Shown here in pieces: positions 1-64,000 of a stretch of 64,000 nt of DNA (its first letter is position 1; each line of letters starts with the position of its first letter). Under the pieces are notes generated by a model, which saw only the letters and a list, made by a program, of their open reading frames with translations, had not been told where the DNA came from and did not search any database. Source of the stretch: Rhizobium etli CFN 42 (lineage in GTDB: Bacteria > Pseudomonadota > Alphaproteobacteria > Rhizobiales > Rhizobiaceae); contig NC_007765.1 in NCBI RefSeq assembly GCF_000092045.1, positions 441,335 to 505,334 of the forward strand, read 5' to 3'. Position numbers and translations under genes: made by a program.

Positions 1-623
1 AGGATGGCGGCGTTGCGGTCGGCGTCCTCGCGCAGCGCCGTGGTGTTGTTGGTGACGAAATAACCGGGCGCAATGGCGTTGACGTTGACGCCCTTGCCGG
101 CCCATTCGCAGGCGAGCAGTTTCGTCAATCCGGCAAGCCCGCTTTTCGAGGCCGTGTAGGACGGGATGCGAATGCCGCCCTGGAAGGAGAGCAGCGAGGC
201 GATGTTGATGATCTTGCCCCTGCCTTTCTCGACCATGTGGCGGCCGGCGGCCTGCGACAGGAAGAAGGCGGTCTTGAGGTTGACGTCGATCACTGCGTCC
301 CAATCTTCCTCGGTGAAGTCGAGCGCGTCGGCGCGGCGGATGATGCCGGCATTGTTGACGAGGATATCGAGTCCGCCGAAGGTCTGGATGGTCTCGGCAA
401 CGATCCCCTTGACCGGTTCGATGGTGCCGAGATCGGCCTTGATGACATGGAAGCGGCTGCCGGCCTGTTTCACCAGCGCCTCGGTTTCGTCCATCGCGGA
501 GCGCCCGACGGCGGCGATCGCGGCACCGGCCTCGGCGAGCGCCGCTGCGATTGCCTGGCCGATGCCGGTATTGGCGCCGGTGACGACGGCGGTCCGGCCG
601 GAGAGGTCGAAGGGATTTGCCAC
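1..623 (-). CDS. kduD: 2-dehydro-3-deoxy-D-gluconate 5-dehydrogenase KduD (partial)
   Basis: Short-chain dehydrogenase that converts 3-deoxy-D-glycero-2,5-hexodiulosonate to 2-keto-3-deoxygluconate in pectin and uronate breakdown. The visible 207 residues contain the nucleotide-binding motif TGANTGIG, the NNAG motif and the catalytic YTASK motif, which fits the classical SDR fold of about 250 residues. The C-terminus lies beyond the left window edge. The start is a GTG at 623, only 4 bases after the kduI stop, so the two genes are an operon with kduI first. The kduI neighbour is the main reason for calling KduD rather than a generic SDR. Confidence 0.88.
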   Translation of the reverse strand, partial: MANPFDLSGRTAVVTGANTGIGQAIAAALAEAGAAIAAVGRSAMDETEALVKQAGSRFHVIKADLGTIEPVKGIVAETIQTFGGLDILVNNAGIIRRADALDFTEEDWDAVIDVNLKTAFFLSQAAGRHMVEKGRGKIINIASLLSFQGGIRIPSYTASKSGLAGLTKLLACEWAGKGVNVNAIAPGYFVTNNTTALREDADRNAAI

Positions 624-627
624 GGTG

Positions 628-1464
628 TTACCTCAGATCCGCAATGGCGATATGGTCCATGTCGGTGAAGCTCTTATTGTCGCCGGCCATCGCCCAGATG
701 AAGCTGTAATTCTTCGTGCCGGCGCCCGAATGGATCGACCAGGGCGGCGAGATGACCGCCTGTTCGTTGGCGACCAACATGTGCCGGGTCTGCTGCGGCT
801 CGCCCATGAAATGGAAGACACGCTGGTCGGCTTCGAGATCGAAATAGAGATAGGCTTCCATGCGCCGGTCATGCGTATGGGCCGGCATGGTGTTCCAAAC
901 GCTGCCAGGCTCGATCATGGTGAAGCCCAGGGTGAGCTGACAGGACTGGCAGACCTCCGGGTGGATGAACTGGAAAATCGAGCGCTTGTTGGCCGTCGCG
1001 GCTTCGCCCGGCGTCAGGTGGCGCGCCTTTTCGCGGGTGAGCAGCACGGTCGGGTGCGCTTGGTGCGCTGGCGTCGAGACCAGATAGAACTTCGCCGGAT
1101 TGGCAGCATCCGCGCTCTCGAAGCGGATGTCCTTGACGCCCTTGCCGGCATAGAGGCAGTCATACTTGGCAAGGTCGTAGCTCATGCCGTCGACGATGAT
1201 GCGGCCGGCGCCGCCGATGTTGAGGGCTCCGAGTTCACGTTCGGCGAGGAAAGTTTCCTGGCCGATCGCCGTCGGCGCCGTCAGTGTCAGCGCGGCACCG
1301 AGCGGCGTGGCGCCGCCGATAACCATCCGGTCGTAATGGGAATATGTCAGCCGGATCTCGCCGCCTGCGAAGACGGTCTCCACCAGAAAGTGACGCCGCA
1401 GCGTTTCGGTGTCGTATTCGCGCACGGCCTCGGGATGGGAGGCGTGCCTCACGTCGATCTGCAT
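628..1464 (-). CDS. kduI: 5-keto-4-deoxyuronate isomerase KduI
   Basis: Cupin-fold zinc isomerase of 278 residues that converts 5-keto-4-deoxyuronate to 3-deoxy-D-glycero-2,5-hexodiulosonate, the step before KduD. The protein begins MQIDVRHASHP as in other KduI proteins, and the segment PAHTHDRRMEAYLY plus a later WSIHSG holds the expected His, His, Glu and His metal ligands. The length matches the family (about 278). It is the first gene of the kduI-kduD operon; the upstream region carries a direct repeat that may be an operator. Confidence 0.95.
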   Translation of the reverse strand: MQIDVRHASHPEAVREYDTETLRRHFLVETVFAGGEIRLTYSHYDRMVIGGATPLGAALTLTAPTAIGQETFLAERELGALNIGGAGRIIVDGMSYDLAKYDCLYAGKGVKDIRFESADAANPAKFYLVSTPAHQAHPTVLLTREKARHLTPGEAATANKRSIFQFIHPEVCQSCQLTLGFTMIEPGSVWNTMPAHTHDRRMEAYLYFDLEADQRVFHFMGEPQQTRHMLVANEQAVISPPWSIHSGAGTKNYSFIWAMAGDNKSFTDMDHIAIADLR

Positions 1465-1558
1465 GTCAGTTTTCCTTCAGCTTCGTTGTCGTCACGCATC
1501 GTCGCTATGGCGCAAGCCGGCCCATCAGCCGTCTTCCGCTGTGGCGGTATCCGTCTGG

Positions 1559-1600
1559 TTACATAGTTGTACGACAAGTTTGGTGTCAACAAGTTTGTCC
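1559..1600 (-). promoter_or_regulatory. direct repeat upstream of kduI, candidate operator
   Basis: Two copies of ACAAGTTTG (1574-1582 and 1589-1597) lie 15 bases apart, next to a TTGTACGACAA element, about 100 bases upstream of kduI. Uronate operons in rhizobia are usually controlled by GntR- or IclR-type repressors, so this is a plausible operator, but no cognate regulator is visible here. Confidence 0.35.
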
Positions 1601-1671
1601 GGTACTCGCCTGAGCAGACGTGAGGCGATCGCGAGCGGCCGCGTTCGTCGCGCCCGCATATTCCTCGCCAA

Positions 1672-1829
1672 AACGAAAAAAGCCTGCCGCGGGAGGAGGT
1701 GCGGCAGGCTTTCGGAAAACCGAACGACAGCTGGGAGGAGGAGTGCGGTCGTTCCCGCAGACGTCCCTGGGAGGAGGATGGAGCGCCTGCATATCGAAGG
1801 ATGCGGGAGGAGGTGCATCGCTTCGATGG
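1672..1829 (-). ncRNA. cuckoo-type sRNA (CCUCCUCCC hairpin loops)
   Basis: On the minus strand this stretch holds four copies of CCTCCTCCC (plus-strand positions 1805-1813, 1769-1777, 1733-1741, 1691-1699), spaced 36, 36 and 42 bases. Copies sit in hairpin loops: a 12-bp stem at 1793-1804/1815-1827 with one bulge, a 7-bp stem at 1722-1728/1748-1754, and a perfect 10-bp stem at 1681-1690/1701-1710. The last stem is followed by TTTTTTCGTTTT and so is also the terminator. Loops carrying this anti-Shine-Dalgarno motif define the cuckoo RNA family of Rhizobiales and the CcsR RNAs of Rhodobacter, which lie downstream of a DUF1127 gene, as here. Ends are approximate; the RNA may be processed from the DUF1127 transcript. 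Confidence 0.85.
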
Positions 1830-1833
1830 AATA

Positions 1834-1839
1834 ATCATA
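1834..1839 (-). promoter_or_regulatory. possible -10 element of the cuckoo RNA
   Basis: TATGAT on the minus strand lies just upstream of the first sRNA hairpin. No convincing -35 element is seen at 16-18 bases, so an alternative sigma factor or processing from the upstream gene remains possible. Confidence 0.3.
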
Positions 1840-1930
1840 CTTATTTTCTGCTCAGATGATAGGCATTTCTTTGCAGGGCAGCTATGCGTTATGTGAAAAG
1901 CGGGCAGCTCCGCCATCTGGCAGGCAAGTG

Positions 1931-1965
1931 CAAAAGCAAAACGCCCGCTCGGGAGGAAGCAGGCG
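1931..1965 (-). terminator. hairpin after the DUF1127 gene with a TCCTCCC loop
   Basis: An 8-bp stem (1958-1965 with 1942-1949, one G-T pair) encloses a loop containing TCCTCCC and is followed on the minus strand by TTTTGCTTTTG. It works as a possible partial terminator for the small gene and repeats, in short form, the loop motif of the downstream sRNA. Confidence 0.65.
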
Positions 1966-2001
1966 CTGGGCAAGTCTCGAAAATGATGGTCTGTCTGGCC
2001 G

Positions 2002-2148
2002 TTACCGGGCGATTGCCGCGCGCGCAACGTTGCGGATGTCGCCGCGGCCGATGCCGAGGTCATCCAGTTCGCGCGTGGACATACGGCCCAGTTCAGCGAC
2101 CGTCTGACGGTACTTGCGCCAATTGTTGAAAGAGCGTGCTACGTTCAT
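2002..2148 (-). CDS. DUF1127 small protein (YjiS-like)
   Basis: A 48-residue basic protein starting MNVARSFNNWRKYRQ and containing the DUF1127 pattern ELGRMSTRELDDLGIGR. The start ATG has a strong ribosome binding site (AAAGGGG). Short DUF1127 proteins in alphaproteobacteria are tied to RNA turnover and to carbon, phosphate and stress responses; in Rhodobacter CcaF1 is an RNA-binding protein encoded upstream of the CcsR RNAs. The same order is seen here: DUF1127 gene, short hairpin, then CCUCCUCCC hairpins. Function in this organism is inferred from that synteny. Confidence 0.92.
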   Translation of the reverse strand: MNVARSFNNWRKYRQTVAELGRMSTRELDDLGIGRGDIRNVARAAIAR

Positions 2149-2311
2149 GATGATCCCCTTTCCGTGGGCTTTCGAAGCCTAGCCGCCAGTCCTTGGCGCT
2201 TCGTTTGCTTCGATGCGCTTGATATAATGCGGGACTGGCGATTGTTGCAGCGCCAATGCATCACTGCACCTATGCGATATCTGCATGGGTTCTCACGGGC
2301 AGCAGCCGACG

Positions 2312-3292
2312 TCAGGCTTTGAAGCGATCGAAGGCCGTCAGCCGGACGAGCGGCGGATCGGCCTCCCTCCACCGATAGATTTCCGAACGCAGATAGGAAA
2401 GCTCGTCGCCGAGATCGTCTTCGCCGACTTCGATCCACCAGGATTTCAAGCGGCCGTCGCTTCCGTCCGACCAGCGGTAGCCCCTTGCCTTCAGGTGATC
2501 CTTCATCTCGAATGGGCTGTGTTCGGCAAAGATGCGGACGCGGCAGCGTTGGCTGGCCCGGTACAGCTCGGCGAAGGGGCTTTCACCGTCGCCTTGCTGT
2601 CGATCGAGGATCTCCAGGAGCGCGTGGCAGTCGTCCACCGCGCGGTGGCCTCCGTGGAAGTAACCGGCCTGGCCGACGAGATAACCGAGCTTCGTGCCCT
2701 CGAAACCGCGGGCGCTCCAGTCGATCTCCGAAACCGAGCACGCCCAGGCCTTGCCGGCGAAGATGGGCGAGAAGGCCTCGCAGAACGGCCGATCGAACCC
2801 GGCATTGTGGGCAATGATGAGATCCGCCGGTTCGATCAGGGCATTCAGCGACGGCATGTCGATGGTCTGTCCTTCGACCATGACGTCGGTAATCCCGGTC
2901 AGCCTGGTGATGTCGGGCGGGATCGGCCTGGACGGCTGCTGCAGGCCGCCATAGATGCCGACCACATCGCCGACTGCGCCGTCATCGTTGAAGGTGAAGG
3001 CGACCGCGCCGATTTCGATGATCTCGTCGCTGCGGTGATTGAGGCCTGTCGTCTCGGTATCGAGAATGACGCCGAACCGCGAAAAACCCGGCCGTCTCGC
3101 TGCCGCGACCGGCCGGGCGGCGAGTTTCCGCAGGATGCGGTAATTGCCGCTCTCCTCAAGCGCGCGCGCCATGTCTTCGTCGGAGCGGACCGCCGGCGGT
3201 GACGGCCGCCGACGCGAAGGGCCACGTGCCTCGGCCATTGCAGGCGATGCCTTGGCAAACATGTCGAGTTGCGAATCTCTGTGCACGCTCAT
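2312..3292 (-). CDS. DnaQ-like 3'-5' exonuclease
   Basis: Protein of 326 residues with the DEDD exonuclease motifs in order: ExoI DTETTG near residue 78, ExoII HNAGFD, and ExoIII HRAVDD with the catalytic His. This is the RNase T/DNA polymerase III epsilon superfamily, giving 3'-to-5' exonuclease activity on nucleic acid. The N-terminal 70 residues are a basic, low-complexity extension, and the C-terminal third (after the exonuclease core) is not assigned. It is a stand-alone gene, probably an accessory repair or proofreading exonuclease rather than the replicative DnaQ, which is shorter and usually chromosomal. Confidence 0.85.
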   Translation of the reverse strand: MSVHRDSQLDMFAKASPAMAEARGPSRRRPSPPAVRSDEDMARALEESGNYRILRKLAARPVAAARRPGFSRFGVILDTETTGLNHRSDEIIEIGAVAFTFNDDGAVGDVVGIYGGLQQPSRPIPPDITRLTGITDVMVEGQTIDMPSLNALIEPADLIIAHNAGFDRPFCEAFSPIFAGKAWACSVSEIDWSARGFEGTKLGYLVGQAGYFHGGHRAVDDCHALLEILDRQQGDGESPFAELYRASQRCRVRIFAEHSPFEMKDHLKARGYRWSDGSDGRLKSWWIEVGEDDLGDELSYLRSEIYRWREADPPLVRLTAFDRFKA

Positions 3293-3409
3293 CGAACTTG
3301 TATGTCACGGAGGCGCAGGCGAATCCATCGCCCGCGGCGCGCTATGCCCAGCCCTTGCGTTTAACGGACAAGAAAGTTTAGCTGAGCGGCAGCGGCTGAA
3401 GGAGAATAC

Positions 3410-4678
3410 ATGCCTCGTGACCACATCAGGGACGCTGACGAAGACGTCGTCATTATCGGCGCCGGCGCTGCCGGTATTGCCGCTGCCCGCCGCCTGCTGG
3501 CAATCCGTCCCGGTCTTTCCGTCCTCATGCTCGAAGCCGGCGACCGTCTCGGTGGGAGGGCCTGGACGGTTGGGCTGCCTGAAACTGGCGATCTGGGTTT
3601 CGATCTCGGATGCGGCTGGCTGCACGGGGCGCGGACCAATGCCTGGACGGCGATTGCCGGTGAGGTCGGACTGACGGTCGACCGCTCGCCGGCGCCCTGG
3701 AACGGCGGGCGGCGGCTTCGGCGGGACGATGCGGAGATCGAGCGCGCGCAGCAGGCGATCGGCGCCTATTTTGAACGCCTCGAAAGCCATGAAGGCAACG
3801 ATACCGACTTGGCAGCAAAGCTCCAGCCCGACAGTCGCTGGAACGGCCAGATCCGGGCGATCGGCACTTACATCACCGGCGCCGAATTGGAGCGCTCGTC
3901 GATCGCCGACTACAACAGATATGATCCCGGCGCCGGTCCCGACTGGCGTGTGCGGCAGGGCTACGGAACATTGATCGCGCTCTATGGCGCGCCGGTCCGG
4001 ACAACGCTCGGCGTCGAAGCAAGGCGCGTCGATCACCGCCATTCCGGCCGTATCAGCATCGAGACAAGCCAGGGAATGATCAGCGCCCGAACTGTGCTCG
4101 TCACCGTTTCGACGAATGTGCTTGCCGCCGGCAGGATCGCCTTCGACCCTCCCCTGCCCGACAAGATCGAAGCGGCAACTCGCTTGCCGCTGGGGCTTGC
4201 CGATAAGCTCTTTCTCAGCCTCACCGATCCGGAGGCGCTGCCGGCGGATACGCATATGCTCGGCTCGACCAGTCGCGGTGCGACCGGCACGTATCAGTTG
4301 CGGCCGTTCGGCGCTCCCGTCGTGGAGGCTTATTTTGCCGGCGATCTCGCGCATGATCTGGAGCTGGCGGGAGCAAAGGCTGCCTTTTCGTTCGCCGCGG
4401 ATGAGCTGGCGGCACAATTCGGCACGGACATCCGCAAGCAGTTGTCCGTGGCGGCGATCTCGGCATGGGCCGCGACGCCTCACATCGGCGGTTCCTATTC
4501 TTATGCGGAACCCGGCGCCTCCGATCTGCGCGGCGTCCTCGCCGAACCGCATGACGAGCGGATTTTCTTTGCCGGCGAAGCCTGTTCGCGCTCGCGTTAT
4601 TCGACGGCGCATGGCGCCTACGAGACCGGTGTTGCCGCTGCCGACCGGATCGCCGGCTCGTCGTCGAGAAATCTATAA
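3410..4678 (+). CDS. FAD-dependent amine oxidase (flavin monoamine oxidase family)
   Basis: A 422-residue flavoprotein. The N-terminus has a dinucleotide-binding motif (VVIIGAGAAGIAAARRL) followed by EAGDRLGGRAW, the hallmark of the monoamine oxidase/polyamine oxidase family, and the C-terminus has the second FAD-binding segment FFAGEACS. The start ATG follows GAAGGAG. It would oxidise a primary or secondary amine to an aldehyde or imine with release of hydrogen peroxide; the substrate cannot be read from the sequence. No signal peptide is apparent, so it should be cytosolic. Confidence 0.82.
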   Translation: MPRDHIRDADEDVVIIGAGAAGIAAARRLLAIRPGLSVLMLEAGDRLGGRAWTVGLPETGDLGFDLGCGWLHGARTNAWTAIAGEVGLTVDRSPAPWNGGRRLRRDDAEIERAQQAIGAYFERLESHEGNDTDLAAKLQPDSRWNGQIRAIGTYITGAELERSSIADYNRYDPGAGPDWRVRQGYGTLIALYGAPVRTTLGVEARRVDHRHSGRISIETSQGMISARTVLVTVSTNVLAAGRIAFDPPLPDKIEAATRLPLGLADKLFLSLTDPEALPADTHMLGSTSRGATGTYQLRPFGAPVVEAYFAGDLAHDLELAGAKAAFSFAADELAAQFGTDIRKQLSVAAISAWAATPHIGGSYSYAEPGASDLRGVLAEPHDERIFFAGEACSRSRYSTAHGAYETGVAAADRIAGSSSRNL

Positions 4679-4681
4679 CGG

Positions 4682-4716
4682 CTGCCGGTCGTGACGGCAG
4701 GCGGGAATATTTTTTC
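4682..4716 (+). terminator. terminator-like hairpin after the amine oxidase gene
   Basis: CTGCCG and CGGCAG form a 6-bp stem with a 7-base loop (4682-4700) just after the stop codon, followed by a T-run (ATTTTTTCC) beginning about 8 bases downstream. Confidence 0.5.
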
Positions 4717-4903
4717 CCACTTGTAGCACGGACGGGATTGGTTATTCTGACCTCGCCCCCGCGCTACCTTAGCCCGGGGCGCTGTACCTCATCCAGCGGC
4801 AGAGGCCGCTTCAAGCACGATATTGTCATTGATTGCAGGAGCCCCGGCTTCTACCCCGACGATTTTGCGCGTCGGCCGCGGGTATCCGCATGAGGAGGAA
4901 GAC

Positions 4904-5935
4904 ATGGATTATCGCAAGCTCGGTCTGAGCGGGACTGTCGTCACTGCCTATTGCCTCGGCACCATGACCTTTGGCGCGGAGGCCGACGAAGCGGCTTCGC
5001 ACAAGCTGCTCGACGATTATTTCGCATGGGGCGGCAATTTCATCGATACCGCCGACGTCTACAGCGCCGGCAAGTCGGAAGAGATCATTGGACGCTGGCT
5101 GAAGGCGCGCCCGACCGAGGCCCGCCAGGCGATCGTCGCCACAAAGGGGCGGTTTCCGATGGGCAACGGCCCTAACGATATCGGCCTGTCGCGCCGGCAT
5201 CTCGGCCAGGCGCTTGATGATTCGCTCCGCCGCCTCGGCCTCGAACAGATCGACCTCTATCAGATGCATGCCTGGGACGCGCTGACGCCGATCGAGGAGA
5301 CGCTGCGCTTCCTCGACGACGCGGTTTCATCAGGCAAGATCGGCTATTACGGCTTCTCCAACTATGTCGGCTGGCATATCGCCAAGGCGTCCGAGATCGC
5401 CAAGGCGCGCGGTTATACCCGTCCGGTGACGCTGCAGCCGCAATACAGCCTTCTCGCGCGCGACATCGAGCTCGAAATCGTCGCCGCCTGCCAGGATGCC
5501 GGCATGGGCCTGCTGCCCTGGTCGCCGCTCGGCGGCGGCTGGCTGACAGGCAAGTACAAGCGCGACGAGATGCCGACCGGCGCCACCCGCCTCGGCGAGA
5601 ACCCCAATCGCGGCAGCGAATCCTATGCGCCGCGCAATGCGCAGGAACGCACCTGGGCGATCATCGCGACCGTCGAGGAGATCGCCAAAGCCCGCGGCGT
5701 CAGCATGGCGCAGGTGGCGCTCGCCTGGACGGCGGCGCAGCCGGCCGTAACTTCCGTCATTCTCGGCGCCCGCACGTCCGAACAGCTGGCCGACAATCTC
5801 GGTGCCATGAAGCTCGCGCTCTCCGGCGAGGAGATGGCCAAGCTCAATGAGGTCAGCGCCCCCCAACCCATGGACTATCCCTACGGCAAGGGCGGCATCA
5901 ATCAGCGCCACCGCAAGATCGAGGGCGGCCGCTGA
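4904..5935 (+). CDS. aldo/keto reductase
   Basis: A 343-residue TIM-barrel NAD(P)H oxidoreductase. Family signatures are visible: FIDTADVYSAGKSEE with the catalytic Asp and Tyr, the Lys in ATKGRF, the His in YQMHAWD, and the cofactor-binding segment near the C-terminus (VILGARTSEQLADNL). The start chosen is ATG 4904, which follows GAGGAGGAAG; an upstream in-frame ATG at 4823 lacks a ribosome binding site. Members reduce aldehydes or sugar-derived ketones. Nothing nearby fixes the substrate. Confidence 0.88.
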   Translation: MDYRKLGLSGTVVTAYCLGTMTFGAEADEAASHKLLDDYFAWGGNFIDTADVYSAGKSEEIIGRWLKARPTEARQAIVATKGRFPMGNGPNDIGLSRRHLGQALDDSLRRLGLEQIDLYQMHAWDALTPIEETLRFLDDAVSSGKIGYYGFSNYVGWHIAKASEIAKARGYTRPVTLQPQYSLLARDIELEIVAACQDAGMGLLPWSPLGGGWLTGKYKRDEMPTGATRLGENPNRGSESYAPRNAQERTWAIIATVEEIAKARGVSMAQVALAWTAAQPAVTSVILGARTSEQLADNLGAMKLALSGEEMAKLNEVSAPQPMDYPYGKGGINQRHRKIEGGR

Positions 5936-6018
5936 GCCTTCGGCCTGGATTTGCAGCGACACCGTCCGCTTCCTGCCGAAGCGGACGGATCATTCTCCGA
6001 TGTCCGGCAACATCAATG

Positions 6019-6050
6019 CAAAAAAGCCGCCATGTTTCTATGGCGACTCT
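6019..6050 (-). terminator. Rho-independent terminator of the permease gene
   Basis: A 9-bp stem with one mismatch (6025-6033 with 6040-6048) is followed on the minus strand by TTTTTTG, 20-40 bases after the permease stop codon. Confidence 0.8.
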
Positions 6051-6068
6051 TCGGCCTTGGGAGGCTAT

Positions 6069-7853
6069 TTAGGCCGGGAGCTGGAAGAACCAGTTGGCGA
6101 TCAGAACGATTGCCAGGCCGCCGACTAGTGCAAGATAAGGGAGCATGCCGGCTTTCCTGATGCCGAGATCCTGGCCGATGAGACCGAGATCCTCCATCGC
6201 GCCTGCCGGGAACTTGCCGCCGTCGCGCACATAGTGGCGATAGGCGAAAACCGGCAGGATCAGGGCTGCGAAGATGAACCCGACCCAGAGTGCATTGGAG
6301 TAACCCCAGACCTTGGCGCCGGCGCCGAGAAAGAGCGCATTGACGAAAGCGAGCACGGTGTTGAGGCCGATCAGCCAGCTCGGCGCCTTCCAGGGGCGTT
6401 CAATATGGCCGGAATCTATTCGGTGGATCCAGCCGGAATTGAGGTTCAGGAAGTTGAAGATGATGTAGCCGACATTCGAGACGGCAAGCACGAAGAAATA
6501 GCCGCCGGCATCCGAAGCGATCGCCAGAAGGAAGAGGTTAAAGGCGAAGTCGGTCCACATGGCCCGCGTCGGGGCTCCGTGCTCATTGGCGTGGTCGAGA
6601 TATTTCGGCAGCCAGCCGTCCTTCGAGCCCTGATAGAGCGTGCGCGAGGAGCCGGCCATCGCCGTCATGATGGCGAGGAAGAGCGCCATGATCATGAGGA
6701 TGACGAGCAATTGGGTGATGACCCGGCCGGCGCTGATCAGGCCGCCGAGCGCTTCGGCAACGCCAGTGCCGTCGACAATGCCGGGGGCGAGCATACCGGC
6801 ATGGCCGAGAACGCCCTGGAAAGCGAAGGGGACGAGGAAGAAGAACAGGCAGCAGGCCAGGCCGGAATAGAAGATCGCCTTGAAGGTGTCGGTCTTCGGG
6901 TTCTTCAGTTCCCGGGTGTAGCAGACGGCCGTCTCGAAGCCGTAGGTCGACCAGGCGGCGATATAGAGGCCGCCGAGAAACAGCGTCCAGCCGCCGTTGC
7001 TCCAGGTGCCGTCAGAGGCAGTATAGGCGGCCGTCGGCGGCAGGAGGCCGGTGACGTTGGCGGCGACGACCTGGCCGCTGATGATCGGATAGAGGCCGAT
7101 GATCAGCAGCGGGACCAGCACGATGATCGCCAGCCATTTCTGCACGCTCGCCGTTTCCGAGATGCCGCGATGCTGGATCGCGAAGATGATCAGCATCAGG
7201 ACGCCGCCGATGAAAAAGGTGGCGTTGATGTTGGCGGTGGCGAGGTAGGGAATGCTGAAGCTTGCGAGCGACCAGCTGCGGATCGCCGGCGTCAATGCGG
7301 CGACGCCATCGGCGCCGAGCAGCGCCTTGACGGCGTCATCAGGCGTGGTGCCGGCATGGGCTGCGATATATTCGGCGACGCGGGGGCTGTCAGCCGTAAC
7401 GGATGCGGCATGCGCGGCGATCCAGTCGAGGACCATTTGCGAATCGGCCGCCGGAATCGGGAAGAATGCATTGAGAATGTAGCCGGCGGCGATGGCGCAG
7501 CCGAGCGAAAGCACCGGCGACCAGGCAAACCAGTTGCACCAGACCGAGAGCGGCGCGATGAACTTCGAATAGCGCAGCCAGGCGGTGGCGCCGTAGACGG
7601 AGGCCCCGCCGGATTTATTGCCGAACATGCCGGCGATCTCGGCATAGGTGAAGGATTGCAGGAAACCCATTACCATCGAGATGATCCAGACGACGAAGGC
7701 GAGCTTGCCCGTCGTGCCTGCGATGCCGCCAATCGAGAAGAGAACGAGCGGCGGCACGCCGGCGGCCACCCAGAACGCGCCCTTCCAGTCGAGTGCGCGT
7801 ATAAGCTTACCTTCGGTGCCGGGCGCAATTCCGGCCTCCACAATATCTGTCAT
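6069..7853 (-). CDS. APC-family permease, possibly for methylated amines
   Basis: Integral membrane protein of 594 residues with about twelve hydrophobic segments, starting with a helix around residues 30-50 that contains the SIGGIAG motif of the amino acid-polyamine-organocation family. A hydrophilic, probably extracytoplasmic segment lies between the early helices (about residues 130-190). It is transcribed divergently from the tdm gene with a 248-bp shared upstream region, and the wider region degrades trimethylamine. Transport of trimethylamine, its N-oxide or a related amine is therefore a reasonable inference; an ordinary amino acid substrate is also possible. Confidence 0.85.
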   Translation of the reverse strand: MTDIVEAGIAPGTEGKLIRALDWKGAFWVAAGVPPLVLFSIGGIAGTTGKLAFVVWIISMVMGFLQSFTYAEIAGMFGNKSGGASVYGATAWLRYSKFIAPLSVWCNWFAWSPVLSLGCAIAAGYILNAFFPIPAADSQMVLDWIAAHAASVTADSPRVAEYIAAHAGTTPDDAVKALLGADGVAALTPAIRSWSLASFSIPYLATANINATFFIGGVLMLIIFAIQHRGISETASVQKWLAIIVLVPLLIIGLYPIISGQVVAANVTGLLPPTAAYTASDGTWSNGGWTLFLGGLYIAAWSTYGFETAVCYTRELKNPKTDTFKAIFYSGLACCLFFFLVPFAFQGVLGHAGMLAPGIVDGTGVAEALGGLISAGRVITQLLVILMIMALFLAIMTAMAGSSRTLYQGSKDGWLPKYLDHANEHGAPTRAMWTDFAFNLFLLAIASDAGGYFFVLAVSNVGYIIFNFLNLNSGWIHRIDSGHIERPWKAPSWLIGLNTVLAFVNALFLGAGAKVWGYSNALWVGFIFAALILPVFAYRHYVRDGGKFPAGAMEDLGLIGQDLGIRKAGMLPYLALVGGLAIVLIANWFFQLPA

Positions 7854-7882
7854 CGGTGAAATTCCCCATTCGATTGTTCCGG

Positions 7883-7920
7883 ACGTATCTCTGTACGTCT
7901 CCCTGAACGTGTCTCCCTGA
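7883..7920 (-). repeat. three imperfect tandem repeats in the permease leader
   Basis: Read on the minus strand, TCAGGGAGACACGT, TCAGGGAGACGT and ACAGAGATACGT follow each other directly, 30-67 bases upstream of the permease start. They could be tandem regulator sites or a leader structure. Confidence 0.55.
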
Positions 7921-8037
7921 CAGTCTCAAGCCCGACCGGATGATTTTGGCGATCCGCGCTCCCGACGGATTCTCCGAGTCTGAACTCTTGATGCATAGTG
8001 AAGATATTTTCTTTTTAGTCAACATCACTTTACTTTC

Positions 8038-8059
8038 CACAGGCATTTTGTAACCTGTG
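8038..8059. promoter_or_regulatory. inverted repeat upstream of tdm
   Basis: CACAGG and CCTGTG are separated by 10 bases, ending about 40 bases before the tdm start in the region shared with the divergent permease gene. It may be an operator or part of the transcript leader. Confidence 0.4.
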
Positions 8060-8101
8060 TGGGCTTATGCCGAGCGGCATGCCGATCCCCCTGAGGGTAG
8101 A

Positions 8102-10471
8102 ATGCAAGAACTTCATCCTGTCATGCCAGGCCCCCGAACGGTCATTCCGAGCCTCGTCCATTATCCCGGTATTCCGGCCCTGCCGGAGGGCACTGAACGC
8201 TACCGGGCAAAGGGCGGCGGATCGGTCGTCGTGCGCGTCGAGGCGGGCGACCACGTGAGCGTCATCGACAGCGAAGGGGGGCAGATCTGCGAGCTCTCCC
8301 TCCTTGACGAAAAAGGTCGCTTCCAGGCAGCCGGTCTCGGAACGGCATTCAGCAATTCAGCGGATGGTTTGAAGACCATTCTTCAGGCAGCGGATGAGAG
8401 TGCTGCCCGTACGCGCGCGGCACTTCAGCGGCGAGGCGCCGATCTCGCAGCGGCCGGAGCGCTCCGCGTCTTTGGGGCGGGATCGACGCCGGGCAGCCGG
8501 GCGGAGTTCACGATTGCCATGAAGGGTCTGCTGATCGTCGCGGCACCCGCCGGGGCCATGTCGCCGGAGGCGCAGGACACGGCGACGCCGATCGAGATCC
8601 GGATTAAGCGAAGCCTGCTGATTCGCGACTATGCCTCCGCGCTGCCGGAACCGGCGGCCGATCCGATCGAGGATATCCGCATCCGGGCGGCGAGCGCCGC
8701 CGCCTATTTCGTGCGCGCCGGCGAATTCATCCAGATCATCGACGTCTATGGGCGCCAGTGCACCGATTTCCAGGCCTTTGCCGCCCGCAAGGTCGATAAG
8801 GGCCTCGATCTCGCGCTCGATTCGACCGTCACCCGCACGCTGCTCGGCCGCAGCTATCCCACGCCCGGCCTGCCGTCCAAGGCTTTCGACCGCGACTTCG
8901 AGCCGCTGGTCGAGATCGTCCAGGATACCGTCGGCCGCCACGACGCTTTCGCGACGGCCTGCAATTCGCGCTATTATGACGACATGGGTTATCCCGGCCA
9001 CGTCAATTGCACGGACAATTTCAACGCGGCGCTGGCGCCTTACGGCATTGCCGGGCGCAAGGGCTGGGAAGCGCTGAATTATTTCTACAACACCAATATC
9101 GATCACAACAACCAGCTCTATCTCGACGAGCCCTGGTCGCGTCCCGGCGATTACGTGCTGATGCGCGCGCTGACCGATCTCGTTTGCGTCTCGTCGTCCT
9201 GTCCTGACGATATCGATGCGGCGAACGGCTGGGATCCGACGGATATCCATGTCCGCACCTTTTCCGGAAAAGAGAAATTCTCACGAGCGGTAGCCTATCG
9301 CATGACCCCAGATGCAGAAGCCGAACTGACGCGCGAAACCGCCTTCCATCCTCGCCTTTCGGCGTTGACGCGAGATTATACGGAATATCGCGGCTACTGG
9401 CTGCCGAACCGCTTCTCATCCGAAGGCCCGGTCGAGGAATACTGGGCCTGCCGCGAGCGCGCCGCCATCATTGATCTCTCCCCCTTGCGAAAGTTCGAAG
9501 TGACGGGTCCGGACGCCGAGGAACTGCTGCAATACTGCCTGACGCGCGACGTGCGCAAACTCTCGACCGGCCAGGTCGTCTATTCCGCGATGTGCTACGA
9601 AAATGGCGGCATGATGGATGACGGCACGCTCTTCAGGCTCGGCGACAAGAACTTCCGCTGGATCGGCGGCGATGATTTCAGCGGCATATGGCTGCGTCAG
9701 CAGGCCGAGAAGAAGGGCTTCAAGGCGTGGGTTCGATCATCGACCGACCAATTGCACAATATCGCGCTGCAAGGCCCCAGGAGCCGCGATATCCTGAAGG
9801 GGATCATCTGGACGGCGCCGCGCCAGCCCGCGATCGGCGAACTCGAATGGTTCCGCTTCACCGTTGGTCGCATGGGCGGATTCGAGGGCGCCCCGGTGGT
9901 GATCTCGCGCACGGGCTATACCGGCGAGCTCGGCTACGAGATCTTCTGTCATCCGAAGGATGCGCTGACGGTGTTCGATGCCGTGTGGGAGGCAGGCCAA
10001 CCGCACGGGCTGAAGCCGATGGGGCTGGAGGCGCTCGACATGGTCCGCATCGAGGCGGGCCTGATCTTCGCCCATCACGAATTCACCGACCAGACGGATC
10101 CGTTCGAGGCCGGCATCGGCTTCACCGTGCCGCTGAAATCCAAGCAGGACGATTTCATCGGCCGCGAAGCGCTGATCCGGCGCAAGGAACATCCGCGCCA
10201 TCTGCTCGTCGGCCTTGATATCAAGGCCAACGAGTCGGTCGGCCATGGTGACTGCATCCACATCGGCCGCGCCCAGGTCGGCGTCGTCACCAGCGCCACC
10301 CGCTCGCCTGTTCTCGGCAAGACGATCGCGCTTGCCCGCATCGACGTAACGCATGCTAGCCCGGGCACTGAGGTTGAGATCGGCAAGCTGGACGGCCACC
10401 AGAAGCGCCTGCCGGCGACGATCGTGCCGCTTTCGCATTACGATCCGCAGAAGACGCGGCCGCGCTCGTAA
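8102..10471 (+). CDS. tdm: trimethylamine-N-oxide demethylase Tdm (DUF1989-GcvT fusion)
   Basis: A 789-residue two-part protein. Residues up to about 400 form a DUF1989 region, with cysteines at 220 (RQCTDF), 287, 303 and the pair CVSSSC at 362-367 as candidate zinc ligands. From about residue 420 it is a GcvT/aminomethyltransferase domain with YWLPNRF, SRTGYTGELGYEIF and ALDMVRIEAG. This arrangement is that of TMAO aldolase, which splits TMAO to dimethylamine and formaldehyde, with the GcvT part binding tetrahydrofolate. ATG 8102 follows GAGGGT; an upstream in-frame start at 8057 lacks a good site. The tmm and demethylase genes lie 3-8 kb away. A plain aminomethyltransferase is less likely because of the DUF1989 half. 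Confidence 0.85.
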   Translation: MQELHPVMPGPRTVIPSLVHYPGIPALPEGTERYRAKGGGSVVVRVEAGDHVSVIDSEGGQICELSLLDEKGRFQAAGLGTAFSNSADGLKTILQAADESAARTRAALQRRGADLAAAGALRVFGAGSTPGSRAEFTIAMKGLLIVAAPAGAMSPEAQDTATPIEIRIKRSLLIRDYASALPEPAADPIEDIRIRAASAAAYFVRAGEFIQIIDVYGRQCTDFQAFAARKVDKGLDLALDSTVTRTLLGRSYPTPGLPSKAFDRDFEPLVEIVQDTVGRHDAFATACNSRYYDDMGYPGHVNCTDNFNAALAPYGIAGRKGWEALNYFYNTNIDHNNQLYLDEPWSRPGDYVLMRALTDLVCVSSSCPDDIDAANGWDPTDIHVRTFSGKEKFSRAVAYRMTPDAEAELTRETAFHPRLSALTRDYTEYRGYWLPNRFSSEGPVEEYWACRERAAIIDLSPLRKFEVTGPDAEELLQYCLTRDVRKLSTGQVVYSAMCYENGGMMDDGTLFRLGDKNFRWIGGDDFSGIWLRQQAEKKGFKAWVRSSTDQLHNIALQGPRSRDILKGIIWTAPRQPAIGELEWFRFTVGRMGGFEGAPVVISRTGYTGELGYEIFCHPKDALTVFDAVWEAGQPHGLKPMGLEALDMVRIEAGLIFAHHEFTDQTDPFEAGIGFTVPLKSKQDDFIGREALIRRKEHPRHLLVGLDIKANESVGHGDCIHIGRAQVGVVTSATRSPVLGKTIALARIDVTHASPGTEVEIGKLDGHQKRLPATIVPLSHYDPQKTRPRS

Positions 10472-10486
10472 CCCATTTCGCGTTCA

Positions 10487-10518
10487 GGAGACGACGATCG
10501 GTTCCGTCCGTCGTCTCC
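10487..10518. terminator. bidirectional hairpin between tdm and minE
   Basis: GGAGACGACG and CGTCGTCTCC form a perfect 10-bp stem with a 12-base loop between two convergent genes. There is no clear T-run. Confidence 0.6.
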
Positions 10519-10530
10519 CGGATATTGCCC

Positions 10531-10791
10531 TCAAGCGGCCTGTACCGCTGCGTTCAGCGGGATTTCGACGTCGATCTCCAGAGTGGAGACAAACTCGTTG
10601 CGGTCGATCGTCACCTGCACCTTGTCGTGGTCAAGCTCGACATGCTTTGCGATCACCGCAAGGATTTCCTCGCGCAGCAGCGAAACAAGGTCCGATCCTG
10701 CCGATGAGCGTTCGTGCGCAAGGAGCACCTGCAAGCGTTCGCGGGCGGCGGGTGCCGTTCTCTGCTTGTTGAAAAGACGGAAGATATTCAT
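10531..10791 (-). CDS. minE: cell division topological specificity factor MinE
   Basis: An 86-residue protein with the two MinE parts: an N-terminal membrane and MinD-binding segment ([14 protein letters not shown], then [13 protein letters not shown]) and a C-terminal dimerisation domain rich in beta structure ([21 protein letters not shown]). MinE drives MinD off the membrane and restricts MinCD inhibition to cell poles. Its start overlaps the end of minD by 4 bases, showing translational coupling in a minCDE operon. Confidence 0.97.
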
Positions 10792-11603
10792 GCTGCCCTC
10801 CGTCCGAAGATCTTGCCGAAAAGATTGCGCTTTTCCTCGGGGATCGTGACCGGCAAGGTTTCGCCGGCGAGCCGGCGAGCGGCATCGAAATAAGCCATCG
10901 CAGCCGCGCTGCGGCTTTCCGCCAGCGTGACCGGCGCACCGATGTTGGAGGCGCGCAGCACATCCATGCTCTCAGGCACGATGCCGAGGAGCGGGATGGA
11001 GAGGATTTCCAGGACGTCGTCGACCTTCAGCATGTCACCGCGTTCGGCGCGGTTGGCGTCGTAACGGGTGAGCAGCAGGTGCTTTTCCATCCGCTCGCCG
11101 CGTTCGGCCTTGGCGGTCTTGGCATCGAGCAGGCCGATGATACGGTCGGAATCACGGACCGACGAAACTTCCGGGTTGGTGACGACGACGGCAACGTCGG
11201 CATGGCGCATGGCAAGTGTCGCGCCGCGCTCGATTCCGGCGGGGCTGTCGCAGATGATCCAGTCGAAATAGCGCTTCAGATCGTTGATGACGCGCTCGAC
11301 GCCCTCGGCCGTCAGATTGTCCTTGTCGCGGGTTTGAGAGGCCGGCAGCAGGAACAGCGTCTCCAGCCGCTTGTCGCGGATCAGCGCCTGGGTGAGCTTG
11401 GCATCCCCCTGGATGACGTTGATCAGGTCGTAGACGACCCTGCGCTCTGCGCCCATCACGAGGTCGAGATTGCGCAAGCCGACGTCGAAATCGACCACGA
11501 CGACCTTTTCATTGCGTTGCGCCAGCGCCGCTCCCAAAGCGGCGGTCGAGGTCGTCTTTCCGACCCCGCCCTTGCCTGACGTGACGACGATCACTTTCCC
11601 CAT
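10788..11603 (-). CDS. minD: septum site-determining ATPase MinD
   Basis: A 271-residue ParA/MinD ATPase. The deviant Walker A motif KGGVGKTT is at residues 11-18, and the C-terminus ends in a basic amphipathic helix ([14 protein letters not shown]) that anchors MinD to the membrane when ATP is bound. MinD recruits MinC and is recycled by MinE. It is the middle gene of minCDE. In rhizobia these genes are known on secondary replicons, which fits the nearby repABC operon. Confidence 0.97.
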
Positions 11604-11634
11604 TTCTCTCTCCTTTGCCGTGGCCGCAGCCGGG

Positions 11635-12360
11635 TCAGATCAGTTTTTCCGCCATGATCGCGTCCTCTTCGAGCCAGAGCTGAACAGCCTGTCCGCGAAG
11701 ATTGGGGGCCATGTCTTCCGCCATTTTGTAGATGCCGTCGATCGCCACCAGCTCGGCTTCGAGCTTGCGGCAAAAGATCCGCGCCGATGCGTTGCCGATG
11801 GAGCCTGCCATGGCCCGGCCGCGCAACGCGCCGTAGATGTGGACGGAGCCGCCGGCGATGACCTCGGCGCCCGAGGCAACAGCTCCGATCACGGTGACGT
11901 CGCCTTCCGGAAAAATCACCGACTGCCCCGAGCGCACCGGTTCCCTGATGACGATGGATTGCGTCGTCATTGCCGGGCGGGTCTCGGTCGCTGCCGGCTT
12001 GGCCACCGGATCGGCAGGCTCATTCGGCTGAACCTCGATGTCGGAGGCGGAGCGGCCGCCTTTCAGCGCCGGAGGCATGCCCGCGCCCAGGATCGACGGG
12101 CGCGCGCCCTCGATCCCCATGATGCTGACATTGCGCTTGGCAAGTTCGGCGATGAGGTCCTTCAACTGCGGCCGGTCGATTTGCAGATCCGTCAAATCGA
12201 GCACGACAGGCCGTCCGAGGAAAAAGCCGGCCGAGCGGGCAGCCAGATCGTCCAGCCTGGCCAACCAATCATCGATCGGAAGGTCCGGGGACAGCATGAC
12301 CGCCAGGAAAGAGCGGCCCTTGATGCGGATAGAGCGAGCGTCTGTTAGCACTTTGGTCAT
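11635..12360 (-). CDS. minC: septum site-determining protein MinC
   Basis: A 241-residue inhibitor of FtsZ assembly. The N-terminal domain (about 1-105) is followed by a low-complexity linker rich in Pro, Ala and Thr, then the C-terminal beta-helix domain (about 135-241) with repeated short strands such as VRSGQSVIFPEGDVTVIG and VHIYGALRGRAMAG, which binds MinD. It is the first gene of the operon, 31 bases before minD. No strong ribosome binding site precedes the ATG. Confidence 0.95.
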   Translation of the reverse strand: MTKVLTDARSIRIKGRSFLAVMLSPDLPIDDWLARLDDLAARSAGFFLGRPVVLDLTDLQIDRPQLKDLIAELAKRNVSIMGIEGARPSILGAGMPPALKGGRSASDIEVQPNEPADPVAKPAATETRPAMTTQSIVIREPVRSGQSVIFPEGDVTVIGAVASGAEVIAGGSVHIYGALRGRAMAGSIGNASARIFCRKLEAELVAIDGIYKMAEDMAPNLRGQAVQLWLEEDAIMAEKLI

Positions 12361-12570
12361 CTATGTGAAGAAATCGTTGACCATGTCTACCGCCGGTATG
12401 GTTAACAAAAGGTTAACGCGGCCCTAACATTCCCTATAACGGCACGACGTTTTTCGCGGCCGGGATAATGCCAAGTTGTTGGAAATACAGAGCGATAAGA
12501 AGACGCCCCGCACAGTTAACGGTGCGACTTTCATCGCAAGCCGCAAATTCAACCGTCGCTTGGGCAACGC

Positions 12571-13173
12571 TCAGCCTTGCGCCTTGCGTTGGGCGTCGGA
12601 AATGGCGCGTGCGGCCTCTTCCGACGAGTTGGCGAGCGTGCGCATCTCGGCGGCAAGCACGGCAAAGCCTGACCCAGCGGTGCCGGCACGCGCCGCCTCG
12701 ATGCCGGCGTTGACGGCGAGCAGCTTGAGGTAACGCAGCGACTGCAGGATCTCGTTGGTCTTCGAGGCGGTGACGCGCATGTCGGCGGTCTGTTCGTCGA
12801 TTCGCTGATAGAGCGATTCGATATTGATGATGCTGCCTTCGAGATAGAGAAGTTCAGCGTTCTCGTCCCAGATTCCGCCACCGGTCTCGGTCGCCCAGAT
12901 GAGATGGCCCCCGGCGTGGCGGATGCGGTATTCCATCGTCCAGTCCGTCCGCTGCTCGAGCGCCCGCCCGACCACCTCGTCCATCAAGGGCACGTCTTCC
13001 TCGTACATGATCGAGGTGAAAGTCCGTGTCCTGTTGCCGATGATTTCGTCGGCAGGGTAACCGAAGATGCGCTCGATGCCGTTGGTCATCTCAAGCATCG
13101 TGTAGTTTTCGTCGGCGCGGCAGCGGTAAAGAAAACCGCTCATGCGCCCGAGAATGCTTGTTTGAAAATCCAT
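12571..13173 (-). CDS. soluble PAS-domain chemoreceptor-like protein
   Basis: A 200-residue protein without membrane segments. Residues about 10-125 form a PAS domain of the PAS_3/PAC type (IFGYPADEIIGN, then MEYRIRHAGGHLIWATETGG). The C-terminal 75 residues resemble the signalling tip of methyl-accepting proteins (LKLLAVNAGIEAARAG, EMRTLANSSEEAA). The signalling region is shorter than in a normal chemoreceptor, so it may be a truncated or cytoplasmic accessory receptor. It lies between minC and tmm on the same strand but is separated from both by about 200 bases. Confidence 0.8.
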   Translation of the reverse strand: MDFQTSILGRMSGFLYRCRADENYTMLEMTNGIERIFGYPADEIIGNRTRTFTSIMYEEDVPLMDEVVGRALEQRTDWTMEYRIRHAGGHLIWATETGGGIWDENAELLYLEGSIINIESLYQRIDEQTADMRVTASKTNEILQSLRYLKLLAVNAGIEAARAGTAGSGFAVLAAEMRTLANSSEEAARAISDAQRKAQG

Positions 13174-13352
13174 GAGGGCCTCGCTCGAAAGGAGGAATTG
13201 CGAATTGGATTACTCACTTCACTTTAAACGTTGGAAGGAGCCGCAGCGAACGGCTCTCTTCCTGCCATGCGGGGCCGCAGCACTTTGAATCTGCCGCATG
13301 ACTTTATCCGGAAATCGATTCGGATTTAATAAATTATGCGGCATCCCCGCCA

Positions 13353-14690
13353 TCAGTTGCGCAGATATTCCTCCATGGAATCGTCGAGCGCCTCGACCCA
13401 CGGCGTATGATGCTTCGGCGACATGTTGCCGGTCATCAGCGACCGGTAGGCATGATCGCGGAAGCCCATGATGTTGTGGGCCTTGTGATGTTCCCATTCC
13501 ATGAAGGTCCGGTTGGTGCCTTCGATGTCGAAGGAAGGATAATCGGTCTCGGCGAGCAGTTCCTTCACATAGTCACCCTGATACCAGATCATCTGCTCGG
13601 CATCCTCGAGCGTCTCCTCGCGGGCGCGCCACATGTCGAAATTCGCCTTCAGTTCCTCTTCCGGCGGCAGGGTGATGCGGCCCATCATCACGTCGCGCGC
13701 CCACCAGGCCTGCACGTCGAACATGTTGAAGGTATAGAACTGGTCCTGCATGCCGATATAGAAGAGCTGCGGGTTCTTGTCGAAGATTACGCCCTTGTAG
13801 AGGCTGTCGGCCCACAGGCGGTTGGCGGTCTTCAGCCGGAGATCGTCGGGCAGGAAGGGGAAATGGTGCTGGTATCCGGTACATAGGATCAAGGCGTCGA
13901 CTTCCTTGCTCGAATCGTCGAGGAAATGCGCGGTGCGGTTTTCGAGCCTGGTCAGCAGCGGCCGTTCTTCGAAATTCTCCGGCCACTTGAAGCCCATCGG
14001 CTTTGAACGGTAGCTCGTCGTCACCGATTTCGCGCCGTATTTCCAGCACTGCGAACCGATGTCTTCGGCCGAATAGCTGCGGCCGACGATCAAGATGTCC
14101 TTGCCCTTGAACTCGAGAGCGTCGCGGAAATCATGGGCGTGCAGGACGCGGCCGTTGAAGGTCTTCACACCTTCAAAATAGGGCACGTTCGGGGTCGAGA
14201 AGTGGCCTGATGCAACGACGACATAGTCGAATTCCTCGTCATACATCCGGTCTTCGATGCGGTTATGCGCCGTCACCGTGAATTTCTTCATGGCCTCATC
14301 GAAGCGGACCATCCGCACTGGCGTGCTGAAGCGCACCCAGTGGCGGACATTCGCTTTCTCGACGCGGCCCTTGATATAGTCCCAGAGCACGGCGCGCGGC
14401 GGGTAGGAGGCAATCGGTTTGCCGAAATGCTCCTCGAAGGAATAATCGGCGAATTCGAGGCATTCCTTCGGACCGTTCGACCAGAGATAGCGATACATGC
14501 TTCCATGGACGGGCTCGCCATATTCGTCGAGGCCGGTTCGCCAGGTATAGTTCCAGAGCCCGCCCCAGTCCGACTGCTTTTCGAAGCAGACGATCTCCGG
14601 GATTTCGGCGCCCTTCTGGGCAGCCGATTGAAAGGCGCGCAGCTGCGCAAGCCCGGAAGGACCGGCACCGATCACGGCTACTCTTGTCAT
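13353..14690 (-). CDS. tmm: trimethylamine monooxygenase Tmm
   Basis: A 445-residue flavin-containing monooxygenase that oxidises trimethylamine to TMAO with NADPH and oxygen. The FAD motif GAGPSG is at 8-13, the FMO signature [11 protein letters not shown] at 178-188, an NADPH-binding [10 protein letters not shown] at 203-212, and [10 protein letters not shown] at 269-278. Long stretches ([24 protein letters not shown], the C-terminal SYRSLMTG-type segment here as [18 protein letters not shown]) are those of bacterial Tmm as I recall it. It lies downstream of the demethylase genes on the same strand. Activity on other small amines or sulfides is possible. Confidence 0.93.
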
Positions 14691-14798
14691 GAAGCATTCC
14701 CCTCTTGATTATATGGCATTGTGTGCCGGATAACTCCTCGACCTAAAATCGAAGAAGGCCAGGATTATGCAGAAATTCAAACTGTTACGGCATTTCTC

Positions 14799-15839
14799 TC
14801 AGTCCGGATAAATGCCGGGGCTGGTCGGAGCCCCGTCGTCATATTTCGAAAGCCAGTCGATTGTCGTCTCGCGGTAACGGGTGAGTCCCTTGTAGTCGAT
14901 GAGTTCCGGCGGCAGCGTCTTCAGCACGCGCGGGAAGCGCCGCGCCCATTTCGGCACGGTGACGAGCTCTTCCATGTTCATCAGGTAGCAGCGTATGACG
15001 AAAAGGATGGCGTTCGAGCGCGGCAGGCGCCAGAGGCTTTGCAGCTCGACTCGCAGATGCACTTTCTCGCCGACATTCTCCGGCGTCACCGTCGTACGGT
15101 CGGGGCCCCATTTGTGATAATTCTCCGGGCTGGTGTCGAGCCGCGGATTGATCGTCATCGTCCAGTTGAAGCGCCGTGTCGGCTTGCCCTGCTGCAGGTT
15201 CAAAAGGAATTTCAGCGCCCGGTCGAAGACACCGATCTGATGGGCGAGCGGCACCGGCCCGTGCCATTCCATGAAGTTCATGCCGATGTCGAAATCGAGC
15301 GACCAATCGGCTTGCGTCGTCACCATGCCGGCATCCATCCACAAATTGCCGTCGCGCTGGTCGACGATGCAGAAATCACCCTGGGCCTGGCGGGTGATAT
15401 ATTCGAAGGGTTCATAGGGCAGCGTCGAGGCATCGCCGAAGGTGAAGCTGTCGTCGATGCCGAGCGGCCGGTTGATCCAGCGCCATTGGTCACCGTTGCG
15501 GATCAGGGTGAAATGCTCGGGGTAACCCGCCGCCTGCTCTTCCATCAGCAGTTCGAGCGTGTCCCATTGGGCGCTCATCATGTGCGGCAGCGCCTGATAG
15601 CGCAGCGGATCTTCCTTCAGCACCAGCGCTCGATCCTGCATCTCGGCGACGTAATGCTCGTCGACATCGATCAGGTTTTCGTAGACGGTTCCCGCCCGGC
15701 CGCGCACATGCGGTTCCATGTTGACCGAATACATGTATTCGTCGCGATCGAAGGGAAACGGGAAACGACGGATATTGCCAGGGCTGTTCCGGTAGCTGAA
15801 ATCGTCCCGGAATGTTTCTTGCTTGAAGGCGATTGCCAT
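14799..15839 (-). CDS. haem-dependent oxidative N-demethylase, alpha subunit (DUF3445)
   Basis: A 346-residue protein of the DUF3445 family, the haem-binding PAS-fold catalytic subunit of bacterial N-demethylase/dimethylamine monooxygenase. Recognisable stretches are RNSPGNIRRFPFPFD near the start, WRWINRPLGIDDSFTFGD and LFVIRCYLMNMEEL towards the end. It would remove one methyl group from dimethylamine, giving methylamine and formaldehyde. The three other subunits of the enzyme follow upstream in the same operon (order of transcription: GcvT-like, small, reductase, alpha). I leave the Dmm letter blank because naming differs between sources. Confidence 0.88.
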   Translation of the reverse strand: MAIAFKQETFRDDFSYRNSPGNIRRFPFPFDRDEYMYSVNMEPHVRGRAGTVYENLIDVDEHYVAEMQDRALVLKEDPLRYQALPHMMSAQWDTLELLMEEQAAGYPEHFTLIRNGDQWRWINRPLGIDDSFTFGDASTLPYEPFEYITRQAQGDFCIVDQRDGNLWMDAGMVTTQADWSLDFDIGMNFMEWHGPVPLAHQIGVFDRALKFLLNLQQGKPTRRFNWTMTINPRLDTSPENYHKWGPDRTTVTPENVGEKVHLRVELQSLWRLPRSNAILFVIRCYLMNMEELVTVPKWARRFPRVLKTLPPELIDYKGLTRYRETTIDWLSKYDDGAPTSPGIYPD

Positions 15840-15863
15840 GTCCGGTCTCCTTTTTTGATGCCG

Positions 15864-16829
15864 TCAGAGATCAAGATGAAGCGTGTTTCCCTCGAAGCGG
15901 GAAACACAGATCATCACCTTGCTGCCGGATGCCTTTTCTTCGCTTGTCAGATAGACGTCGTTGTGCAGCAGTTTGCCATCGCAGACGGCGACCGCCGTTT
16001 CGCATTGACCGCAGGCGCCGCCGCGACAGAGGAAGGGGGCGTCGACGCCGGCCGCCTCGATCGCCTCCAGCATGCTTTCGTGATGGCCGACCTTCACGGT
16101 CTTGCCGGAGCGTAGAAGCTCGATCGTGAAGGGCTTCCCGGGCAAAGAGGAAAGAAACCGTTCCGAATGCAGGTTCTGCTCTGGCCAGCCGGCATCGAGC
16201 CCCGCTTTCATCACGCCGTCGATCATGCCGGAGGGGCCGCAGACATAAAGATGCGTGCCGAGCGGCTGGCAGTCGAGCAGACGCGACAGCGGGATGGCAC
16301 CGCCTTCGGCGTCGCAATAGATCTTGATGCGATGCGGGCCATAGCGCTCCAGGAGTTCCCGCCAGTAGGCGCCGCGGTCGCGCGTTCGAATGGCGTAATG
16401 CAGCTCGAAGGCGGCGCCTCCGCGGGAAAACTGCTCCATCATCGCAATGAAAGGGGTAATGCCGATGCCACCGGCGATCAGAACATGCTTGCGCCCGCGC
16501 CAGTCGGGCTGGAAGAGGTTGACGGGATAACTGACCTTCAGCTCGTCGCCTTCGCTGACCTTCTCATGCATGAAGGTGGAGCCGCCGCGTGAATCCTCGA
16601 CATGCAGCACGCTGATTTCGTAGGCCGCGCAATCATGCGGGGGAGACATCAGCGAGTAGGCATTGCGGCGCATATGGCCGCCATCGTTCATCGAGACGAT
16701 GATATGCGCGCCGCCTGAAAAATACGGCATCGGCTTGCCATCCAGGCGCTCGAAGCGGAAACGCTTGACGCGCTCGGCGATCGGAGTGATCCGCGCTACG
16801 CGCACGGGAATTTCAGTACCGCCGCTCAA
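15864..16829 (-). CDS. N-demethylase reductase subunit (FMN, 2Fe-2S)
   Basis: A 321-residue phthalate dioxygenase reductase-type protein. The N-terminal flavin domain includes RRNAYSLMSPP; the nucleotide-binding domain has IAGGIGITPFIAM and YVCGPSGMIDGVM; the C-terminal plant-type ferredoxin domain has CRGGACGQC and a later MICVSR that supplies the fourth Cys. It passes electrons from NAD(P)H to the haem subunit. Its start overlaps the stop of the next upstream gene by 4 bases, so the subunits are translationally coupled. Confidence 0.9.
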   Translation of the reverse strand: MSGGTEIPVRVARITPIAERVKRFRFERLDGKPMPYFSGGAHIIVSMNDGGHMRRNAYSLMSPPHDCAAYEISVLHVEDSRGGSTFMHEKVSEGDELKVSYPVNLFQPDWRGRKHVLIAGGIGITPFIAMMEQFSRGGAAFELHYAIRTRDRGAYWRELLERYGPHRIKIYCDAEGGAIPLSRLLDCQPLGTHLYVCGPSGMIDGVMKAGLDAGWPEQNLHSERFLSSLPGKPFTIELLRSGKTVKVGHHESMLEAIEAAGVDAPFLCRGGACGQCETAVAVCDGKLLHNDVYLTSEEKASGSKVMICVSRFEGNTLHLDL

Positions 16830-17431
16830 AGGAACAACTCCTCTGGCCCAGGCGCGCTGCCGGGCTCTTCCGCGTCGATGTTGACGCCCTGGAAGGCGGC
16901 GAGCCGCCGCGAATAGTGATCACGGACGAGAAGCGTCAGCCCGCAATGGCTGCAGGCGAAGGGGCTGGCGGTGACGTCGTCAGTGATACCCTTGCAATGG
17001 ACGCATTGCACCCGCCTGGCCAGCGAGCCCCGATGCTCGGTGATGATGGAGGCGTGGTCCATGCCGTAGTCAAGCGCCACGAGCATCGCCTGGCCGATGA
17101 AGCCCTCCGTGCCGGAGATATAAAGCCGAGTGCCCATGTGAGCCGTCGCGAGCGAGCCCTTCAACCGGAAGAGAAGCGTTGCGATCGTCGGCGCCGTGAA
17201 GAACATGTCGGAGCCGAGCCGGCGCAGGGACTCATCTAGGCCGGAGCCTTGAGAACCGCGGGCGACATAGAGGATCTCACTGCGGGAAAGAGCCGTTTCG
17301 TCAAGCGCGGGCTGCTGATCCAGGAGAGCCCTGGCGCCCTCCCCCTCGAGTGCGAAAATGTGCCGCCGGGCGCGCGGCTGGATGGTCAGGCCCTTATAGA
17401 CTGGTCGGCTCTTGATGCCTGCAACGAGCAT
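16826..17431 (-). CDS. N-demethylase small (gamma) subunit
   Basis: A 201-residue protein that fits the third subunit of the haem-dependent N-demethylase/dimethylamine monooxygenase. The first 125 residues resemble a ferredoxin-reductase-like nucleotide-binding fold (YISGTEGFIGQAML), and the C-terminal part has a zinc-ribbon-like pair CVHCKG and CSHCGL. Its role is structural or in electron transfer; the assignment leans on position between the GcvT-like and reductase genes. The stop overlaps the reductase start. Confidence 0.78.
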   Translation of the reverse strand: MLVAGIKSRPVYKGLTIQPRARRHIFALEGEGARALLDQQPALDETALSRSEILYVARGSQGSGLDESLRRLGSDMFFTAPTIATLLFRLKGSLATAHMGTRLYISGTEGFIGQAMLVALDYGMDHASIITEHRGSLARRVQCVHCKGITDDVTASPFACSHCGLTLLVRDHYSRRLAAFQGVNIDAEEPGSAPGPEELFL

Positions 17432-17442
17432 TGGCGTGCTCC

Positions 17443-18576
17443 TTAACCTACGGCAGTCCTCTTCTTCTTTTCCGGGTCGTCGAAGGGAAGCGTATGGGCG
17501 GTGGCGCTTGCCTTGACGGTCTTGCCGCGGACTTCGAGTTTCGTCCCGTGCACCGCCTTGTCAACGTCGAGGCGGGCGATCGCCATGGATTTCTTCGTCA
17601 GTGAGGAATAGCTTGGGCAGGTGATGACCCCGACCTTTTTGCCGTCGGCAAAGACCTCGTCGCCGAGATCGGCCGGTCCGTCGGCGTCGATCAGCATGCC
17701 GAAGATCTTGAAGCGCTCCTTGCCCTCGAGACGGGCATGTTCCTCGGCGCCGCGGAAGCCCGTCTTGCCGGGGCTGACGGTGAAGTCGAGGCCGAGTTCC
17801 CAGAGACTGTCGCCGGGCGGCTGGTCGGCGAAGGGATACATTTGCGAATTGTCGTAGGGGTAGAACAGCAGATAGCTTTCGACGCGCAGCATGTCGAGGA
17901 CCGAGAAGCAGCAGGGGATGATGCCCATCTCCTTGCCTTCCTCGACGATCCTGTCCCAAACCATCACGGCGTCCTGGCCGCGCACGAAGATCTCGTAGCC
18001 GCGCTCGCCGGTATAGCCGGTGCGCGAAATCATCACGGGCGCGCCGAATAGCGTCGTCTGCATGTGGTGAAAATATTTGAGGTCGCGGATGCCAGGCACA
18101 TATTTGGCGAGGTAATCGACTGCAAGCGGCCCCTGCAGCGACAGGTCGTGCAGGTCGTCGTCGAACAGCACGGCGCAATTGCGGCCCGCCGCCTGCTTGA
18201 CGACTTCCTCGTGGCCGGAGCCGGAGCCATGCACGAGCATCCAGGAATTCGGGCCGGTGCGATAGACGATGCAATCGTCGGTGAAGTGGCCGCGGTCGTT
18301 CAGCATGGTCGCGTAGACCGAGCGGCCGGGATAGATCTTCGTCAGGTCGCGGGTGGTGATGTAGTCGAGGACAGCGATGGCGTGCGGGCCGACCAGGTGC
18401 ACCTTCTTAAGGCCGGAAACATCCATGATGCCGGCCTTGGTGCGGACTGCGACATGCTCTTCCGACATGTCCTTCTCGTAGGTCCAGGCGGTTCCCATAC
18501 CGCTCCAGTCTTCGAGCTTCGATCCCAGAGCGCGATGCCGATCCGCCAAGGCGGAGAAACGCCATGATAGAGCCAT
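17443..18576 (-). CDS. dmmD: N-demethylase tetrahydrofolate-binding subunit (GcvT-like)
   Basis: A 377-residue protein of the GcvT/aminomethyltransferase family. Folate-domain features are MDVSGLKKVHLVGP, SRTGYTGERGYEIF and VLDMLRVESYLLFYPYD. In the four-subunit N-demethylase this part captures the formaldehyde released from dimethylamine as methylene-tetrahydrofolate. It is the first gene of the demethylase operon, with the ribosome binding site AGAGGG. A stand-alone glycine-cleavage T protein is unlikely because no gcvH or gcvP lies nearby. Confidence 0.85.
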   Translation of the reverse strand: MALSWRFSALADRHRALGSKLEDWSGMGTAWTYEKDMSEEHVAVRTKAGIMDVSGLKKVHLVGPHAIAVLDYITTRDLTKIYPGRSVYATMLNDRGHFTDDCIVYRTGPNSWMLVHGSGSGHEEVVKQAAGRNCAVLFDDDLHDLSLQGPLAVDYLAKYVPGIRDLKYFHHMQTTLFGAPVMISRTGYTGERGYEIFVRGQDAVMVWDRIVEEGKEMGIIPCCFSVLDMLRVESYLLFYPYDNSQMYPFADQPPGDSLWELGLDFTVSPGKTGFRGAEEHARLEGKERFKIFGMLIDADGPADLGDEVFADGKKVGVITCPSYSSLTKKSMAIARLDVDKAVHGTKLEVRGKTVKASATAHTLPFDDPEKKKRTAVG

Positions 18577-18668
18577 TTCCGTTCCCTCTTATTTCCTGTA
18601 CGGAATAATTGTTTCCTGACTATATAAATCTTTCACGTCATGGCAAGGCCCGCCAGACGGCATTCCAC
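18577..18668 (-). promoter_or_regulatory. gap with promoter-like and repeated elements before the demethylase operon
   Basis: This 92-base gap between folD and the demethylase operon has, on the minus strand, an AT-rich TTTATATAG segment and two CAGGAAA copies (CAGGAAACAA and CAGGAAATAA). A separate promoter or a regulator site here is plausible. Confidence 0.35.
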
Positions 18669-19568
18669 TCAAAACTTCGGCGGCACCTGGCCTGCGGCGC
18701 GATGGGCGGCGATGACAGTATTGGCCATCAGCATGGCGATGGTCATCGGCCCGACACCGCCGGGCACCGGCGTGATGGTGCCGGCAATCTCGGAGACTTC
18801 CCGGAAGGCGACGTCGCCGACCAGCCGGGTCTTGCCCTCGCCCTTCTCAGGAGCCGGCACCCGATTGATGCCGACATCGATCACGGTCGCGCCGGGCTTG
18901 ACCCAATCGGCCTTGACCATCTCCGGCCGGCCGACGGCGGCGACCAGAATATCGGCGTTGCGGCAGACTTCGGCGAGATTCTTGGTTCTGGAGTGCGCGA
19001 TCGTCACCGTCGCATTGGCGTTGAGAAGCAATTGCGCCATCGGCTTGCCGAACAGATTGGAACGGCCGATGACGACGGCGTTGAGGCCGGAGAGATCCTC
19101 GCCATGGGTGCGGCGAACGAAGACCATGGCGCCGGCCGGCGTGCAGGAGACCAGACCGGTCTTCAGGTCGCCGGTGGCGAGCTTGCCGGCATTGACGACG
19201 CTCAGGCCGTCGACATCCTTTTCCGGCAGGATCGACTGGATGATCGGCTCGCTGTCGAGCGGCTTTGGCAAGGGCAATTGCACCAGGATGCCGTGGATCG
19301 ACGGATCGGCGTTGAGCGTGGCGACGAGGCCTGCCAGTTCCTCCTGCGTCGTCTCGGCCGGCAGCGTGTGCTGCACAGACTTGAAACCGCATTCCTTCGC
19401 CATGCGGCTCTTGGAGCCGACATAGGCGTGGCTTGCCGGATCGTCGCCGACGATGATGACCGCAAGGCCGGTGGTGACGCCGCTCACCATTTCCAGCGCT
19501 GCCGTCGCACTCTTGACCGTCTGAATGACCGATGCAGCTATAAGCTTGCCGTCGATGACCTCGACCAT
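18669..19568 (-). CDS. folD: methylene-THF dehydrogenase/cyclohydrolase FolD
   Basis: A 299-residue bifunctional enzyme that oxidises 5,10-methylene-THF to methenyl-THF and hydrolyses this to 10-formyl-THF. Visible signatures are [13 protein letters not shown] (catalytic Tyr and Lys), [26 protein letters not shown] for NADP binding, and [14 protein letters not shown]. It sits directly downstream of purU in the methylated-amine gene row, so it probably serves one-carbon oxidation there; a housekeeping folD may exist elsewhere. The gap to purU is 3 bases. Confidence 0.95.
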
Positions 19569-19571
19569 CTC

Positions 19572-20456
19572 TCACCCCATACGTTCGGAGGCGTAGCTCC
19601 CGGGGCTCGCCGGGAAGACGACGGTGCGGTTGCCGTTGATGAAGGTGCGGTGATGGATATGGGCGTGGATGGCCCGCGCCAGCACCTGGCTTTCGACATC
19701 GCGGCCGATCGAGACATAGTCCTCGGGCGACTGCGCATGGGTGATGCGGGCGGTGTCCTGCTCGATGATCGGGCCTTCATCGAGATCGGCTGTGACGTAA
19801 TGGGCGGTCGCACCGATCAGCTTGACGCCGCGCTGATAGGCCTGCTTGTAGGGATTGGCGCCCTTGAAGGACGGCAGGAAGGAGTGGTGGATGTTGATGA
19901 TCCTGCCCGACATCTGCTTGCAGAGCTGGTCGGAGAGAACCTGCATGTAGCGGGCGAGCACGATCAGCTCGGTGCCGGTCTGCTCGACGAGGTCGACGAG
20001 CTGGGCTTCGGCCTGCGGCTTGTTCTCCTTGGTCACCTTGATGTGGTGGAAGGGGATGTCGTGGTTGACGACGACCTTCTGGTAGTCGAAATGGTTGGAG
20101 ACGACGCCGACGATGTCGATCGGCAGCGCGCCGATCTTCCAGCGGTAGAGCAGGTCGTTGAGGCAATGGCCGAAACGCGACACCATCAGCAGCACCTTCA
20201 TGCGGCTCTCGCTGTCGTGGAAATCATAGTCCATCTCGAACGGCGCGGCGACGGCAGCAAAATCGGCGCTGATCGCGGAACCGGACAGGCCCTCTTCCGA
20301 AATGAAGCTGACGCGCATGAAGAACCTGCCGGTATCGAGGTCGTCGAACTGCGAGCTGTCGATGATGTTGCAGCCCTTGTCGGCCAGATAGCTCGAAATC
20401 GCCGCAACGATGCCGCGCGTCGATTTGCAGGATACGGTGAGTATGAAGCTCTTCAT
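19572..20456 (-). CDS. purU: formyltetrahydrofolate deformylase PurU
   Basis: A 294-residue hydrolase of 10-formyl-THF, releasing formate. An N-terminal ACT-like domain (residues 1-80) precedes a formyltransferase-fold domain with NIHHSFLPSFKGANPY and the catalytic Asp region DLDEGPIIEQD. Paired with FolD it completes the route from methylene-THF to formate. In the demethylation pathway this recycles free THF. The gene lies between gmaS and folD on the same strand. Confidence 0.95.
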   Translation of the reverse strand: MKSFILTVSCKSTRGIVAAISSYLADKGCNIIDSSQFDDLDTGRFFMRVSFISEEGLSGSAISADFAAVAAPFEMDYDFHDSESRMKVLLMVSRFGHCLNDLLYRWKIGALPIDIVGVVSNHFDYQKVVVNHDIPFHHIKVTKENKPQAEAQLVDLVEQTGTELIVLARYMQVLSDQLCKQMSGRIINIHHSFLPSFKGANPYKQAYQRGVKLIGATAHYVTADLDEGPIIEQDTARITHAQSPEDYVSIGRDVESQVLARAIHAHIHHRTFINGNRTVVFPASPGSYASERMG

Positions 20457-20544
20457 GCTGTCTCTTCCTTCGCCCTTTCAGGTATAAGAGTCCGGCCATG
20501 CCGAGCTGTCCAACCCGGCATGGCAAAGACGTCGGTCCGGCTGC

Positions 20545-21852
20545 TCAGATATCGAGCGTGCTGTCGCGTTCCCACTGGGTGAAATGCGAGCAGTAGGCAT
20601 TCCATTCCAGGTGCTTGAGCTTGAGATAGGCGGAGGAAAACTCAGCCCCGATTGCCGCCTTCAAGCCTTCGTCGGCATCAAAGGCGCGCAGTGCATCGAG
20701 CAGGTTGAGTGGCAGGCGCGGCGCGTCCTTCACCAGGTGCCCCTCAGCATACATATCGATATCGTAATGCTGGCCGGGGTCTGCCTGGCTGCGGATGCCC
20801 TCGAGGCCGGCTGCGATGATGATCGCCTGCAAGAGGTATGGATTGACCGCGCCGTCCGGCAGGCGCAGCTCGAAGCGCCCAGGCCCCGGCACGCGCACCA
20901 TGTGAGTGCGGTTGTTGCCCGTCCATGTCACGGTGTTGGGCGACCAGGTGGCACCCGAGGTGGTGCGCGGCGCGTTGATGCGCTTGTAGGAATTGACCGT
21001 CGGATTGGTGATCGCGGCCAGCGCGGGGGCGTGCTTCATGATGCCGCCGAGAAAGGTTTTCCCCTGAGCCGAGAGCCCAAAGGCCATTTCCTTGTCCGCG
21101 AAGGCGTTTACCCTGCCATCGACGTCCCAGACCGAGATGTGCGCATGGCAACCGTTTCCGGTCAGGCCCTTGAAGGGCTTCGGCATGAAGGTAGCGCGAA
21201 GGCCGTGCTTTTCGGCGACCGACTTGACCATGAATTTGAAGAAGGAGTGCTTGTCGGCGGTCTTCAGGACATCGTCATATTCCCAGTTCATCTCGAACTG
21301 GCCGTTCGCATCCTCGTGATCGTTCTGATAGGGCTTCCAGCCGAGCTCCAGCATATAGTCGCAGATCTCGGCGATGACATCATACCGACGCATCACGGCC
21401 TGCTGGTCGTAGCAAGGCTTCTCGGCGGTATCGAACTGGTCTGAAATCACCGAACCGTCAGCAGAGATGAGAAAGAATTCGGGCTCCACGCCGGTCTTCA
21501 CCCGGAGCCCTTCCTTCGCAGCTTCAGCCACCAGTCTTTTCAGCACGACACGCGGCGCCTGTTCGACAGGCCGATCGTCCATGACGCAGTCGGCGGCGAC
21601 CCATGCGACGTCTTTCTTCCAGGGCAATTGGATGACGGAGGAAGCATCGGGAACCGCAAACAAGTCGGGATGGGCCGGCGTCAGATCGAGCCACGTTGCA
21701 AAGCCTGCAAAGCCGGCGCCGTCCTTCTGCATGTCGGCGATGGCTTCTGCCGGGACCAGCTTGGCGCGTTGGCCGCCGAACAGGTCGGTATAGCTGATCA
21801 TGAAATATTTGATGCTCTTGTCTCTCGCAAAAGCAGCAAGGTCCAGTGTCAT
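20545..21852 (-). CDS. gmaS: gamma-glutamylmethylamide synthetase (type III glutamine synthetase-like)
   Basis: A 435-residue member of the glutamine synthetase superfamily, GlnT/type III-like, with the metal and glutamate-binding segments GVEPEFFLI, NGCHAHISVWD, and GPGRFELRLPDGAVNPY. Immediately upstream of it on the same strand are the three genes for N-methylglutamate synthase. In that context the best call is GmaS, which joins methylamine to glutamate using ATP. GlnT with ammonia as substrate is the alternative; sequence alone does not separate the two. The start ATG follows AAGGGGAACG. Confidence 0.85.
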   Translation of the reverse strand: MTLDLAAFARDKSIKYFMISYTDLFGGQRAKLVPAEAIADMQKDGAGFAGFATWLDLTPAHPDLFAVPDASSVIQLPWKKDVAWVAADCVMDDRPVEQAPRVVLKRLVAEAAKEGLRVKTGVEPEFFLISADGSVISDQFDTAEKPCYDQQAVMRRYDVIAEICDYMLELGWKPYQNDHEDANGQFEMNWEYDDVLKTADKHSFFKFMVKSVAEKHGLRATFMPKPFKGLTGNGCHAHISVWDVDGRVNAFADKEMAFGLSAQGKTFLGGIMKHAPALAAITNPTVNSYKRINAPRTTSGATWSPNTVTWTGNNRTHMVRVPGPGRFELRLPDGAVNPYLLQAIIIAAGLEGIRSQADPGQHYDIDMYAEGHLVKDAPRLPLNLLDALRAFDADEGLKAAIGAEFSSAYLKLKHLEWNAYCSHFTQWERDSTLDI

Positions 21853-21932
21853 TCTCGTTCCCCTTTGGATTTCTTCGAGACACTTTGGTTATGGATATGA
21901 GACGGCCGGGACATGTGCCCGGCCGGTAGAAA

Positions 21933-23261
21933 TCAAAAGCCTCCCTTGCCGGGGATCCAGTTGGTGCCGGCGAGCGGCACCTGCGCCATAGCCGATGCCT
22001 CGATCGTCAGTGCGACGAGGTCTTCCGGCTCGAGGTTGTGCAGGTGGTTTTTGCCGCAGGCGCGCGCGATGGTCTGGGCTTCGAGCGTCATGACCTTGAG
22101 GTAGTTGGCAAGGCGGCGGCCGGCCGCAACCGGGTCGAGGCGTTTTGCCAGCTCCGGGTCCTGGGTGGTGATGCCCGCCGGATCCTTGCCTTCATGCCAG
22201 TCGTCATAGGCGCCGGCTGTCGTGCCGAGCTTCTGATATTCCTCTTCCCAGCGGGGATCGTTGTCGCCGATAGCGACGAGCGCCGCCGTGCCGATTGCGA
22301 CAGCGTCGGCTCCGAGCGCCAGCGCCTTCGCCACGTCAGCGCCCGAGCGGATGCCGCCCGAGATGATCAGCTGCACCTTTCGGTGCATGCCGAGATCCTG
22401 CAGCGCCTGGACGGCCGGACGAATGCAGGCGAGTGTCGGCATGCCGACATTCTCGATAAAGACATCCTGCGTCGCCGCCGTGCCGCCCTGCATGCCGTCG
22501 AGCACGACGACGTCGGCGCCGGCCTTCACGGCAAGCGCGGTGTCGTAATACGGGCGCGCGCCGCCGACCTTGACGTAGATCGGCTTTTCCCAGTCAGTGA
22601 TCTCGCGCAGTTCCATGATCTTGATTTCCAGATCGTCGGGGCCTGTCCAGTCGGGATGGCGGCAGGCCGAGCGCTGGTCGATGCCCTTCGGCAGATTGCG
22701 CATATTGGCGACGCGGTCGGAGATCTTCTGGCCGAGCAGCATGCCGCCGCCACCGGGCTTAGCGCCCTGGCCGACCACGACTTCGATCGCGTCGGCGCGG
22801 CGCAAGTCCCTAGGATTCATGCCGTAGCGGGAAGGCAGATACTGGTAGACCAGCGTCTGCGAATGGCCGCGTTCCTCATCCGTCATGCCGCCGTCGCCTG
22901 TCGTCGTCGACGTGCCGGCGATCGTTGCACCCCGGCCGAGCGCTTCCTTGGCGTTGCCGGACAGCGCACCGAAGCTCATGCCGGCAATGGTGATTGGGGT
23001 CTTCAGCGTGATCGGCTTCTTGGCGAAGCGCGAGCCGAGCACCACTGTCGTATCGCACTTCTCGCGGTAGCCTTCGAGCGGATAGCGCGAGATGGAGGCG
23101 CCGAGAAACAGCAGATCGTCGAAATGCGGAACCTTACGCTTGGTGCCGGCGCCGCGGATGTCATAGATGCCCGTGGCCGCCGCGCGGCGGATTTCGGCGA
23201 GCGTATAGTCGTCGAAAGTCGCGGACTTGCGTGGCGGGGTATAGGGGTTGTGATAGCTCAT
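21933..23261 (-). CDS. mgsC: N-methylglutamate synthase subunit C (GltB synthase-domain-like)
   Basis: A 442-residue protein matching the FMN-binding synthase domain of glutamate synthase: GMSFGALSGNAKEALGRGA, KPGGGGMLLGQKI, VVVLDGMQGGT and the C-terminal ISGGIRSGADVAKALALGADAVAIG barrel segment. In N-methylglutamate synthase the large glutamate synthase chain is split in three; this is the catalytic part. The homologous rhizobial gene is often called glxD. It is followed by gmaS and preceded by the beta-helix subunit gene. Confidence 0.88.
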   Translation of the reverse strand: MSYHNPYTPPRKSATFDDYTLAEIRRAAATGIYDIRGAGTKRKVPHFDDLLFLGASISRYPLEGYREKCDTTVVLGSRFAKKPITLKTPITIAGMSFGALSGNAKEALGRGATIAGTSTTTGDGGMTDEERGHSQTLVYQYLPSRYGMNPRDLRRADAIEVVVGQGAKPGGGGMLLGQKISDRVANMRNLPKGIDQRSACRHPDWTGPDDLEIKIMELREITDWEKPIYVKVGGARPYYDTALAVKAGADVVVLDGMQGGTAATQDVFIENVGMPTLACIRPAVQALQDLGMHRKVQLIISGGIRSGADVAKALALGADAVAIGTAALVAIGDNDPRWEEEYQKLGTTAGAYDDWHEGKDPAGITTQDPELAKRLDPVAAGRRLANYLKVMTLEAQTIARACGKNHLHNLEPEDLVALTIEASAMAQVPLAGTNWIPGKGGF

Positions 23262-23275
23262 GGGTGTCCCTCGCC

Positions 23276-23962
23276 TCAGTACGCATCTGCGTTGTCAATG
23301 TTGAAATTGTAGAGCTTGCGGGCCGAGCCGTAGCGCTTGAATTCTTCGGGCCTGACGTCCGTGACGCCGGCCTTTTCAAGCAGCTCGGCAAGCTTTTCCA
23401 GATGCTCCGGCCGCATCTCTTTCTCGATGCAATCGGAGCCGAGGCTCTTCACCTCACCGCGGACGAACAGCTTGGCTTCGTAGAGCGAATCCCCGAGCGC
23501 ATCGCCAGCGTCGCCAAGGACGACGAGATGGCCGGACTGGCCCATGAAGGCCGACATGTGGCCGATGCTGCCATGAACGACGATGTCAATGCCTTTCATC
23601 GAAATGCCGCAGCGCGAAGCGGCATTGCCCTTGATGACGAGCAGGCCACCCCGGCCGGTCGCGCCGGCATACTGGCTGGCGTCGCCCTCGATGACGACGG
23701 TGCCGGACATCATGTTTTCGGCAACGCCCGGACCGGCGGACCCATGAACCGTGACCCTGCCGCCGTCATTCATGCCGGCGCAGTAGTATCCGACCGATCC
23801 TCGGACGGAGACCGTGACGGGGCTGTCGATGCCGACAGCGACGGCATGGCTGCCGCGCGGGTTGATGACCTCGAATTCAGTGTCGTTGGCACCTTTGGAG
23901 AGAGCGTGTAGCGCGCGGTTCAGTTCGCGAAGAGGCGTGTTGGATAGATCGAATGTCGGCAT
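23276..23962 (-). CDS. mgsB: N-methylglutamate synthase subunit B (GltB beta-helix domain-like)
   Basis: A 228-residue protein corresponding to the C-terminal right-handed beta-helix domain of the glutamate synthase large chain. Repeated Gly-rich turns are visible (VRGSVGYYCAGMNDGG, VHGSAGPGVAENMMSG, VVEGD-type here as VVIEGDASQYAGATG). It is the structural partner of the neighbouring amidotransferase-like and synthase-like subunits, with only 14 bases between it and mgsC. Also called glxC in rhizobia. Confidence 0.87.
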   Translation of the reverse strand: MPTFDLSNTPLRELNRALHALSKGANDTEFEVINPRGSHAVAVGIDSPVTVSVRGSVGYYCAGMNDGGRVTVHGSAGPGVAENMMSGTVVIEGDASQYAGATGRGGLLVIKGNAASRCGISMKGIDIVVHGSIGHMSAFMGQSGHLVVLGDAGDALGDSLYEAKLFVRGEVKSLGSDCIEKEMRPEHLEKLAELLEKAGVTDVRPEEFKRYGSARKLYNFNIDNADAY

Positions 23963-24018
23963 TGAATCCTCATTGGTCCGGGAGACGGTCCGCGCCGCCT
24001 CTTGGCTTTCAGCGCGCC

Positions 24019-24924
24019 TCAGGCGGCCTTGTCGTGATCCCAGAAGTAGACAGTTGCCGGCTCCGGCTCCCAGACGCGGGCATTCTCGATGCCGGGAAGA
24101 TTGACCAGCGCGCGGTATTCCGAACCGAAGGCGACATATTGCTCGGTCTCGGCCATGACGGCGGGTTTGCAGGCGATCGGGTCGCGCACCACGCCGAAGC
24201 CGGATTTGGTGCCGACGACAAAGGTGAAGAAGCCGTCGAGGTCGTCGAGCGCGCCGGTCAGAGCCTGGCCGAGATCCTTGCCCTTCGCCATTTCGGCTGT
24301 CAGATAGGCGGCGGCGACTTCGGAATCGTTCTGCGTCTCGAAGGTCATGCCTTCTCGCACCAGTTCGCGGCGCAGGTTGTTGTGGTTAGACAGCGAGCCA
24401 TTGTGCACGAGGCACTGGTCGGCGCCGGTCGAGAATGGATGGGCGCCGAGGGTGGTGACGGCGGATTCCGTCGCCATGCGGGTATGGCCGATGCCGTGGG
24501 TTCCGCTCATTGCGCGGACGCCGAACCGCGCAACGACGTCTTTTGGGAGACCGATTTCCTTGTAGATTTCGACGCTTTCACCTGAGCCCATAAGGCGGAC
24601 TGCCGGGCGAATCCGTTCGAGCGCGTCGCGCACTGCTCCAAGCTTGGAGGCATCAAGCTCAATGACCGCGTGCGTGCTCTTGATCCACACATGGGCTTTG
24701 ATGCCGGCTTCCTCGAGGTCAGCGGCTAAGCCTTCGAAGTCCGCGCCTGGATTGCTGGACTGGATGGTGATTTTCGCCTTGCCCTCGGCAGAGCCGCCGT
24801 AGATCGCGATGCCGGCCGAGTCCGGTCCGCGATCCGTCATGGTGATCAGCATATCCGAGAGCAGGTTTCCGAGCTGAGGCTCAAGGCTCTTGTCCTTGAG
24901 GAACAATCCAACAATGCCGCACAT
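24019..24924 (-). CDS. mgsA: N-methylglutamate synthase subunit A (class II amidotransferase)
   Basis: A 301-residue class II glutamine amidotransferase-like protein starting MCGIVGLFL with the N-terminal catalytic Cys2. GIGHTRMATESAVTTLGAHPF and LVHNGSLSNHNNLR are the conserved substrate-site segments. In the complex it removes methylamine from gamma-glutamylmethylamide and channels it to the synthase part. It is the first gene of a long leftward row (mgsA, B, C, gmaS, purU, folD). The start has a strong GGAGG site. Confidence 0.88.
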   Translation of the reverse strand: MCGIVGLFLKDKSLEPQLGNLLSDMLITMTDRGPDSAGIAIYGGSAEGKAKITIQSSNPGADFEGLAADLEEAGIKAHVWIKSTHAVIELDASKLGAVRDALERIRPAVRLMGSGESVEIYKEIGLPKDVVARFGVRAMSGTHGIGHTRMATESAVTTLGAHPFSTGADQCLVHNGSLSNHNNLRRELVREGMTFETQNDSEVAAAYLTAEMAKGKDLGQALTGALDDLDGFFTFVVGTKSGFGVVRDPIACKPAVMAETEQYVAFGSEYRALVNLPGIENARVWEPEPATVYFWDHDKAA

Positions 24925-24935
24925 AGGCTGTGCCT

Positions 24936-24977
24936 CCTTTCATGTTGAGAAAGGACTAGCAGGTCTATGTAAGGACT
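24936..24977 (-). promoter_or_regulatory. inverted and direct repeats upstream of mgsA
   Basis: CCTTTC and GAAAGG with a 7-base spacer (24936-24954) form a perfect inverted repeat over the mgsA leader, and AAGGACT occurs twice (24951-24957 and 24971-24977). They may be the site of one of the two regulators encoded next door. Confidence 0.35.
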
Positions 24978-25013
24978 TCAACTGCCAGGAATAAATTTTT
25001 CTTCTAAGGCAAG

Positions 25014-25697
25014 TCAGCTTCGCGAGCTCTGTTGAGGATAGCTGATGATCGAGAGGTACTTGCTCGGCAGTTTTACCAGTTGCTCCGGCCCATGCGGCGC
25101 ATCGGCGTCGAAGAACAGGCTGTCGCCCGGCTGCATCTGGAAAAGCTGGTCGCCGTGGCGGTAGATGACCTCGCCTTCAAGCATGTAGAGAAACTCCATG
25201 CCCTCATGCTGAAAGGTCGGGAAAACATCGGAATCGGCCGTCAGCGTGATCAGATAGGGCTCGACGATGACGCCGCTGGTGTTGTTGTCGATATGGCCGA
25301 GCAGATTATATTGGTGACCCGCGCGCGTGCCGCGCCGCTCGAGTTCGACGCCCTGCCCTGCCTTGACGAAGACGGCATTGCGCGGCTCCTCGTAGCGGCG
25401 AAAAAAGGCTGTCAACGGAACGCCGAGCGCCCGCGACAGCGATTGCAGCGTCGTCAGCGATGGCGAGATGTTGCCATTCTCGATCTTCGATAACATGCCG
25501 AGCGAAATGCCGGTGGCGGCCGCCAGATCGGTGACCGTGATGCCGAGTTTTTTGCGGTAGGCGCGCACCTCATGGCCGATCGCCATTTCGAGGTTGTTTT
25601 CCTTCGGCTCCCGGACAGCGTGCGGATCCTGCGAAAAAGGAGCGCGTCCGCCATGCGCCGGTTCCGGTTGCTTCTCCGCTTCCTGTTTGGATTTCAT
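25014..25697 (-). CDS. XRE-family regulator with C-terminal cupin
   Basis: A 227-residue regulator with a hydrophilic N-terminus, a helix-turn-helix of the Cro/C1 type (LGITVTDLAAATGISLGMLSKIENG) and a C-terminal cupin domain (QHEGMEFLYMLEGEV, LQPGDSLFF-type here MQPGDSLFFDADAPHG) that would bind a small ligand. ATG 25697 was chosen; the open frame extends to 25796 but the earlier part overlaps the next gene and has no good ribosome binding site. It is placed between mgsA and the GlxA-type regulator and probably controls N-methylglutamate pathway genes. Ligand unknown. Confidence 0.85.
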   Translation of the reverse strand: MKSKQEAEKQPEPAHGGRAPFSQDPHAVREPKENNLEMAIGHEVRAYRKKLGITVTDLAAATGISLGMLSKIENGNISPSLTTLQSLSRALGVPLTAFFRRYEEPRNAVFVKAGQGVELERRGTRAGHQYNLLGHIDNNTSGVIVEPYLITLTADSDVFPTFQHEGMEFLYMLEGEVIYRHGDQLFQMQPGDSLFFDADAPHGPEQLVKLPSKYLSIISYPQQSSRS

Positions 25698-25776
25698 AGA
25701 TTTTCCGCTGCCGCCTTCTTTTTTGTCCGAGGCAATCCTATCGTGGTAGTGAAATTTCCTCAACCTTGAAGAAAGC

Positions 25777-26748
25777 TTAGTCTCGCCGCGCCTCACTCGG
25801 AGCCGTGCCGTAGACGGATCGGAACATGCGGGAAAAATGGCTCGGACTGGAAAAACCGGTGGCGACCGCGATTTCCGAGATGGAAAGCGGGCTCTGCTTC
25901 AGCAGGCGTTGGCCATGCTGAAGCCTGATCCGGTGATACTGATCGAGAAAGGTCGTGCCGAGATGGGTTGAAAAGAGCCTGTCGAGGTGCCGCGGGGTGA
26001 CACCAGCGATGCGCGCCATGGCGGCGCGGCCGAGCGGCATCTCGATCGTCTCTTCCATTCGCTCGAGAACGCTGAGAAGGCCGGGATGATGGACGCCGTA
26101 GCGCTCGGCGAGCGACGCGCGCTGCGGCGCGGCGGGCTCGTTGACTTCGGTGTGGAGATACCAATCGCTGACGCGGCGGGCGAAATCCGATCCCATGCGC
26201 TCGGCGATCAGCACATGCATCATATCGAGCGGCGCAATGCCGCCGCCGCAGGTGATGCGGTTGCCGTCGATCACGAAGCGCGCCTGGCGCGGCGTGAGAT
26301 CTGGGAAGGATTCCAGAAGGGCAGCGGCATGCTCCCAATGGATGGTGAAGTCGCGGCCGGCAAGCAGACCGGCGGCGGCCATCAGATAGGGTCCGCCCGA
26401 TATGCCGCCGATCCTGACACCTTCGCGTGACAATTGCCTCAGGCAGGCAAGCGCGCCCGGATATCGCCAGTTGCGCGGCGAGCCGCCGGCGCAGACGAAG
26501 ACCGTGCCGAGGCCTGCCCCCCTTACGGGAAGAGATTCAGCCGGCACGGTGACGCCGGAGGAGGAAAGAGCCGGCGCACCGTCGGGCGAGAAGATCGACA
26601 GGCGATAGATCTCGCGCCCCGCCAGAAGGTTTGCCGCCCTGAGCGGCTCGGTCGCCGAGGCATAGGACATCAGAGCGAATTCCGGAATCAGGATGAAGCC
26701 GATCTCCTGGACACTTCTGCTATCGGGCCTAGTTTCCGCTGAGGACAT
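25777..26748 (-). CDS. GlxA-family AraC-type transcriptional regulator
   Basis: A 323-residue regulator with an N-terminal DJ-1/PfpI-like amidotransferase domain (GFILIPEFALMSYASA, ISGGPYLMAAAGLL) and a C-terminal AraC helix-turn-helix pair (MARIAGVTPRHLDRLF, SISEIAVATGFSSPSHFSRMFR). This family includes regulators of glycine betaine, carnitine and dimethylglycine breakdown. It is divergent from mgdA, with 87 bases between, and upstream of the XRE gene. It is a strong candidate activator of mgdABCD. Confidence 0.9.
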   Translation of the reverse strand: MSSAETRPDSRSVQEIGFILIPEFALMSYASATEPLRAANLLAGREIYRLSIFSPDGAPALSSSGVTVPAESLPVRGAGLGTVFVCAGGSPRNWRYPGALACLRQLSREGVRIGGISGGPYLMAAAGLLAGRDFTIHWEHAAALLESFPDLTPRQARFVIDGNRITCGGGIAPLDMMHVLIAERMGSDFARRVSDWYLHTEVNEPAAPQRASLAERYGVHHPGLLSVLERMEETIEMPLGRAAMARIAGVTPRHLDRLFSTHLGTTFLDQYHRIRLQHGQRLLKQSPLSISEIAVATGFSSPSHFSRMFRSVYGTAPSEARRD

Positions 26749-26835
26749 GTCTCTTTTCTAATCATTGAAGTCCCAATTGCGCAAGTCGATCCCTTCCCTT
26801 CTGTCATCATGCTGTCATTCTTTTCGGGTTGACCC

Positions 26836-28086
26836 ATGCGCTATTCCGTTCTTTCGATCTTTCTCAACGGCCTTCGCGGCAACAAAGGCTGGGCGCCTGC
26901 CTGGCGCGACCCGGCACCGAAACCGCATTACGATGTCGTCATCGTCGGCGGCGGCGGTCACGGCCTTGCCACCGCCTATTATCTCGCCAAGGAATTCGGC
27001 ATCACCAACGTCGCCGTGCTCGAAAAGGGCTATCTCGGCTCCGGCAATATCGGCCGGAACACGACGATCATCCGCTCGAACTACCTGCTGCCGGGCAACA
27101 ACCCTTTCTACGAGCTGTCGATGAAGCTCTGGGAAGGGCTGGAGCAGGACTTCAACTTCAACGCCATGGTCTCGCAGCGCGGCGTGCTCAACCTCTTCCA
27201 TTCCGATGTGCAGCGTGATGCCTATACGCGCCGCGGCAACGCCATGCGGCTGCACGGCGTCGATGCCGAGCTGCTCGACCGGCAGGCGGTGCGTAAAAAA
27301 CTGCCCTTCCTCGATTTCGACAATGCGCGTTTCCCCGTGATGGGGGGCCTGTTCCATCCGCGCGGCGGCACGGTGCGCCACGATGCGGTCGCCTGGGGCT
27401 ATGCCCGCGGCGCAGACAGTCACGGCGTCGACATCATCACCCACTGCGAAGTCACCGGCATCCGCCGCGAAAACGGTCAAGTCACCGGGGTTGAGACCAG
27501 CAGGGGCTTCATCGGCTGCGGCAAGCTGGCGCTGGCGGCGGCTGGCAATTCCACCGTCGTCGCCGATATGGCCGGCCTTCGCCTGCCGATCGAAAGCCAT
27601 GTGCTGCAGGCCTTCGTGTCCGAAGGGTTGAAACCCTTCATCGACAATGTCGTCACCTTCGGCGCCGGGCATTTTTACGTGTCCCAGTCGGACAAGGGCG
27701 GTCTCGTCTTCGGCGGCGATATTGACGGGTATAATTCCTATGCCCAGCGCGGCAATCTGGCGACGGTCGAGCATGTCGCCGAAGCCGGGATCGCGATGAT
27801 CCCGTCGCTGTCGCGCGTGCGTTTTCTCCGTTCCTGGGGCGGAGTTATGGATATGAGCATGGACGGCTCGCCAATCATCGACCGCACCCATATCGGCAAT
27901 CTCTATCTCAACGCCGGCTGGTGCTACGGCGGCTTCAAGGCCACGCCCGCCTCCGGCTTCTGCTACGCCCATCTGATCGCCCGCAATACGCCGCATCAGA
28001 CGGCCCGCGCCTTCCGGCTCGACCGTTTCGAGCGCGGCTATCAGATCGATGAAAAAGGCGTCGGCGCTCAGCCCAATCTGCACTGA
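26836..28086 (+). CDS. mgdA: N-methylglutamate dehydrogenase subunit A (SoxB-like)
   Basis: A 416-residue flavoprotein like the beta subunit of heterotetrameric sarcosine oxidase: an FAD motif VVIVGGGGHGLATAYYLA, NIGRNTTIIRSNY, and a C-terminal WGGVMDMSMDGSPII and GWCYGGFKATPASG, where the flavin and substrate are bound. It starts the four-gene set mgdABCD. Because mgsABC and gmaS are adjacent, N-methylglutamate is the preferred substrate, oxidised to glutamate and formaldehyde; sarcosine remains possible since the two enzymes are hard to tell apart by sequence. Confidence 0.85.
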   Translation: MRYSVLSIFLNGLRGNKGWAPAWRDPAPKPHYDVVIVGGGGHGLATAYYLAKEFGITNVAVLEKGYLGSGNIGRNTTIIRSNYLLPGNNPFYELSMKLWEGLEQDFNFNAMVSQRGVLNLFHSDVQRDAYTRRGNAMRLHGVDAELLDRQAVRKKLPFLDFDNARFPVMGGLFHPRGGTVRHDAVAWGYARGADSHGVDIITHCEVTGIRRENGQVTGVETSRGFIGCGKLALAAAGNSTVVADMAGLRLPIESHVLQAFVSEGLKPFIDNVVTFGAGHFYVSQSDKGGLVFGGDIDGYNSYAQRGNLATVEHVAEAGIAMIPSLSRVRFLRSWGGVMDMSMDGSPIIDRTHIGNLYLNAGWCYGGFKATPASGFCYAHLIARNTPHQTARAFRLDRFERGYQIDEKGVGAQPNLH

Positions 28087-28098
28087 GGACATTCGACC

Positions 28099-28380
28099 AT
28101 GGCAAGCCTGATTTCATGTCCCCATTGCGGCCTCCGGCCCAAGGAGGAATTCTCAATCCGCGGCGATGCGAACCTTGTCCGGCCGGCGCCGGATGCCGGC
28201 GCGGAGGTCTGGTACGACTATGTCTATCTGCGCGACAATCCGAAGGGCAGGCACAGCGAATACTGGCATCACTCCTCCGGATGCCGCCGCTGGCTGATCG
28301 TCGAGCGTGATACCGTCAGCCATGCCGTCCATGGCGTCAGGGATGCCGCCGGTTCGAAGCTCGGCGGAGAACCGGCATGA
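28099..28380 (+). CDS. mgdB: N-methylglutamate dehydrogenase subunit B (SoxD-like)
   Basis: A 93-residue protein of the sarcosine oxidase delta-subunit type, with CPHCGLRPKEEF near the N-terminus and HSSGCRRW later, giving Cys and His ligands for one zinc ion. It is a structural subunit of the heterotetramer. It starts 12 bases after mgdA and its stop overlaps the start of mgdC by 4 bases. Confidence 0.9.
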   Translation: MASLISCPHCGLRPKEEFSIRGDANLVRPAPDAGAEVWYDYVYLRDNPKGRHSEYWHHSSGCRRWLIVERDTVSHAVHGVRDAAGSKLGGEPA

Positions 28381-31331
28381 CGAGCTTCCGTCTTTCCTCC
28401 GGCGGCCGCATCGACCGGGCCACGACCCTTGGCTTCAGCTTTGACGGCAAGGCGCTGGAAGGCCATCCGGGCGACACGCTCGCCTCGGCGCTGCTTGCCA
28501 ATGGTATCAAGCTCGTCGGCCGCAGCTTCAAATATCACCGCCCGCGCGGCATTCTGACGGCGGGCGCGGCCGAACCGAACGCGCTGGTGACGATAGGCAG
28601 CGGCGGGCGCACCGAACCGAATACGCGCGCGACGATGATCGAGCTCTACGGGGGGCTGGCGGCAAAGAGCCAGAACCGCTGGCCGTCGCTCGGTTTCGAC
28701 GTCGGCGCCGTCAACGGGCTGCTCGCGCCTTTCCTCAGCGCCGGTTTCTACTACAAGACGTTCATGTGGCCGGCGGCCCTCTGGGAAAAGCTCTACGAGC
28801 CGGTGATCCGCAAGGCGGCGGGCCTTGGCCGAGCCTCCTACGAAGCCGATCCCGATGCCTATGAGAAATGCTGGGCGCATTGCGATCTGCTGGTGATCGG
28901 CGCCGGCCCTGCCGGCCTTGCCGCAGCGCTCACTGCCGGCCGTGCCGGCGCCCGCGTCATCCTCGCCGACGAAGGCTCCGAACTCGGCGGCAGCCTGCTC
29001 TCGGACAGCGGCGCCGTCGACGGCGAACCGGCGGACGCTCTTCTCGGCGAGCTGTTGGCCGAACTCGAAGGACTGGCGAATGTGCGCCGTCTGCCGCGCA
29101 CGACGGTTTTCGGCTGGTACGACGACAATGTCTTCGGCGCACTCGAACGTGTGCAGAAGCATGTGGCGATGCCCGATCCGGATCGTCCGGTCGAACGGTT
29201 GTGGCGTATCGTCGCCCGGCAGGCGATCCTTGCGACAGGTGCCGAGGAGCGGCCGCTCGTCTTCGGCGGTAACGATATTCCCGGCGTGATGATGGCAGGG
29301 GCCATGCGCAGCTATCTCAACCGGCAGGCGGTCGCGCCGGGCCAAAGCACGGTGATCTTTACCACCAACGATACCGGATATGACACCGCCGCCGACCTTG
29401 AAGCCGCCAGCCTTCGAGTTGCGGCGATCGTCGACAGCCGCGCCGATGGCGGCAAGAGCTGGCAGGGCCGCGCCGAGGTACTGAAGGGCGCCCGGGTGAT
29501 CGACGCGTTCGGCGGCAAGCGCCTGCGCGGCGTCAGCGTCGGGACCGAAGACGGTGTTCGCCGGATTGAGGCGGATGCGCTTGCTATGTCGGGCGGCTGG
29601 AGCCCAATCATCCATCTTGCCTGCCATCGCGGCGGCAAGCCGCACTGGTCGCACGAGACTGCAGCGTTTCTGGCGCCGGCTGCGCAGGATGGTCTTGCCA
29701 TTACCGGCTCGGCTGCCGGCCTTGCGCAGACTGCAGCCTGCCTCGGCGACGGGGCGGGAAAGGCTGCCGCGGCATTGAAGGCAATCGGCCTTGCAGCGGA
29801 ACCGGCCTTTGCCTCAGCCACCGAGACGGCTCAGCGCACGAAGCCGCTCTGGTCGGTCAAAGGCTCGAAGGGCAAGGCTTTCGTCGATTACCAGAACGAC
29901 GTGCATCTCAAAGATCTCGGTCTTGCCATGCGCGAGGGCTACGGCCATGTCGAGCTTGCCAAGCGTTATACGACGAGCGGCATGGCGACCGACCAGGGCA
30001 AGCTTTCCAACATCAACGCCATCGGCATTCTGGCCGAAGCGCGCGGCGTTTCGCCGGCGGAGGTGGGAACGACGACCTTCCGGCCCTTCTATACGCCGGT
30101 CTCCTTCGGCGCCTTGACCGGGGCATCGCGCGGCAAGGATTTCCAGCCGGCGCGCAAATCGCCGCTGCATGGCTGGGCTGAGAAGAACGGCGCGGTCTTC
30201 GTCGAAACCGGCCTCTGGTATCGCTCCTCCTGGTTTCCGCGCGCGGGCGAGGCGACGTGGCGCGACAGCGTCGACCGCGAAGTGCTGAATATCCGCAAAA
30301 ATGCCGGCCTCTGCGACGTCTCCACCCTCGGCAAGATTGAAATCTTCGGCCGCGATGCCGCGACCTTCCTCGACCGGGTCTATTGCAACGGCTTCGCCAA
30401 GCTTGCCGTCGGCAAGGCGCGTTATGGCATCATGCTGCGCGAGGACGGCTTCATCTATGACGACGGCACCACCAGCCGCTTCAGCGACGAGCATTTCTTC
30501 ATGACGACGACGACGGCGCTTGCCGCCGGCGTACTCACCCATCTCGAATTCTGCGCCCAGACGCTGTGGCCGGAACTCGACGTCTGCTTCGCCTCCTCGA
30601 CCGACCAATGGGCGCAGATGGCCGTTGCCGGGCCGAAGTCCCGGGCCATCCTCGCCGAGATCGTCGACGAGGATATCTCCGATGCCGCCTTCCCCTTCAT
30701 GAGCGCCCGCGAGATTTCGCTGTTCGGCGGCCGTCTCGAAGGCCGGCTGTTCCGCATCTCCTTCTCCGGCGAACGCGCCTACGAGCTGGCGGTGCCGGCC
30801 GGCTACGGCGAAAGCGTTGCCGACGCCATCATGGCCGCCGGCGAAAAACACGGCATCTGCGCCTACGGCGCCGAAGCGCTCGGCGTCCTGCGCATCGAGA
30901 AGGGCCATGTCACCCACGCCGAGATCAACGGCACGGTCACACCGGGCGATCTCGGCTTCGGCCGTATGGTCTCGACCACCAAGCTGGATTTCATCGGTAA
31001 GGCGATGCTCGCCCGTGAGGGCCTGCAGGATCCCGAGCGTCCGCGTCTTGTCGGCGTCATGCCGCTCAATCCGGCAAGCAGCTTCCGCACCGGTTCGCAT
31101 ATTCTTGCCGAGGGCGCTGCGGCGACGCTTGAAAACGATCAGGGCTATGTTACGTCGAGTGCCTTTTCGCCGACGCTCGGCCATAAGATCGGTCTGGCGC
31201 TCGTCCGGCGCGGGCCGGAGCGCATCGGTGAGAAGGTGACGGTCTGGAACGGGCTGCACAATGAATACACTGATGCGGTGCTCTGCCAGCCCGTCTTCAT
31301 CGATCCCGAAAACGAGAAGCTTCATGCCTGA
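28377..31331 (+). CDS. mgdC: N-methylglutamate dehydrogenase subunit C (SoxA-like)
   Basis: A 984-residue alpha subunit of the heterotetrameric sarcosine oxidase type. The N-terminal region has a ferredoxin-like fold (GHPGDTLASALLANG), the middle an NAD-binding module (LLVIGAGPAGLAAALTAGRAG near residue 165), and the C-terminal 370 residues a GcvT-like tetrahydrofolate-binding domain (VDREVLNIRKNAGLCDVS, SFSGERAYELAVP). That domain takes up the formaldehyde from demethylation. It is the third GcvT-type module of the region, after those in tdm and dmmD. Confidence 0.88.
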   Translation: MTSFRLSSGGRIDRATTLGFSFDGKALEGHPGDTLASALLANGIKLVGRSFKYHRPRGILTAGAAEPNALVTIGSGGRTEPNTRATMIELYGGLAAKSQNRWPSLGFDVGAVNGLLAPFLSAGFYYKTFMWPAALWEKLYEPVIRKAAGLGRASYEADPDAYEKCWAHCDLLVIGAGPAGLAAALTAGRAGARVILADEGSELGGSLLSDSGAVDGEPADALLGELLAELEGLANVRRLPRTTVFGWYDDNVFGALERVQKHVAMPDPDRPVERLWRIVARQAILATGAEERPLVFGGNDIPGVMMAGAMRSYLNRQAVAPGQSTVIFTTNDTGYDTAADLEAASLRVAAIVDSRADGGKSWQGRAEVLKGARVIDAFGGKRLRGVSVGTEDGVRRIEADALAMSGGWSPIIHLACHRGGKPHWSHETAAFLAPAAQDGLAITGSAAGLAQTAACLGDGAGKAAAALKAIGLAAEPAFASATETAQRTKPLWSVKGSKGKAFVDYQNDVHLKDLGLAMREGYGHVELAKRYTTSGMATDQGKLSNINAIGILAEARGVSPAEVGTTTFRPFYTPVSFGALTGASRGKDFQPARKSPLHGWAEKNGAVFVETGLWYRSSWFPRAGEATWRDSVDREVLNIRKNAGLCDVSTLGKIEIFGRDAATFLDRVYCNGFAKLAVGKARYGIMLREDGFIYDDGTTSRFSDEHFFMTTTTALAAGVLTHLEFCAQTLWPELDVCFASSTDQWAQMAVAGPKSRAILAEIVDEDISDAAFPFMSAREISLFGGRLEGRLFRISFSGERAYELAVPAGYGESVADAIMAAGEKHGICAYGAEALGVLRIEKGHVTHAEINGTVTPGDLGFGRMVSTTKLDFIGKAMLAREGLQDPERPRLVGVMPLNPASSFRTGSHILAEGAAATLENDQGYVTSSAFSPTLGHKIGLALVRRGPERIGEKVTVWNGLHNEYTDAVLCQPVFIDPENEKLHA

Positions 31332-31869
31332 TCTTCCCCAGCACAAACCGGTTCTCGCCGGGACGGCACATAACGTAACGGGACCCGGCCTCCGGCTGGA
31401 AGCCTTGCCGGAGGGCCATCTGCTGCATGTGCTCGGTGAAATCGAGCCGGCGGCGCTCGCCGCTGAACTGACGAAGGCGGGCTTTGCGGAAAGCTCGATC
31501 CGTCAGGCCGGTTTCCGGCAATGGTTCGTCGCCGGCGATGAGCCGCTTGCCCCCGCAGGTCTTAACGCTCTTACGGCAGCGCTCGCAGGGAAAGCCTTCG
31601 TCACCGACCAGAGCCACGGCCGCATCCGCATCGGCGTGTCCGGCCACTCCTCAAGGCTGCTTCTTTCCAAAGGTACGGCGGTCGATCTTGACCCCAGCGT
31701 CTTTGCGGAAGGCCGCTCTGTGATGACGATGATCGGCCACATCTCCGTGCAGATCGCCCGCACCGGCGACGACAGTTTCGAACTCACGGTCCTACGCAGC
31801 TTCGCCGAAAGCCTCTGGGAAGATCTGCGGCACATGGCGGCGAGCGCCGAAAAAGATAGCGGCGCATAA
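31324..31869 (+). CDS. mgdD: N-methylglutamate dehydrogenase subunit D (SoxG-like)
   Basis: A 181-residue protein like the sarcosine oxidase gamma subunit, with the family's GxFRQW-type segment (QAGFRQWFVAGDEP) and the C-terminal DDSFELTVLRSFAESLWEDL. It is structurally related to the GcvT fold and completes the heterotetramer. The start overlaps the end of mgdC by 8 bases. It closes the rightward mgdABCD operon. Confidence 0.85.
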   Translation: MPDLPQHKPVLAGTAHNVTGPGLRLEALPEGHLLHVLGEIEPAALAAELTKAGFAESSIRQAGFRQWFVAGDEPLAPAGLNALTAALAGKAFVTDQSHGRIRIGVSGHSSRLLLSKGTAVDLDPSVFAEGRSVMTMIGHISVQIARTGDDSFELTVLRSFAESLWEDLRHMAASAEKDSGA

Positions 31870-32009
31870 GACCATCATGGACCGGGTAGTTCCCTCGCAC
31901 GGGTCGCCGCGACGCTTGATCGAATTGTCCGTTTTCTCTCCCCACCGATCCAGAAGGCGTCATCCGCAACTGCGCGCTCCTGTGATCAATCGGCTAGTCG
32001 AAAACCCTG

Positions 32010-32426
32010 TCAGTCAACGACAGTTACACGAGCGGTGATCTCCCAAACGCCGGCCTCCGACTCGCTTGACTCTCGCAACCTTACTTTATCGGATCCGGTG
32101 AACCCGGCGCCGGGCGTGTAGTAAACCACAGCTCCGTCGACCTTGCGGCCATTGCATTTGTAGCGAGGACTGCTTCGCGCGAAATTCGGAAACACCTTTT
32201 CATGGACGATTTGGATCTTTCCGTGTTTGCCGCCGTCCAGAACCTTTAGGCGCGGCAGGGCAGCCGTCGTGCAGTCAGGATGCACAAATGACGATTGGTA
32301 AATGACGGTTCGACTGCCTGAGATGACCGTAGCGGAGGTACTCTCCTTCTCGATCGCCTGAGCTTGGGCGTGCCCTCCCTCAAGGAGAAGGAGCGCCGAA
32401 TAAAAAAGTGCGTATCGCACGTTCAT
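32010..32426 (-). CDS. small exported protein of unknown function, related to its neighbour
   Basis: A 138-residue protein with a likely signal peptide (about residues 1-23, ending in HAQA). I do not recognise a named family. The mature part has PDC, HGK, KCNG and YYTPGAGFTGSDKV in the same order as the protein encoded at 32481-32900, so the two are tandem paralogues; the two cysteines may form a disulfide. The C-terminus ends in a VTVVD strand. The start lacks an obvious ribosome binding site. Confidence 0.7.
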   Translation of the reverse strand: MNVRYALFYSALLLLEGGHAQAQAIEKESTSATVISGSRTVIYQSSFVHPDCTTAALPRLKVLDGGKHGKIQIVHEKVFPNFARSSPRYKCNGRKVDGAVVYYTPGAGFTGSDKVRLRESSESEAGVWEITARVTVVD

Positions 32427-32480
32427 GTGAGGCTCACAGTATGGAGGTTGGATTCTGGGGCGACCGCCATCACAGCATGG

Positions 32481-32900
32481 CTATTCGACAACGGTAATGT
32501 TCAGGACCCCTTCGTCGACGACGCCGTTTTTATAGGACGTGCGAACAACAACTCTGTCCTTACCGACAAAGCCTTCGTCAGACGTGTAGTACCCTACCGT
32601 GGCGGGTACCTTTGTGCCATTGCACTTTTTATATTCGCCCTTGCCATTGGGGAACGCGAGTTCGCGCACACTCTCCACCTTGCCGTGCTTCGGCGCCTCA
32701 CGGATGCGGACCTCGGGCACTGTTCTCATGCTGCAGTCAGGATTGATGAGGAAGGCGACACCCAGCCTGGTGCGCTCGCCGCTCGCCACACTGATGTTCT
32801 TTTCATAGCGCGTCAAACCATCGGGAGTTACTGTCGTGCAACCAGCCAATACTGCATTGAACGACATTGCGGTGATCGATAGAAGAAATGCTTTCCTCAT
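32481..32900 (-). CDS. putative lipoprotein of unknown function, related to its neighbour
   Basis: A 139-residue protein whose N-terminus carries a lipobox (VLAGC at about residues 17-21), so it should be a membrane-anchored lipoprotein. After the anchor it shows NPDC, KHGK, KCNG and YYTSDEGFVGKDRV, the same series as in the next gene, and ends VTVVE. ATG 32900 was chosen because AGAGGG precedes it and the lipobox then falls at the right distance; the frame is open further upstream to 33005. No known domain recognised. Confidence 0.75.
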   Translation of the reverse strand: MRKAFLLSITAMSFNAVLAGCTTVTPDGLTRYEKNISVASGERTRLGVAFLINPDCSMRTVPEVRIREAPKHGKVESVRELAFPNGKGEYKKCNGTKVPATVGYYTSDEGFVGKDRVVVRTSYKNGVVDEGVLNITVVE

Positions 32901-33398
32901 TGGACCCTCTGTTGTCATTGTTGATTTGTTGTTTGGGCCGGCCCGCCTAGCTGCTCGACGATGGCTCCGGTCTGATGATGGTGTCTGGAATTGAAGGGAA
33001 AGCATCTAGACAAAACAGTATCTGGCAAAATGGAAAATCTGGAAACGAGAGCGTCATTGCCTGGCTGCAATTAAAGATGACTTAAATCCAAGTTTGGGCT
33101 CTTAAACAATTATCGCCGCTGAACAAGGGGCTGGCGCAAAATACCTTTGGAAAGTTGCAATTTCCAGTACGGTTGCATGATCTCGTGCGGGCGCAAAAGA
33201 GCTATTGCAAAACAATCACTTTCCCGGATGGCACGGAGGGATCGAAGACCATCGGCCTGATTGTCGCAGAGCTGGATAATCTCGAGACCATACACGCGGC
33301 CTGCGCAAGCATCATGCCGCCGGTGATGCGGTGCGTGCGAGGTCGTGCGACGGCTTGGACCGGTTCCGAATGCCCTCAAAACCGGATCAAACCTTTGT
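32901..33398. other. intergenic stretch without a supported gene
   Basis: About 500 bases, more AT-rich than the surroundings. Short open frames on both strands (for example 33155-33424) have no ribosome binding site, no recognisable domain and atypical composition. I see no RNA structure or mobile-element feature. Confidence 0.5.
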
Positions 33399-34676
33399 TT
33401 AGCTCCGGAACGTATATTCGCTGATCGAAGTTGGCTTCATCTCGATAGAAAAGCCCGGCAGGGTGGGCGGCATATAGGCGGCGTTCTCGATCCGGCAGGG
33501 ATCGAGGAAATGTTCGTGCAGGTGATCGACATACTCGATGACGCGGCCTTCCTTGGTGCCCGATACCGCGACATAGTCGATCATCGACAGATGCTGCACA
33601 TATTCGCAGAGGCCGACGCCGCCGGCATGCGGCCAGACCGGCAAACCGAACTTGGCGGCGATCAGCAGGACGGAGAGGACCTCGTTCAGCCCGCCCATGC
33701 GGCAGGAATCGATCTGGACAATGTCGATCGCGCCTTCGGCAATGAACTGCTTGAACATGACGCGGTTCTGGCACATCTCGCCGGTCGCGACCTTCACCGG
33801 GCTGATTGCCTGGCGGATCTTGCGGTGGCCGGCGATGTCGTCGGGGCTTGTGGGCTCCTCGATGAAGAAGGGCTTGGCGAAAGCAAGCGCCTTGACCCAG
33901 TCGATCGCCTGACCGACATCCCAGACCTGGTTGGCGTCGATCATCAGGTAACGATCGGGACCGATCACTTCGCGGGCGATTCTCAGACGGCGGATATCGT
34001 CTTGAAGATCGCGCCCGACCTTCATCTTGATATGGTTGAAGCCGGAATCGATCGCCTCCTGGCAGAGCCGACGCAATTTCTCGTCCTCGTAACCCAGCCA
34101 ACCGGCCGAGGTTGTGTAGCAGGCGTAACCCTCCTTTTCGAGGATGGCGATCCGTTGCGCCTTGCCGGCTTCAGCCTTCTTGAGGATAGCGACCGCTTCA
34201 TCGCGCGTCAGCACGTCGGTGAGGTAGCGGTAGTCGACAATATCGGCGATTTCTTCCGGCGACATATCGGCGACGAGCCGCCAGACCGGCTTGCCAGCCT
34301 GTTTGGCGAGCAGATCCCAGACGGCGTTGACGACCGCACCGGTCGCCAGGTGCATGGCACCCTTTTCCGGGCCGATCCAGCGTAACTGGCTGTCGCTCGT
34401 CAGATGCCGCCAGAACTTACCGGGATGGGCAAGCACGTCGCCGAGATCGGCGCCGACGACGAGGTGGCGCATCGCCTCGATCGCCATGCAGCAAATGTCA
34501 TTGCCGCGGCCGATGGTGAAGGTCAGGCCATGGCCGGCAAGGCCTGGAACATCCGTGGCGAGAATGACATAGGCGGCCGAATAGTCGGGATCGGGGTTCA
34601 TCGCGTCGGATCCATCCAGGCTTTGCGAGGTGGGAAAGCGGAGATCGAAGACGCGAAGGTCGGTGATGCGGGTCAT
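33399..34676 (-). CDS. L-fuconate dehydratase
   Basis: A 425-residue enolase-superfamily dehydratase of the mandelate racemase subgroup that turns L-fuconate into 2-keto-3-deoxy-L-fuconate. The N-terminus ([30 protein letters not shown]) is typical of this enzyme when read in two parts; the catalytic KMKVG Lys, the metal ligands in MIDANQVWD and [10 protein letters not shown], and HAGGVGLCE near the C-terminus are present. It lies 78 bases after the SDR gene on the same strand, forming a fucose-acid operon. Confidence 0.92.
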
Positions 34677-34754
34677 GGTGTTCCTCCCGATTTATGGGGC
34701 CAATTGCGATAGCCGGATCGGCCGGCGGTCTGCCGGCCGCGTCATGAGCGGACG

Positions 34755-35489
34755 TCAGATCGTCCAGCCGCCGTCGATGGCGATCGCCTGGCCAGACGTG
34801 TAGGTAGCGCCGGCGAGATAGACGGCGAGATCGGCGATCTCTTCCGGCGTGCCGAGCCGACCCATCGGCTGGCGGGCGATGAAGGCGGCGCGGGCCGCAT
34901 CATAATCGCCCTGGGCGCGCATGCGGTCCTGCAAGGACGGACTTTCCACCGTGCCGGGGCAGATGGCATTGCAGCGGATGCCTTGAGCAACATAATCGGC
35001 GGCGACCGATTTGGTAAGACCGATGACCGCCGCCTTGGTGACACCATAGGCGAAGCGATTCGGCACGCCCTTGATGCTGGAGGCGACGGAGGCCATGTTG
35101 ATGATCGACCCGTCCTTGCGTTCGAGCATGCCGGGCAGCACCGCCCGAATGGTGCGGATCATTGCCTTGACGTTGAGGTCGAAAGCGAATTCGAGATCGG
35201 AATCCGGCATTTCCAGGATCGAGCCGGCATGGACGAAGCCGGCGCAGTTGAACAGCACGTCCACAGCGCCGATTTCGGCGACGAGCGCCGTGACCGCATC
35301 CCCATCGAGCACGTTGAGCTTATGGGTGGAGACGCCGGTTTCCGCGGCAAGGGTCGCCAGCGCATCGGTGTTGATGTCGGTTGCGTGGACCTTGGCGCCG
35401 GCCGCGGCAAAGGCCGCCGCCGTCGCCCGGCCGATGCCCTGGCCGGCCGCGGTGATGAGAACGGTCTTGCCGGAAAGTCTGTTTGTCAT
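34755..35489 (-). CDS. 2-keto-3-deoxy-L-fuconate dehydrogenase (SDR)
   Basis: A 244-residue short-chain dehydrogenase with the nucleotide motif TAAGQGIG, FNCAG, catalytic Ser in MASVASS and YGVTK. Its place directly upstream of L-fuconate dehydratase, and the lactonase gene nearby, point to oxidation of 2-keto-3-deoxy-L-fuconate. As with all SDRs, substrate assignment relies on context. Confidence 0.85.
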   Translation of the reverse strand: MTNRLSGKTVLITAAGQGIGRATAAAFAAAGAKVHATDINTDALATLAAETGVSTHKLNVLDGDAVTALVAEIGAVDVLFNCAGFVHAGSILEMPDSDLEFAFDLNVKAMIRTIRAVLPGMLERKDGSIINMASVASSIKGVPNRFAYGVTKAAVIGLTKSVAADYVAQGIRCNAICPGTVESPSLQDRMRAQGDYDAARAAFIARQPMGRLGTPEEIADLAVYLAGATYTSGQAIAIDGGWTI

Positions 35490-35673
35490 GTCACGGGCCT
35501 CTTCTGGATTGTCTACATGAGACGATGCATGCGGTTATCTTGCCGAAGGCCGAGCAGTGATGGAATAGGGCGTCCATCAGAGCCTGCCATTTTCTCTCTT
35601 TGCGTTTCGTCCGGTCTGGAGCAAGGCACGAAGCCTCGCCTCGTTTCTGCTGATCAGCTATCTTCAATTATGA

Positions 35674-35698
35674 TTTGTCTGTTTATAGACAAACAGAC
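35674..35698. promoter_or_regulatory. palindromic operator candidate for the IclR regulator
   Basis: GTCTGTTT and AAACAGAC with a 6-base spacer (35677-35698) overlap a second inverted repeat, TTTGTCT/AGACAAA (35674-35693). The site lies between the divergent fucose-acid operon and the IclR gene, so it could serve both. Confidence 0.6.
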
Positions 35699-35782
35699 GA
35701 TTGGCCAAGGGTCAAGCGTGAAGTTTTCCTTTTCCGGCCGTGGTTCTGCGGATATGCAGAACAATATTCACAGGAGGAAGGA

Positions 35783-36568
35783 ATGGAGATCGACGAATCA
35801 GACCGTTACCGCGCTCCTGCCCTCGACAAGGGCCTCGATATCCTGGAGCTGCTCGCCGGCGTCGACAGCGGCCTCACCCAGGCGGAGATCGCCAAGCGGC
35901 TCGATCGCAGCCCCAATGAATTCTATCGCATGCTCGACCGGCTGGTGCGTCGCGGTTACGTCACCCGGCTGGATGGCGATCGCTATTCACTGACGCTCAA
36001 GCTCTTCGGTCTTGCACAACTGCATGCGCCCGTGCGCCGGCTCGCTTCCTACGCCACGCCGCTGATGCGTGAGCTTGCCCAGCGTACGCGCCAGGCCAAT
36101 CATCTCGCCGTCTTTGACCGCGGCGCCGCCGTTGTCATCGCCCAGCAGGAGGCACCGGACTATTGGGGCTTCTCGATCCGCATCGGCGCCCATATCAGCC
36201 TGTTCGACACCGGTTCGGGACATGTATTGCTCGCCTTCCGCAGCGACGAGGAGCGGGAGATGATGATATCGGAACATGCGCGCAACCGCGCCGATATCGA
36301 CCTTGGCGCCGAATTTTACGATCGTCTCGACCATATCCGCGAGCGCGGCTACGAGATGATGGCAAGCGCCCAGACATCGGGCGTTTACAATTTGTCGGCG
36401 CCGGTTCTCGGGCCGGATCGGCGTTGCATCGCCGCCCTCACCTGCCCCTTTATCGCCCTTGTCAACGCGCCGTCCGCCCCCGACATCACCCAGACGATCA
36501 CGCTGGTGCAGAAGACCGCCGCTCAGCTTTCGCTGCTGGCCGGGGCGGATGTCGTCAATTCCGGCTGA
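35783..36568 (+). CDS. IclR-family transcriptional regulator
   Basis: A 261-residue regulator with an N-terminal winged helix-turn-helix (ALDKGLDILELLAG, LTQAEIAKRLDRSPNEFYRML) and a C-terminal IclR ligand-binding domain (about 90-255). ATG 35783 follows AGGAGGAAG; the upstream extension has no site. It is divergent from the fuconate genes and followed after 89 bases by the lactonase gene, so it most likely controls L-fucose or fuconate use. Confidence 0.92.
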   Translation: MEIDESDRYRAPALDKGLDILELLAGVDSGLTQAEIAKRLDRSPNEFYRMLDRLVRRGYVTRLDGDRYSLTLKLFGLAQLHAPVRRLASYATPLMRELAQRTRQANHLAVFDRGAAVVIAQQEAPDYWGFSIRIGAHISLFDTGSGHVLLAFRSDEEREMMISEHARNRADIDLGAEFYDRLDHIRERGYEMMASAQTSGVYNLSAPVLGPDRRCIAALTCPFIALVNAPSAPDITQTITLVQKTAAQLSLLAGADVVNSG

Positions 36569-36657
36569 ACAGGTGGGAGGAGCTCGAGAATTTCTATTTG
36601 AATAATTCATTCACGAGAAATAGGTTGCGGCAAAGCTCATTCCTGGAGGAGGAACGC

Positions 36658-37494
36658 GTGCTCATCGACACCCATTTGCACATCATCGACCGGTCGGCGC
36701 TTTCCTATCCCTGGCTTTCCGGTGTGCCGGCTCTCGATCATGACTTTCTCTATGAGACCTATGCCGCCGAGGCGCGGCGCTGCGGCATTACGACGGCGCT
36801 GCACATGGAGGTGGACGTCGATCCAGCCGTCATGCAGGCCGAGACCGACCACATTGCCTCTCTCGCCAAAAGGCCAGGCAACCTGATTGCCGGGGCGATT
36901 GTCTCCTGCCGTCCCGAGGAGGAAGGCTTTGCCGCCTATTTCGAGCGGCAGAAGGCCGATCCCTTCGTCAAGGGATTCCGCCGCGTGCTGCATGTCGTGC
37001 CCGACAACGTCTCGGAAGGCGCCCTGTTTCGGGACAACATCCGGCGCATCGGCGGCAGCGGCCTGACCTTCGACCTCTGCACATTGCCGCATCAGGCCGG
37101 CCGCGTCGCAGCTCTCATCGATCTCGCGCCCGACGTGCAGTTCGTACTCGATCATTGCGGCGTGCCGGATATCCGCTCCGATGCGTTCCAGCCGTGGAAA
37201 GCCGGAATATCGGAGATCGCCCGCCGGCCGAACGTGATCTGCAAGATTTCCGGCGTCGTCGCCTATGCGGAGGCGCAGACATGGACAGCGCAGACGCTGA
37301 CGCCCTATATCGAACATGTCATCGCAAACTTCGGCTGGGATCGTGTCGTCTGGGGCAGCGACTGGCCGGTCTGCACGCTCGGCGGCGGCCTTTCCACCTG
37401 GGTTGCAGCGACCCATGCTCTCATCTCCGGCAGCAGCGAGGCGGAGCGGTCGAAGCTGCTCTTCGCCAATGCCCAGCGCCTCTGGTCATTGTAA
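36658..37494 (+). CDS. amidohydrolase-family lactonase, probably L-fuconolactonase
   Basis: A 278-residue metal-dependent hydrolase of the amidohydrolase 2 family. The N-terminal IDTHLHIID metal motif, a mid-protein VLDHCG His and the C-terminal WGSDWPVC with its Asp are the expected active-site elements. The GTG start at 36658 is preceded by GGAGGAGG; the frame is open far upstream inside the IclR gene, which is a shadow. Next to fuconate dehydratase it probably opens L-fucono-lactone. Confidence 0.87.
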   Translation: MLIDTHLHIIDRSALSYPWLSGVPALDHDFLYETYAAEARRCGITTALHMEVDVDPAVMQAETDHIASLAKRPGNLIAGAIVSCRPEEEGFAAYFERQKADPFVKGFRRVLHVVPDNVSEGALFRDNIRRIGGSGLTFDLCTLPHQAGRVAALIDLAPDVQFVLDHCGVPDIRSDAFQPWKAGISEIARRPNVICKISGVVAYAEAQTWTAQTLTPYIEHVIANFGWDRVVWGSDWPVCTLGGGLSTWVAATHALISGSSEAERSKLLFANAQRLWSL

Positions 37495-37582
37495 CCTTTT
37501 GTTTACGCCGTCCAGATCCTTTGGCTGGAAGGTCCGCCGCAAACTAGCATGCTCGGCACCCTGAAATCGGATGATGTACCCC

Positions 37583-37600
37583 CCAAAAGTGCTACTTTGG
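37583..37600. promoter_or_regulatory. inverted repeat upstream of the PraR-like gene
   Basis: CCAAAAGT and ACTTTGG flank GCT about 155 bases upstream of the regulator start. It could be an autoregulatory operator. Confidence 0.35.
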
Positions 37601-37756
37601 CATGTTTTTTGCTGCTGCTAATATGAGGCGATGCAATGTTTCGGTTTGGGACGACTTACAGCCAAACAATTGCTAGCTTTGTGTGTCTCAGTTACAAGTT
37701 GTCAGACACGGATATGGCGAATAACCTCATGTCCGTGTCCTCAGGAGGGAAAACAA

Positions 37757-38161
37757 ATGAAAGAAGAACCGCACGCAGTAGATGTTCATGTCGGAAAGAC
37801 GATCCGCATACAGCGTCTGCTGCGCAAAGTTTCGCAGACGGAATTGGGCGATCGTGTCGGCGTAACGTTTCAGCAGATCCAGAAATACGAAAAAGGCTCC
37901 AACCGCGTTTCAGCCAGCATGCTGGTTGAAATCGCCGGCGCGCTGAATGTGGACGTCAGGACGTTCTTTGACGACCTGTCGACCCCTGTAACGGCTAACG
38001 ACAACCCGGCTCCCAGCGAGGAATTCGTTATTTCGCGCGAGGGTGTCCTTCTGAATGCGGCGTTCTTCTCGATCAAAAACGAAGCTCTTCGCAAGAAGAT
38101 CCTGAAGCTTGTTCAGGCAATCGCCCACACCGAACAGGTCGACGGTGAAGCGGCCGAATAG
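37757..38161 (+). CDS. PraR/PhrR-like XRE-family regulator
   Basis: A 134-residue DNA-binding protein. The N-terminal half is a Cro/C1 helix-turn-helix (VGKTIRIQRLLRKVSQTEL, then VGVTFQQIQKYEKGSNRVSA) very close in pattern to rhizobial PraR, which represses biofilm and quorum-sensing genes. The C-terminal half is short and lacks a ligand domain. ATG 37757 follows AGGAGGG. This looks like a replicon-borne paralogue; targets are unknown, though the RiPP operon lies next to it, convergently. Confidence 0.88.
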   Translation: MKEEPHAVDVHVGKTIRIQRLLRKVSQTELGDRVGVTFQQIQKYEKGSNRVSASMLVEIAGALNVDVRTFFDDLSTPVTANDNPAPSEEFVISREGVLLNAAFFSIKNEALRKKILKLVQAIAHTEQVDGEAAE

Positions 38162-38202
38162 GCCGGGTCTCCTTCACGCGATCTCAACGGACGGCATGAA
38201 GG

Positions 38203-38469
38203 TCAATGGCGATCGATCAGGATCAGATTCTCGCTAGCGTCCTTCATTGCGATCTTGGCCTTGCTGCCGAGCAGTTTCTCGAGGTTGACGTCAAGTTCCC
38301 TGTCCGGATCTATGCCGTCCCAATCGATGACGACCTGCAGCAGCGCCATGTTCGTCAGGTGCATCAGATTACGCAGCTGAAGCTTTTCAGCCTCCTCCTT
38401 GGCTGCCGACAGCAGCCGGAAGATCCTTGCGTATTCACTGCCTGTACCTTCGTTATGTTGTTCAAACAT
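38203..38469 (-). CDS. conserved-looking hypothetical protein, 88 residues
   Basis: A short soluble protein (MFEQHNEGTGSEYARIF at the start), mostly alpha-helical and rich in charged residues, without a domain I recognise. Its ATG is preceded by AAGGGGCGGGAC, a good ribosome binding site. It lies 64 bases downstream of tfuA on the same strand with no clear terminator between, so it may be the last gene of the RiPP operon. Confidence 0.65.
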   Translation of the reverse strand: MFEQHNEGTGSEYARIFRLLSAAKEEAEKLQLRNLMHLTNMALLQVVIDWDGIDPDRELDVNLEKLLGSKAKIAMKDASENLILIDRH

Positions 38470-38533
38470 TGTCCCGCCCCTTTGGCCGTGAAGCCTCAGA
38501 TTCCATCACCACTGCATCATTTCGCCGAGACCG

Positions 38534-39277
38534 TTATTCTAGCGTTACAGGAGTCACATTGCGTGTGACTTCCGCGTGCAAAAGCTCCCAATGCGAGGTT
38601 GCGGCAAAGCGCCAGTCACGATTGACGGGTGCGAATTCGTCGCGATGCAGCCACTCCAGCACCAGCCGCGCGTCGTTGCGTTTGCGTTCGACGCGGTTCT
38701 TGCGGAGAGCGGCTAGGAGGTGGTCGCGGCGCGGCTTGCGGAAATGGCACTCGTCGATCACCCTCGCATAGGTGCGCTCGGAAAAATGCAGGAAGCGACC
38801 GGAGAGCAGCAGTTTCTTGCGCTCACCCGTCGAAATCTCGCCGCAGGCATAAAGCGCATCGATCGTCGGTTCGAAATCGACCCAGGGTACGGAGAGCGGC
38901 AGCCAGCCAAGCGCCTGCGGCGCATGTACCAGCGCGACGGCCTCGTCGTCGAGCAGCCTCCCGGACTCGTAATCTTCGAAGATCGAGCCGAGGCCGACCA
39001 TCCCGAACGGAGCGCATTCCGCAGCCCGCAATGCGCCCATGCTAGCGCCGCCGGCTACGGCGACATCATGTTCAAGCGCGTAGAGAATTTCCTTGTGCCA
39101 GACCGAAGGCAGCTCGCCGAAATAGCCGTCGACGAGGCCGATCGCGGTGGCGCCATCCTCCACCGCCTTCAGGATGTCGCCGCGGGCGGCGGGCGGGCGG
39201 AAATCGATGCAAGGAGAGATATTTCTCGCTGCGGCAAGGCCGCTACCAAGGCTCGGACCGACGAACAGAACCTTCAT
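38534..39277 (-). CDS. TfuA domain protein
   Basis: A 247-residue TfuA-like protein, beginning MKVLFVGPSLG and with the conserved DILKAVEDGATAIGLVDGYFG and VAVAGGASMGALRAAECAPFG segments. TfuA proteins act with YcaO enzymes; in archaeal McrA and in thioviridamide-type pathways the pair puts thioamides into a peptide backbone, TfuA probably delivering sulfur. The start codon overlaps the ycaO stop (ATGA), showing tight coupling. Confidence 0.9.
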   Translation of the reverse strand: MKVLFVGPSLGSGLAAARNISPCIDFRPPAARGDILKAVEDGATAIGLVDGYFGELPSVWHKEILYALEHDVAVAGGASMGALRAAECAPFGMVGLGSIFEDYESGRLLDDEAVALVHAPQALGWLPLSVPWVDFEPTIDALYACGEISTGERKKLLLSGRFLHFSERTYARVIDECHFRKPRRDHLLAALRKNRVERKRNDARLVLEWLHRDEFAPVNRDWRFAATSHWELLHAEVTRNVTPVTLE

Positions 39278-40542
39278 GATTGGGCTCCTCTCATGGTGTT
39301 GACGGCGCGCAGGCCGAGCTGGATGTACTGACCTGATATATCGACCTCCAGGCCCGGCACGATCACCCTGACGACTGAGACCGGCAAAGCCGGATGGGCA
39401 AAGGGCACGGCGACGATCTGCCCGATCCCGCTCGCCACCAGCCGGTCGGCTATGTTGTGGATGGTCTCCTGGATCGTCGCGGCACGGCGATGGCGGCTCT
39501 GAAAGGCGCGCATCCGGCCGTCGCTCTCGCAGAGTTCGACCAGCTGCTGCATCGCCGCACTCTTGTCGAGCCGCTGATAGATGCGCGGCGAGAAATCGTC
39601 GCGGCTGCCGGCGATCGCCGTCAGCCGGCTCTGCGCCGCCTCGGTGATGGCGCGCAATGCGGCGCGCACGGGATCGCGATGGCAGCCGCAGCCGCCGCAG
39701 ACATGCGACCAGCGCGCGTCGACGCGGTCGGAAAGATTGCCCGGCATGATGACGGCCAGAAAAGCCGGAACGCCGACATCGGTGGTCATGTCGATGAGCA
39801 GCAGCCGCATGCCGGCGCGGGTGATCCGGTCGGTCATGACGTCGATGACCGCATCGTCGAAGGAGGCGGGGTCGATGCGGCTCTCCTGGAGGCGCTGCGG
39901 TGATTTCAGCTGGGTCAGAGCCCAGGCGTCGCGCTCGACCAGCTCGCAAAGGCCGTGCAGAACCGCTTCGGACGGCGTATTGCCGGAGGCAAGCCCATCG
40001 CTCGACTGCTCGAAGCCCGGCGGCCGCTCGCCGCGATGGTCGAGGCCGACGAGCCACCAGGGGACAAAGACGCTGCTGCCGGACAGAATGTCGAGGCCAG
40101 AGCACCAAGGGATGGGGTCACCGCCGATGTCATCGGGTGCGCATCGTGCGACATTGTCGAGATCGATCATGGCGGCGCGTTCCGCCCGCATGCTCTCCAC
40201 CGTCGCCTTCGTCAGGTCGGCAGGCGCAATTTCCGCGATTCGCGTCTCGATCGCCTCCATGGCGGCCGAGGCCATGGCGGCATCATTGTCGATGCCTTTG
40301 CCCTGGAAGACCGAAAGCGTGTGGCTGTTCGGCCTCGTCGCAAAGGCGACTGGGATGTTCAGAACGTCGAGGGCGGTCAGCAGGCCGACGCGCGTGATGC
40401 CGAATCCGCGCAGATGCGGCCGGATGGCTGCAAGTGTCTGCGCCGGCATGACTGCGCGGTCGTGATATTCGCTGACGCCGGCGGATGATCGTTTGAGATC
40501 AGCGGCTAGCGTTTCAAGGTCGGCAAAGGCGGACATTCCCAT
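39274..40542 (-). CDS. YcaO-domain protein (RiPP modification)
   Basis: A 422-residue YcaO enzyme, which activates peptide backbone amides with ATP. Typical segments are NSHTLSVFQGKGIDNDAAMASAAMEAIE (in two parts: sugar-phosphate-like loop and helix), SGNTPSEAVLHGLCELVERDAW with the ATP/Mg-binding Glu residues, and VDARWSHVCGGCGCHRDP. The proline-rich PxPxP C-terminus of azoline-forming YcaOs is absent, and a TfuA partner is encoded next, which favours thioamidation. It begins 7 bases after the candidate precursor gene. Confidence 0.9.
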   Translation of the reverse strand: MGMSAFADLETLAADLKRSSAGVSEYHDRAVMPAQTLAAIRPHLRGFGITRVGLLTALDVLNIPVAFATRPNSHTLSVFQGKGIDNDAAMASAAMEAIETRIAEIAPADLTKATVESMRAERAAMIDLDNVARCAPDDIGGDPIPWCSGLDILSGSSVFVPWWLVGLDHRGERPPGFEQSSDGLASGNTPSEAVLHGLCELVERDAWALTQLKSPQRLQESRIDPASFDDAVIDVMTDRITRAGMRLLLIDMTTDVGVPAFLAVIMPGNLSDRVDARWSHVCGGCGCHRDPVRAALRAITEAAQSRLTAIAGSRDDFSPRIYQRLDKSAAMQQLVELCESDGRMRAFQSRHRRAATIQETIHNIADRLVASGIGQIVAVPFAHPALPVSVVRVIVPGLEVDISGQYIQLGLRAVNTMRGAQS

Positions 40543-40549
40543 CTCGTCC

Positions 40550-40693
40550 TTAGCGGAACTTCAGGGCATGAGTCAGGTTTTCGAGGGCGTTCGCATTGAT
40601 GGTGAGTTCGTCCTGCTTCATCGCAGCCTTGGCTGCAGCCGAGAAACGCGGCTGGGACGGAATTGCGGCATTGGGTTCAACACTGGTTTTCAT
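40550..40693 (-). CDS. candidate RiPP precursor peptide, 47 residues
   Basis: A short gene directly upstream of ycaO (7-base gap), with ribosome binding site GGAGAT 6 bases before its ATG. The peptide starts MKTSVEPNAAIPSQPRF, has an Ala/Lys-rich middle (SAAAKAAMKQ) and ends ALENLTHALKFR. It has no Cys, and few Ser or Thr in the C-terminal part, so azole formation is improbable while backbone thioamidation would not need them. Size, position and leader-like composition suit a precursor; no family match is claimed. Confidence 0.72.
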   Translation of the reverse strand: MKTSVEPNAAIPSQPRFSAAAKAAMKQDELTINANALENLTHALKFR

Positions 40694-40755
40694 TGTCCAT
40701 CTCCAATGGGATAGGCAGCGGGCTGCCGTTAACCATTGAAGAGGAACACTGCCGG

Positions 40756-40783
40756 CGTCATTTAAGCGTTACAGGCTTCGTTA
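40756..40783 (-). promoter_or_regulatory. three direct repeats upstream of the precursor gene
   Basis: On the minus strand TAACG, TAACG and TGACG lie at 40779-40783, 40767-40771 and 40756-40760, 11-12 bases apart. SARP/BTAD regulators commonly bind short direct repeats at about one helical turn, and such a regulator is encoded just upstream. Confidence 0.4.
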
Positions 40784-40796
40784 AAAGGCCGCATAA

Positions 40797-42752
40797 TCAG
40801 GGAAGTCCTGCCAGGTGCAGGCCATGAATCAGCGTTTCCGTGTAGCGAGGATCGCGATCGGGAACGAAATGGCGGATGTCCTCGCTGCGGAAATCCGGAA
40901 AATTATCCAGAACGACGCTCGCATAACCGCCAGCCTTTTTCATATCCCCCGCCATGGCGTGGGCGGCTGCGAGTAACCGGGCGGTCGCCTGCTTGGACTT
41001 CACCGGTTCAAGCGCCTCGATCGCCTGTTGGTATTCTCCGCGATCGAAGTGAATCCCGCCACGATTCCAGTAGTAATAATCGGGCGGCAGCGGATTGAGC
41101 TTGAAGGCCGCGTTGTTCAGGTCCAGCGCTTTGTCAAAGTCGCCGTAGTGGCACAGCGCATCGGCGTAGTCGGCGAGGATGTCGGCATCGTTGGGATTGA
41201 GATCCTGCGCCTGCTGGAAATAGTCCAGGCTTTCGTCGAAACGGCGGCGGTACAGCGCCACGAAACCCAACTCGCGGTAGGCCCTGCCGCTGTTCGGATC
41301 GGACTGCTGCGCCTGCCGGGCGGCGCCATTCGCCTCGTCGAGCAGTTCGGTGTCCTGCATGCCGCGGATCAGCCATTCCATGCCGAGCGCACGCGACACG
41401 CCGGCGTGGGCGGCCGAAAAATTCTCGTAACGATTGAGCGAGGATTTGAACCATTTGCGCGCCTGACGCAGATGCTGCAGGTCGGTCTGGGCGATCAGCC
41501 GCTTGCCTTCCAGATAGAGACGGTAGGCGGATGGCGGCGCATCGCCGATCGGCATCGCCAGCTCGTGGCGTTCGACGGTGTCGGCGAGCGAGGAGACGAT
41601 GCGCCGTGTCAGATGCGCGAAGGATTCACTGATCTTCTGCATGACCAGCGGCAATTCCAGAGCCCAGATCACCTCCGATGTCGTCGTCCGCGTCAGACGG
41701 CAGGTCGCATAGACATCCTCGTCGCGGCCCTGGATGGTGACGTAAACCGCATAGTCGAAGCTGAGGTCGAGCGGGCGGGGCACGGCACGGGCCGGATCGA
41801 CCGAACGGCTGAGGATTTCGAGGCTCGTATGGGCTGCGATCACCCTGAAGCCGCGCTGCTGGCTGAGGCCGATGGTGACGTCCTCAAGCAAGGCCCTGCC
41901 GACGCGCTCCATCAGCGGATCGGTGAAAATGCTTTCCGGCGGCAGGATGATGATCCGCGGCTGGCCGAGCAGATCGGCGAAGCCACTCGGCCCAGCCGAT
42001 GGACGTTCGGCCGCAGCGGGCTGAGCTGCCGGGATCAGGCCGAGTTCGCGGGCGAGCGCGGTGGTGCTTTCCTCCGGCTCGGCGTCGAACTCGTCCTTCA
42101 GCTGGCTTTTGCACTTCAGATAAGTTTGGCGCGCCGCGGCCGGATCGTTCATCCTGACATAAGTGCGCATCAGGGCCCGATAGGCCGTCTCGCTGGCGGG
42201 GTCGAGCTCCAGCAGGCGACGGGCAAAGGCCACCTGCTCTTCATCCGATCTGTCTTCAGCGGTTTCCACCAGCCGGGTCAGATGGGCGGCGCGCAATTCG
42301 TCGACGCGCTGGCGCTCGAAAGTCAGCCAGTCCTCGGCGCCCTGCGTCGGCGACTTGGCGCTTTCGAGCAATTCGCCATTGAGAATGTCGCCGTCTTCGG
42401 CTGCGAGCGGCCCTTTCTGCTTCAGCATATGGACGTCGACTTCCCAGCCGTCGGCAAGCCCGATATGGGTTCGGGTCGCTTTCAGCAGCGGCGGCAGGGC
42501 GGCGGGAATGCTTTGCTCGATGCGCGCCAGCAGCTGGCGCAGACTGCCTGCGCGTTTTTCCGGCGCTTCCGATTGCCAGAGCTGCCGTCTGATGGTTTCG
42601 CGGTCGAGTTCGAGATTGGCTTCGGCGGCGAGCATGGCGAAGAGAAAATAAGACTTCTCCGGCAAGGGGAGTTCCCTCCCCGCTGCCAGCAATCGCGGTC
42701 TTCCGAGCAGGCAGAGCCTGTTCGTCGACATCTGTCCGGATGTCCGTTGCAT
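40797..42752 (-). CDS. BTAD-domain (SARP-like) regulator with TPR repeats
   Basis: A large regulator of about 651 residues. The N-terminal region (LCLLGRPRLL, ELPLPEKSYFLFAMLA) is an OmpR-like winged helix, followed by a bacterial transcriptional activation domain (about 110-240: ETAYRALMRTYVRMNDPAAA). The middle resembles the beta-domain seen in adenylate cyclase-like TPR activators (RIIILPPESIFTDPL), and the C-terminal third has several TPR units (FSAAHAGVSRALG, FDESLDYFQQAQDLNPNDAD). It lies directly upstream of the precursor-ycaO-tfuA genes on the same strand, suggesting it activates them. The start is uncertain: 42752, 42731 or a GTG at 42791. Confidence 0.82.
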   Translation of the reverse strand: MQRTSGQMSTNRLCLLGRPRLLAAGRELPLPEKSYFLFAMLAAEANLELDRETIRRQLWQSEAPEKRAGSLRQLLARIEQSIPAALPPLLKATRTHIGLADGWEVDVHMLKQKGPLAAEDGDILNGELLESAKSPTQGAEDWLTFERQRVDELRAAHLTRLVETAEDRSDEEQVAFARRLLELDPASETAYRALMRTYVRMNDPAAARQTYLKCKSQLKDEFDAEPEESTTALARELGLIPAAQPAAAERPSAGPSGFADLLGQPRIIILPPESIFTDPLMERVGRALLEDVTIGLSQQRGFRVIAAHTSLEILSRSVDPARAVPRPLDLSFDYAVYVTIQGRDEDVYATCRLTRTTTSEVIWALELPLVMQKISESFAHLTRRIVSSLADTVERHELAMPIGDAPPSAYRLYLEGKRLIAQTDLQHLRQARKWFKSSLNRYENFSAAHAGVSRALGMEWLIRGMQDTELLDEANGAARQAQQSDPNSGRAYRELGFVALYRRRFDESLDYFQQAQDLNPNDADILADYADALCHYGDFDKALDLNNAAFKLNPLPPDYYYWNRGGIHFDRGEYQQAIEALEPVKSKQATARLLAAAHAMAGDMKKAGGYASVVLDNFPDFRSEDIRHFVPDRDPRYTETLIHGLHLAGLP

Positions 42753-43018
42753 CCCGCTTCTCACCCCTGAAGACCAGACGCGCATACGCACCGGTCAGGA
42801 ACATGTTAGAGCGATAATAGGCCCGCGCATAGCGCAAAAAGAAGTTTTTACACCGAATATTTGCATTTTCTCACATAAGCGGCCGGAAATGCTTGCCAAC
42901 ACTTTGCCCCCGACGTGATTTTGATCCGTTATTCCAGCCGTTGCGGCCTCTACAGCCGCAACCAACAGCGACCGATCCTGATCGATCACAGCATCGGCGC
43001 GATCTATTTGGCGCTGGT

Positions 43019-43885
43019 TTATGCCGCGCCGGCGGCCTCGACGAAATCGAGGCCGATATCCAGCACGGGCGCGCTGTGCGTCAGCCAACCGACCGAAATA
43101 AGGTCGACGCCGGAAGCGGCGATTGCAGCGGCCGTTGCCGGCGTCACCCGGCCCGATGCCTCAGTGATTGCCCGCCCGGCAACGATGGCGACCGCCTCGC
43201 GCAGCTGGTCCGGCGTCATATTGTCGAGCAGAACGGCATCGACACCGACGGCCATCGCCTCCTGCAGCTGATCGAGCCTGTCCACTTCGACCTCGATCTT
43301 GACCAGATGACCGACGCCGGCCCGCGCCCGGCGGATCGCCTCGGCAACGCCGCCTGATATGGCCACGTGGTTGTCCTTGATCAGCACCGCGTCATAAAGC
43401 GCGAAACGGTGGTTCATGCCGCCGCCGGCCCGCACGGCATATTTCTCCAGCGCCCGCAGCCCTGGCGTCGTCTTGCGCGTGCAGGCGACCGAGGCCTTGG
43501 TGCCGCTGATGGCGGCGGCAATGCCGGCCGTGACGGTGGCGATGCCGGAGAGGTGGCCGAGGAAATTCAGCGCGGTGCGCTCACCGGTCAAGAGACTGCG
43601 TGACGGACCTTCGATAGTGGCGATCACGTCGCCTGATTTGACCGCATCGCCGTCCTCGATGTGGCGGCGCATGACGATTTCGGGGTCGACGAGCGTGAAG
43701 GCGAGGTCGGCCGCATCGAGGCCGGCGATCACGCCGGGCTGGCGGGCGGCCATCACCACCGTGGAGCGGTGATCTGAGGGAATGACCGACGCCGAGGTGA
43801 TGTCGCCGGCAAGGCCGAGATCTTCGAGCAGGGCTGCCCGCACCAAGGGTTCGATAATCAGACGCGGAAGCGGGGCGAGGCTCAT
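43019..43885 (-). CDS. nadC: nicotinate-nucleotide pyrophosphorylase NadC
   Basis: A 288-residue quinolinate phosphoribosyltransferase, the third step of de novo NAD synthesis. Conserved segments include LEDLGLAGDITS, TRKTTPGLRALEKYAVRAGGG (in part) and HRFALYDAVLIKDNH. ATG 43885 is preceded by AGGAGC inside the end of nadB; the longer frame to 43930 overlaps nadB and was not used. It is the last gene of nadABC. Confidence 0.95.
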   Translation of the reverse strand: MSLAPLPRLIIEPLVRAALLEDLGLAGDITSASVIPSDHRSTVVMAARQPGVIAGLDAADLAFTLVDPEIVMRRHIEDGDAVKSGDVIATIEGPSRSLLTGERTALNFLGHLSGIATVTAGIAAAISGTKASVACTRKTTPGLRALEKYAVRAGGGMNHRFALYDAVLIKDNHVAISGGVAEAIRRARAGVGHLVKIEVEVDRLDQLQEAMAVGVDAVLLDNMTPDQLREAVAIVAGRAITEASGRVTPATAAAIAASGVDLISVGWLTHSAPVLDIGLDFVEAAGAA

Positions 43886-43886
43886 G

Positions 43887-45428
43887 TCAGGCGCTCCTGG
43901 CCAGCGAATAGGGCGGTGTGGCGCGGGCAATCTCCAGCGCTTGGGAAAGGCGCATCCGGCGGCGCTTGATATCGGCGAGCTTCAGAGGAAAATCGGTGCG
44001 GGCATGGGCGCCGCGCGATTCCATCCGCAGACCGGCAAAGACGGCGATCAGAAGCGCGACGATGGCCGGATCGGCGGCCGGGCCGTCACTTTCGGCAAGC
44101 GGCAGCAGGGCGGCAATTGCGTCCTGGACGGCACCCCCATTGCGCAGCACGCCGAGATGGCGCGAGACGACCGGGCGGACCAGCGATGCGTCGGCCAGCG
44201 CCGGCAGCCTTTCGGATTGCAAGGGACTGCCGGTTCGTGCCGGCATGCCCGCTACGTCGCGCGCCGCCCGCATGCCCATCACCGCCGCTTCCAGCAGCGA
44301 ATTGCTGGCCAGCCGGTTTGCGCCGTGCAGGCCGGTCGAGGCCGCCTCCCCGGCAACCCAGAGGCCGGGAACGGAGCTGCGGCCATTGGCATCGGTTGCG
44401 ACGCCGCCCATGTGGTAGTGAACGGCCGGGCGCACCGGAATGAGGTCTTTCGCCGGATCGATTCCGGCTTCGCCGCAAAGGGCTGCGATCACAGGGAAGC
44501 GTGGAGCGAACCGGCTGCCGAGCGCGTCGCGGGCATCGAGGAAGACCCTGCCGCCGCGGGCGATCTCGGCACTGATGGCGCGCGCCACCACATCGCGCGG
44601 CGCAAGCTCGGCGCCCGGGATGCGGGCCATGAACCGTTCACCGCTTTCATTGACGAGCAGAGCCCCCTCGCCGCGCACCGCCTCGCTGACCAGCGCCAAG
44701 GGCCTGCGGCGAGAATCGAGCGCCGTCGGATGGAACTGCACGAATTCCATGTCGGCAAGTTCCGCACCCGCCCGTGCCGCGAGCGCAATCCCCTGGCCGA
44801 AATTGCCGATCGGATTGGTGGTCGCATCATAAAGGCCGCCGATACCGCCGGTGGCGAGTACCACCTTCGCGGTCGGCAGGATGGCTGCCCCATCCGCGGT
44901 CGCGCAGAGCAGGCCGGCGACCTCCTCGCCGTCCATCAGAATCCGCCGCGCTTCGAAGCCTTCGAGCATTGAAATGGCAGGCGACTGCGCCACGGCCCGT
45001 ACCAATGCGGCGATGATTGCCGCACCCGAGCCATCGCCTTCGGCATGGACGATGCGGCGGCGGTTATGGGCCGCCTCCAATCCGAGCGAGAATTCTCCCG
45101 TCGCATTGCGGTCGAAGCGCACGCCGGCCTGTTCCAGCGCGGCAATTGCTGCCGGTGCCTCGGCAATGATGCCCGCCGCGACGGTCCGGTCGCAGAGCCC
45201 GTCGCCGGCAGCAAGCGTATCCGCCAGATGAAGCGCCGCACTGTCGTCGGCGCCGATGCTGGCGGCAATGCCGCCCTGCGCCCAGGCGCTCGATGTTTCG
45301 GCGCCGAGGGCGGCGCGGGTGACGATGACGGAGGGTTCCGGCGCCAGCGTCAGTGCCGTCATCAGCCCGGCGAGGCCGCTGCCGACGATGACGGTGCGCC
45401 CGGCAAGATGATCGAGACGTTCGCTCAT
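43887..45428 (-). CDS. nadB: L-aspartate oxidase NadB
   Basis: A 513-residue FAD enzyme that oxidises L-aspartate to iminoaspartate. The FAD motif [14 protein letters not shown] is at the N-terminus, [20 protein letters not shown] and the succinate dehydrogenase-type [16 protein letters not shown] and [16 protein letters not shown] segments follow. It supplies the substrate for NadA, whose gene overlaps the nadB start by 4 bases. Confidence 0.96.
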
Positions 45429-46396
45429 ATCGCCAGCATCCTTTCGACGGCGCGCCGCGCCGCTGCGGCGATTGCCGGATCGACCGTCACTTCATGGCGG
45501 TTTTCCTCAAGTGCGGCGCGAATATTGGTGAGGGTGATCCGCTTCATATGCGGGCAGAGATTGCAGGGGCGGATGAATTCGACGTCGGGATGGTGGACTG
45601 CGACGTTGTCGCTCATCGAGCATTCGGTCAGTAGCACGACGCGCGCCGGCTTCTGCCTGCCGACATAATCGGACATCACAGCGGTGGAGCCGGCGAAATC
45701 GGCCTCCGCCACCACGTCCGGCGGGCATTCCGGATGGGCGAGCACCGTCACGCCGGGATGGTTTTCACGCAGTTGGCGAACATCGTCTGCGGTGAAGAGT
45801 TCATGCACTTCGCAATGCCCATGCCAGGCGATGATCTCGACGTCGGTCTCACGGGCGACGTTGCGGGCGAGATATTCGTCGGGGATCATCAGCACCTTCG
45901 GCACGCCGAGCGACTCCACCACCTGTTTGGCATTGCCCGAGGTGCAGCAGATGTCGGAGGCGGCCTTCACCGCCGCCGAGGTATTGACATAGGTGATGAC
46001 GGGCACGCCGGGATGAGCCTGGCGCAGCAGCGCAATATCCTGCGGCGTGATCGAATCCGCCAGCGAGCAGCCGGCGCCGAGATCGGGGATCAGCACGGTT
46101 TTTTCGGGGTTCAGAAGCTTGGCGGTCTCGGCCATGAAATGCACGCCGGCCAGCACGATGACATCGGCATCGACCTCGACAGCCTTGCGGGCGAGCGCCA
46201 GGCTGTCGCCGACGATATCGGCCACACCGTGAAAAATCTCAGGCGTCTGATAGTTGTGAGCGAGAATGACGGCATTACGGCGGCGCTTGAGCTCGAGAAT
46301 GGCGTCCACGTCGTCCGCGAACGACATCCATTCGGCTTTGGGGATGACGCGGCTGACGCGGTTGTAGAGCGAGGATGCGGAAACTGCGTGATTCAT
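45425..46396 (-). CDS. nadA: quinolinate synthase NadA
   Basis: A 323-residue 4Fe-4S enzyme that condenses iminoaspartate with dihydroxyacetone phosphate to quinolinate. [41 protein letters not shown] and [10 protein letters not shown] are present, with the three cluster cysteines spread over the chain. It starts the nadABC operon; AGGAGCC lies before the ATG and two NrtR-type operators before that. Confidence 0.96.
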
Positions 46397-46410
46397 GACC
46401 GGCTCCTAAT

Positions 46411-46429
46411 TATGCTCGATTTGAGCATA
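46411..46429 (-). promoter_or_regulatory. NrtR operator, site 1
   Basis: TATGCTC and GAGCATA are separated by GATTT, a perfect 7-bp inverted repeat 15 bases upstream of the nadA start codon. Confidence 0.75.
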
Positions 46430-46441
46430 TTGTAGGCAAAG

Positions 46442-46466
46442 ACATATTCTCGCTATGAGCATATGT
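46442..46466 (-). promoter_or_regulatory. NrtR operator, site 2
   Basis: ATATTCTC and GAGCATAT flank GCTAT (46444-46464): the same half-sites and 5-base spacing as site 1, with one mismatch, 34 bases centre to centre. It abuts the nrtR stop codon. Confidence 0.75.
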
Positions 46467-47431
46467 CAATTGCGGGAGAGCGGTAATTTCGTTCCTGCGA
46501 GCGCCCGTTCTTCGAGCACGGTGTGGCGGAAGCGGAAGAGCTTGGCCGGTCGGCCGCCGGTTTCGCTTTCCGTTCCGCCGGTTTCCTCGACCAATTCCTG
46601 CTGTTCGATGAGCCGGCGGAAATTCTGCTTGTGCAGCGTCAGCCCGGCCAGGGCCTCGATCGTGCGCTGCAGCCGCAGGAGCGTAAAACTCTCCGGCATC
46701 AGTTCGAAGACGACGGGGCGGTACTTGATCTTGGCGCGCAGCCGAGCGATCCCGGTCGCCAGGATGCGGCGATGATCGGCAAACATCGCCCGGCCGAGAT
46801 TGGCTTCCACCCCGCAACCGGCTTCGGCCACCAGGCCGGCTTCATAAAGCAGTTCGTAGCGTTGCAGGGCCAGATCCTCATTCCAGCCGCCGCCGTCGAG
46901 GCCGAAGTTGAAGTCGGCACGGCGATGGCGATGCTCCCGCCGGGCCGGATCGGCATCCGCCCAGCTCCTGAGGCGTGCCACGATTTCGTCCAGCACGGCC
47001 GGCCTGCCCTGCCGATGGTCTTCCCAGGGAAAATAGTCGTACCAGCCGTGCCATCCCGGTCGGCCGGCGCCCGCCTGCTCGTTGACCAGGCCGAGATAGC
47101 TGATCGAGATTGTCCGCCCGCCAAGAATCTCGTTGTTCCGGTCGCGGTCGGCGAAGGTATAGAGTTGTTCGAGATAACCAACCGGGTGCTCGGTCTGCTC
47201 CTGCACCCATTCGCGCAGGCCCGATTGCAGGGTTCGATGGCCCATTTCGAATGGGCCCGACGGCAGGGCGTTGCCGGAGCGGATGGTCATGACGCGCGGC
47301 TCATCCCCCGTCACCGCGACGAGCACCGCAATCAGTTCCGCATGCGCAAAGCCGATCGTCACAGGGGCCGAATACTCCGTTCCGAATGAATCGAACGGAT
47401 CATTCCTGCCACAGGCGGCGACGGAAGCCAA
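46466..47431 (-). CDS. nrtR: NUDIX-type NAD biosynthesis regulator NrtR
   Basis: A 321-residue protein with an N-terminal Nudix-like domain (residues about 20-190, including TIGFAHAELIAVLVAVTGDEPRV in two parts and REWVQEQTEHPVGYLEQLYTF) and a C-terminal winged helix (LLRLQRTIEALAGLTLHKQNFRRLI, in part). The canonical Nudix box is degenerate, as expected for a regulator that senses ADP-ribose or related NAD metabolites. The start is a TTG with AGGGGGAAAG upstream. It sits just upstream of nadABC on the same strand with two operator-like palindromes between. Confidence 0.88.
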   Translation of the reverse strand: MASVAACGRNDPFDSFGTEYSAPVTIGFAHAELIAVLVAVTGDEPRVMTIRSGNALPSGPFEMGHRTLQSGLREWVQEQTEHPVGYLEQLYTFADRDRNNEILGGRTISISYLGLVNEQAGAGRPGWHGWYDYFPWEDHRQGRPAVLDEIVARLRSWADADPARREHRHRRADFNFGLDGGGWNEDLALQRYELLYEAGLVAEAGCGVEANLGRAMFADHRRILATGIARLRAKIKYRPVVFELMPESFTLLRLQRTIEALAGLTLHKQNFRRLIEQQELVEETGGTESETGGRPAKLFRFRHTVLEERALAGTKLPLSRN

Positions 47432-47442
47432 TGCAACTTTCC

Positions 47443-47465
47443 CCCTCTCCCCGCTGGGGAGAAGG
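47443..47465 (-). repeat. GC-rich hairpin before nrtR
   Basis: CTCCCC-GCT-GGGGAG with further outer pairs, a sequence type common between rhizobial genes. It lies in the short gap between the PanB-like stop and the nrtR start and overlaps the nrtR leader. Confidence 0.45.
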
Positions 47466-47482
47466 GACTCGCCGGGCAGGCG

Positions 47483-48301
47483 TCAGCGCTTGCCCGTCTC
47501 GTTGGTCAGCCGGTCGCGGAAAATCTTCAATTCGGCCTCGTCGATACCGACGCAATGACGCTCTTCCGGGTAGGCGCCGGTCCTGACGTCCTCGGCGAAT
47601 TCGATGAAGGCGGCGATGCGCTCGCGCTGCAGCCGGTCATGTTCAGCGGCGAAGTTGCGATAGACCTTGGCGTGGCGCGGATAATGATCACGATTGGCGC
47701 CGAGCACATCGTCGGCGAAGAGATATTGGGCGTCGCAGCCGCTGCCCGCGCCCATCGAGATCATCAGCATCGAGGTGTTGCTGCTGATGGCGGCGGCAAC
47801 GTCACCCGGCACGACTTCAATTTCGGCGGCGAAGGCGCCGGCCTCCTCGAGCGCTTTGGTCTGCCGCCAGATCTCGGCCGCACTTGCTGCCGTCTTGCCG
47901 ACGGCGCGGAAGCCTCCGGTCCAGGTGGCTTTCGAGGGGATCAGCCCGAGATGGCCGCAGACGGGGATGCCCTCGTCGCGCAGGCGACGGATCGTCTGCA
48001 GGCTCGCGGCGCAATAGACGGCATCACCGCCGGCCTTCAGGGCCGCAAAGGCGGCGCGCAGGTAGTCTTCGGCCGAGACGTGGTCGCCATATTCGAGACC
48101 CGGAATGGCAAAGGGCGTGGGGGCGACCTCGCGGAAGACCGGGCCGAGCAGCGACGGTGGTACCGAGACGATGTCGATCCCCGACTTTTCGGCGGCTTCG
48201 GCCTCCTCGAGCGAGGTGACGCGCAGCATGGTCAGCTGGCGCTTGCCCTTTTCCGCAAGCAGATCGGCAACGGTTGCACGCTTATGTTTTTTCATCATCA
48301 A
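47483..48301 (-). CDS. PanB-like protein (ketopantoate hydroxymethyltransferase fold)
   Basis: A 272-residue PanB-family protein; IPVCGHLGLIPS, a FxGGFR-like WTGGFRAVG, IEVVP and GAGSGCDAQYL line up with PanB, and the protein ends with a PEERH segment like PanB. However, at positions of the metal ligands in E. coli PanB (VGDS, LADLPF, KIEGG) this protein has SVPPS, a segment without Asp, and VYCAAS. The catalytic Glu in IEVVP is kept. No panC is adjacent. It may have a changed activity in the same phosphoenolpyruvate/ketopantoate superfamily. Two ATG starts in a row (MMMKK) are possible. Confidence 0.8.
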   Translation of the reverse strand: MMMKKHKRATVADLLAEKGKRQLTMLRVTSLEEAEAAEKSGIDIVSVPPSLLGPVFREVAPTPFAIPGLEYGDHVSAEDYLRAAFAALKAGGDAVYCAASLQTIRRLRDEGIPVCGHLGLIPSKATWTGGFRAVGKTAASAAEIWRQTKALEEAGAFAAEIEVVPGDVAAAISSNTSMLMISMGAGSGCDAQYLFADDVLGANRDHYPRHAKVYRNFAAEHDRLQRERIAAFIEFAEDVRTGAYPEERHCVGIDEAELKIFRDRLTNETGKR

Positions 48302-48323
48302 TTCCTTTGAAAATATCGGGGGC

Positions 48324-49550
48324 TCAGGCGGTCAGAAGGGATTTCAGCTTGACGTTGCTTGATGTCAGCGCAGCAGGGTCTGGATGGGCGCCAGCCGCGA
48401 TCAACATTTCCGCAAGTCTGATGTCGCGCGCCACGGCATTGCCCGGGCCGATGCCGCTTGCGGCGATCAACCGGCCATCAGCGTCGAGGTGGAAGAGAAT
48501 GAAGGCGTCCGGTCCGAGGTCGCGGCGCAGATGCAGGACCGCCCCTTCGGCGAGGCCTGATATCTGCAGCGTCATGTCGTATTGATCCGACCAGAACCAC
48601 GGCACGGCTGAAACGGCTTCGTCGCAGCCGAGCATATTGGCGGCGGCCAACGTGCCCTGCTCCTGGGCATTGCGCCAGGATTCGAGCCTTACCCGCCGGC
48701 CGCCATAGATAGGCAGCGGAAAGGAACAGCAGTCGCCGGCGGCAAAAACATCAGGCGCCGAGGTCCGGAGATAGGTGTCGACGGCAATGCCGTTTTCGAT
48801 TGTAAGCCCCGCCCTTTCGGCGATGTCGACATTCGGCCGCGCGCCAATGCCGACGAGGGCGAGATCGGCTTCTATCACCGCGCCAGTCGATAGTTTGACG
48901 ACGGCCTTCCCGCTTTCCGCAGTCAATGTCTCAATCGAGACACCGCAGCGGATATCGACACCTTCGGCCCGGTGGCGTTCGGTCAGCAGATGAGCGATCT
49001 CGTCCGGCACGCCGCGCTTCAGCACGCGGTCCAGTCCCTCAATGACGGTGACATCGGCGCCAAGCAAGCGCGCCGTCGCGGCAAGTTCCAGCCCGATGAA
49101 GCCGCCGCCGATAATGGCGATATGCCCGCCGGACTTCATGGCCTCGCGCAGAGCGGCCGCATCCTCATGGGTGCGAAGCGAACGGATATGCGGATTGCCT
49201 TCGGAGGCGCCCGGGAACGATCTCGCGGCCGCGCCCGTCGCCAGCAGAAGCTTGTCGTAGGAGAGTGCGGCGCCATCCGAAAGCAGGACGGTCCGGGAGG
49301 CAGGATCGAAATCCCTGGCTTCAAGACCGATCAGCAGCCGGATGCCGCTTTCGGCGTATTTGTCCGCAGCCGCGATGAATTTCGGATCGCCCGCATCGGC
49401 GGCAGCCGCCTTCGAAAGCGGCGGCCGTTCATAAGGGTGAAGGGGTTCGGCGCCAACGAGCGTTATCTCGCCGGCAAAACCCTTTTCCCGCAGAGCGAAA
49501 GCGGCGCGAGCACCGCATTCGCCCGCACCGAGGATGACGAAATGAGCCAC
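48324..49550 (-). CDS. FAD-dependent ferredoxin reductase, MocF-like
   Basis: A 408-residue NAD(P)H:ferredoxin reductase with the FAD motif ILGAGECGARAAFAL, PYERPPLSK, the NAD motif IIGGGFIGLELAATARLLGA and VFAAGDCCSFP. The GTG start at 49550 was chosen because GGAGG precedes it and the coding begins right at the FAD strand; the longer frame to 49697 overlaps the ferredoxin gene. With the Rieske ferredoxin and the desaturase-like oxygenase upstream it forms a three-part electron chain like mocDEF of rhizopine breakdown. Confidence 0.85.
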   Translation of the reverse strand: MAHFVILGAGECGARAAFALREKGFAGEITLVGAEPLHPYERPPLSKAAAADAGDPKFIAAADKYAESGIRLLIGLEARDFDPASRTVLLSDGAALSYDKLLLATGAAARSFPGASEGNPHIRSLRTHEDAAALREAMKSGGHIAIIGGGFIGLELAATARLLGADVTVIEGLDRVLKRGVPDEIAHLLTERHRAEGVDIRCGVSIETLTAESGKAVVKLSTGAVIEADLALVGIGARPNVDIAERAGLTIENGIAVDTYLRTSAPDVFAAGDCCSFPLPIYGGRRVRLESWRNAQEQGTLAAANMLGCDEAVSAVPWFWSDQYDMTLQISGLAEGAVLHLRRDLGPDAFILFHLDADGRLIAASGIGPGNAVARDIRLAEMLIAAGAHPDPAALTSSNVKLKSLLTA

Positions 49551-49560
49551 ATCAGCCTCC

Positions 49561-49875
49561 TCAGACAGCGATGAAGACGGTGTCGCCTTCGATCTTGACC
49601 GGATAGGTCTTGAGATTGACGCAGACCGGTGCACCCTTGGCTTCGCCCGTCTTGTAGTTGAAGCGGCCGTTATGTTTCGGGCATTCGATGATTTCATCCA
49701 TCACAAGCCCGTCGGCGAGATGGATATGTTCATGCGTGCAGAGTCCGTCGGTGGCGAAGAATTCGTCGTCGGGGCTGCGGTAGACCGCGAAGGTGCGCCC
49801 GCCATGATCGAAGCGGATGACATCCTCTTCGTCGATCTCGTCCTTGCCGCAGACTTCGATCCAGTTTCCGCTCAT
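49561..49875 (-). CDS. Rieske-type ferredoxin, MocE-like
   Basis: A 104-residue Rieske 2Fe-2S protein with the ligand pairs CTHEH and CPKHNGRF. It resembles MocE, the ferredoxin of the rhizopine oxygenase system, and would carry electrons from the reductase encoded downstream to the membrane oxygenase encoded upstream. The spacing of 10-22 bases to both neighbours indicates one operon. Confidence 0.9.
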   Translation of the reverse strand: MSGNWIEVCGKDEIDEEDVIRFDHGGRTFAVYRSPDDEFFATDGLCTHEHIHLADGLVMDEIIECPKHNGRFNYKTGEAKGAPVCVNLKTYPVKIEGDTVFIAV

Positions 49876-49897
49876 CTTTGTCCTCCTCGATTTTCGA

Positions 49898-50986
49898 TTA
49901 TTGCGCCGCCGGCGCCAGTTCGTTGTGGAATTCCTCGCGATAGGGCCGCGCGGTGGCCGGCAGTTCCCGCCTCAGGAAATAATCCTCGTTGCGCAGCTGG
50001 CGCAGGAAAGCCGGGATCATCTCGCGGTAGCCCGACCAGATCGACCGGTTCGGCGCCGGCAGATCGTGCTTGATCATTGCGTGCAGCCGGGGCAGCGCGT
50101 GATAGGGCACCATCGGGAACATGTGATGTTCGACGTGGTAATTCATGTTCCAATAAATGAAACGGCTGATCGGGTTCATATAGACCGTGCGGCTGTTCAG
50201 CCGGTGATCGATGACGTTGTCGGCAAGGCCGCCATGCTGCAGGAGCCCGGTCAGCACGTGGTGCCAGGCGCCGTAGAGGCGCGGCAGGCCGATCAGCATC
50301 AGCGGCAGGATCGAGCCGGTGGCAACCGCGACGGCGATCGTCGCGAGATAGATCGTCAGCCAGATGCGGGCGAAGCGGATCGCCTTCGCCTGCTCCATCT
50401 CCGGAATGAAGGTCTTTTCCGCCGCGCTGATGATGCCGAAGGCGTTGCGCAGCATGTCGAGGACAGCATGCCAGACGTCGAGAATGCCGAAGAAATTGAG
50501 GATCAACCGGAGCAGGTCCGGCGGCCGCATGACGGCGATCTCCGGATCGCGGCCGACGATGACCGTATCGGTATGATGGCGCGTATGGCTCCAGCGCCAG
50601 GTCACCGGATTGCGCATGATCATGAAGCAGGCGATCTGGTAGACGGCGTCGTTCATCCAGCGCGTTTTGAAGGCGGTGCCGTGACCGCATTCATGCCAGC
50701 GGCTGTCGGAGGCCGAGCCGTAGAGCACGCCGTAAGCGAGGAAGAAGGGCAGCGCGATCCAGGAGCCCCAGAAATAGATGCCGAGACCGGCAAAGACCAC
50801 CATGCTGCCGAGCCAGATGACCGTGTCACGGATCGCCGGCGCATCGGATCGCTGCATCAGCGCCTTCATCTCCTTGCGGGGAATATCGGTGTGATACCAT
50901 TCGGCAGCCGCGAGTCCCGTCTCCACCGCGGTGCGGCCGCTTTCCCCGAGCAGATCGTAGTCTCGTTTCTTTGTCTGGATCGCCAT
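49898..50986 (-). CDS. fatty acid desaturase-like oxygenase, MocD-like
   Basis: A 362-residue membrane protein of the fatty acid desaturase/alkane hydroxylase superfamily. The three His boxes HECGH, HTRHH and HVEHH, which bind the di-iron centre, and four hydrophobic segments are visible. With MocE- and MocF-like partners it most resembles MocD, which removes the O-methyl group of the rhizopine 3-O-methyl-scyllo-inosamine. The start at 50986 follows AGGCGG. The substrate here is inferred. Confidence 0.85.
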   Translation of the reverse strand: MAIQTKKRDYDLLGESGRTAVETGLAAAEWYHTDIPRKEMKALMQRSDAPAIRDTVIWLGSMVVFAGLGIYFWGSWIALPFFLAYGVLYGSASDSRWHECGHGTAFKTRWMNDAVYQIACFMIMRNPVTWRWSHTRHHTDTVIVGRDPEIAVMRPPDLLRLILNFFGILDVWHAVLDMLRNAFGIISAAEKTFIPEMEQAKAIRFARIWLTIYLATIAVAVATGSILPLMLIGLPRLYGAWHHVLTGLLQHGGLADNVIDHRLNSRTVYMNPISRFIYWNMNYHVEHHMFPMVPYHALPRLHAMIKHDLPAPNRSIWSGYREMIPAFLRQLRNEDYFLRRELPATARPYREEFHNELAPAAQ

Positions 50987-51067
50987 TATCCGCCTCCCTA
51001 TGCCGTTGTCGGGAGAATAGGTTGACTTTGGACGACGCTCAATGCAGGCTTGATGTAATCTATCAAA

Positions 51068-51084
51068 AGCCATCATGAATGGCT
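51068..51084. promoter_or_regulatory. palindrome in the mocD-lacI divergent region
   Basis: AGCCAT and ATGGCT flank CATGA between the divergent oxygenase operon and the LacI-type gene, a plausible operator. Confidence 0.5.
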
Positions 51085-51115
51085 CGCATCCATGAGCGAA
51101 TACATCAGGGATATC

Positions 51116-52144
51116 ATGCGCCGCCCCACCATCTCCGATCTCGCTCGCGCCTCCGGCGTCAGCGTCGCCACTGTCGACCGCGTTCTCAACGCTCGTCATC
51201 GTGTGCGGGAGGAAACGGCGCGGCGGGTCTATGATGCGGCACAGGAGATCGGTTATCATGCCGTCGGCCTCATCCGGCAGCGCGTCTTCGAAGATCTGCC
51301 GCAATACAAGCTCGCCTTCCTGCTGCAGAAGCCGACGCAGGCCTTCTATCAGACCTTCGCCCGCGAAATCGAGGCGGCGGCGCGCGCCGTCACCACCGCC
51401 CGTCTGCAGATCCAGATCGAATACCCGTCTTCGACAACCCCTGCCGCCATCAACGAAAAGATCAAGTCGCTCGGCGCCCGCAACCAGGCCGTAGCCGTCG
51501 TCGGTCCCGACTACCCCGCGGTCACGACTGCGGTGGAGGAGTTGAAGGAGCGCGGCATTCCCGTCTTCTCGCTGCTCTCCGATCTCGCCACCGGCGTGCG
51601 TGACGCCTATGTCGGCGTCAACAATCGCAAGGTCGGACGCACCGCCGCCTGGATGATCGCACGGACGGCCGATAAGCCCGGCAAAGTGGCCTGTTTTGTC
51701 GGCAGCCACCGCTTCCACGGCCATGAATTGCGGGAGATCGGGTTCCGCTCCTATTTTCGGGAGAATGCGCCGGAATTCGATGTCGTCGAAACATTGATCA
51801 ACCTGGAGACTGCCGAAATCACCCATGAGGCAACGCTGACGCTGCTGCAGAAACATCCCGACCTCGTCGGGCTTTATGTCTGCGGCGGCGGTATGGAGGG
51901 GGCGATTTCGGCGTTCCGTGAAGAGGATGTCGGCGGCCGGATCGTGCTTGTCGTCAATGAGCTGACGCCGGAGAGCAAGGCTGGTCTCGCCGACGATATC
52001 GTCACCATGGTGGTTGCCACTCCCCTGCCCGCTCTCTGCAAGGAGCTGTTATCGCTGATGCTCGGCGCGATAGAGCATGGTGAGGCCGCCGTTCCCGGCC
52101 AATCCTTCCTGCCATTCGATATCTATATTTCCGAGAATATCTGA
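51116..52144 (+). CDS. LacI-family transcriptional regulator
   Basis: A 342-residue regulator with an N-terminal LacI helix-turn-helix (PTISDLARASGVSVATVDRVLN) and a periplasmic-binding-protein-like sensor domain (about 60-335), as in regulators of inositol and sugar use. ATG 51116 follows AGGGAT; an ATG at 51092 has no ribosome binding site. It lies between the oxygenase operon and the MocC/IolI-like gene and probably controls both. Confidence 0.9.
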   Translation: MRRPTISDLARASGVSVATVDRVLNARHRVREETARRVYDAAQEIGYHAVGLIRQRVFEDLPQYKLAFLLQKPTQAFYQTFAREIEAAARAVTTARLQIQIEYPSSTTPAAINEKIKSLGARNQAVAVVGPDYPAVTTAVEELKERGIPVFSLLSDLATGVRDAYVGVNNRKVGRTAAWMIARTADKPGKVACFVGSHRFHGHELREIGFRSYFRENAPEFDVVETLINLETAEITHEATLTLLQKHPDLVGLYVCGGGMEGAISAFREEDVGGRIVLVVNELTPESKAGLADDIVTMVVATPLPALCKELLSLMLGAIEHGEAAVPGQSFLPFDIYISENI

Positions 52145-52307
52145 GGAGTGATGGAATTCTATCATCGCGCCTGAAATTCTTTCAGCAATGAGGGGAGGAC
52201 GCCGGCAATGACGGATGGATTGCCCGGCAAATTCGGATAGAGATTCGCTCGCCCATTCACGAGTACCTCTCCGCTTCTGTCGCGGAGACGAGGAGGAGAT
52301 ATCCGTC

Positions 52308-53120
52308 ATGACTTCGATCCGTTTTGCCCTCAACCACATGGCTGCGCCGTCGCTCGCTATCGATGATTTCTTCGCGCTGGCAAAGTCGCTCGGCATCGAC
52401 TCGGTCGAGATCCGCAACGACCTTTCCGGCAACGCAATTCTCGACGGCACCAAACCCGAAGCGATCAGAGAAGCCGCCGCCCGCCACGGGCTGACGATCA
52501 TTTCGATCAACGCCCTGCAGCGTTTCAACGAATGGAATGAGACGCGTGCCAAGGAAGCGCGGGAACTGATCGATTATGCCGCGGCCTGCGGCGCCAAGGC
52601 GCTGGTCCTCGTCCCCAAGAACGACGGCACCGGCTGCGCCGACGGCGAACGCCAGGCCAATCTGCGCCAGTCCCTGGCAGCACTGAAGCCGATGCTTGAT
52701 AAAGCCGGCATCATCGGCCTCGTCGAGCCGCTCGGTTTCGAGATCTGCTCGCTGCGTTCGAAGACCGAGGCGGCCGAGGCGATCAGGGAACTCGGCGCGC
52801 AGTCGATCTTCAAGCTCGTTCACGACACCTTCCACCATCACCTTGCCGGCGAAGCCGCGACCTTCCCCGACCTGGCCGGCCTGGTGCACATTTCCGGCGT
52901 CAGCGATCCCTCCGTTTCCGTTGCCGATATGCGTGACTCCCATCGCGTACTCGTGGACGGCGACGACCGGCTTGACAATGCCGGGCAGATCAAGGCGCTG
53001 CTGCAGGCAGGCTACAAGGGTCCGTTCTCCTTCGAACCCTTTGCTGCGGAAGTTCATGCGGTCAAGGACCCGGCCGCTGCGCTGCGCGCCAGCATGGATT
53101 ATCTGACCGCGCGGGTCTAA
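52308..53120 (+). CDS. IolI/MocC-like TIM-barrel sugar isomerase or epimerase
   Basis: A 270-residue xylose isomerase-like TIM barrel. The metal-binding Glu/Asp/His positions are suggested by LVEPLGFE, LVHDTFHHH and FSFEPFA. It is related to inosose isomerase IolI and to MocC of rhizopine catabolism. The start follows GAGGAGGAG. Its neighbours (LacI regulator and MocD/E/F-like genes) suggest a role in breakdown of an inositol-type compound. Confidence 0.82.
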   Translation: MTSIRFALNHMAAPSLAIDDFFALAKSLGIDSVEIRNDLSGNAILDGTKPEAIREAAARHGLTIISINALQRFNEWNETRAKEARELIDYAAACGAKALVLVPKNDGTGCADGERQANLRQSLAALKPMLDKAGIIGLVEPLGFEICSLRSKTEAAEAIRELGAQSIFKLVHDTFHHHLAGEAATFPDLAGLVHISGVSDPSVSVADMRDSHRVLVDGDDRLDNAGQIKALLQAGYKGPFSFEPFAAEVHAVKDPAAALRASMDYLTARV

Positions 53121-53142
53121 GACCCACGGGTACGCTTCTCTT

Positions 53143-53174
53143 CATGATCGGCCGCCGGCGAGCGGCCGATCATG
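53143..53174. terminator. 13-bp perfect hairpin between convergent genes
   Basis: CATGATCGGCCGC and GCGGCCGATCATG pair fully around a 6-base loop between the IolI-like gene and cobM. It has no T-run and could act from both sides. Confidence 0.65.
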
Positions 53175-53179
53175 AGACG

Positions 53180-53938
53180 TTATTCCCGGCCCCTGAACCG
53201 GCGCTGATAGGCCGGATCATAGAGCGAGCTCTCGCGAAAATCTTCCGCCGCGAGCGACGGTCCGACGAAGATGATCGCCGTGCGTTCGATCGGTTCGGCC
53301 GCAACCTTTGCCTCGATATCGGAGAGCGTGCCGGAGAGGATGCGCTCGTCCGCCCAGGAGGCCTTGACGACGATGACGATCGGGCAGTCCGCGCCGTAGA
53401 GCGGCGTCAACTCGTCGACCACCTGCTTCAGAGCATGGATCGCCAGATGGATGGCCAGCGTAGCGCCCGTCGCGCCGAATTTCGCCAACGTCTCTTCATT
53501 CGGCATCGGTGACGCGCGGCCGGACACACGGGTCAGCACCACGCTTTGAGCGATGGCCGGGATCGTCAGTTCGCGCCCGAGTGCCGCGGCCGCAGCCGCA
53601 AAGGCCGGAACACCCGGGGTCATCGTATAGGCGATGCCGTGCTTCTGCAGCCGGCGCACCTGCTCGGCGACCGCGCTCCAGACGGAGAGGTCGCCGGAGT
53701 GCAGCCGGGCGACGTCCTGGCCGGCGGCAGCGGCTCGGAGAAATTCCGCCTCGATCTCATCGAGCGACATCGGGGCAGTATCGACGATGCGCACGCCAGT
53801 TGGGCAATATTGCAGCAGTTCCGGCGAGACGATCGAGCCGGCATAGAGGCAGACCGGGCACCGGGCAATGAGATCGCGGCCACGCACTGTGATCAGATCC
53901 GCAGCGCCCGGCCCCGCGCCAATGAAATGCACCGTCAT
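53180..53938 (-). CDS. cobM: precorrin-4 C11-methyltransferase CobM
   Basis: A 252-residue SAM-dependent methyltransferase of the uroporphyrinogen-III/precorrin family: [18 protein letters not shown] at the start, [12 protein letters not shown] for SAM binding, and [15 protein letters not shown]. It methylates C11 of precorrin-4 in the aerobic route to cobalamin. It follows cobL by 4 bases on the same strand; the cobE gene often found here is absent. Confidence 0.95.
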
Positions 53939-53942
53939 CCCG

Positions 53943-55175
53943 TTATCCTTTCGTCCAGCGCCATTGCGTCACCGGCATCGCCGGCCGCCAGCCGCTCATG
54001 CTGCCGAGCGGCGCAGCGCGCGATATTTCGATCCGCGTGAGGGAGCCGCCACGTTTTGCATGTTCGGCGATCAATACCGCTTCCATCTCAAGTGTCACGG
54101 CATTGGCGACGAGCCGGCCTCCCCGCTTCAGTGTGGCGATGGCCGTGTCGATGACATCAGGATCGCTGCCGCCGCCGCCGAGAAAGATCACATCCGGTTC
54201 CGGCAGGCCTTGCAGCGCATCGGGCGCTGAGCCCTCGACGACGGCGAGATGCGGCACGCCGAGGGCGGATGCGTTGCGGGCAATCCGCGCCGCCCGCTCC
54301 GGCGATTGCTCGACGGCGATCGTCTTCAGGCTGGGATCGGCCAGCATCCATTCGATGCCGATCGATCCCGAGCCGGCGCCGACATCCCAGAGCAGTTCCC
54401 CGTGACGTGGCGCAAGCGCCGAAAGCGTCAACGCCCGGATCTCCCGTTTGGTGATCTGACCGTCATGCTCGAACAGATCATCCTCGAGACCTGCGGCAAA
54501 AGGCAGGATGCGAGCCCTCTCCCCTGCCGCAACCTCAAGCGCGCAGACGTTCAGGGGATCGATGTCAGTGAGATCGAAATCCGCCGCCACGGCGCGTTTC
54601 TGTCGTTCCCGCGCACCGCCTAACGCTTCGAGCACGGTAAGTCTCGACTGACCGAAGCCGGTTGCGACAAGCAAGGCAGCGAGCTCGCCAGGTCCCTTCT
54701 CATCAGAGGTCAGAGCAATGATGCGCCGCCCGGGGTGCAGATGCGGTCGGACCAGGTCGAGCGGGCGTCCGTGCAGCGAGATCGCCGTCACGTCCTGTTG
54801 CGGCCAGCCGAGCCGCGAGGCGGCAAGGCTGAAGGCCGACGGCGCCGGAATGACACGCATCTCTTCGGCCGATACACGGCGGCAGAGGGTTGCGCCGACG
54901 CCATAGAGAAACGGATCGCCGGAGGCGAGCACGACAACAGGCGTGCCGCGCCTTTCAAGAACAGCATCGACCGAACGCTCGAAGGGGCTCTGCCAGGCAA
55001 GCTTTTCGCCCGATATCAGCGATGCGGCAAGCGCGTGGTGCCGCGCCCCGCCGAAGACCGCGGGTGCGATGGCTATCAGCCTCTTCGCCTCCTCACCCAG
55101 CCCTGCTGGACCATCTTCGCCGATGCCGATAATAGTCAGCCAGGGCTGGGTGCAAGTGGGAAAGACATCAGACAT
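53943..55175 (-). CDS. cobL: precorrin-6Y C5,15-methyltransferase CobL
   Basis: A 410-residue two-domain enzyme. The N-terminal half is a cobalt-precorrin methyltransferase ([28 protein letters not shown]) and the C-terminal half a class I methyltransferase with decarboxylase role ([18 protein letters not shown]). It methylates C5 and C15 and removes the acetate carboxyl. The ATG at 55175 overlaps the cobK start on the other strand by two bases; the open frame continues upstream but only as a shadow of cobK. Confidence 0.95.
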
Positions 55176-55944
55176 GGGAAGACTTCGCATCCTGATCCTC
55201 GGCGGCACCGGCGAGGCGCGCCTGCTCGCCGAAGCGCTCGCAGCGCGTGACGATTGCGATATTCTGCTGTCGCTTGCCGGACGTACCGAGAGACCGGCCG
55301 TGCAGCCTGTTCCGGTCCGTATCGGTGGTTTCGGCGGTGCCATGGCGCTGGCCGATTTTCTGAAAGCCGGCGGCTACGGGCTGCTGATCGACGCCACGCA
55401 CCCTTTCGCCGAACGAATTTCCAAAAATGCCGGCATCGCGGCCAAAGCCGCCGCTGTCGCTGCGATCGCTCTGCGCCGCCCCGAATGGCAACGATTGCGG
55501 GGTGATCGCTGGCGGAAAGCGCAGAGCATTCCGGCGGCCATCGCGGCGCTCGGCCAATCTCCCCGCCATGTCTTCCTGGCGACGGGCCGGCAGAGCGCTC
55601 ACCACGCAGAAGCGGCGCCGCAACATCACTATCTCATCCGCAGCGTCGACCCCGTCGAACGAACGCTTAGGCTTCCGAATGCCATATACATTCTCGATCG
55701 CGGCCCCTTCACGCTGGAAAGTGAATGCACTTTGCTGAGACAGCATCATATCGATGTCATCATTGCCAAGAACAGCGGCGGCTCCGCCACCTATGCGAAG
55801 ATCGAGGCGGCCCGTTTGCTCGGCATCGAGGTGATGATGATAGCGCGCGCGCCGTCGCCGATCATCACATCGGTGGAAAGCGTCGAGGCGGCGCTTGCGT
55901 CGATCGATCACCTCTTCCCCCCCGCCATGAAACGTGGCGTGTAG
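55174..55944 (+). CDS. cobK: precorrin-6A reductase CobK
   Basis: A 256-residue NADPH-dependent reductase that converts precorrin-6A to 6B. RILILGGTGEARLLAEAL at the N-terminus, GLLIDATHPFAERIS, FLATGRQS and IIAKNSGGSATYAKIEAA are its family segments. It is the only plus-strand gene of the cluster. Its start shares bases with the cobL start, and its end overlaps the end of cobJ on the other strand by 37 bases. Confidence 0.95.
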   Translation: MGRLRILILGGTGEARLLAEALAARDDCDILLSLAGRTERPAVQPVPVRIGGFGGAMALADFLKAGGYGLLIDATHPFAERISKNAGIAAKAAAVAAIALRRPEWQRLRGDRWRKAQSIPAAIAALGQSPRHVFLATGRQSAHHAEAAPQHHYLIRSVDPVERTLRLPNAIYILDRGPFTLESECTLLRQHHIDVIIAKNSGGSATYAKIEAARLLGIEVMMIARAPSPIITSVESVEAALASIDHLFPPAMKRGV

Positions 55945-56672
55945 ACCAGATCCGGCTTGCCGGGGCGGGTGACGATCCGCGTTTCGGCGGAGCCGATGAT
56001 GATACAGGTCGCCATATCGGCAATCGATGCGTCCGCTTGCGATAGCGGCTGCACCGCGATGTGCTCGTTTACCCGCCCGGCCGCACGGCCGAAAATTACC
56101 GGCGTCGTTGCCGGCAGATGGTGGCGCAGCAGCTTGAAAGCCTCACCGAGTTGCCACGGCCGCGCCCGGCTGATGGGATTATAGAGCGCCATGACGAAAC
56201 CTGCTCGTGCCGCCAATTCAAGCCTGTTTTCTATGACATTCCAAGGTTTTAAGTTATCTGATAGCGATATTGCGCAGAAGTCGTGACCAAGCGGCGCCCC
56301 GGCTCTTGCGGCCACCGCCAGCATCGCCGTGACACCGGGCAGCACGGTAAGATCGACGGCGCGCCACGCCGCCGGCCCGTTCTCGATCGCCTCGCAGACA
56401 GCAGCGGCCATGGCGAAGACACCGGGATCGCCGCCGGAGACGATGCAGACATTGGCGCCATCCGCTGCCATGGAAAGCGCCGCCCCTGCCCTGTCGAGCT
56501 CCTCGCGATTATCCGACGCATGCCGCAGCTGATCGGAGCGGAGCTGCAGCCGGTCGAGATAAGGTCCGTAGCCGAAGAAATCCGTCGCCGCCTCGACAAC
56601 CGCCAGCGCTTCCGGTGTCATCTGCTCGGGATTGCCGGGGCCGGTGCCGATGACGAAAAGCCTGCCACTCAT
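55908..56672 (-). CDS. cobJ: precorrin-3B C17-methyltransferase CobJ
   Basis: A 254-residue ring-contracting methyltransferase: LFVIGTGPGNPEQMTPEAL, IVSGGDPGVFAMAAAV, LPGVTAMLAVAARAGAPLGHDFCAISLSD (in parts), and ALYNPISRARPWQ. It makes precorrin-4 from precorrin-3B. The start overlaps the cobI stop by 4 bases. Confidence 0.95.
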   Translation of the reverse strand: MSGRLFVIGTGPGNPEQMTPEALAVVEAATDFFGYGPYLDRLQLRSDQLRHASDNREELDRAGAALSMAADGANVCIVSGGDPGVFAMAAAVCEAIENGPAAWRAVDLTVLPGVTAMLAVAARAGAPLGHDFCAISLSDNLKPWNVIENRLELAARAGFVMALYNPISRARPWQLGEAFKLLRHHLPATTPVIFGRAAGRVNEHIAVQPLSQADASIADMATCIIIGSAETRIVTRPGKPDLVYTPRFMAGGKR

Positions 56673-57400
56673 CGGCTGCCCTCCCAGCCCGGCACCAGCA
56701 CGAGCGAGAAATAGGGGGCATCGCCGTCGCTCTTGTCGGCAAGCTTTTCCATCGCCGCATTCGCCATGGTGCCGCGCTCGACATAGAGCGCGTCCGCAAG
56801 CCGGCCTGCGGCCGAAAGCGCCCGGCGGATCTTCGGCAGATTGCGGCCGACCTTCATGATGACGGCGGCCTGCGTATCGACAAGGCGCCGCGTCAGCTCG
56901 GTCTCGGCCATCGTACCGGGCAGTACGGAGAGCACGTCGTCGCCCTGGACGATCGGCATGCCGGCCAGCGACCAGCAGCCCGACATGGCGCTGATGCCGG
57001 GGATCACTTCGGTGAGGTAGTGCTTGGAGAGCCTGACATGCAGGTGCATATAGGAGCCGTAGAAGAGCGGGTCGCCTTCGCTGAGAACGGCAACGGTCCG
57101 CCCGGCGTCGAGATGCCCGGCGATGTCCCTTGCAGACCGGTCGTAAAACTCGGTGATCAGGCTATGATAGCGTTCGTCGTTTTTGTCGATCTCGGTTGTG
57201 ACAGGATAGTAGAGCGGCAGCAGCGTCACCGCTGGTTTCAGCAGAGGCTCGACGATCGCCTTGCCGTTGCCACCCCTGCCCTGCTTGGCGAAATATGCGA
57301 TGACGTCAGCGCTTTCGATGGCACGCACGGCCTTGAGGGTCAGAAGCTCCGGATCGCCGGGCCCCGTGCCGACGCCGATGAGACGGCCTGATGTCATCAT
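56669..57400 (-). CDS. cobI: precorrin-2 C20-methyltransferase CobI
   Basis: A 243-residue SAM methyltransferase with LIGVGTGPGDPELLTLKAVRA, LSEGDPLFYGSYM and VIPGISAMSGCWS. It turns precorrin-2 into precorrin-3A. It overlaps both cobH and cobJ by 4 bases, so cobH, cobI and cobJ are translated as a coupled group. Confidence 0.95.
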   Translation of the reverse strand: MMTSGRLIGVGTGPGDPELLTLKAVRAIESADVIAYFAKQGRGGNGKAIVEPLLKPAVTLLPLYYPVTTEIDKNDERYHSLITEFYDRSARDIAGHLDAGRTVAVLSEGDPLFYGSYMHLHVRLSKHYLTEVIPGISAMSGCWSLAGMPIVQGDDVLSVLPGTMAETELTRRLVDTQAAVIMKVGRNLPKIRRALSAAGRLADALYVERGTMANAAMEKLADKSDGDAPYFSLVLVPGWEGSR

Positions 57401-58029
57401 AGGCCAGGCCTCGCCAGCGCATTGATGGCGGCTGCCGTCATGGCGCTTCCACCGAGCCGGCCGCGCACGATGGCAAAGGGGACGCCATAGGAATTTTCCG
57501 CCAGCGCGTCCTTCGATTCCGCCGCGCCGACGAACCCGACGGGCATGCCCAGGATCGCCGCGGGTTTCGGCGCGCCGTCGCGCAGAAGTTCTAGAAGATG
57601 GAAGAGGGCGGTCGGCGCGTTGCCGATCGCGACAATGCTCCCGCCGAGCCGATCGAGCCAGAGATGCATGGCGGCGGCCGAGCGTGTATTGCCGATCTCG
57701 CGTGCGCGCTCCGGCGTTGCGGGATCGCGCAGTGTGCAGATCACCTCGTTGAGCGCCGGCAGCCGCGCCCGTGTGACGCCGTGCGACACCATTTCCGCAT
57801 CGCAGAAGATCGGCGCGCCGGCCGTCAGCGCGTCGCGCGCGGTGCTGACGAAATCGGTGGAAAAGATGAAATGCTTCGCCGCTTCCACGAGCCCGCAGGC
57901 ATGGATCATGCGAACGGCGATTTCAGCCTCGTCTTCGGTGAAAGGCGAAAGATCGGCCTCGGCGCGGATGATCGCAAAGGAACGCTCGTAGATCGCGTCG
58001 CCGCTGCGGATGTAATCGTAGTCTGGCAT
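57397..58029 (-). CDS. cobH: precorrin-8X methylmutase CobH
   Basis: A 210-residue mutase moving a methyl group from C11 to C12 to give hydrogenobyrinate. The conserved RMIHACGLVEAA supplies the catalytic His, and IGNAPTALFHLLELL and GMPVGFVGAAESKDAL follow. It lies between cobG and cobI. Confidence 0.95.
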   Translation of the reverse strand: MPDYDYIRSGDAIYERSFAIIRAEADLSPFTEDEAEIAVRMIHACGLVEAAKHFIFSTDFVSTARDALTAGAPIFCDAEMVSHGVTRARLPALNEVICTLRDPATPERAREIGNTRSAAAMHLWLDRLGGSIVAIGNAPTALFHLLELLRDGAPKPAAILGMPVGFVGAAESKDALAENSYGVPFAIVRGRLGGSAMTAAAINALARPGL

Positions 58030-58031
58030 TC

Positions 58032-59429
58032 CTATTCCTGTCGCGGCGCTTTCGAAACGCTGGTTGCGCCAAGCCGTGTAAGGCAGGCGGCGGCCGATTC
58101 GCCAGCGCGCCTGTTGTCTTCGATGGACCGGGCGAGCCTCTCTATAGCGAAATCGATCGCACCGCCAGCGATCCGTTCATCCGGCAGATCCGAAGCAAGC
58201 CCGTTGAGGATGAGGCCGAACCCATCCGCCGATCCGGTCAGGGTCAGCGCCGGCCGGGCGTGAGCACAGCCTTTCGAACAGCCGGAGAGATGGACCGTCA
58301 GGGATCCGTCGAAGAGAACGGGTGCTGCGGCCATAAGGCGGCGCCCCAGGGCTCTCGTCTCGTAGAAGGCAGAGCCGCAGGCGCCCGCGCCGGCGCAGGC
58401 TGCGACATATTCGCTTTTTTCGCCGGGGTGCACGCTGAAGCCGTGTTGGCTCGCGGTGATCTGCAGAGCCGGCGCCGCATCTGCCGGAAAGCCGGTGAAG
58501 AAGAAGCCACGTCCGGGGGCAAGTCTGATGGCTGTTGCGCCGCGAGCTTTTGCGTCATCGAGCAGGGCGGTCAGATCGGACGCCCGCATCTGGCCGAATT
58601 CCGGCCGCATGCCAAGCACGTGTCTTCCGTCCTTCAGCCGGTGCAAGCCGGAAAGCGGCACCTTCGCTCGATGTAACTGACGAGATCGGATGGCATCCAT
58701 CGCGGGAAAGCGCCTCCGCAGAAGGGCCGGATCGATATCCCTTGCCCGCCTGCTCTGCCCGACCGCCAGCAGATCGAGAACCTCTCCAGCGGCTGATATT
58801 GCAGCCTCTGCGGCACCCGTCGCGACCGGCAATGCCGTCTCGCCGTCGCCGTTGATCGCTACGAGCCATTGTGCGCCGGGTTGCGCGACGATACGGATAT
58901 CGGCCGAAAGCGCCGACAAGCCGAATGCGCCGCCGCCGTCGATGATGAGCGAGAGTTTTGGCGCGAGCCGCGGCGAGGCGAGCAGCTCTCCGAACTTGCT
59001 GCGCAATGTCTTTTCCAGCGCTGCCGGATCGTCCGTTTCCTCCGGATCGATGCCGTGCAGCGGCGATATTTCGATTGCCGGCCCGTCCGGCACGGCGATC
59101 CCGGCGGCATCGATATCGGCGGCGAGACGCCTCACGGTCTCGGCCCGCAATCCGCGGATCTGCAGGCTGCCGCGTGCGGTTATTTCCACGATGCCGTTTC
59201 CATGCTCCGCGGCCGAGCGGGCAAGGGCTGAGAATTGCGATAGCGTCAAGGCGCCGCCGGCAGGACGCAGCCGTACGAGCAAACCATCGCCGGTCGGCAT
59301 CGGTGCGGCAAGGGCCGGGCAGGCGCCGCGCGGGTGTGGCTTCGCCGGCGGCCGGTCATCGAGATCCGCCTCGCCTGTCCTCTCGATTGCCTTGGCGGCC
59401 TTCGTGCCCATTCTCAATCCTCTGATCAT
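58032..59429 (-). CDS. cobG: precorrin-3B synthase CobG
   Basis: A 465-residue oxygenase of the nitrite/sulfite reductase fold. The repeated ferredoxin-like half-domains and the cluster motif C-x5-C (CAGAGAC) with C-x3-C (SGCSKGC) near residues 350 and 400 bind a 4Fe-4S cluster. It hydroxylates C20 with gamma-lactone formation, an oxygen-dependent step that marks the aerobic pathway. An alternative start is Met7 (59411). Confidence 0.92.
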   Translation of the reverse strand: MIRGLRMGTKAAKAIERTGEADLDDRPPAKPHPRGACPALAAPMPTGDGLLVRLRPAGGALTLSQFSALARSAAEHGNGIVEITARGSLQIRGLRAETVRRLAADIDAAGIAVPDGPAIEISPLHGIDPEETDDPAALEKTLRSKFGELLASPRLAPKLSLIIDGGGAFGLSALSADIRIVAQPGAQWLVAINGDGETALPVATGAAEAAISAAGEVLDLLAVGQSRRARDIDPALLRRRFPAMDAIRSRQLHRAKVPLSGLHRLKDGRHVLGMRPEFGQMRASDLTALLDDAKARGATAIRLAPGRGFFFTGFPADAAPALQITASQHGFSVHPGEKSEYVAACAGAGACGSAFYETRALGRRLMAAAPVLFDGSLTVHLSGCSKGCAHARPALTLTGSADGFGLILNGLASDLPDERIAGGAIDFAIERLARSIEDNRRAGESAAACLTRLGATSVSKAPRQE

Positions 59430-59474
59430 CTCTTACATGATCGCGGCCGGTGCGGCAAAACATGACGCTGACGG

Positions 59475-60239
59475 CTACTCCTCGAAGTCGCGTCCCTTGC
59501 GCAGCAGATATATGTCCATGATCCAGCCGTGCCGCTGCCTCGCCTCGGTCCGCAGCGCCTGAATGTCGGCTGCGATGTCTGTAAGCCGCCCCGACCGGAT
59601 GATCTCGTCCCCGGTGCCGAGATAGGCGCCCCAGAAGATCTCGGCGTCGGCATCGTCGATCTTCGCAAAAGTCTGTTCGCCATCGAGCATGACGACCGTG
59701 CTGCCGCCTCGAAGTCCATCCCGCGCCAGCCGCCGCCCAGTGGTGATCTCGACCGGCTCGCCGACGAGGTTGAGCGGGATTTTGTGGCTGGCCGCCAAAG
59801 CCTGGATGCTGGTGATGCCGGGAACGACACTGTAGTCGAATTCAATGCTGTTTGCTTGGCGCACGCGTTCGATGATGCGTATCGTGCTGTCGTAAAGACT
59901 GGGATCACCCCAGACGAGAAAGGCGCCGGTGCCGCCGTCCGGCAGGCCCGAGATCAATTCTCCATAGATGTCGGCGATCTCGCCGTGCCAGGCATCGACA
60001 CTTTGTGTGTAGGTTCTGTCTGCGGTCTGCCTTTGCGGCACCTGGAATTCCACGGTTCGGACAGCTGGCCGAGTGACGTAGCGCTCGCAGATCTCCCGCC
60101 TGATCTCGGCGAGCTCTTCCTTGTCGGCGCCCTTGAGCGGCAGGAAGATCACCTCGGCGGCGTTCATCGCTTTGATCGCCTGCATAGTGACGTGCTCCGG
60201 ATTGCCCGTGCCGATTCCGATGATGTTAATATGCTTCAA
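59475..60239 (-). CDS. cobF: precorrin-6A synthase (deacetylating) CobF
   Basis: A 254-residue C1-methyltransferase: INIIGIGTGNPEHVTMQA, LVWGDPSLYDSTIRII, VPGITSIQALAASHKIPLNL (in parts). It methylates C1 and releases acetate. No ATG lies at the start of the fold; a TTG at 60239 (next to GGGAAA) gives the expected KHINIIGIG beginning, and another TTG at 60263 is possible. It is the first gene of the leftward cob row. Confidence 0.9.
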   Translation of the reverse strand: MKHINIIGIGTGNPEHVTMQAIKAMNAAEVIFLPLKGADKEELAEIRREICERYVTRPAVRTVEFQVPQRQTADRTYTQSVDAWHGEIADIYGELISGLPDGGTGAFLVWGDPSLYDSTIRIIERVRQANSIEFDYSVVPGITSIQALAASHKIPLNLVGEPVEITTGRRLARDGLRGGSTVVMLDGEQTFAKIDDADAEIFWGAYLGTGDEIIRSGRLTDIAADIQALRTEARQRHGWIMDIYLLRKGRDFEE

Positions 60240-60309
60240 GCGGATATTTCCCCGTGGGTCCAAGCGGTCTTGCCGAAAAACCGGGCTGGCCGCAAGGGCG
60301 GGGCAGGAA

Positions 60310-60325
60310 GTTGGCCGCGGCCAAC
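60310..60325. promoter_or_regulatory. parS palindrome 1
   Basis: GTTGGCCGCGGCCAAC, a perfect 16-bp palindrome of the repABC centromere type (GTT-N4-GC-N4-AAC), lies about 120 bases upstream of repA. RepB should bind it. Confidence 0.9.
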
Positions 60326-60382
60326 TCGGCCCGCCGTGGCGGCTTGACCCCTATTGTTGCCGTAAATCCCGAATCGTGTCAC

Positions 60383-60429
60383 TTTCGATACGCTTTTTGA
60401 CGCTATGTTGACAGAAAAGCGCATCGAAA
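60383..60429. promoter_or_regulatory. long inverted repeat upstream of repA, candidate RepA operator
   Basis: TTTCGATACGCTTTT (60383-60397) and AAAAGCGCATCGAAA (60415-60429) pair at 14 of 15 positions around a 17-base spacer ending at the repA ribosome binding site. Position and form suit autorepression by RepA, as known for repABC operons. Confidence 0.75.
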
Positions 60430-60442
60430 AGGATTGGGTGTT

Positions 60443-61639
60443 TTGGACAACATTAGCGTATCGACGACAGACGTGCGGATCGAGCGGCATGCGAACCAGC
60501 TCTCGCGGCAACTGAAGCTTCTCCGCGACAAGCTGTTTCCGCCGCTTTCGCAGAAGACGCTGCGCACATTCTCTTCCGGCGAAGCCGCCCAGATGATCGG
60601 CGTTTCCGACGGTTATCTTCGTCAGCTTTCGCTGGACGGCAAGGGGCCGCAGCCGGAACTTTCCTCGAATGGTCGACGCTCCTATACGCTCGGTCAGATC
60701 AATGAATTGCGCCATTATATGGCGAATCTCAAGCCGAAGGATGCGCTGAGCTACCTCCCGTGGCGACGTCGAGGCGAAAAGCTGCAGACGGTCGCCGTCA
60801 CCAATTTCAAGGGCGGTTCGGCCAAGACGACGACGACGCTCTATCTGGCGCAATATCTGGCGCTGGAGGGTTACCGGGTGCTGGCGATTGATCTCGACCC
60901 GCAGGCCTCGCTTTCCTCCATGCTGGGCGTTCAGCCGGAATTCGATCTTTCCGACGGCGATACGCTTTATGGCGCCATTCGCTACGATGCGGCCCGTAAG
61001 TCGCTGAAGGAGATCGTTCGCAAGACCTATTTCGATGGACTCGATCTGGTGCCCGGCAATCTCGAGCTGATGGAATTCGAGCATGAGACGCCGCGGGCGC
61101 TCAGTGATCGCCAGAAACCGGCCGAGCTGTTTTTCCGTCGCGTCGGTGTCGCTATCGCCGAGGTGGAGGCCGATTACGATGTGGTGGTGATCGACTGTCC
61201 GCCGCAGCTCGGCTACCTCACTCTCGGCGCCGTTTGCGCCGCCACGTCGCTGCTCATCACCATCCACCCGCAGATGGTCGATGTCGCCTCTATGTCGCAG
61301 TTCCTGCTGATGACCTCGGATCTTCTCTCTGTCGTTCGCAGGGCCGGCGGCGACCTGCAGCACGACTTCATCAAATATGTCGTCACCCGCCACGAACCCT
61401 TCGATGCGCCGCAGTCGCAGATCGTTGCGCTGCTGCGCAGCCTGTTCGGCGACGATGTGCTGACGGCAACCATTCTCAAATCGACGGCAATCGCCGATGC
61501 CGGTCTGACAAAGCAGACGCTTTACGAAATCGAGAAAGGGCAGGTGCGCCGCTCGACATATGACCGGGCGCTGGAATCGGTCAACGCTGCCAATGGCGAG
61601 GTTCTTGCCGGCATTCACAAAGCCTGGGGCCGCACATGA
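60443..61639 (+). CDS. repA: plasmid partitioning ATPase RepA
   Basis: A 398-residue ParA-type ATPase. The N-terminal 110 residues hold a DNA-binding region (SSGEAAQMIGVSDGYLRQLS), followed by the deviant Walker A KGGSAKTT at about 123-130, LAIDLDPQASLSSMLG and VVIDCPPQLGYLTL. It segregates the replicon and represses the operon. The TTG at 60443 lies 9 bases after AAAGGA; a TTG at 60434 is adjacent to that site and so less likely. Confidence 0.95.
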   Translation: MDNISVSTTDVRIERHANQLSRQLKLLRDKLFPPLSQKTLRTFSSGEAAQMIGVSDGYLRQLSLDGKGPQPELSSNGRRSYTLGQINELRHYMANLKPKDALSYLPWRRRGEKLQTVAVTNFKGGSAKTTTTLYLAQYLALEGYRVLAIDLDPQASLSSMLGVQPEFDLSDGDTLYGAIRYDAARKSLKEIVRKTYFDGLDLVPGNLELMEFEHETPRALSDRQKPAELFFRRVGVAIAEVEADYDVVVIDCPPQLGYLTLGAVCAATSLLITIHPQMVDVASMSQFLLMTSDLLSVVRRAGGDLQHDFIKYVVTRHEPFDAPQSQIVALLRSLFGDDVLTATILKSTAIADAGLTKQTLYEIEKGQVRRSTYDRALESVNAANGEVLAGIHKAWGRT

Positions 61640-62631
61640 GCAGACGCGATCGCCTGAAAGGTCTTTTCGACGATACGGCGCAGGAGTTGGCCGCGGCCAA
61701 CTACGAGGAGCCTTCTTCGCGCGGATCGGCCGGTCCGGTGCGGACAATGGCGCTGACCCTCGGCCGCATGGAGGAAGAGAGCAGGGCGCTGCAGGAGGCT
61801 TTGCTCTCCGGCGAGCGCATCGTCGAACTCGATCCCGATCTGATCGATTCTTCCTTCGTCCGCGACCGCCTTGCCGACCAGCCGCTCGATCTTGAGGATG
61901 AGCTGGTGCAGTCGATTGCCGACAATGGCCAGGAAGTGCCGATCCTTGTTCGGCGCCATCCCGAAGACGGTGAGCGTTACCAGATCGCCTACGGCCATCG
62001 CCGGCTACAGGCTATCAAGCTGCTCAAGCGCAAGGTGCAGGCGATCGTCCGTCAGCTCGACGACACCGATGTCGTTATCGCGCAGGGCATCGAGAATTCG
62101 GCGCGCCGGAATCTTTCTTATATCGAACGCGCCGTCTTTGCTCTCACTCTCGAACTCAAGGGCTTTGAGCGTCCGGTCATCATGAAGGCGCTGTCCACTG
62201 ATAAGACGGAGCTGTCGAAGCTGTTGTCGGTCGCCAAGGCCATTCCGGCCGAGATCGTCAGGTCGGTGGGGGCCGCACCGGGTATCGGACGACGCAAGTG
62301 GATGGCACTTGCTCAGGACTGGAATGGGACGACGGCGGCGCGGCTTGCGAAGCTGATCGCCTCGGATGGGTTCAGGGCGGAGGAGAGTGACCGCCGGTTC
62401 GAACTTCTGGTCGCCGAACTCGCCAGGAAAGAGGCGAAGCCGGAGCCCACCGAATATGACTGGAAGCCGAAGAGCGGCGGCAAGATTGCCGGCCGAATCA
62501 GGAGCGCCGGCAATTCCTTTACAATCGCGTTGAAGACCGGCGATGCGCCGGATTTCGGCGCTTACATTTCACGCCGTCTCGATGAGCTTTACGAAGCCTA
62601 TCAGGCCGGCAAGTTGCAAGCAGGAGAGTAG
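61636..62631 (+). CDS. repB: plasmid partitioning protein RepB
   Basis: A 331-residue ParB-like protein: an N-terminal RepA-interacting part, the ParB/Srx nuclease-like domain with YQIAYGHRRLQAIKLLKRK, and helix-turn-helix residues (LSKLLSVAKAIPAEIV). It binds the parS palindromes. Its start overlaps the repA stop by 4 bases. The second parS copy lies within its own coding region, encoding ELAAAN. Confidence 0.95.
   Translation: MSRRDRLKGLFDDTAQELAAANYEEPSSRGSAGPVRTMALTLGRMEEESRALQEALLSGERIVELDPDLIDSSFVRDRLADQPLDLEDELVQSIADNGQEVPILVRRHPEDGERYQIAYGHRRLQAIKLLKRKVQAIVRQLDDTDVVIAQGIENSARRNLSYIERAVFALTLELKGFERPVIMKALSTDKTELSKLLSVAKAIPAEIVRSVGAAPGIGRRKWMALAQDWNGTTAARLAKLIASDGFRAEESDRRFELLVAELARKEAKPEPTEYDWKPKSGGKIAGRIRSAGNSFTIALKTGDAPDFGAYISRRLDELYEAYQAGKLQAGE
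61686..61701. promoter_or_regulatory. parS palindrome 2 inside repB
   Basis: An exact second copy of GTTGGCCGCGGCCAAC, 51 bases into repB. Confidence 0.9.
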
Positions 62632-62641
62632 GCCGCAAAAG

Positions 62642-62691
62642 AAAAAAGCCTCCGAACGTTGCCGTCGCGGAAGCCTTTCTCATATCTGGAC
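62642..62691 (-). ncRNA. counter-transcribed RNA (inc-alpha) of the repABC operon
   Basis: On the minus strand between repB and repC a strong sigma70 promoter is followed after about 20 bases by a hairpin (62668-62674 with 62648-62654) and TTTTTTC. The transcript of about 50 bases is antisense to the repC leader and matches the ctRNA that limits repC expression in rhizobial and agrobacterial replicons. Confidence 0.88.
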
Positions 62692-62697
62692 AATCTG

Positions 62698-62726
62698 AGA
62701 ATCGCACTTCCTCGAATCAGTGTCAA
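62698..62726 (-). promoter_or_regulatory. ctRNA promoter
   Basis: TTGACA (62721-62726) and GATTCT (62698-62703) with a 17-base spacer on the minus strand. Confidence 0.85.
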
Positions 62727-62785
62727 GCATCTTCGGCATCCTTTTGGGTGGTAGATTTCTTTTGCCTTGAAAAAAGGTGAGGGAC

Positions 62786-64000
62786 ATGGAGCCTCAATAT
62801 GTATCGACGCCCTTCGGGCGGCGGTCGATGACGCTTGGCATGCTGGCAAGTCAGGAAAGGGCCAGCAGGATCGATCCGGACGCGTCGGTCGACAAATGGA
62901 AGATCTTTCGCGCGCTCTGCGAAGCAAAAGACGTGATCGGCGTGTCCGACCGCGCGCTTGCCGTTCTCAACGCGCTGTTGACCTTCTATCCGAAGAACGA
63001 GATTACCGAAGCCAACGGCTTCGTCGTCTTTCCTTCGAATGAGCAGCTGTCTCTGCGCGCCCATGGCATGGCCGGCACCACGCTGCGGCGAAACCTGGCA
63101 ATGCTGGTGGAAGCCGGCCTGATCATCCGGCGGGACAGTCCGAATGGAAAACGTTTTGCCCGCCGCAACGGCGAGGGCGGACTTGGGGAAGCCTTCGGCT
63201 TCAGCCTGGCGCCACTCCTCGTGCGTGCTGGCGAGATCGAAGCTCAGGCGGCGCAGGTGCTTGCCGACAAGCTCGAATGGAAGCGCCTGAGGGAGCGGCT
63301 GAGCCTTTGCCGGCGTGATATCGCCAAGCTCATCGAGATCGCGCTGGAAGAGGAAATTGCCGGCGAATGGATCGAGATGCAGCAGCATTTCAATCGCCTC
63401 TCGACAAGCCTGCCGCGCCGCCCATCGACGGCGGAGATCCAGAGCCTGCTGACCGATCTCGAAGCGTTCCGCGAACTGATCATCAAAACGCTGGAATCGA
63501 AGACGAAAGCAGAAAAAACAGACGCCAATGACAGCCAGAGCGGTTGGCACATACATAATTCAAACCCACACCACACATCTGAACTTGAACCAAGCTTCGA
63601 AACGAAGCAGGGCGCAAAGCCGGAGGAAGAACCGCGGCCGTGGCGGGAGCCGCCGAAATCCTTCCCCCTTGCCATGGTGCTGCAGGCCTGCCCCGAGATT
63701 GTTGCCTATGGGCCGGGCGGCGGGATCGGCAGCTGGCGGGATTTGATGGCCGCCGCCGTCGTCGTCCGTTCCACCCTAGGCGTCAGTCCCAGCGCCTATC
63801 AGCAGGCCAGCGATGTCATGGGACCGGAAAATGCTGCCACAGTGATCGCCTGCATTCTGGAACGCGGCGGCCATATCAATTCGGCGGGCGGCTATATGCG
63901 TGATCTGACGCGGCGGGCAGAGCGCGGTGAATTCTCGCTCGGTCCGATGCTCATGGCGTTGATGCGGGCCAATGGTCCGATGGCGAGAAAAACGGGATGA
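62786..64000 (+). CDS. repC: replication initiator RepC
   Basis: A 404-residue initiator starting MEPQYVSTPFGRRSMTLGML, as in rhizobial RepC. A winged-helix DNA-binding half (about 1-170) is joined to a C-terminal domain (from about 290: FPLAMVLQACPEIVAYGPGG) by a coiled, polar linker. The stop is the last three bases of the window. ATG 62786 with AAGG at a distance of 8 bases was chosen; a GTG lies at 62777. Translation is expected to be limited by the ctRNA. Confidence 0.95.
   Translation: MEPQYVSTPFGRRSMTLGMLASQERASRIDPDASVDKWKIFRALCEAKDVIGVSDRALAVLNALLTFYPKNEITEANGFVVFPSNEQLSLRAHGMAGTTLRRNLAMLVEAGLIIRRDSPNGKRFARRNGEGGLGEAFGFSLAPLLVRAGEIEAQAAQVLADKLEWKRLRERLSLCRRDIAKLIEIALEEEIAGEWIEMQQHFNRLSTSLPRRPSTAEIQSLLTDLEAFRELIIKTLESKTKAEKTDANDSQSGWHIHNSNPHHTSELEPSFETKQGAKPEEEPRPWREPPKSFPLAMVLQACPEIVAYGPGGGIGSWRDLMAAAVVVRSTLGVSPSAYQQASDVMGPENAATVIACILERGGHINSAGGYMRDLTRRAERGEFSLGPMLMALMRANGPMARKTG
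63490..63620. other. AT-richer segment in repC, candidate origin of replication
   Basis: The linker-coding part of repC is visibly richer in A and T and has short repeats of ACACAC/CACAC type. Published repABC replicons place oriV inside repC in this region; the exact site here is inferred. Confidence 0.5.

Follow-up and report, generated by a model that had tools for sequence, protein, structure and literature searches.

A six-gene YcaO-TfuA peptide unit of Rhizobium: a proposed thioamide-type regulatory module with a layout resembling the Cin quorum-sensing locus

Why would rhizobia maintain, beside a pair of enzymes of the thioamide-forming kind, a short peptide gene and a set of regulators? 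TfuA clusters are already known in Rhizobium from genome mining: more than 500 have been counted (PMC8120280, in part), and thioamitide-related clusters are conserved on plasmids of the genus, where PMC10434180 reports no known role for them and raises the question of why the genus has kept them. The original prediction presented the locus as an undescribed RiPP locus, which, in view of these reports, does not hold for the class; the 47-aa peptide and its regulatory wiring did not appear in the literature we searched. The locus lies in a 64,000-nt stretch of Rhizobium etli CFN 42 contig NC_007765.1 (the window), whose positions are used as coordinates throughout. We give about even odds that it represents a self-contained peptide regulatory module, its peptide made by thioamide-forming enzymes, and built like the Cin quorum-sensing locus.

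Extent of the unit and its precursor

The BTAD regulator, peptide, ycaO, tfuA and 88-aa genes were all found on the minus strand, with an XRE gene converging on them from the far end:

40797..42752, minus: BTAD (SARP-type) and TPR transcription regulator, 651 aa from the ATG at 42752; frame open from a GTG at 42791
40756..40773, minus: 11-bp-period direct repeat TGTAACGCTTAAATGACG, putative BTAD-regulator site ahead of the peptide
40550..40693, minus: gene for the 47-aa precursor peptide MKTSVEPNAAIPSQPRFSAAAKAAMKQDELTINANALENLTHALKFR, which lacks Cys; GGAG 7 nt upstream of the ATG
39274..40542, minus: ycaO, 422 aa (420 aa from the second ATG); PF02624, 225 bits
38534..39277, minus: tfuA, 247 aa; PF07812, 125 bits; PDB 6xp8, 100 bits
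38532..38549, minus: second 11-bp-period direct repeat TGTAACGCTAGAATAACG, ahead of the 88-aa gene and overlapping the end of tfuA
38203..38469, minus: 88-aa all-helical protein, proposed CinS-like antirepressor
37757..38161, plus: PraR-family XRE repressor, 134 aa, convergent with the other five genes

Among 80 related loci retrieved via YcaO, the regulator, always as first gene, is followed by peptide, YcaO, TfuA and the 88-aa protein in the same order and on the same strand in 72, and all 72 of these five-gene loci hold the convergent XRE gene. The surrounding nadABC genes are shared by just 37 of the 72, which rules out a wider cluster including them; the XRE gene persists in every one. 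The modified-peptide module thus consists of six genes and is larger than first described; the 88-residue protein, suspected at first to be a fifth member, proved to be a constant one. No exporter, leader protease, importer or immunity gene was found within the six-gene unit, as had been noted for the exporter, protease and immunity gene. In a survey of neighbouring gene groups at 81 loci, based on greedy gene calls that missed some genes and restricted to the 45 largest groups, an ABC-transporter ATPase (by Pfam) was the only non-module group spanning clades A, B and C, and it occurred at 9/81 loci in varying places.

The predicted Cys-free precursor of 47 codons with a good ribosome binding site is borne out by the GGAG motif, and the reported overlap between ycaO and tfuA amounts to 4 nt. 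The distance of 7 bases between the peptide stop and ycaO holds with the first ATG of ycaO, while with the second it becomes 13 nt, the spacing given by the annotation of R. johnstonii 3841; outside clade C it is mostly 5-15 nt. Four of the 6 clade C loci were folded, and three of them have a strong hairpin after the peptide stop. Of 148 genomes from the genus, 91 encode the peptide, each with a single strong match, and it matches 18 database proteins, that of the window included. A chance ORF was considered and ruled out by its retention in 72/80 loci, beside ycaO-tfuA as the original prediction would have it, and by purifying selection on its second half (dN/dS 0.08-0.11). The refuting condition set by the original prediction, a small ORF not kept in relatives, did not arise. 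The expected conserved C-terminal core is found in the form HA[LMV][KR][FY][RQ]: across genera, conservation is stronger in the C-terminal half than at the N-terminus, and the core is conserved rather than hypervariable; several rows of the peptide alignment have one codon too few or too many at an end.

A second precursor family accompanies related enzymes. In the YcaO tree, 74 rows of family I separate from 7 rows of family II (support 0.757), and all seven family II loci have an XRE gene and a homologous BTAD-type regulator alongside. Their precursors are unmatched by the peptide profile although the enzymes are related, and one of them (L091) bears a repeated C-terminal unit, a feature frequent in RiPP cores.

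Candidate control sites and the cinS slot

The first gene encodes a protein with a BTAD domain (PF03704, 49.9 bits against a cut-off of 22.1) and several TPR families, while the OmpR-type winged helix PF00486 reaches 13.7 bits against a cut-off of 26.2. The genome holds a second BTAD gene, and BTAD matches occur in 6 of 14 control genomes, E. coli and Synechococcus included, five of them above cut-off, so the idea that SARP-type regulators are unusual outside actinobacteria is not supported.

A direct repeat with an 11-bp period, of the form TNACG-N6-TNACG, precedes the peptide in 74/74 loci and the 88-aa gene in 67/73, the remaining six, all of clade C, carrying it between peptide and ycaO. 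In the window, two such sites were observed against 0.04 expected. Where the repeat overlaps the end of tfuA, the rare Val codon GTA is used in 59 of the 61 V-T pairs scored. SARP boxes consist of direct repeats with a spacing of 11 or 22 bp (PMC10936776, in part); the repeats at the locus match the arrangement bound by SARP activators and are presumably bound by the BTAD regulator. Exact consensus matches in the genome number three, two at the locus and a third which was dropped as a distant target because it sits inside an ORF; allowing up to one mismatch gives 13 matches, against 15 with the reversed pattern, which is background. None of 73 loci has such a repeat in the 300 nt upstream of the BTAD gene, leaving an autoregulatory loop of the putative receptor unsupported. 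An Aureimonas locus outside these 73 (L084) has a different 11-bp repeat upstream of its BTAD gene.

The 88-aa protein offers a candidate link to quorum sensing. Homologues are present in 98 of the 148 genomes, comprising the 91 with the peptide and seven without it. All eight strong homologues outside such loci in these genomes, one in each of the seven peptide-less genomes and a second copy in genome G324, stand directly behind relatives of cinR-cinI, the CinI relatives being 74-80% identical. The reference pair in R. johnstonii 3841 is taken to be cinR-cinI from its position. Of 12 weaker copies, the two examined are not beside cin genes. CinS acts as an antirepressor against PraR (PMC4149787, in part), and in Methylobacterium a 59-aa protein encoded behind the AHL synthase gene binds PraR (PMC10790750, in part). 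As for sequence, the 88-aa protein of the window shows no significant similarity to CinS: its score was reached by 639 of 2000 shuffles, hhalign gave a probability of 3.7% (P 0.012) and no profile match appeared at E 1. Neither Pfam nor NCBIfam gave a match to it above curated cut-offs, and PDB gave no match.

The XRE protein shares 44% identity (57/129) with PraR of R. johnstonii 3841, which was recognised there by its HTH at 19-72 and by the S-AdoMet synthetase and methyltransferase genes lying downstream of it. PraR-type XRE genes have several paralogues, two of them within the examined stretches of 3841, so which of them is the partner of the 88-aa protein is a guess.

The original prediction included neither the XRE gene nor the direct-repeat sites, nor the connection to Cin and PraR. 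Its interpretation is supported for the precursor, the core and the fifth gene, and not supported for the undescribed class and the rarity of SARP-type regulators.

Proposed mechanism, its rivals and the modification

According to the mechanism that we propose, YcaO and TfuA would use the sulfur carrier ThiS to install a thioamide in the C-terminal core NALENLTHALKFR, and the finished peptide would be sensed by the TPR part of the BTAD regulator. Once activated, this regulator would bind the 11-bp-period repeats and raise the peptide, ycaO and tfuA and, separately, the 88-aa gene, whose product may free targets from the PraR-like repressor. Because of these proposed steps, the peptide enzymes would take the place of CinI, the AHL synthase, the BTAD-TPR protein that of CinR and the 88-aa protein that of CinS. 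Since the regulatory parts are of the rhizobial quorum-sensing kind, the peptide may be a signal and not an antibiotic. From sequence, we infer thioamidation, secretion and signalling of the peptide alike, and the most far-reaching reading, in which a YcaO-TfuA-altered ribosomal peptide serves as a Rhizobium quorum-sensing signal with the BTAD-TPR protein as receptor and an antirepressor of the CinS type as the route into the PraR network, is tentative, with a probability of roughly 0.38.

It seems unlikely that the product is instead a thioamidated antimicrobial peptide, acting as a narrow-spectrum bacteriocin whose cluster-situated regulators are of the ordinary kind. Antibiotic, antiproliferative or cytotoxic activity is described for thioamidated RiPPs (PMC8120280), rhizobia make trifolitoxin and phazolicin (PMC9670871) and SARPs activate antibiotic biosynthesis (PMC10936776). 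Such a role is, however, at odds with a unit devoid of immunity and export genes, whose clade-spanning ABC-ATPase group is so infrequent, with the stronger conservation of the C-terminal half across genera, with the single strong match in each of so many genomes and with regulatory parts of the quorum-sensing type.

The missing exporter and protease, together with the strict conservation of the core and a regulator adjacent in 72/80 loci, would also suit an intracellular modified peptide, either a cofactor or a non-exported ligand of the BTAD-TPR protein reporting metabolic state. We consider this rather improbable, as the unit has no cofactor-using enzyme and the occurrence of relatives of the 88-aa protein in the cinS slot argues for density-type wiring.

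YcaO and TfuA form an adjacent pair, the motif CGGCGCH is kept by YcaO in 71/80 loci, and by sequence the closest solved relatives of the pair are PDB 6pe3, 6ci7 and 6xp8. The nearest curated families are those of McrA thioamidation, TIGR03266 for YcaO and NF033432 for TfuA, both matched below cut-off. ThiS, a sulfur carrier, is encoded in the same genome; ThiS and TfuA have a role in thioamidation (PMC13063428, in part). The locus thus combines features of a thioamide-type RiPP cluster, namely adjacent ycaO-tfuA, a short precursor that is conserved and constrained in its C-terminal core, and the presence of ThiS, and the short peptide is probably altered by exchange of one oxygen for sulfur. 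An azoline, an amidine or another backbone change is improbable: a SagD-family model also matches YcaO (117 bits, below its cut-off) and no biochemical test of this YcaO clade is known to us, yet the TfuA partner is present, the window peptide has no Cys and the six proteins scanned include no E1- or ThiF-like partner, the mark of azoline (LAP) formation. That the enzymes modify a cellular protein, as for archaeal McrA, with the 47-aa product as an accessory or recognition peptide, would agree with those nearest curated models and with the second precursor family escaping the peptide profile, but is highly improbable, as no candidate protein is linked to the locus and the repeated unit of L091 resembles a RiPP core.

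Our analysis identifies the precursor, sets the limits of the unit at six genes, locates likely control sites and ties the unit to parts of the Cin/PraR type; that network governs attachment and nodulation competitiveness (PMC4149787, in part). If the quorum-sensing reading is true, it would, to our knowledge, represent a new class of signal for alphaproteobacteria and a new, regulatory role for any thioamidated peptide.

Comparison with known systems

Compared with SARP regulators such as AfsR (PMC10936776, in part), the regulator shares the BTAD domain, the C-terminal TPR and promoters whose direct repeats are spaced by 11 bp, but it is alphaproteobacterial and no nucleotide-binding NOD domain was detected in it. 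The YcaO/TfuA pair that thioamidates the McrA glycine is closest by sequence, yet the proteins of the locus fall below the family cut-offs, and here a short peptide gene adjoins ycaO-tfuA. In RRNPP peptide receptors, an XRE-type HTH is fused to a TPR domain, whereas at this locus the TPR is joined to BTAD and XRE is a separate protein. The trifolitoxin gene tfuA of strain T24 was reportedly described by Breil in 1996. In strain T24 the locus lies on pRA_T24_1 and has 99.3% identity to its counterpart in R. anhuiense CCBAU 23252, whose genome has three tfuA matches; the historical T24 tfuA name did not occur among the 120 of 3306 matches listed.

The TfuA-related, thioamitide-like RiPP clusters of Rhizobium likewise have adjacent ycaO-tfuA and lie in some cases on plasmids, and our locus very likely belongs among those counted (PMC8120280; PMC10434180, both in part). 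In the parts consulted, neither paper mentions the peptide, the repeats or any of the BTAD, 88-aa and XRE genes.

There is also a regulatory likeness to the R. leguminosarum Cin circuit, in which cinR-cinI-cinS act together with PraR (PMC4149787, in part). With it the locus shares an activator gene, a putative signal-making unit and a PraR-family repressor, its small protein belonging to a family that occupies the cinS slot but having no significant sequence similarity to CinS. In contrast to Cin, LuxI and LuxR are replaced by a peptide, its modifying enzymes and a BTAD-TPR regulator, with no AHL synthase or LuxR domain among the six proteins scanned, and the repressor gene adjoins the locus itself.

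Composition and spread of the module

The window occupies positions 441335-505334 of contig C6 (505,334 bases), one of the seven contigs of the genome. The five genes named in the original prediction, i.e. a regulator with a BTAD domain, a 47-residue peptide, YcaO, TfuA and an 88-residue protein (ORF88), were all recovered on the minus strand where it had placed them, with the domains expected. A scan of named genomes by YcaO alignment confirmed at least 293 relatives, from which a set of 80 loci was kept. The one-strand succession BTAD regulator, peptide, YcaO, TfuA and 88-residue protein was present in 72/80 loci, and all 72 also carried an XRE gene on the opposite strand, starting about 1.0-1.25 kb beyond the end of ycaO. 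Together, these loci establish the parts of the module and their arrangement. The wider surroundings vary, with at least two of the three nadABC genes next to the module in 37 of the 72. When neighbouring genes were clustered (greedy gene calls, 81 loci including the window), the sole non-module group spanning clades A, B and C among the 45 largest groups was an ABC-transporter ATPase (Pfam), found in 9/81 loci at no fixed position.

Eight loci depart from the five-gene order. In L084, from Aureimonas, the peptide fell under the cut-off of the first profile, yet it is visible by eye with its VHAMKFR end; L090 has no TfuA or BTAD match; L087-L089 and L091-L093 hold a different precursor, with tfuA placed upstream in L093. 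Among public plasmids, the window locus retrieved 113 records, every one from Rhizobium, the nearest named relatives being R. etli strains (99.4%). The R. anhuiense locus retrieved 121, of which three are from Sinorhizobium and 114 cover at least 80% of the query. The module locus is also present on plasmid pRA_T24_1 of the trifolitoxin producer R. anhuiense T24, where tfuA lies in a reading frame of 641 codons, stop to stop.

The peptide and its likely modification

Peptide sequences were distinct in 64 of 74 cases, with a variable N-terminal start, an invariant middle block R[FL]SxAAxA (H for R in L084) and an invariant end N[AG]xxx[LIV][TV]HA[LMV][KR][FY][RQ]. The dN/dS ratio before vs after the R[FL]S block was 0.485 vs 0.080 in group A1 (30 loci), 0.333 vs 0.106 in A2 (11 loci) and 0.34 vs 0.076 in B (23 loci), and over the last 13 codons it was 0.077, 0.052 and 0.029, respectively; values for YcaO, TfuA and ORF88 across groups ranged from 0.045 to 0.175. 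By eye, a GGAG-type ribosome site precedes the peptide ATG in the 72 five-gene loci. The peptide was found in 91/148 genomes of the genus (G418 having an additional weak hit) and in 7/397 of an order-wide sample, where the five strong matches belong to the same genus and the two weak ones lie within long frames. Searched with one sequence only, 297 genomes of the family gave eight matches in two genera. The main rival to the peptide circuit favoured here, namely that the peptide is an antimicrobial, is less likely, as its core is conserved, it is widespread, genomes carry it as a single strong copy, and the unit holds no immunity or export genes. In three clade C loci (L077, L079, L081) the stretch between the peptide stop and ycaO holds a strong hairpin and then a direct repeat; production of the precursor may there exceed that of the enzymes.

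The nearest NCBIfam models are the YcaO of McrA-glycine thioamidation (198.9 bits, below the cut-off of 365) and its TfuA partner (174.4 bits, below the cut-off of 235.2), and PDB relatives of the two proteins include MJ1094 (6pe3), 6ci7 and 6xp8. The genome encodes ThiS, and TfuA is described as a hydrolase handing on sulfide from a thiocarboxylated carrier (PMC13063428). Because of these relatives, ThiS and the sulfide role of TfuA, thioamidation of the peptide is likely. The class itself is already known, since TfuA clusters (PMC8120280) and thioamitide-related clusters (PMC10434180) have been reported from Rhizobium. A cysteine-rich motif occurs in the YcaO of 71/80 loci:

Window 39679-39699, minus strand: CGGCGCH motif in ycaO, with three cysteines where outgroup YcaO reads TxGxGAH or similar

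These cysteines could serve metal binding or a sulfur relay.

A second precursor family comprises seven loci (L011, L087-L089 and L091-L093), which come from contig C2 of the window's own genome, two other Rhizobium, Ensifer, Gellertiella and a MAG. They contain an XRE gene, a BTAD-type regulator homologous to that of the window (176-233 bits), YcaO, TfuA and a precursor that is about 70 residues long or longer and unlike the window peptide in sequence:

L091:2578-3003: second-family precursor, C-terminal unit repeated several times (GRMDEGPA...)

Since like regulators accompany another peptide, the pairing of peptide and regulator as a principle gains support from these sequences.

Direct repeats as predicted control sites

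The sequence TGTNACGCTNNAATRACG has two sites in the window, ahead of the peptide and ahead of ORF88, with 0.04 expected by chance when two mismatches are permitted. The pattern TNAC[GA]-N6-TNAC[GA] precedes the peptide in 74/74 loci (the 72, the window and L084) and ORF88 in 67/73. The stricter TNACG-N6-TVAC[GA] was found ahead of the peptide in 63/73 loci (vs 0.10 in shuffles) and of ORF88 in 67/73 (vs 0.20), and in the 300 nt ahead of the BTAD gene in 0/73. The six loci lacking the ORF88 repeat all belong to clade C, three being named Neorhizobium; there, ORF88 overlaps tfuA, and a repeat lies between peptide and ycaO in 6/6. The repeat ahead of ORF88 overlaps the end of tfuA, and the Val codon is GTA in 59/61 V-T pairs scored at it, whereas in seven nearby genes GTA makes up 3.8% of Val codons (n = 209), which argues for constraint acting on the DNA and not only on the TfuA protein.

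SARP activators, a class with a BTAD domain, target direct repeats spaced by 11 or 22 bp (PMC10936776). The simplest reading is therefore that the module's own BTAD regulator would bind these repeats. In the Aureimonas locus another 11-bp direct repeat, GGCGTCACAGAGGCGTCACA, precedes the BTAD gene, perhaps for autoregulation. Two more TGACG repeats of 11-bp period lie 228 bp apart on contig C2 (2103114 and 2103342) and are perhaps sites of another regulator.

ORF88, the XRE protein and the Cin/PraR system

The ORF88 profile matched 98/148 genomes of the genus; comparison of the two result lists gave the 91 with the peptide and seven without it. A luxR-luxI pair stands immediately before the homologue (102-113 bits) in all seven, and likewise before a second copy that G324 carries:

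L114-L117 and L139-L142: eight cin-like operons whose cinS slot holds an ORF88 homologue

Identity of these pairs to the one on the R. johnstonii 3841 chromosome is 73-79% for LuxR and 74-80% for LuxI (four of the LuxI and three of the LuxR proteins were checked with Pfam). The 5.06-Mb chromosome of 3841 gave only one synthase match, with a 67-residue ORF next after the pair. We take the 3841 pair to be cinR-cinI, its position fitting the gene number, and the homologues outside the module therefore appear to occupy the place of cinS. ORF88 had no significant similarity to the presumed CinS proteins (67 and 63 residues); both carry MAL in the same register where the alignment ends, which is suggestive only. 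The predicted ORF88 model is all-helical (helices 9-30, 33-51 and 61-81; mean pLDDT 73.9). Twelve weaker copies occur in the genus (63-70 bits), and each of the two examined lies some 2.4 kb from a PraR-like XRE gene, with no cin genes beside it. In L118 and L119, weaker copies lie within a few kb of a PraR-like XRE gene and of genes for a 183-residue and a 75-residue protein, the latter giving no Pfam match in L118.

In published accounts, praR is followed by genes for S-adenosylmethionine synthetase and a tRNA methyltransferase (PMC10790750), and the HTH of PraR spans residues 19-73 (PMC4149787). The 3841 gene was recognised as praR because it agrees on both points (PF02773 and PF02390 downstream; HTH at residues 19-72). 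The window XRE protein matches this PraR at 99 bits (57 of 129 residues identical), and a second XRE protein in the 3841 stretches examined gave 74 bits.

In the literature searched, which covered few subscription papers, we found no description of this peptide, of its repeats or of any connection between YcaO-TfuA and CinS/PraR. CinS, a small protein produced together with CinI, binds the repressor PraR and inactivates it (PMC4149787; PMC5977203), and in Methylobacterium a 59-residue protein encoded behind an AHL synthase gene binds PraR (PMC10790750). The best account of the module, at about even odds (probability near 0.5), is a peptide circuit with the same kind of layout as Cin/PraR, whose presumed steps would be thioamide formation in the peptide, export, peptide sensing, DNA binding and antirepression.
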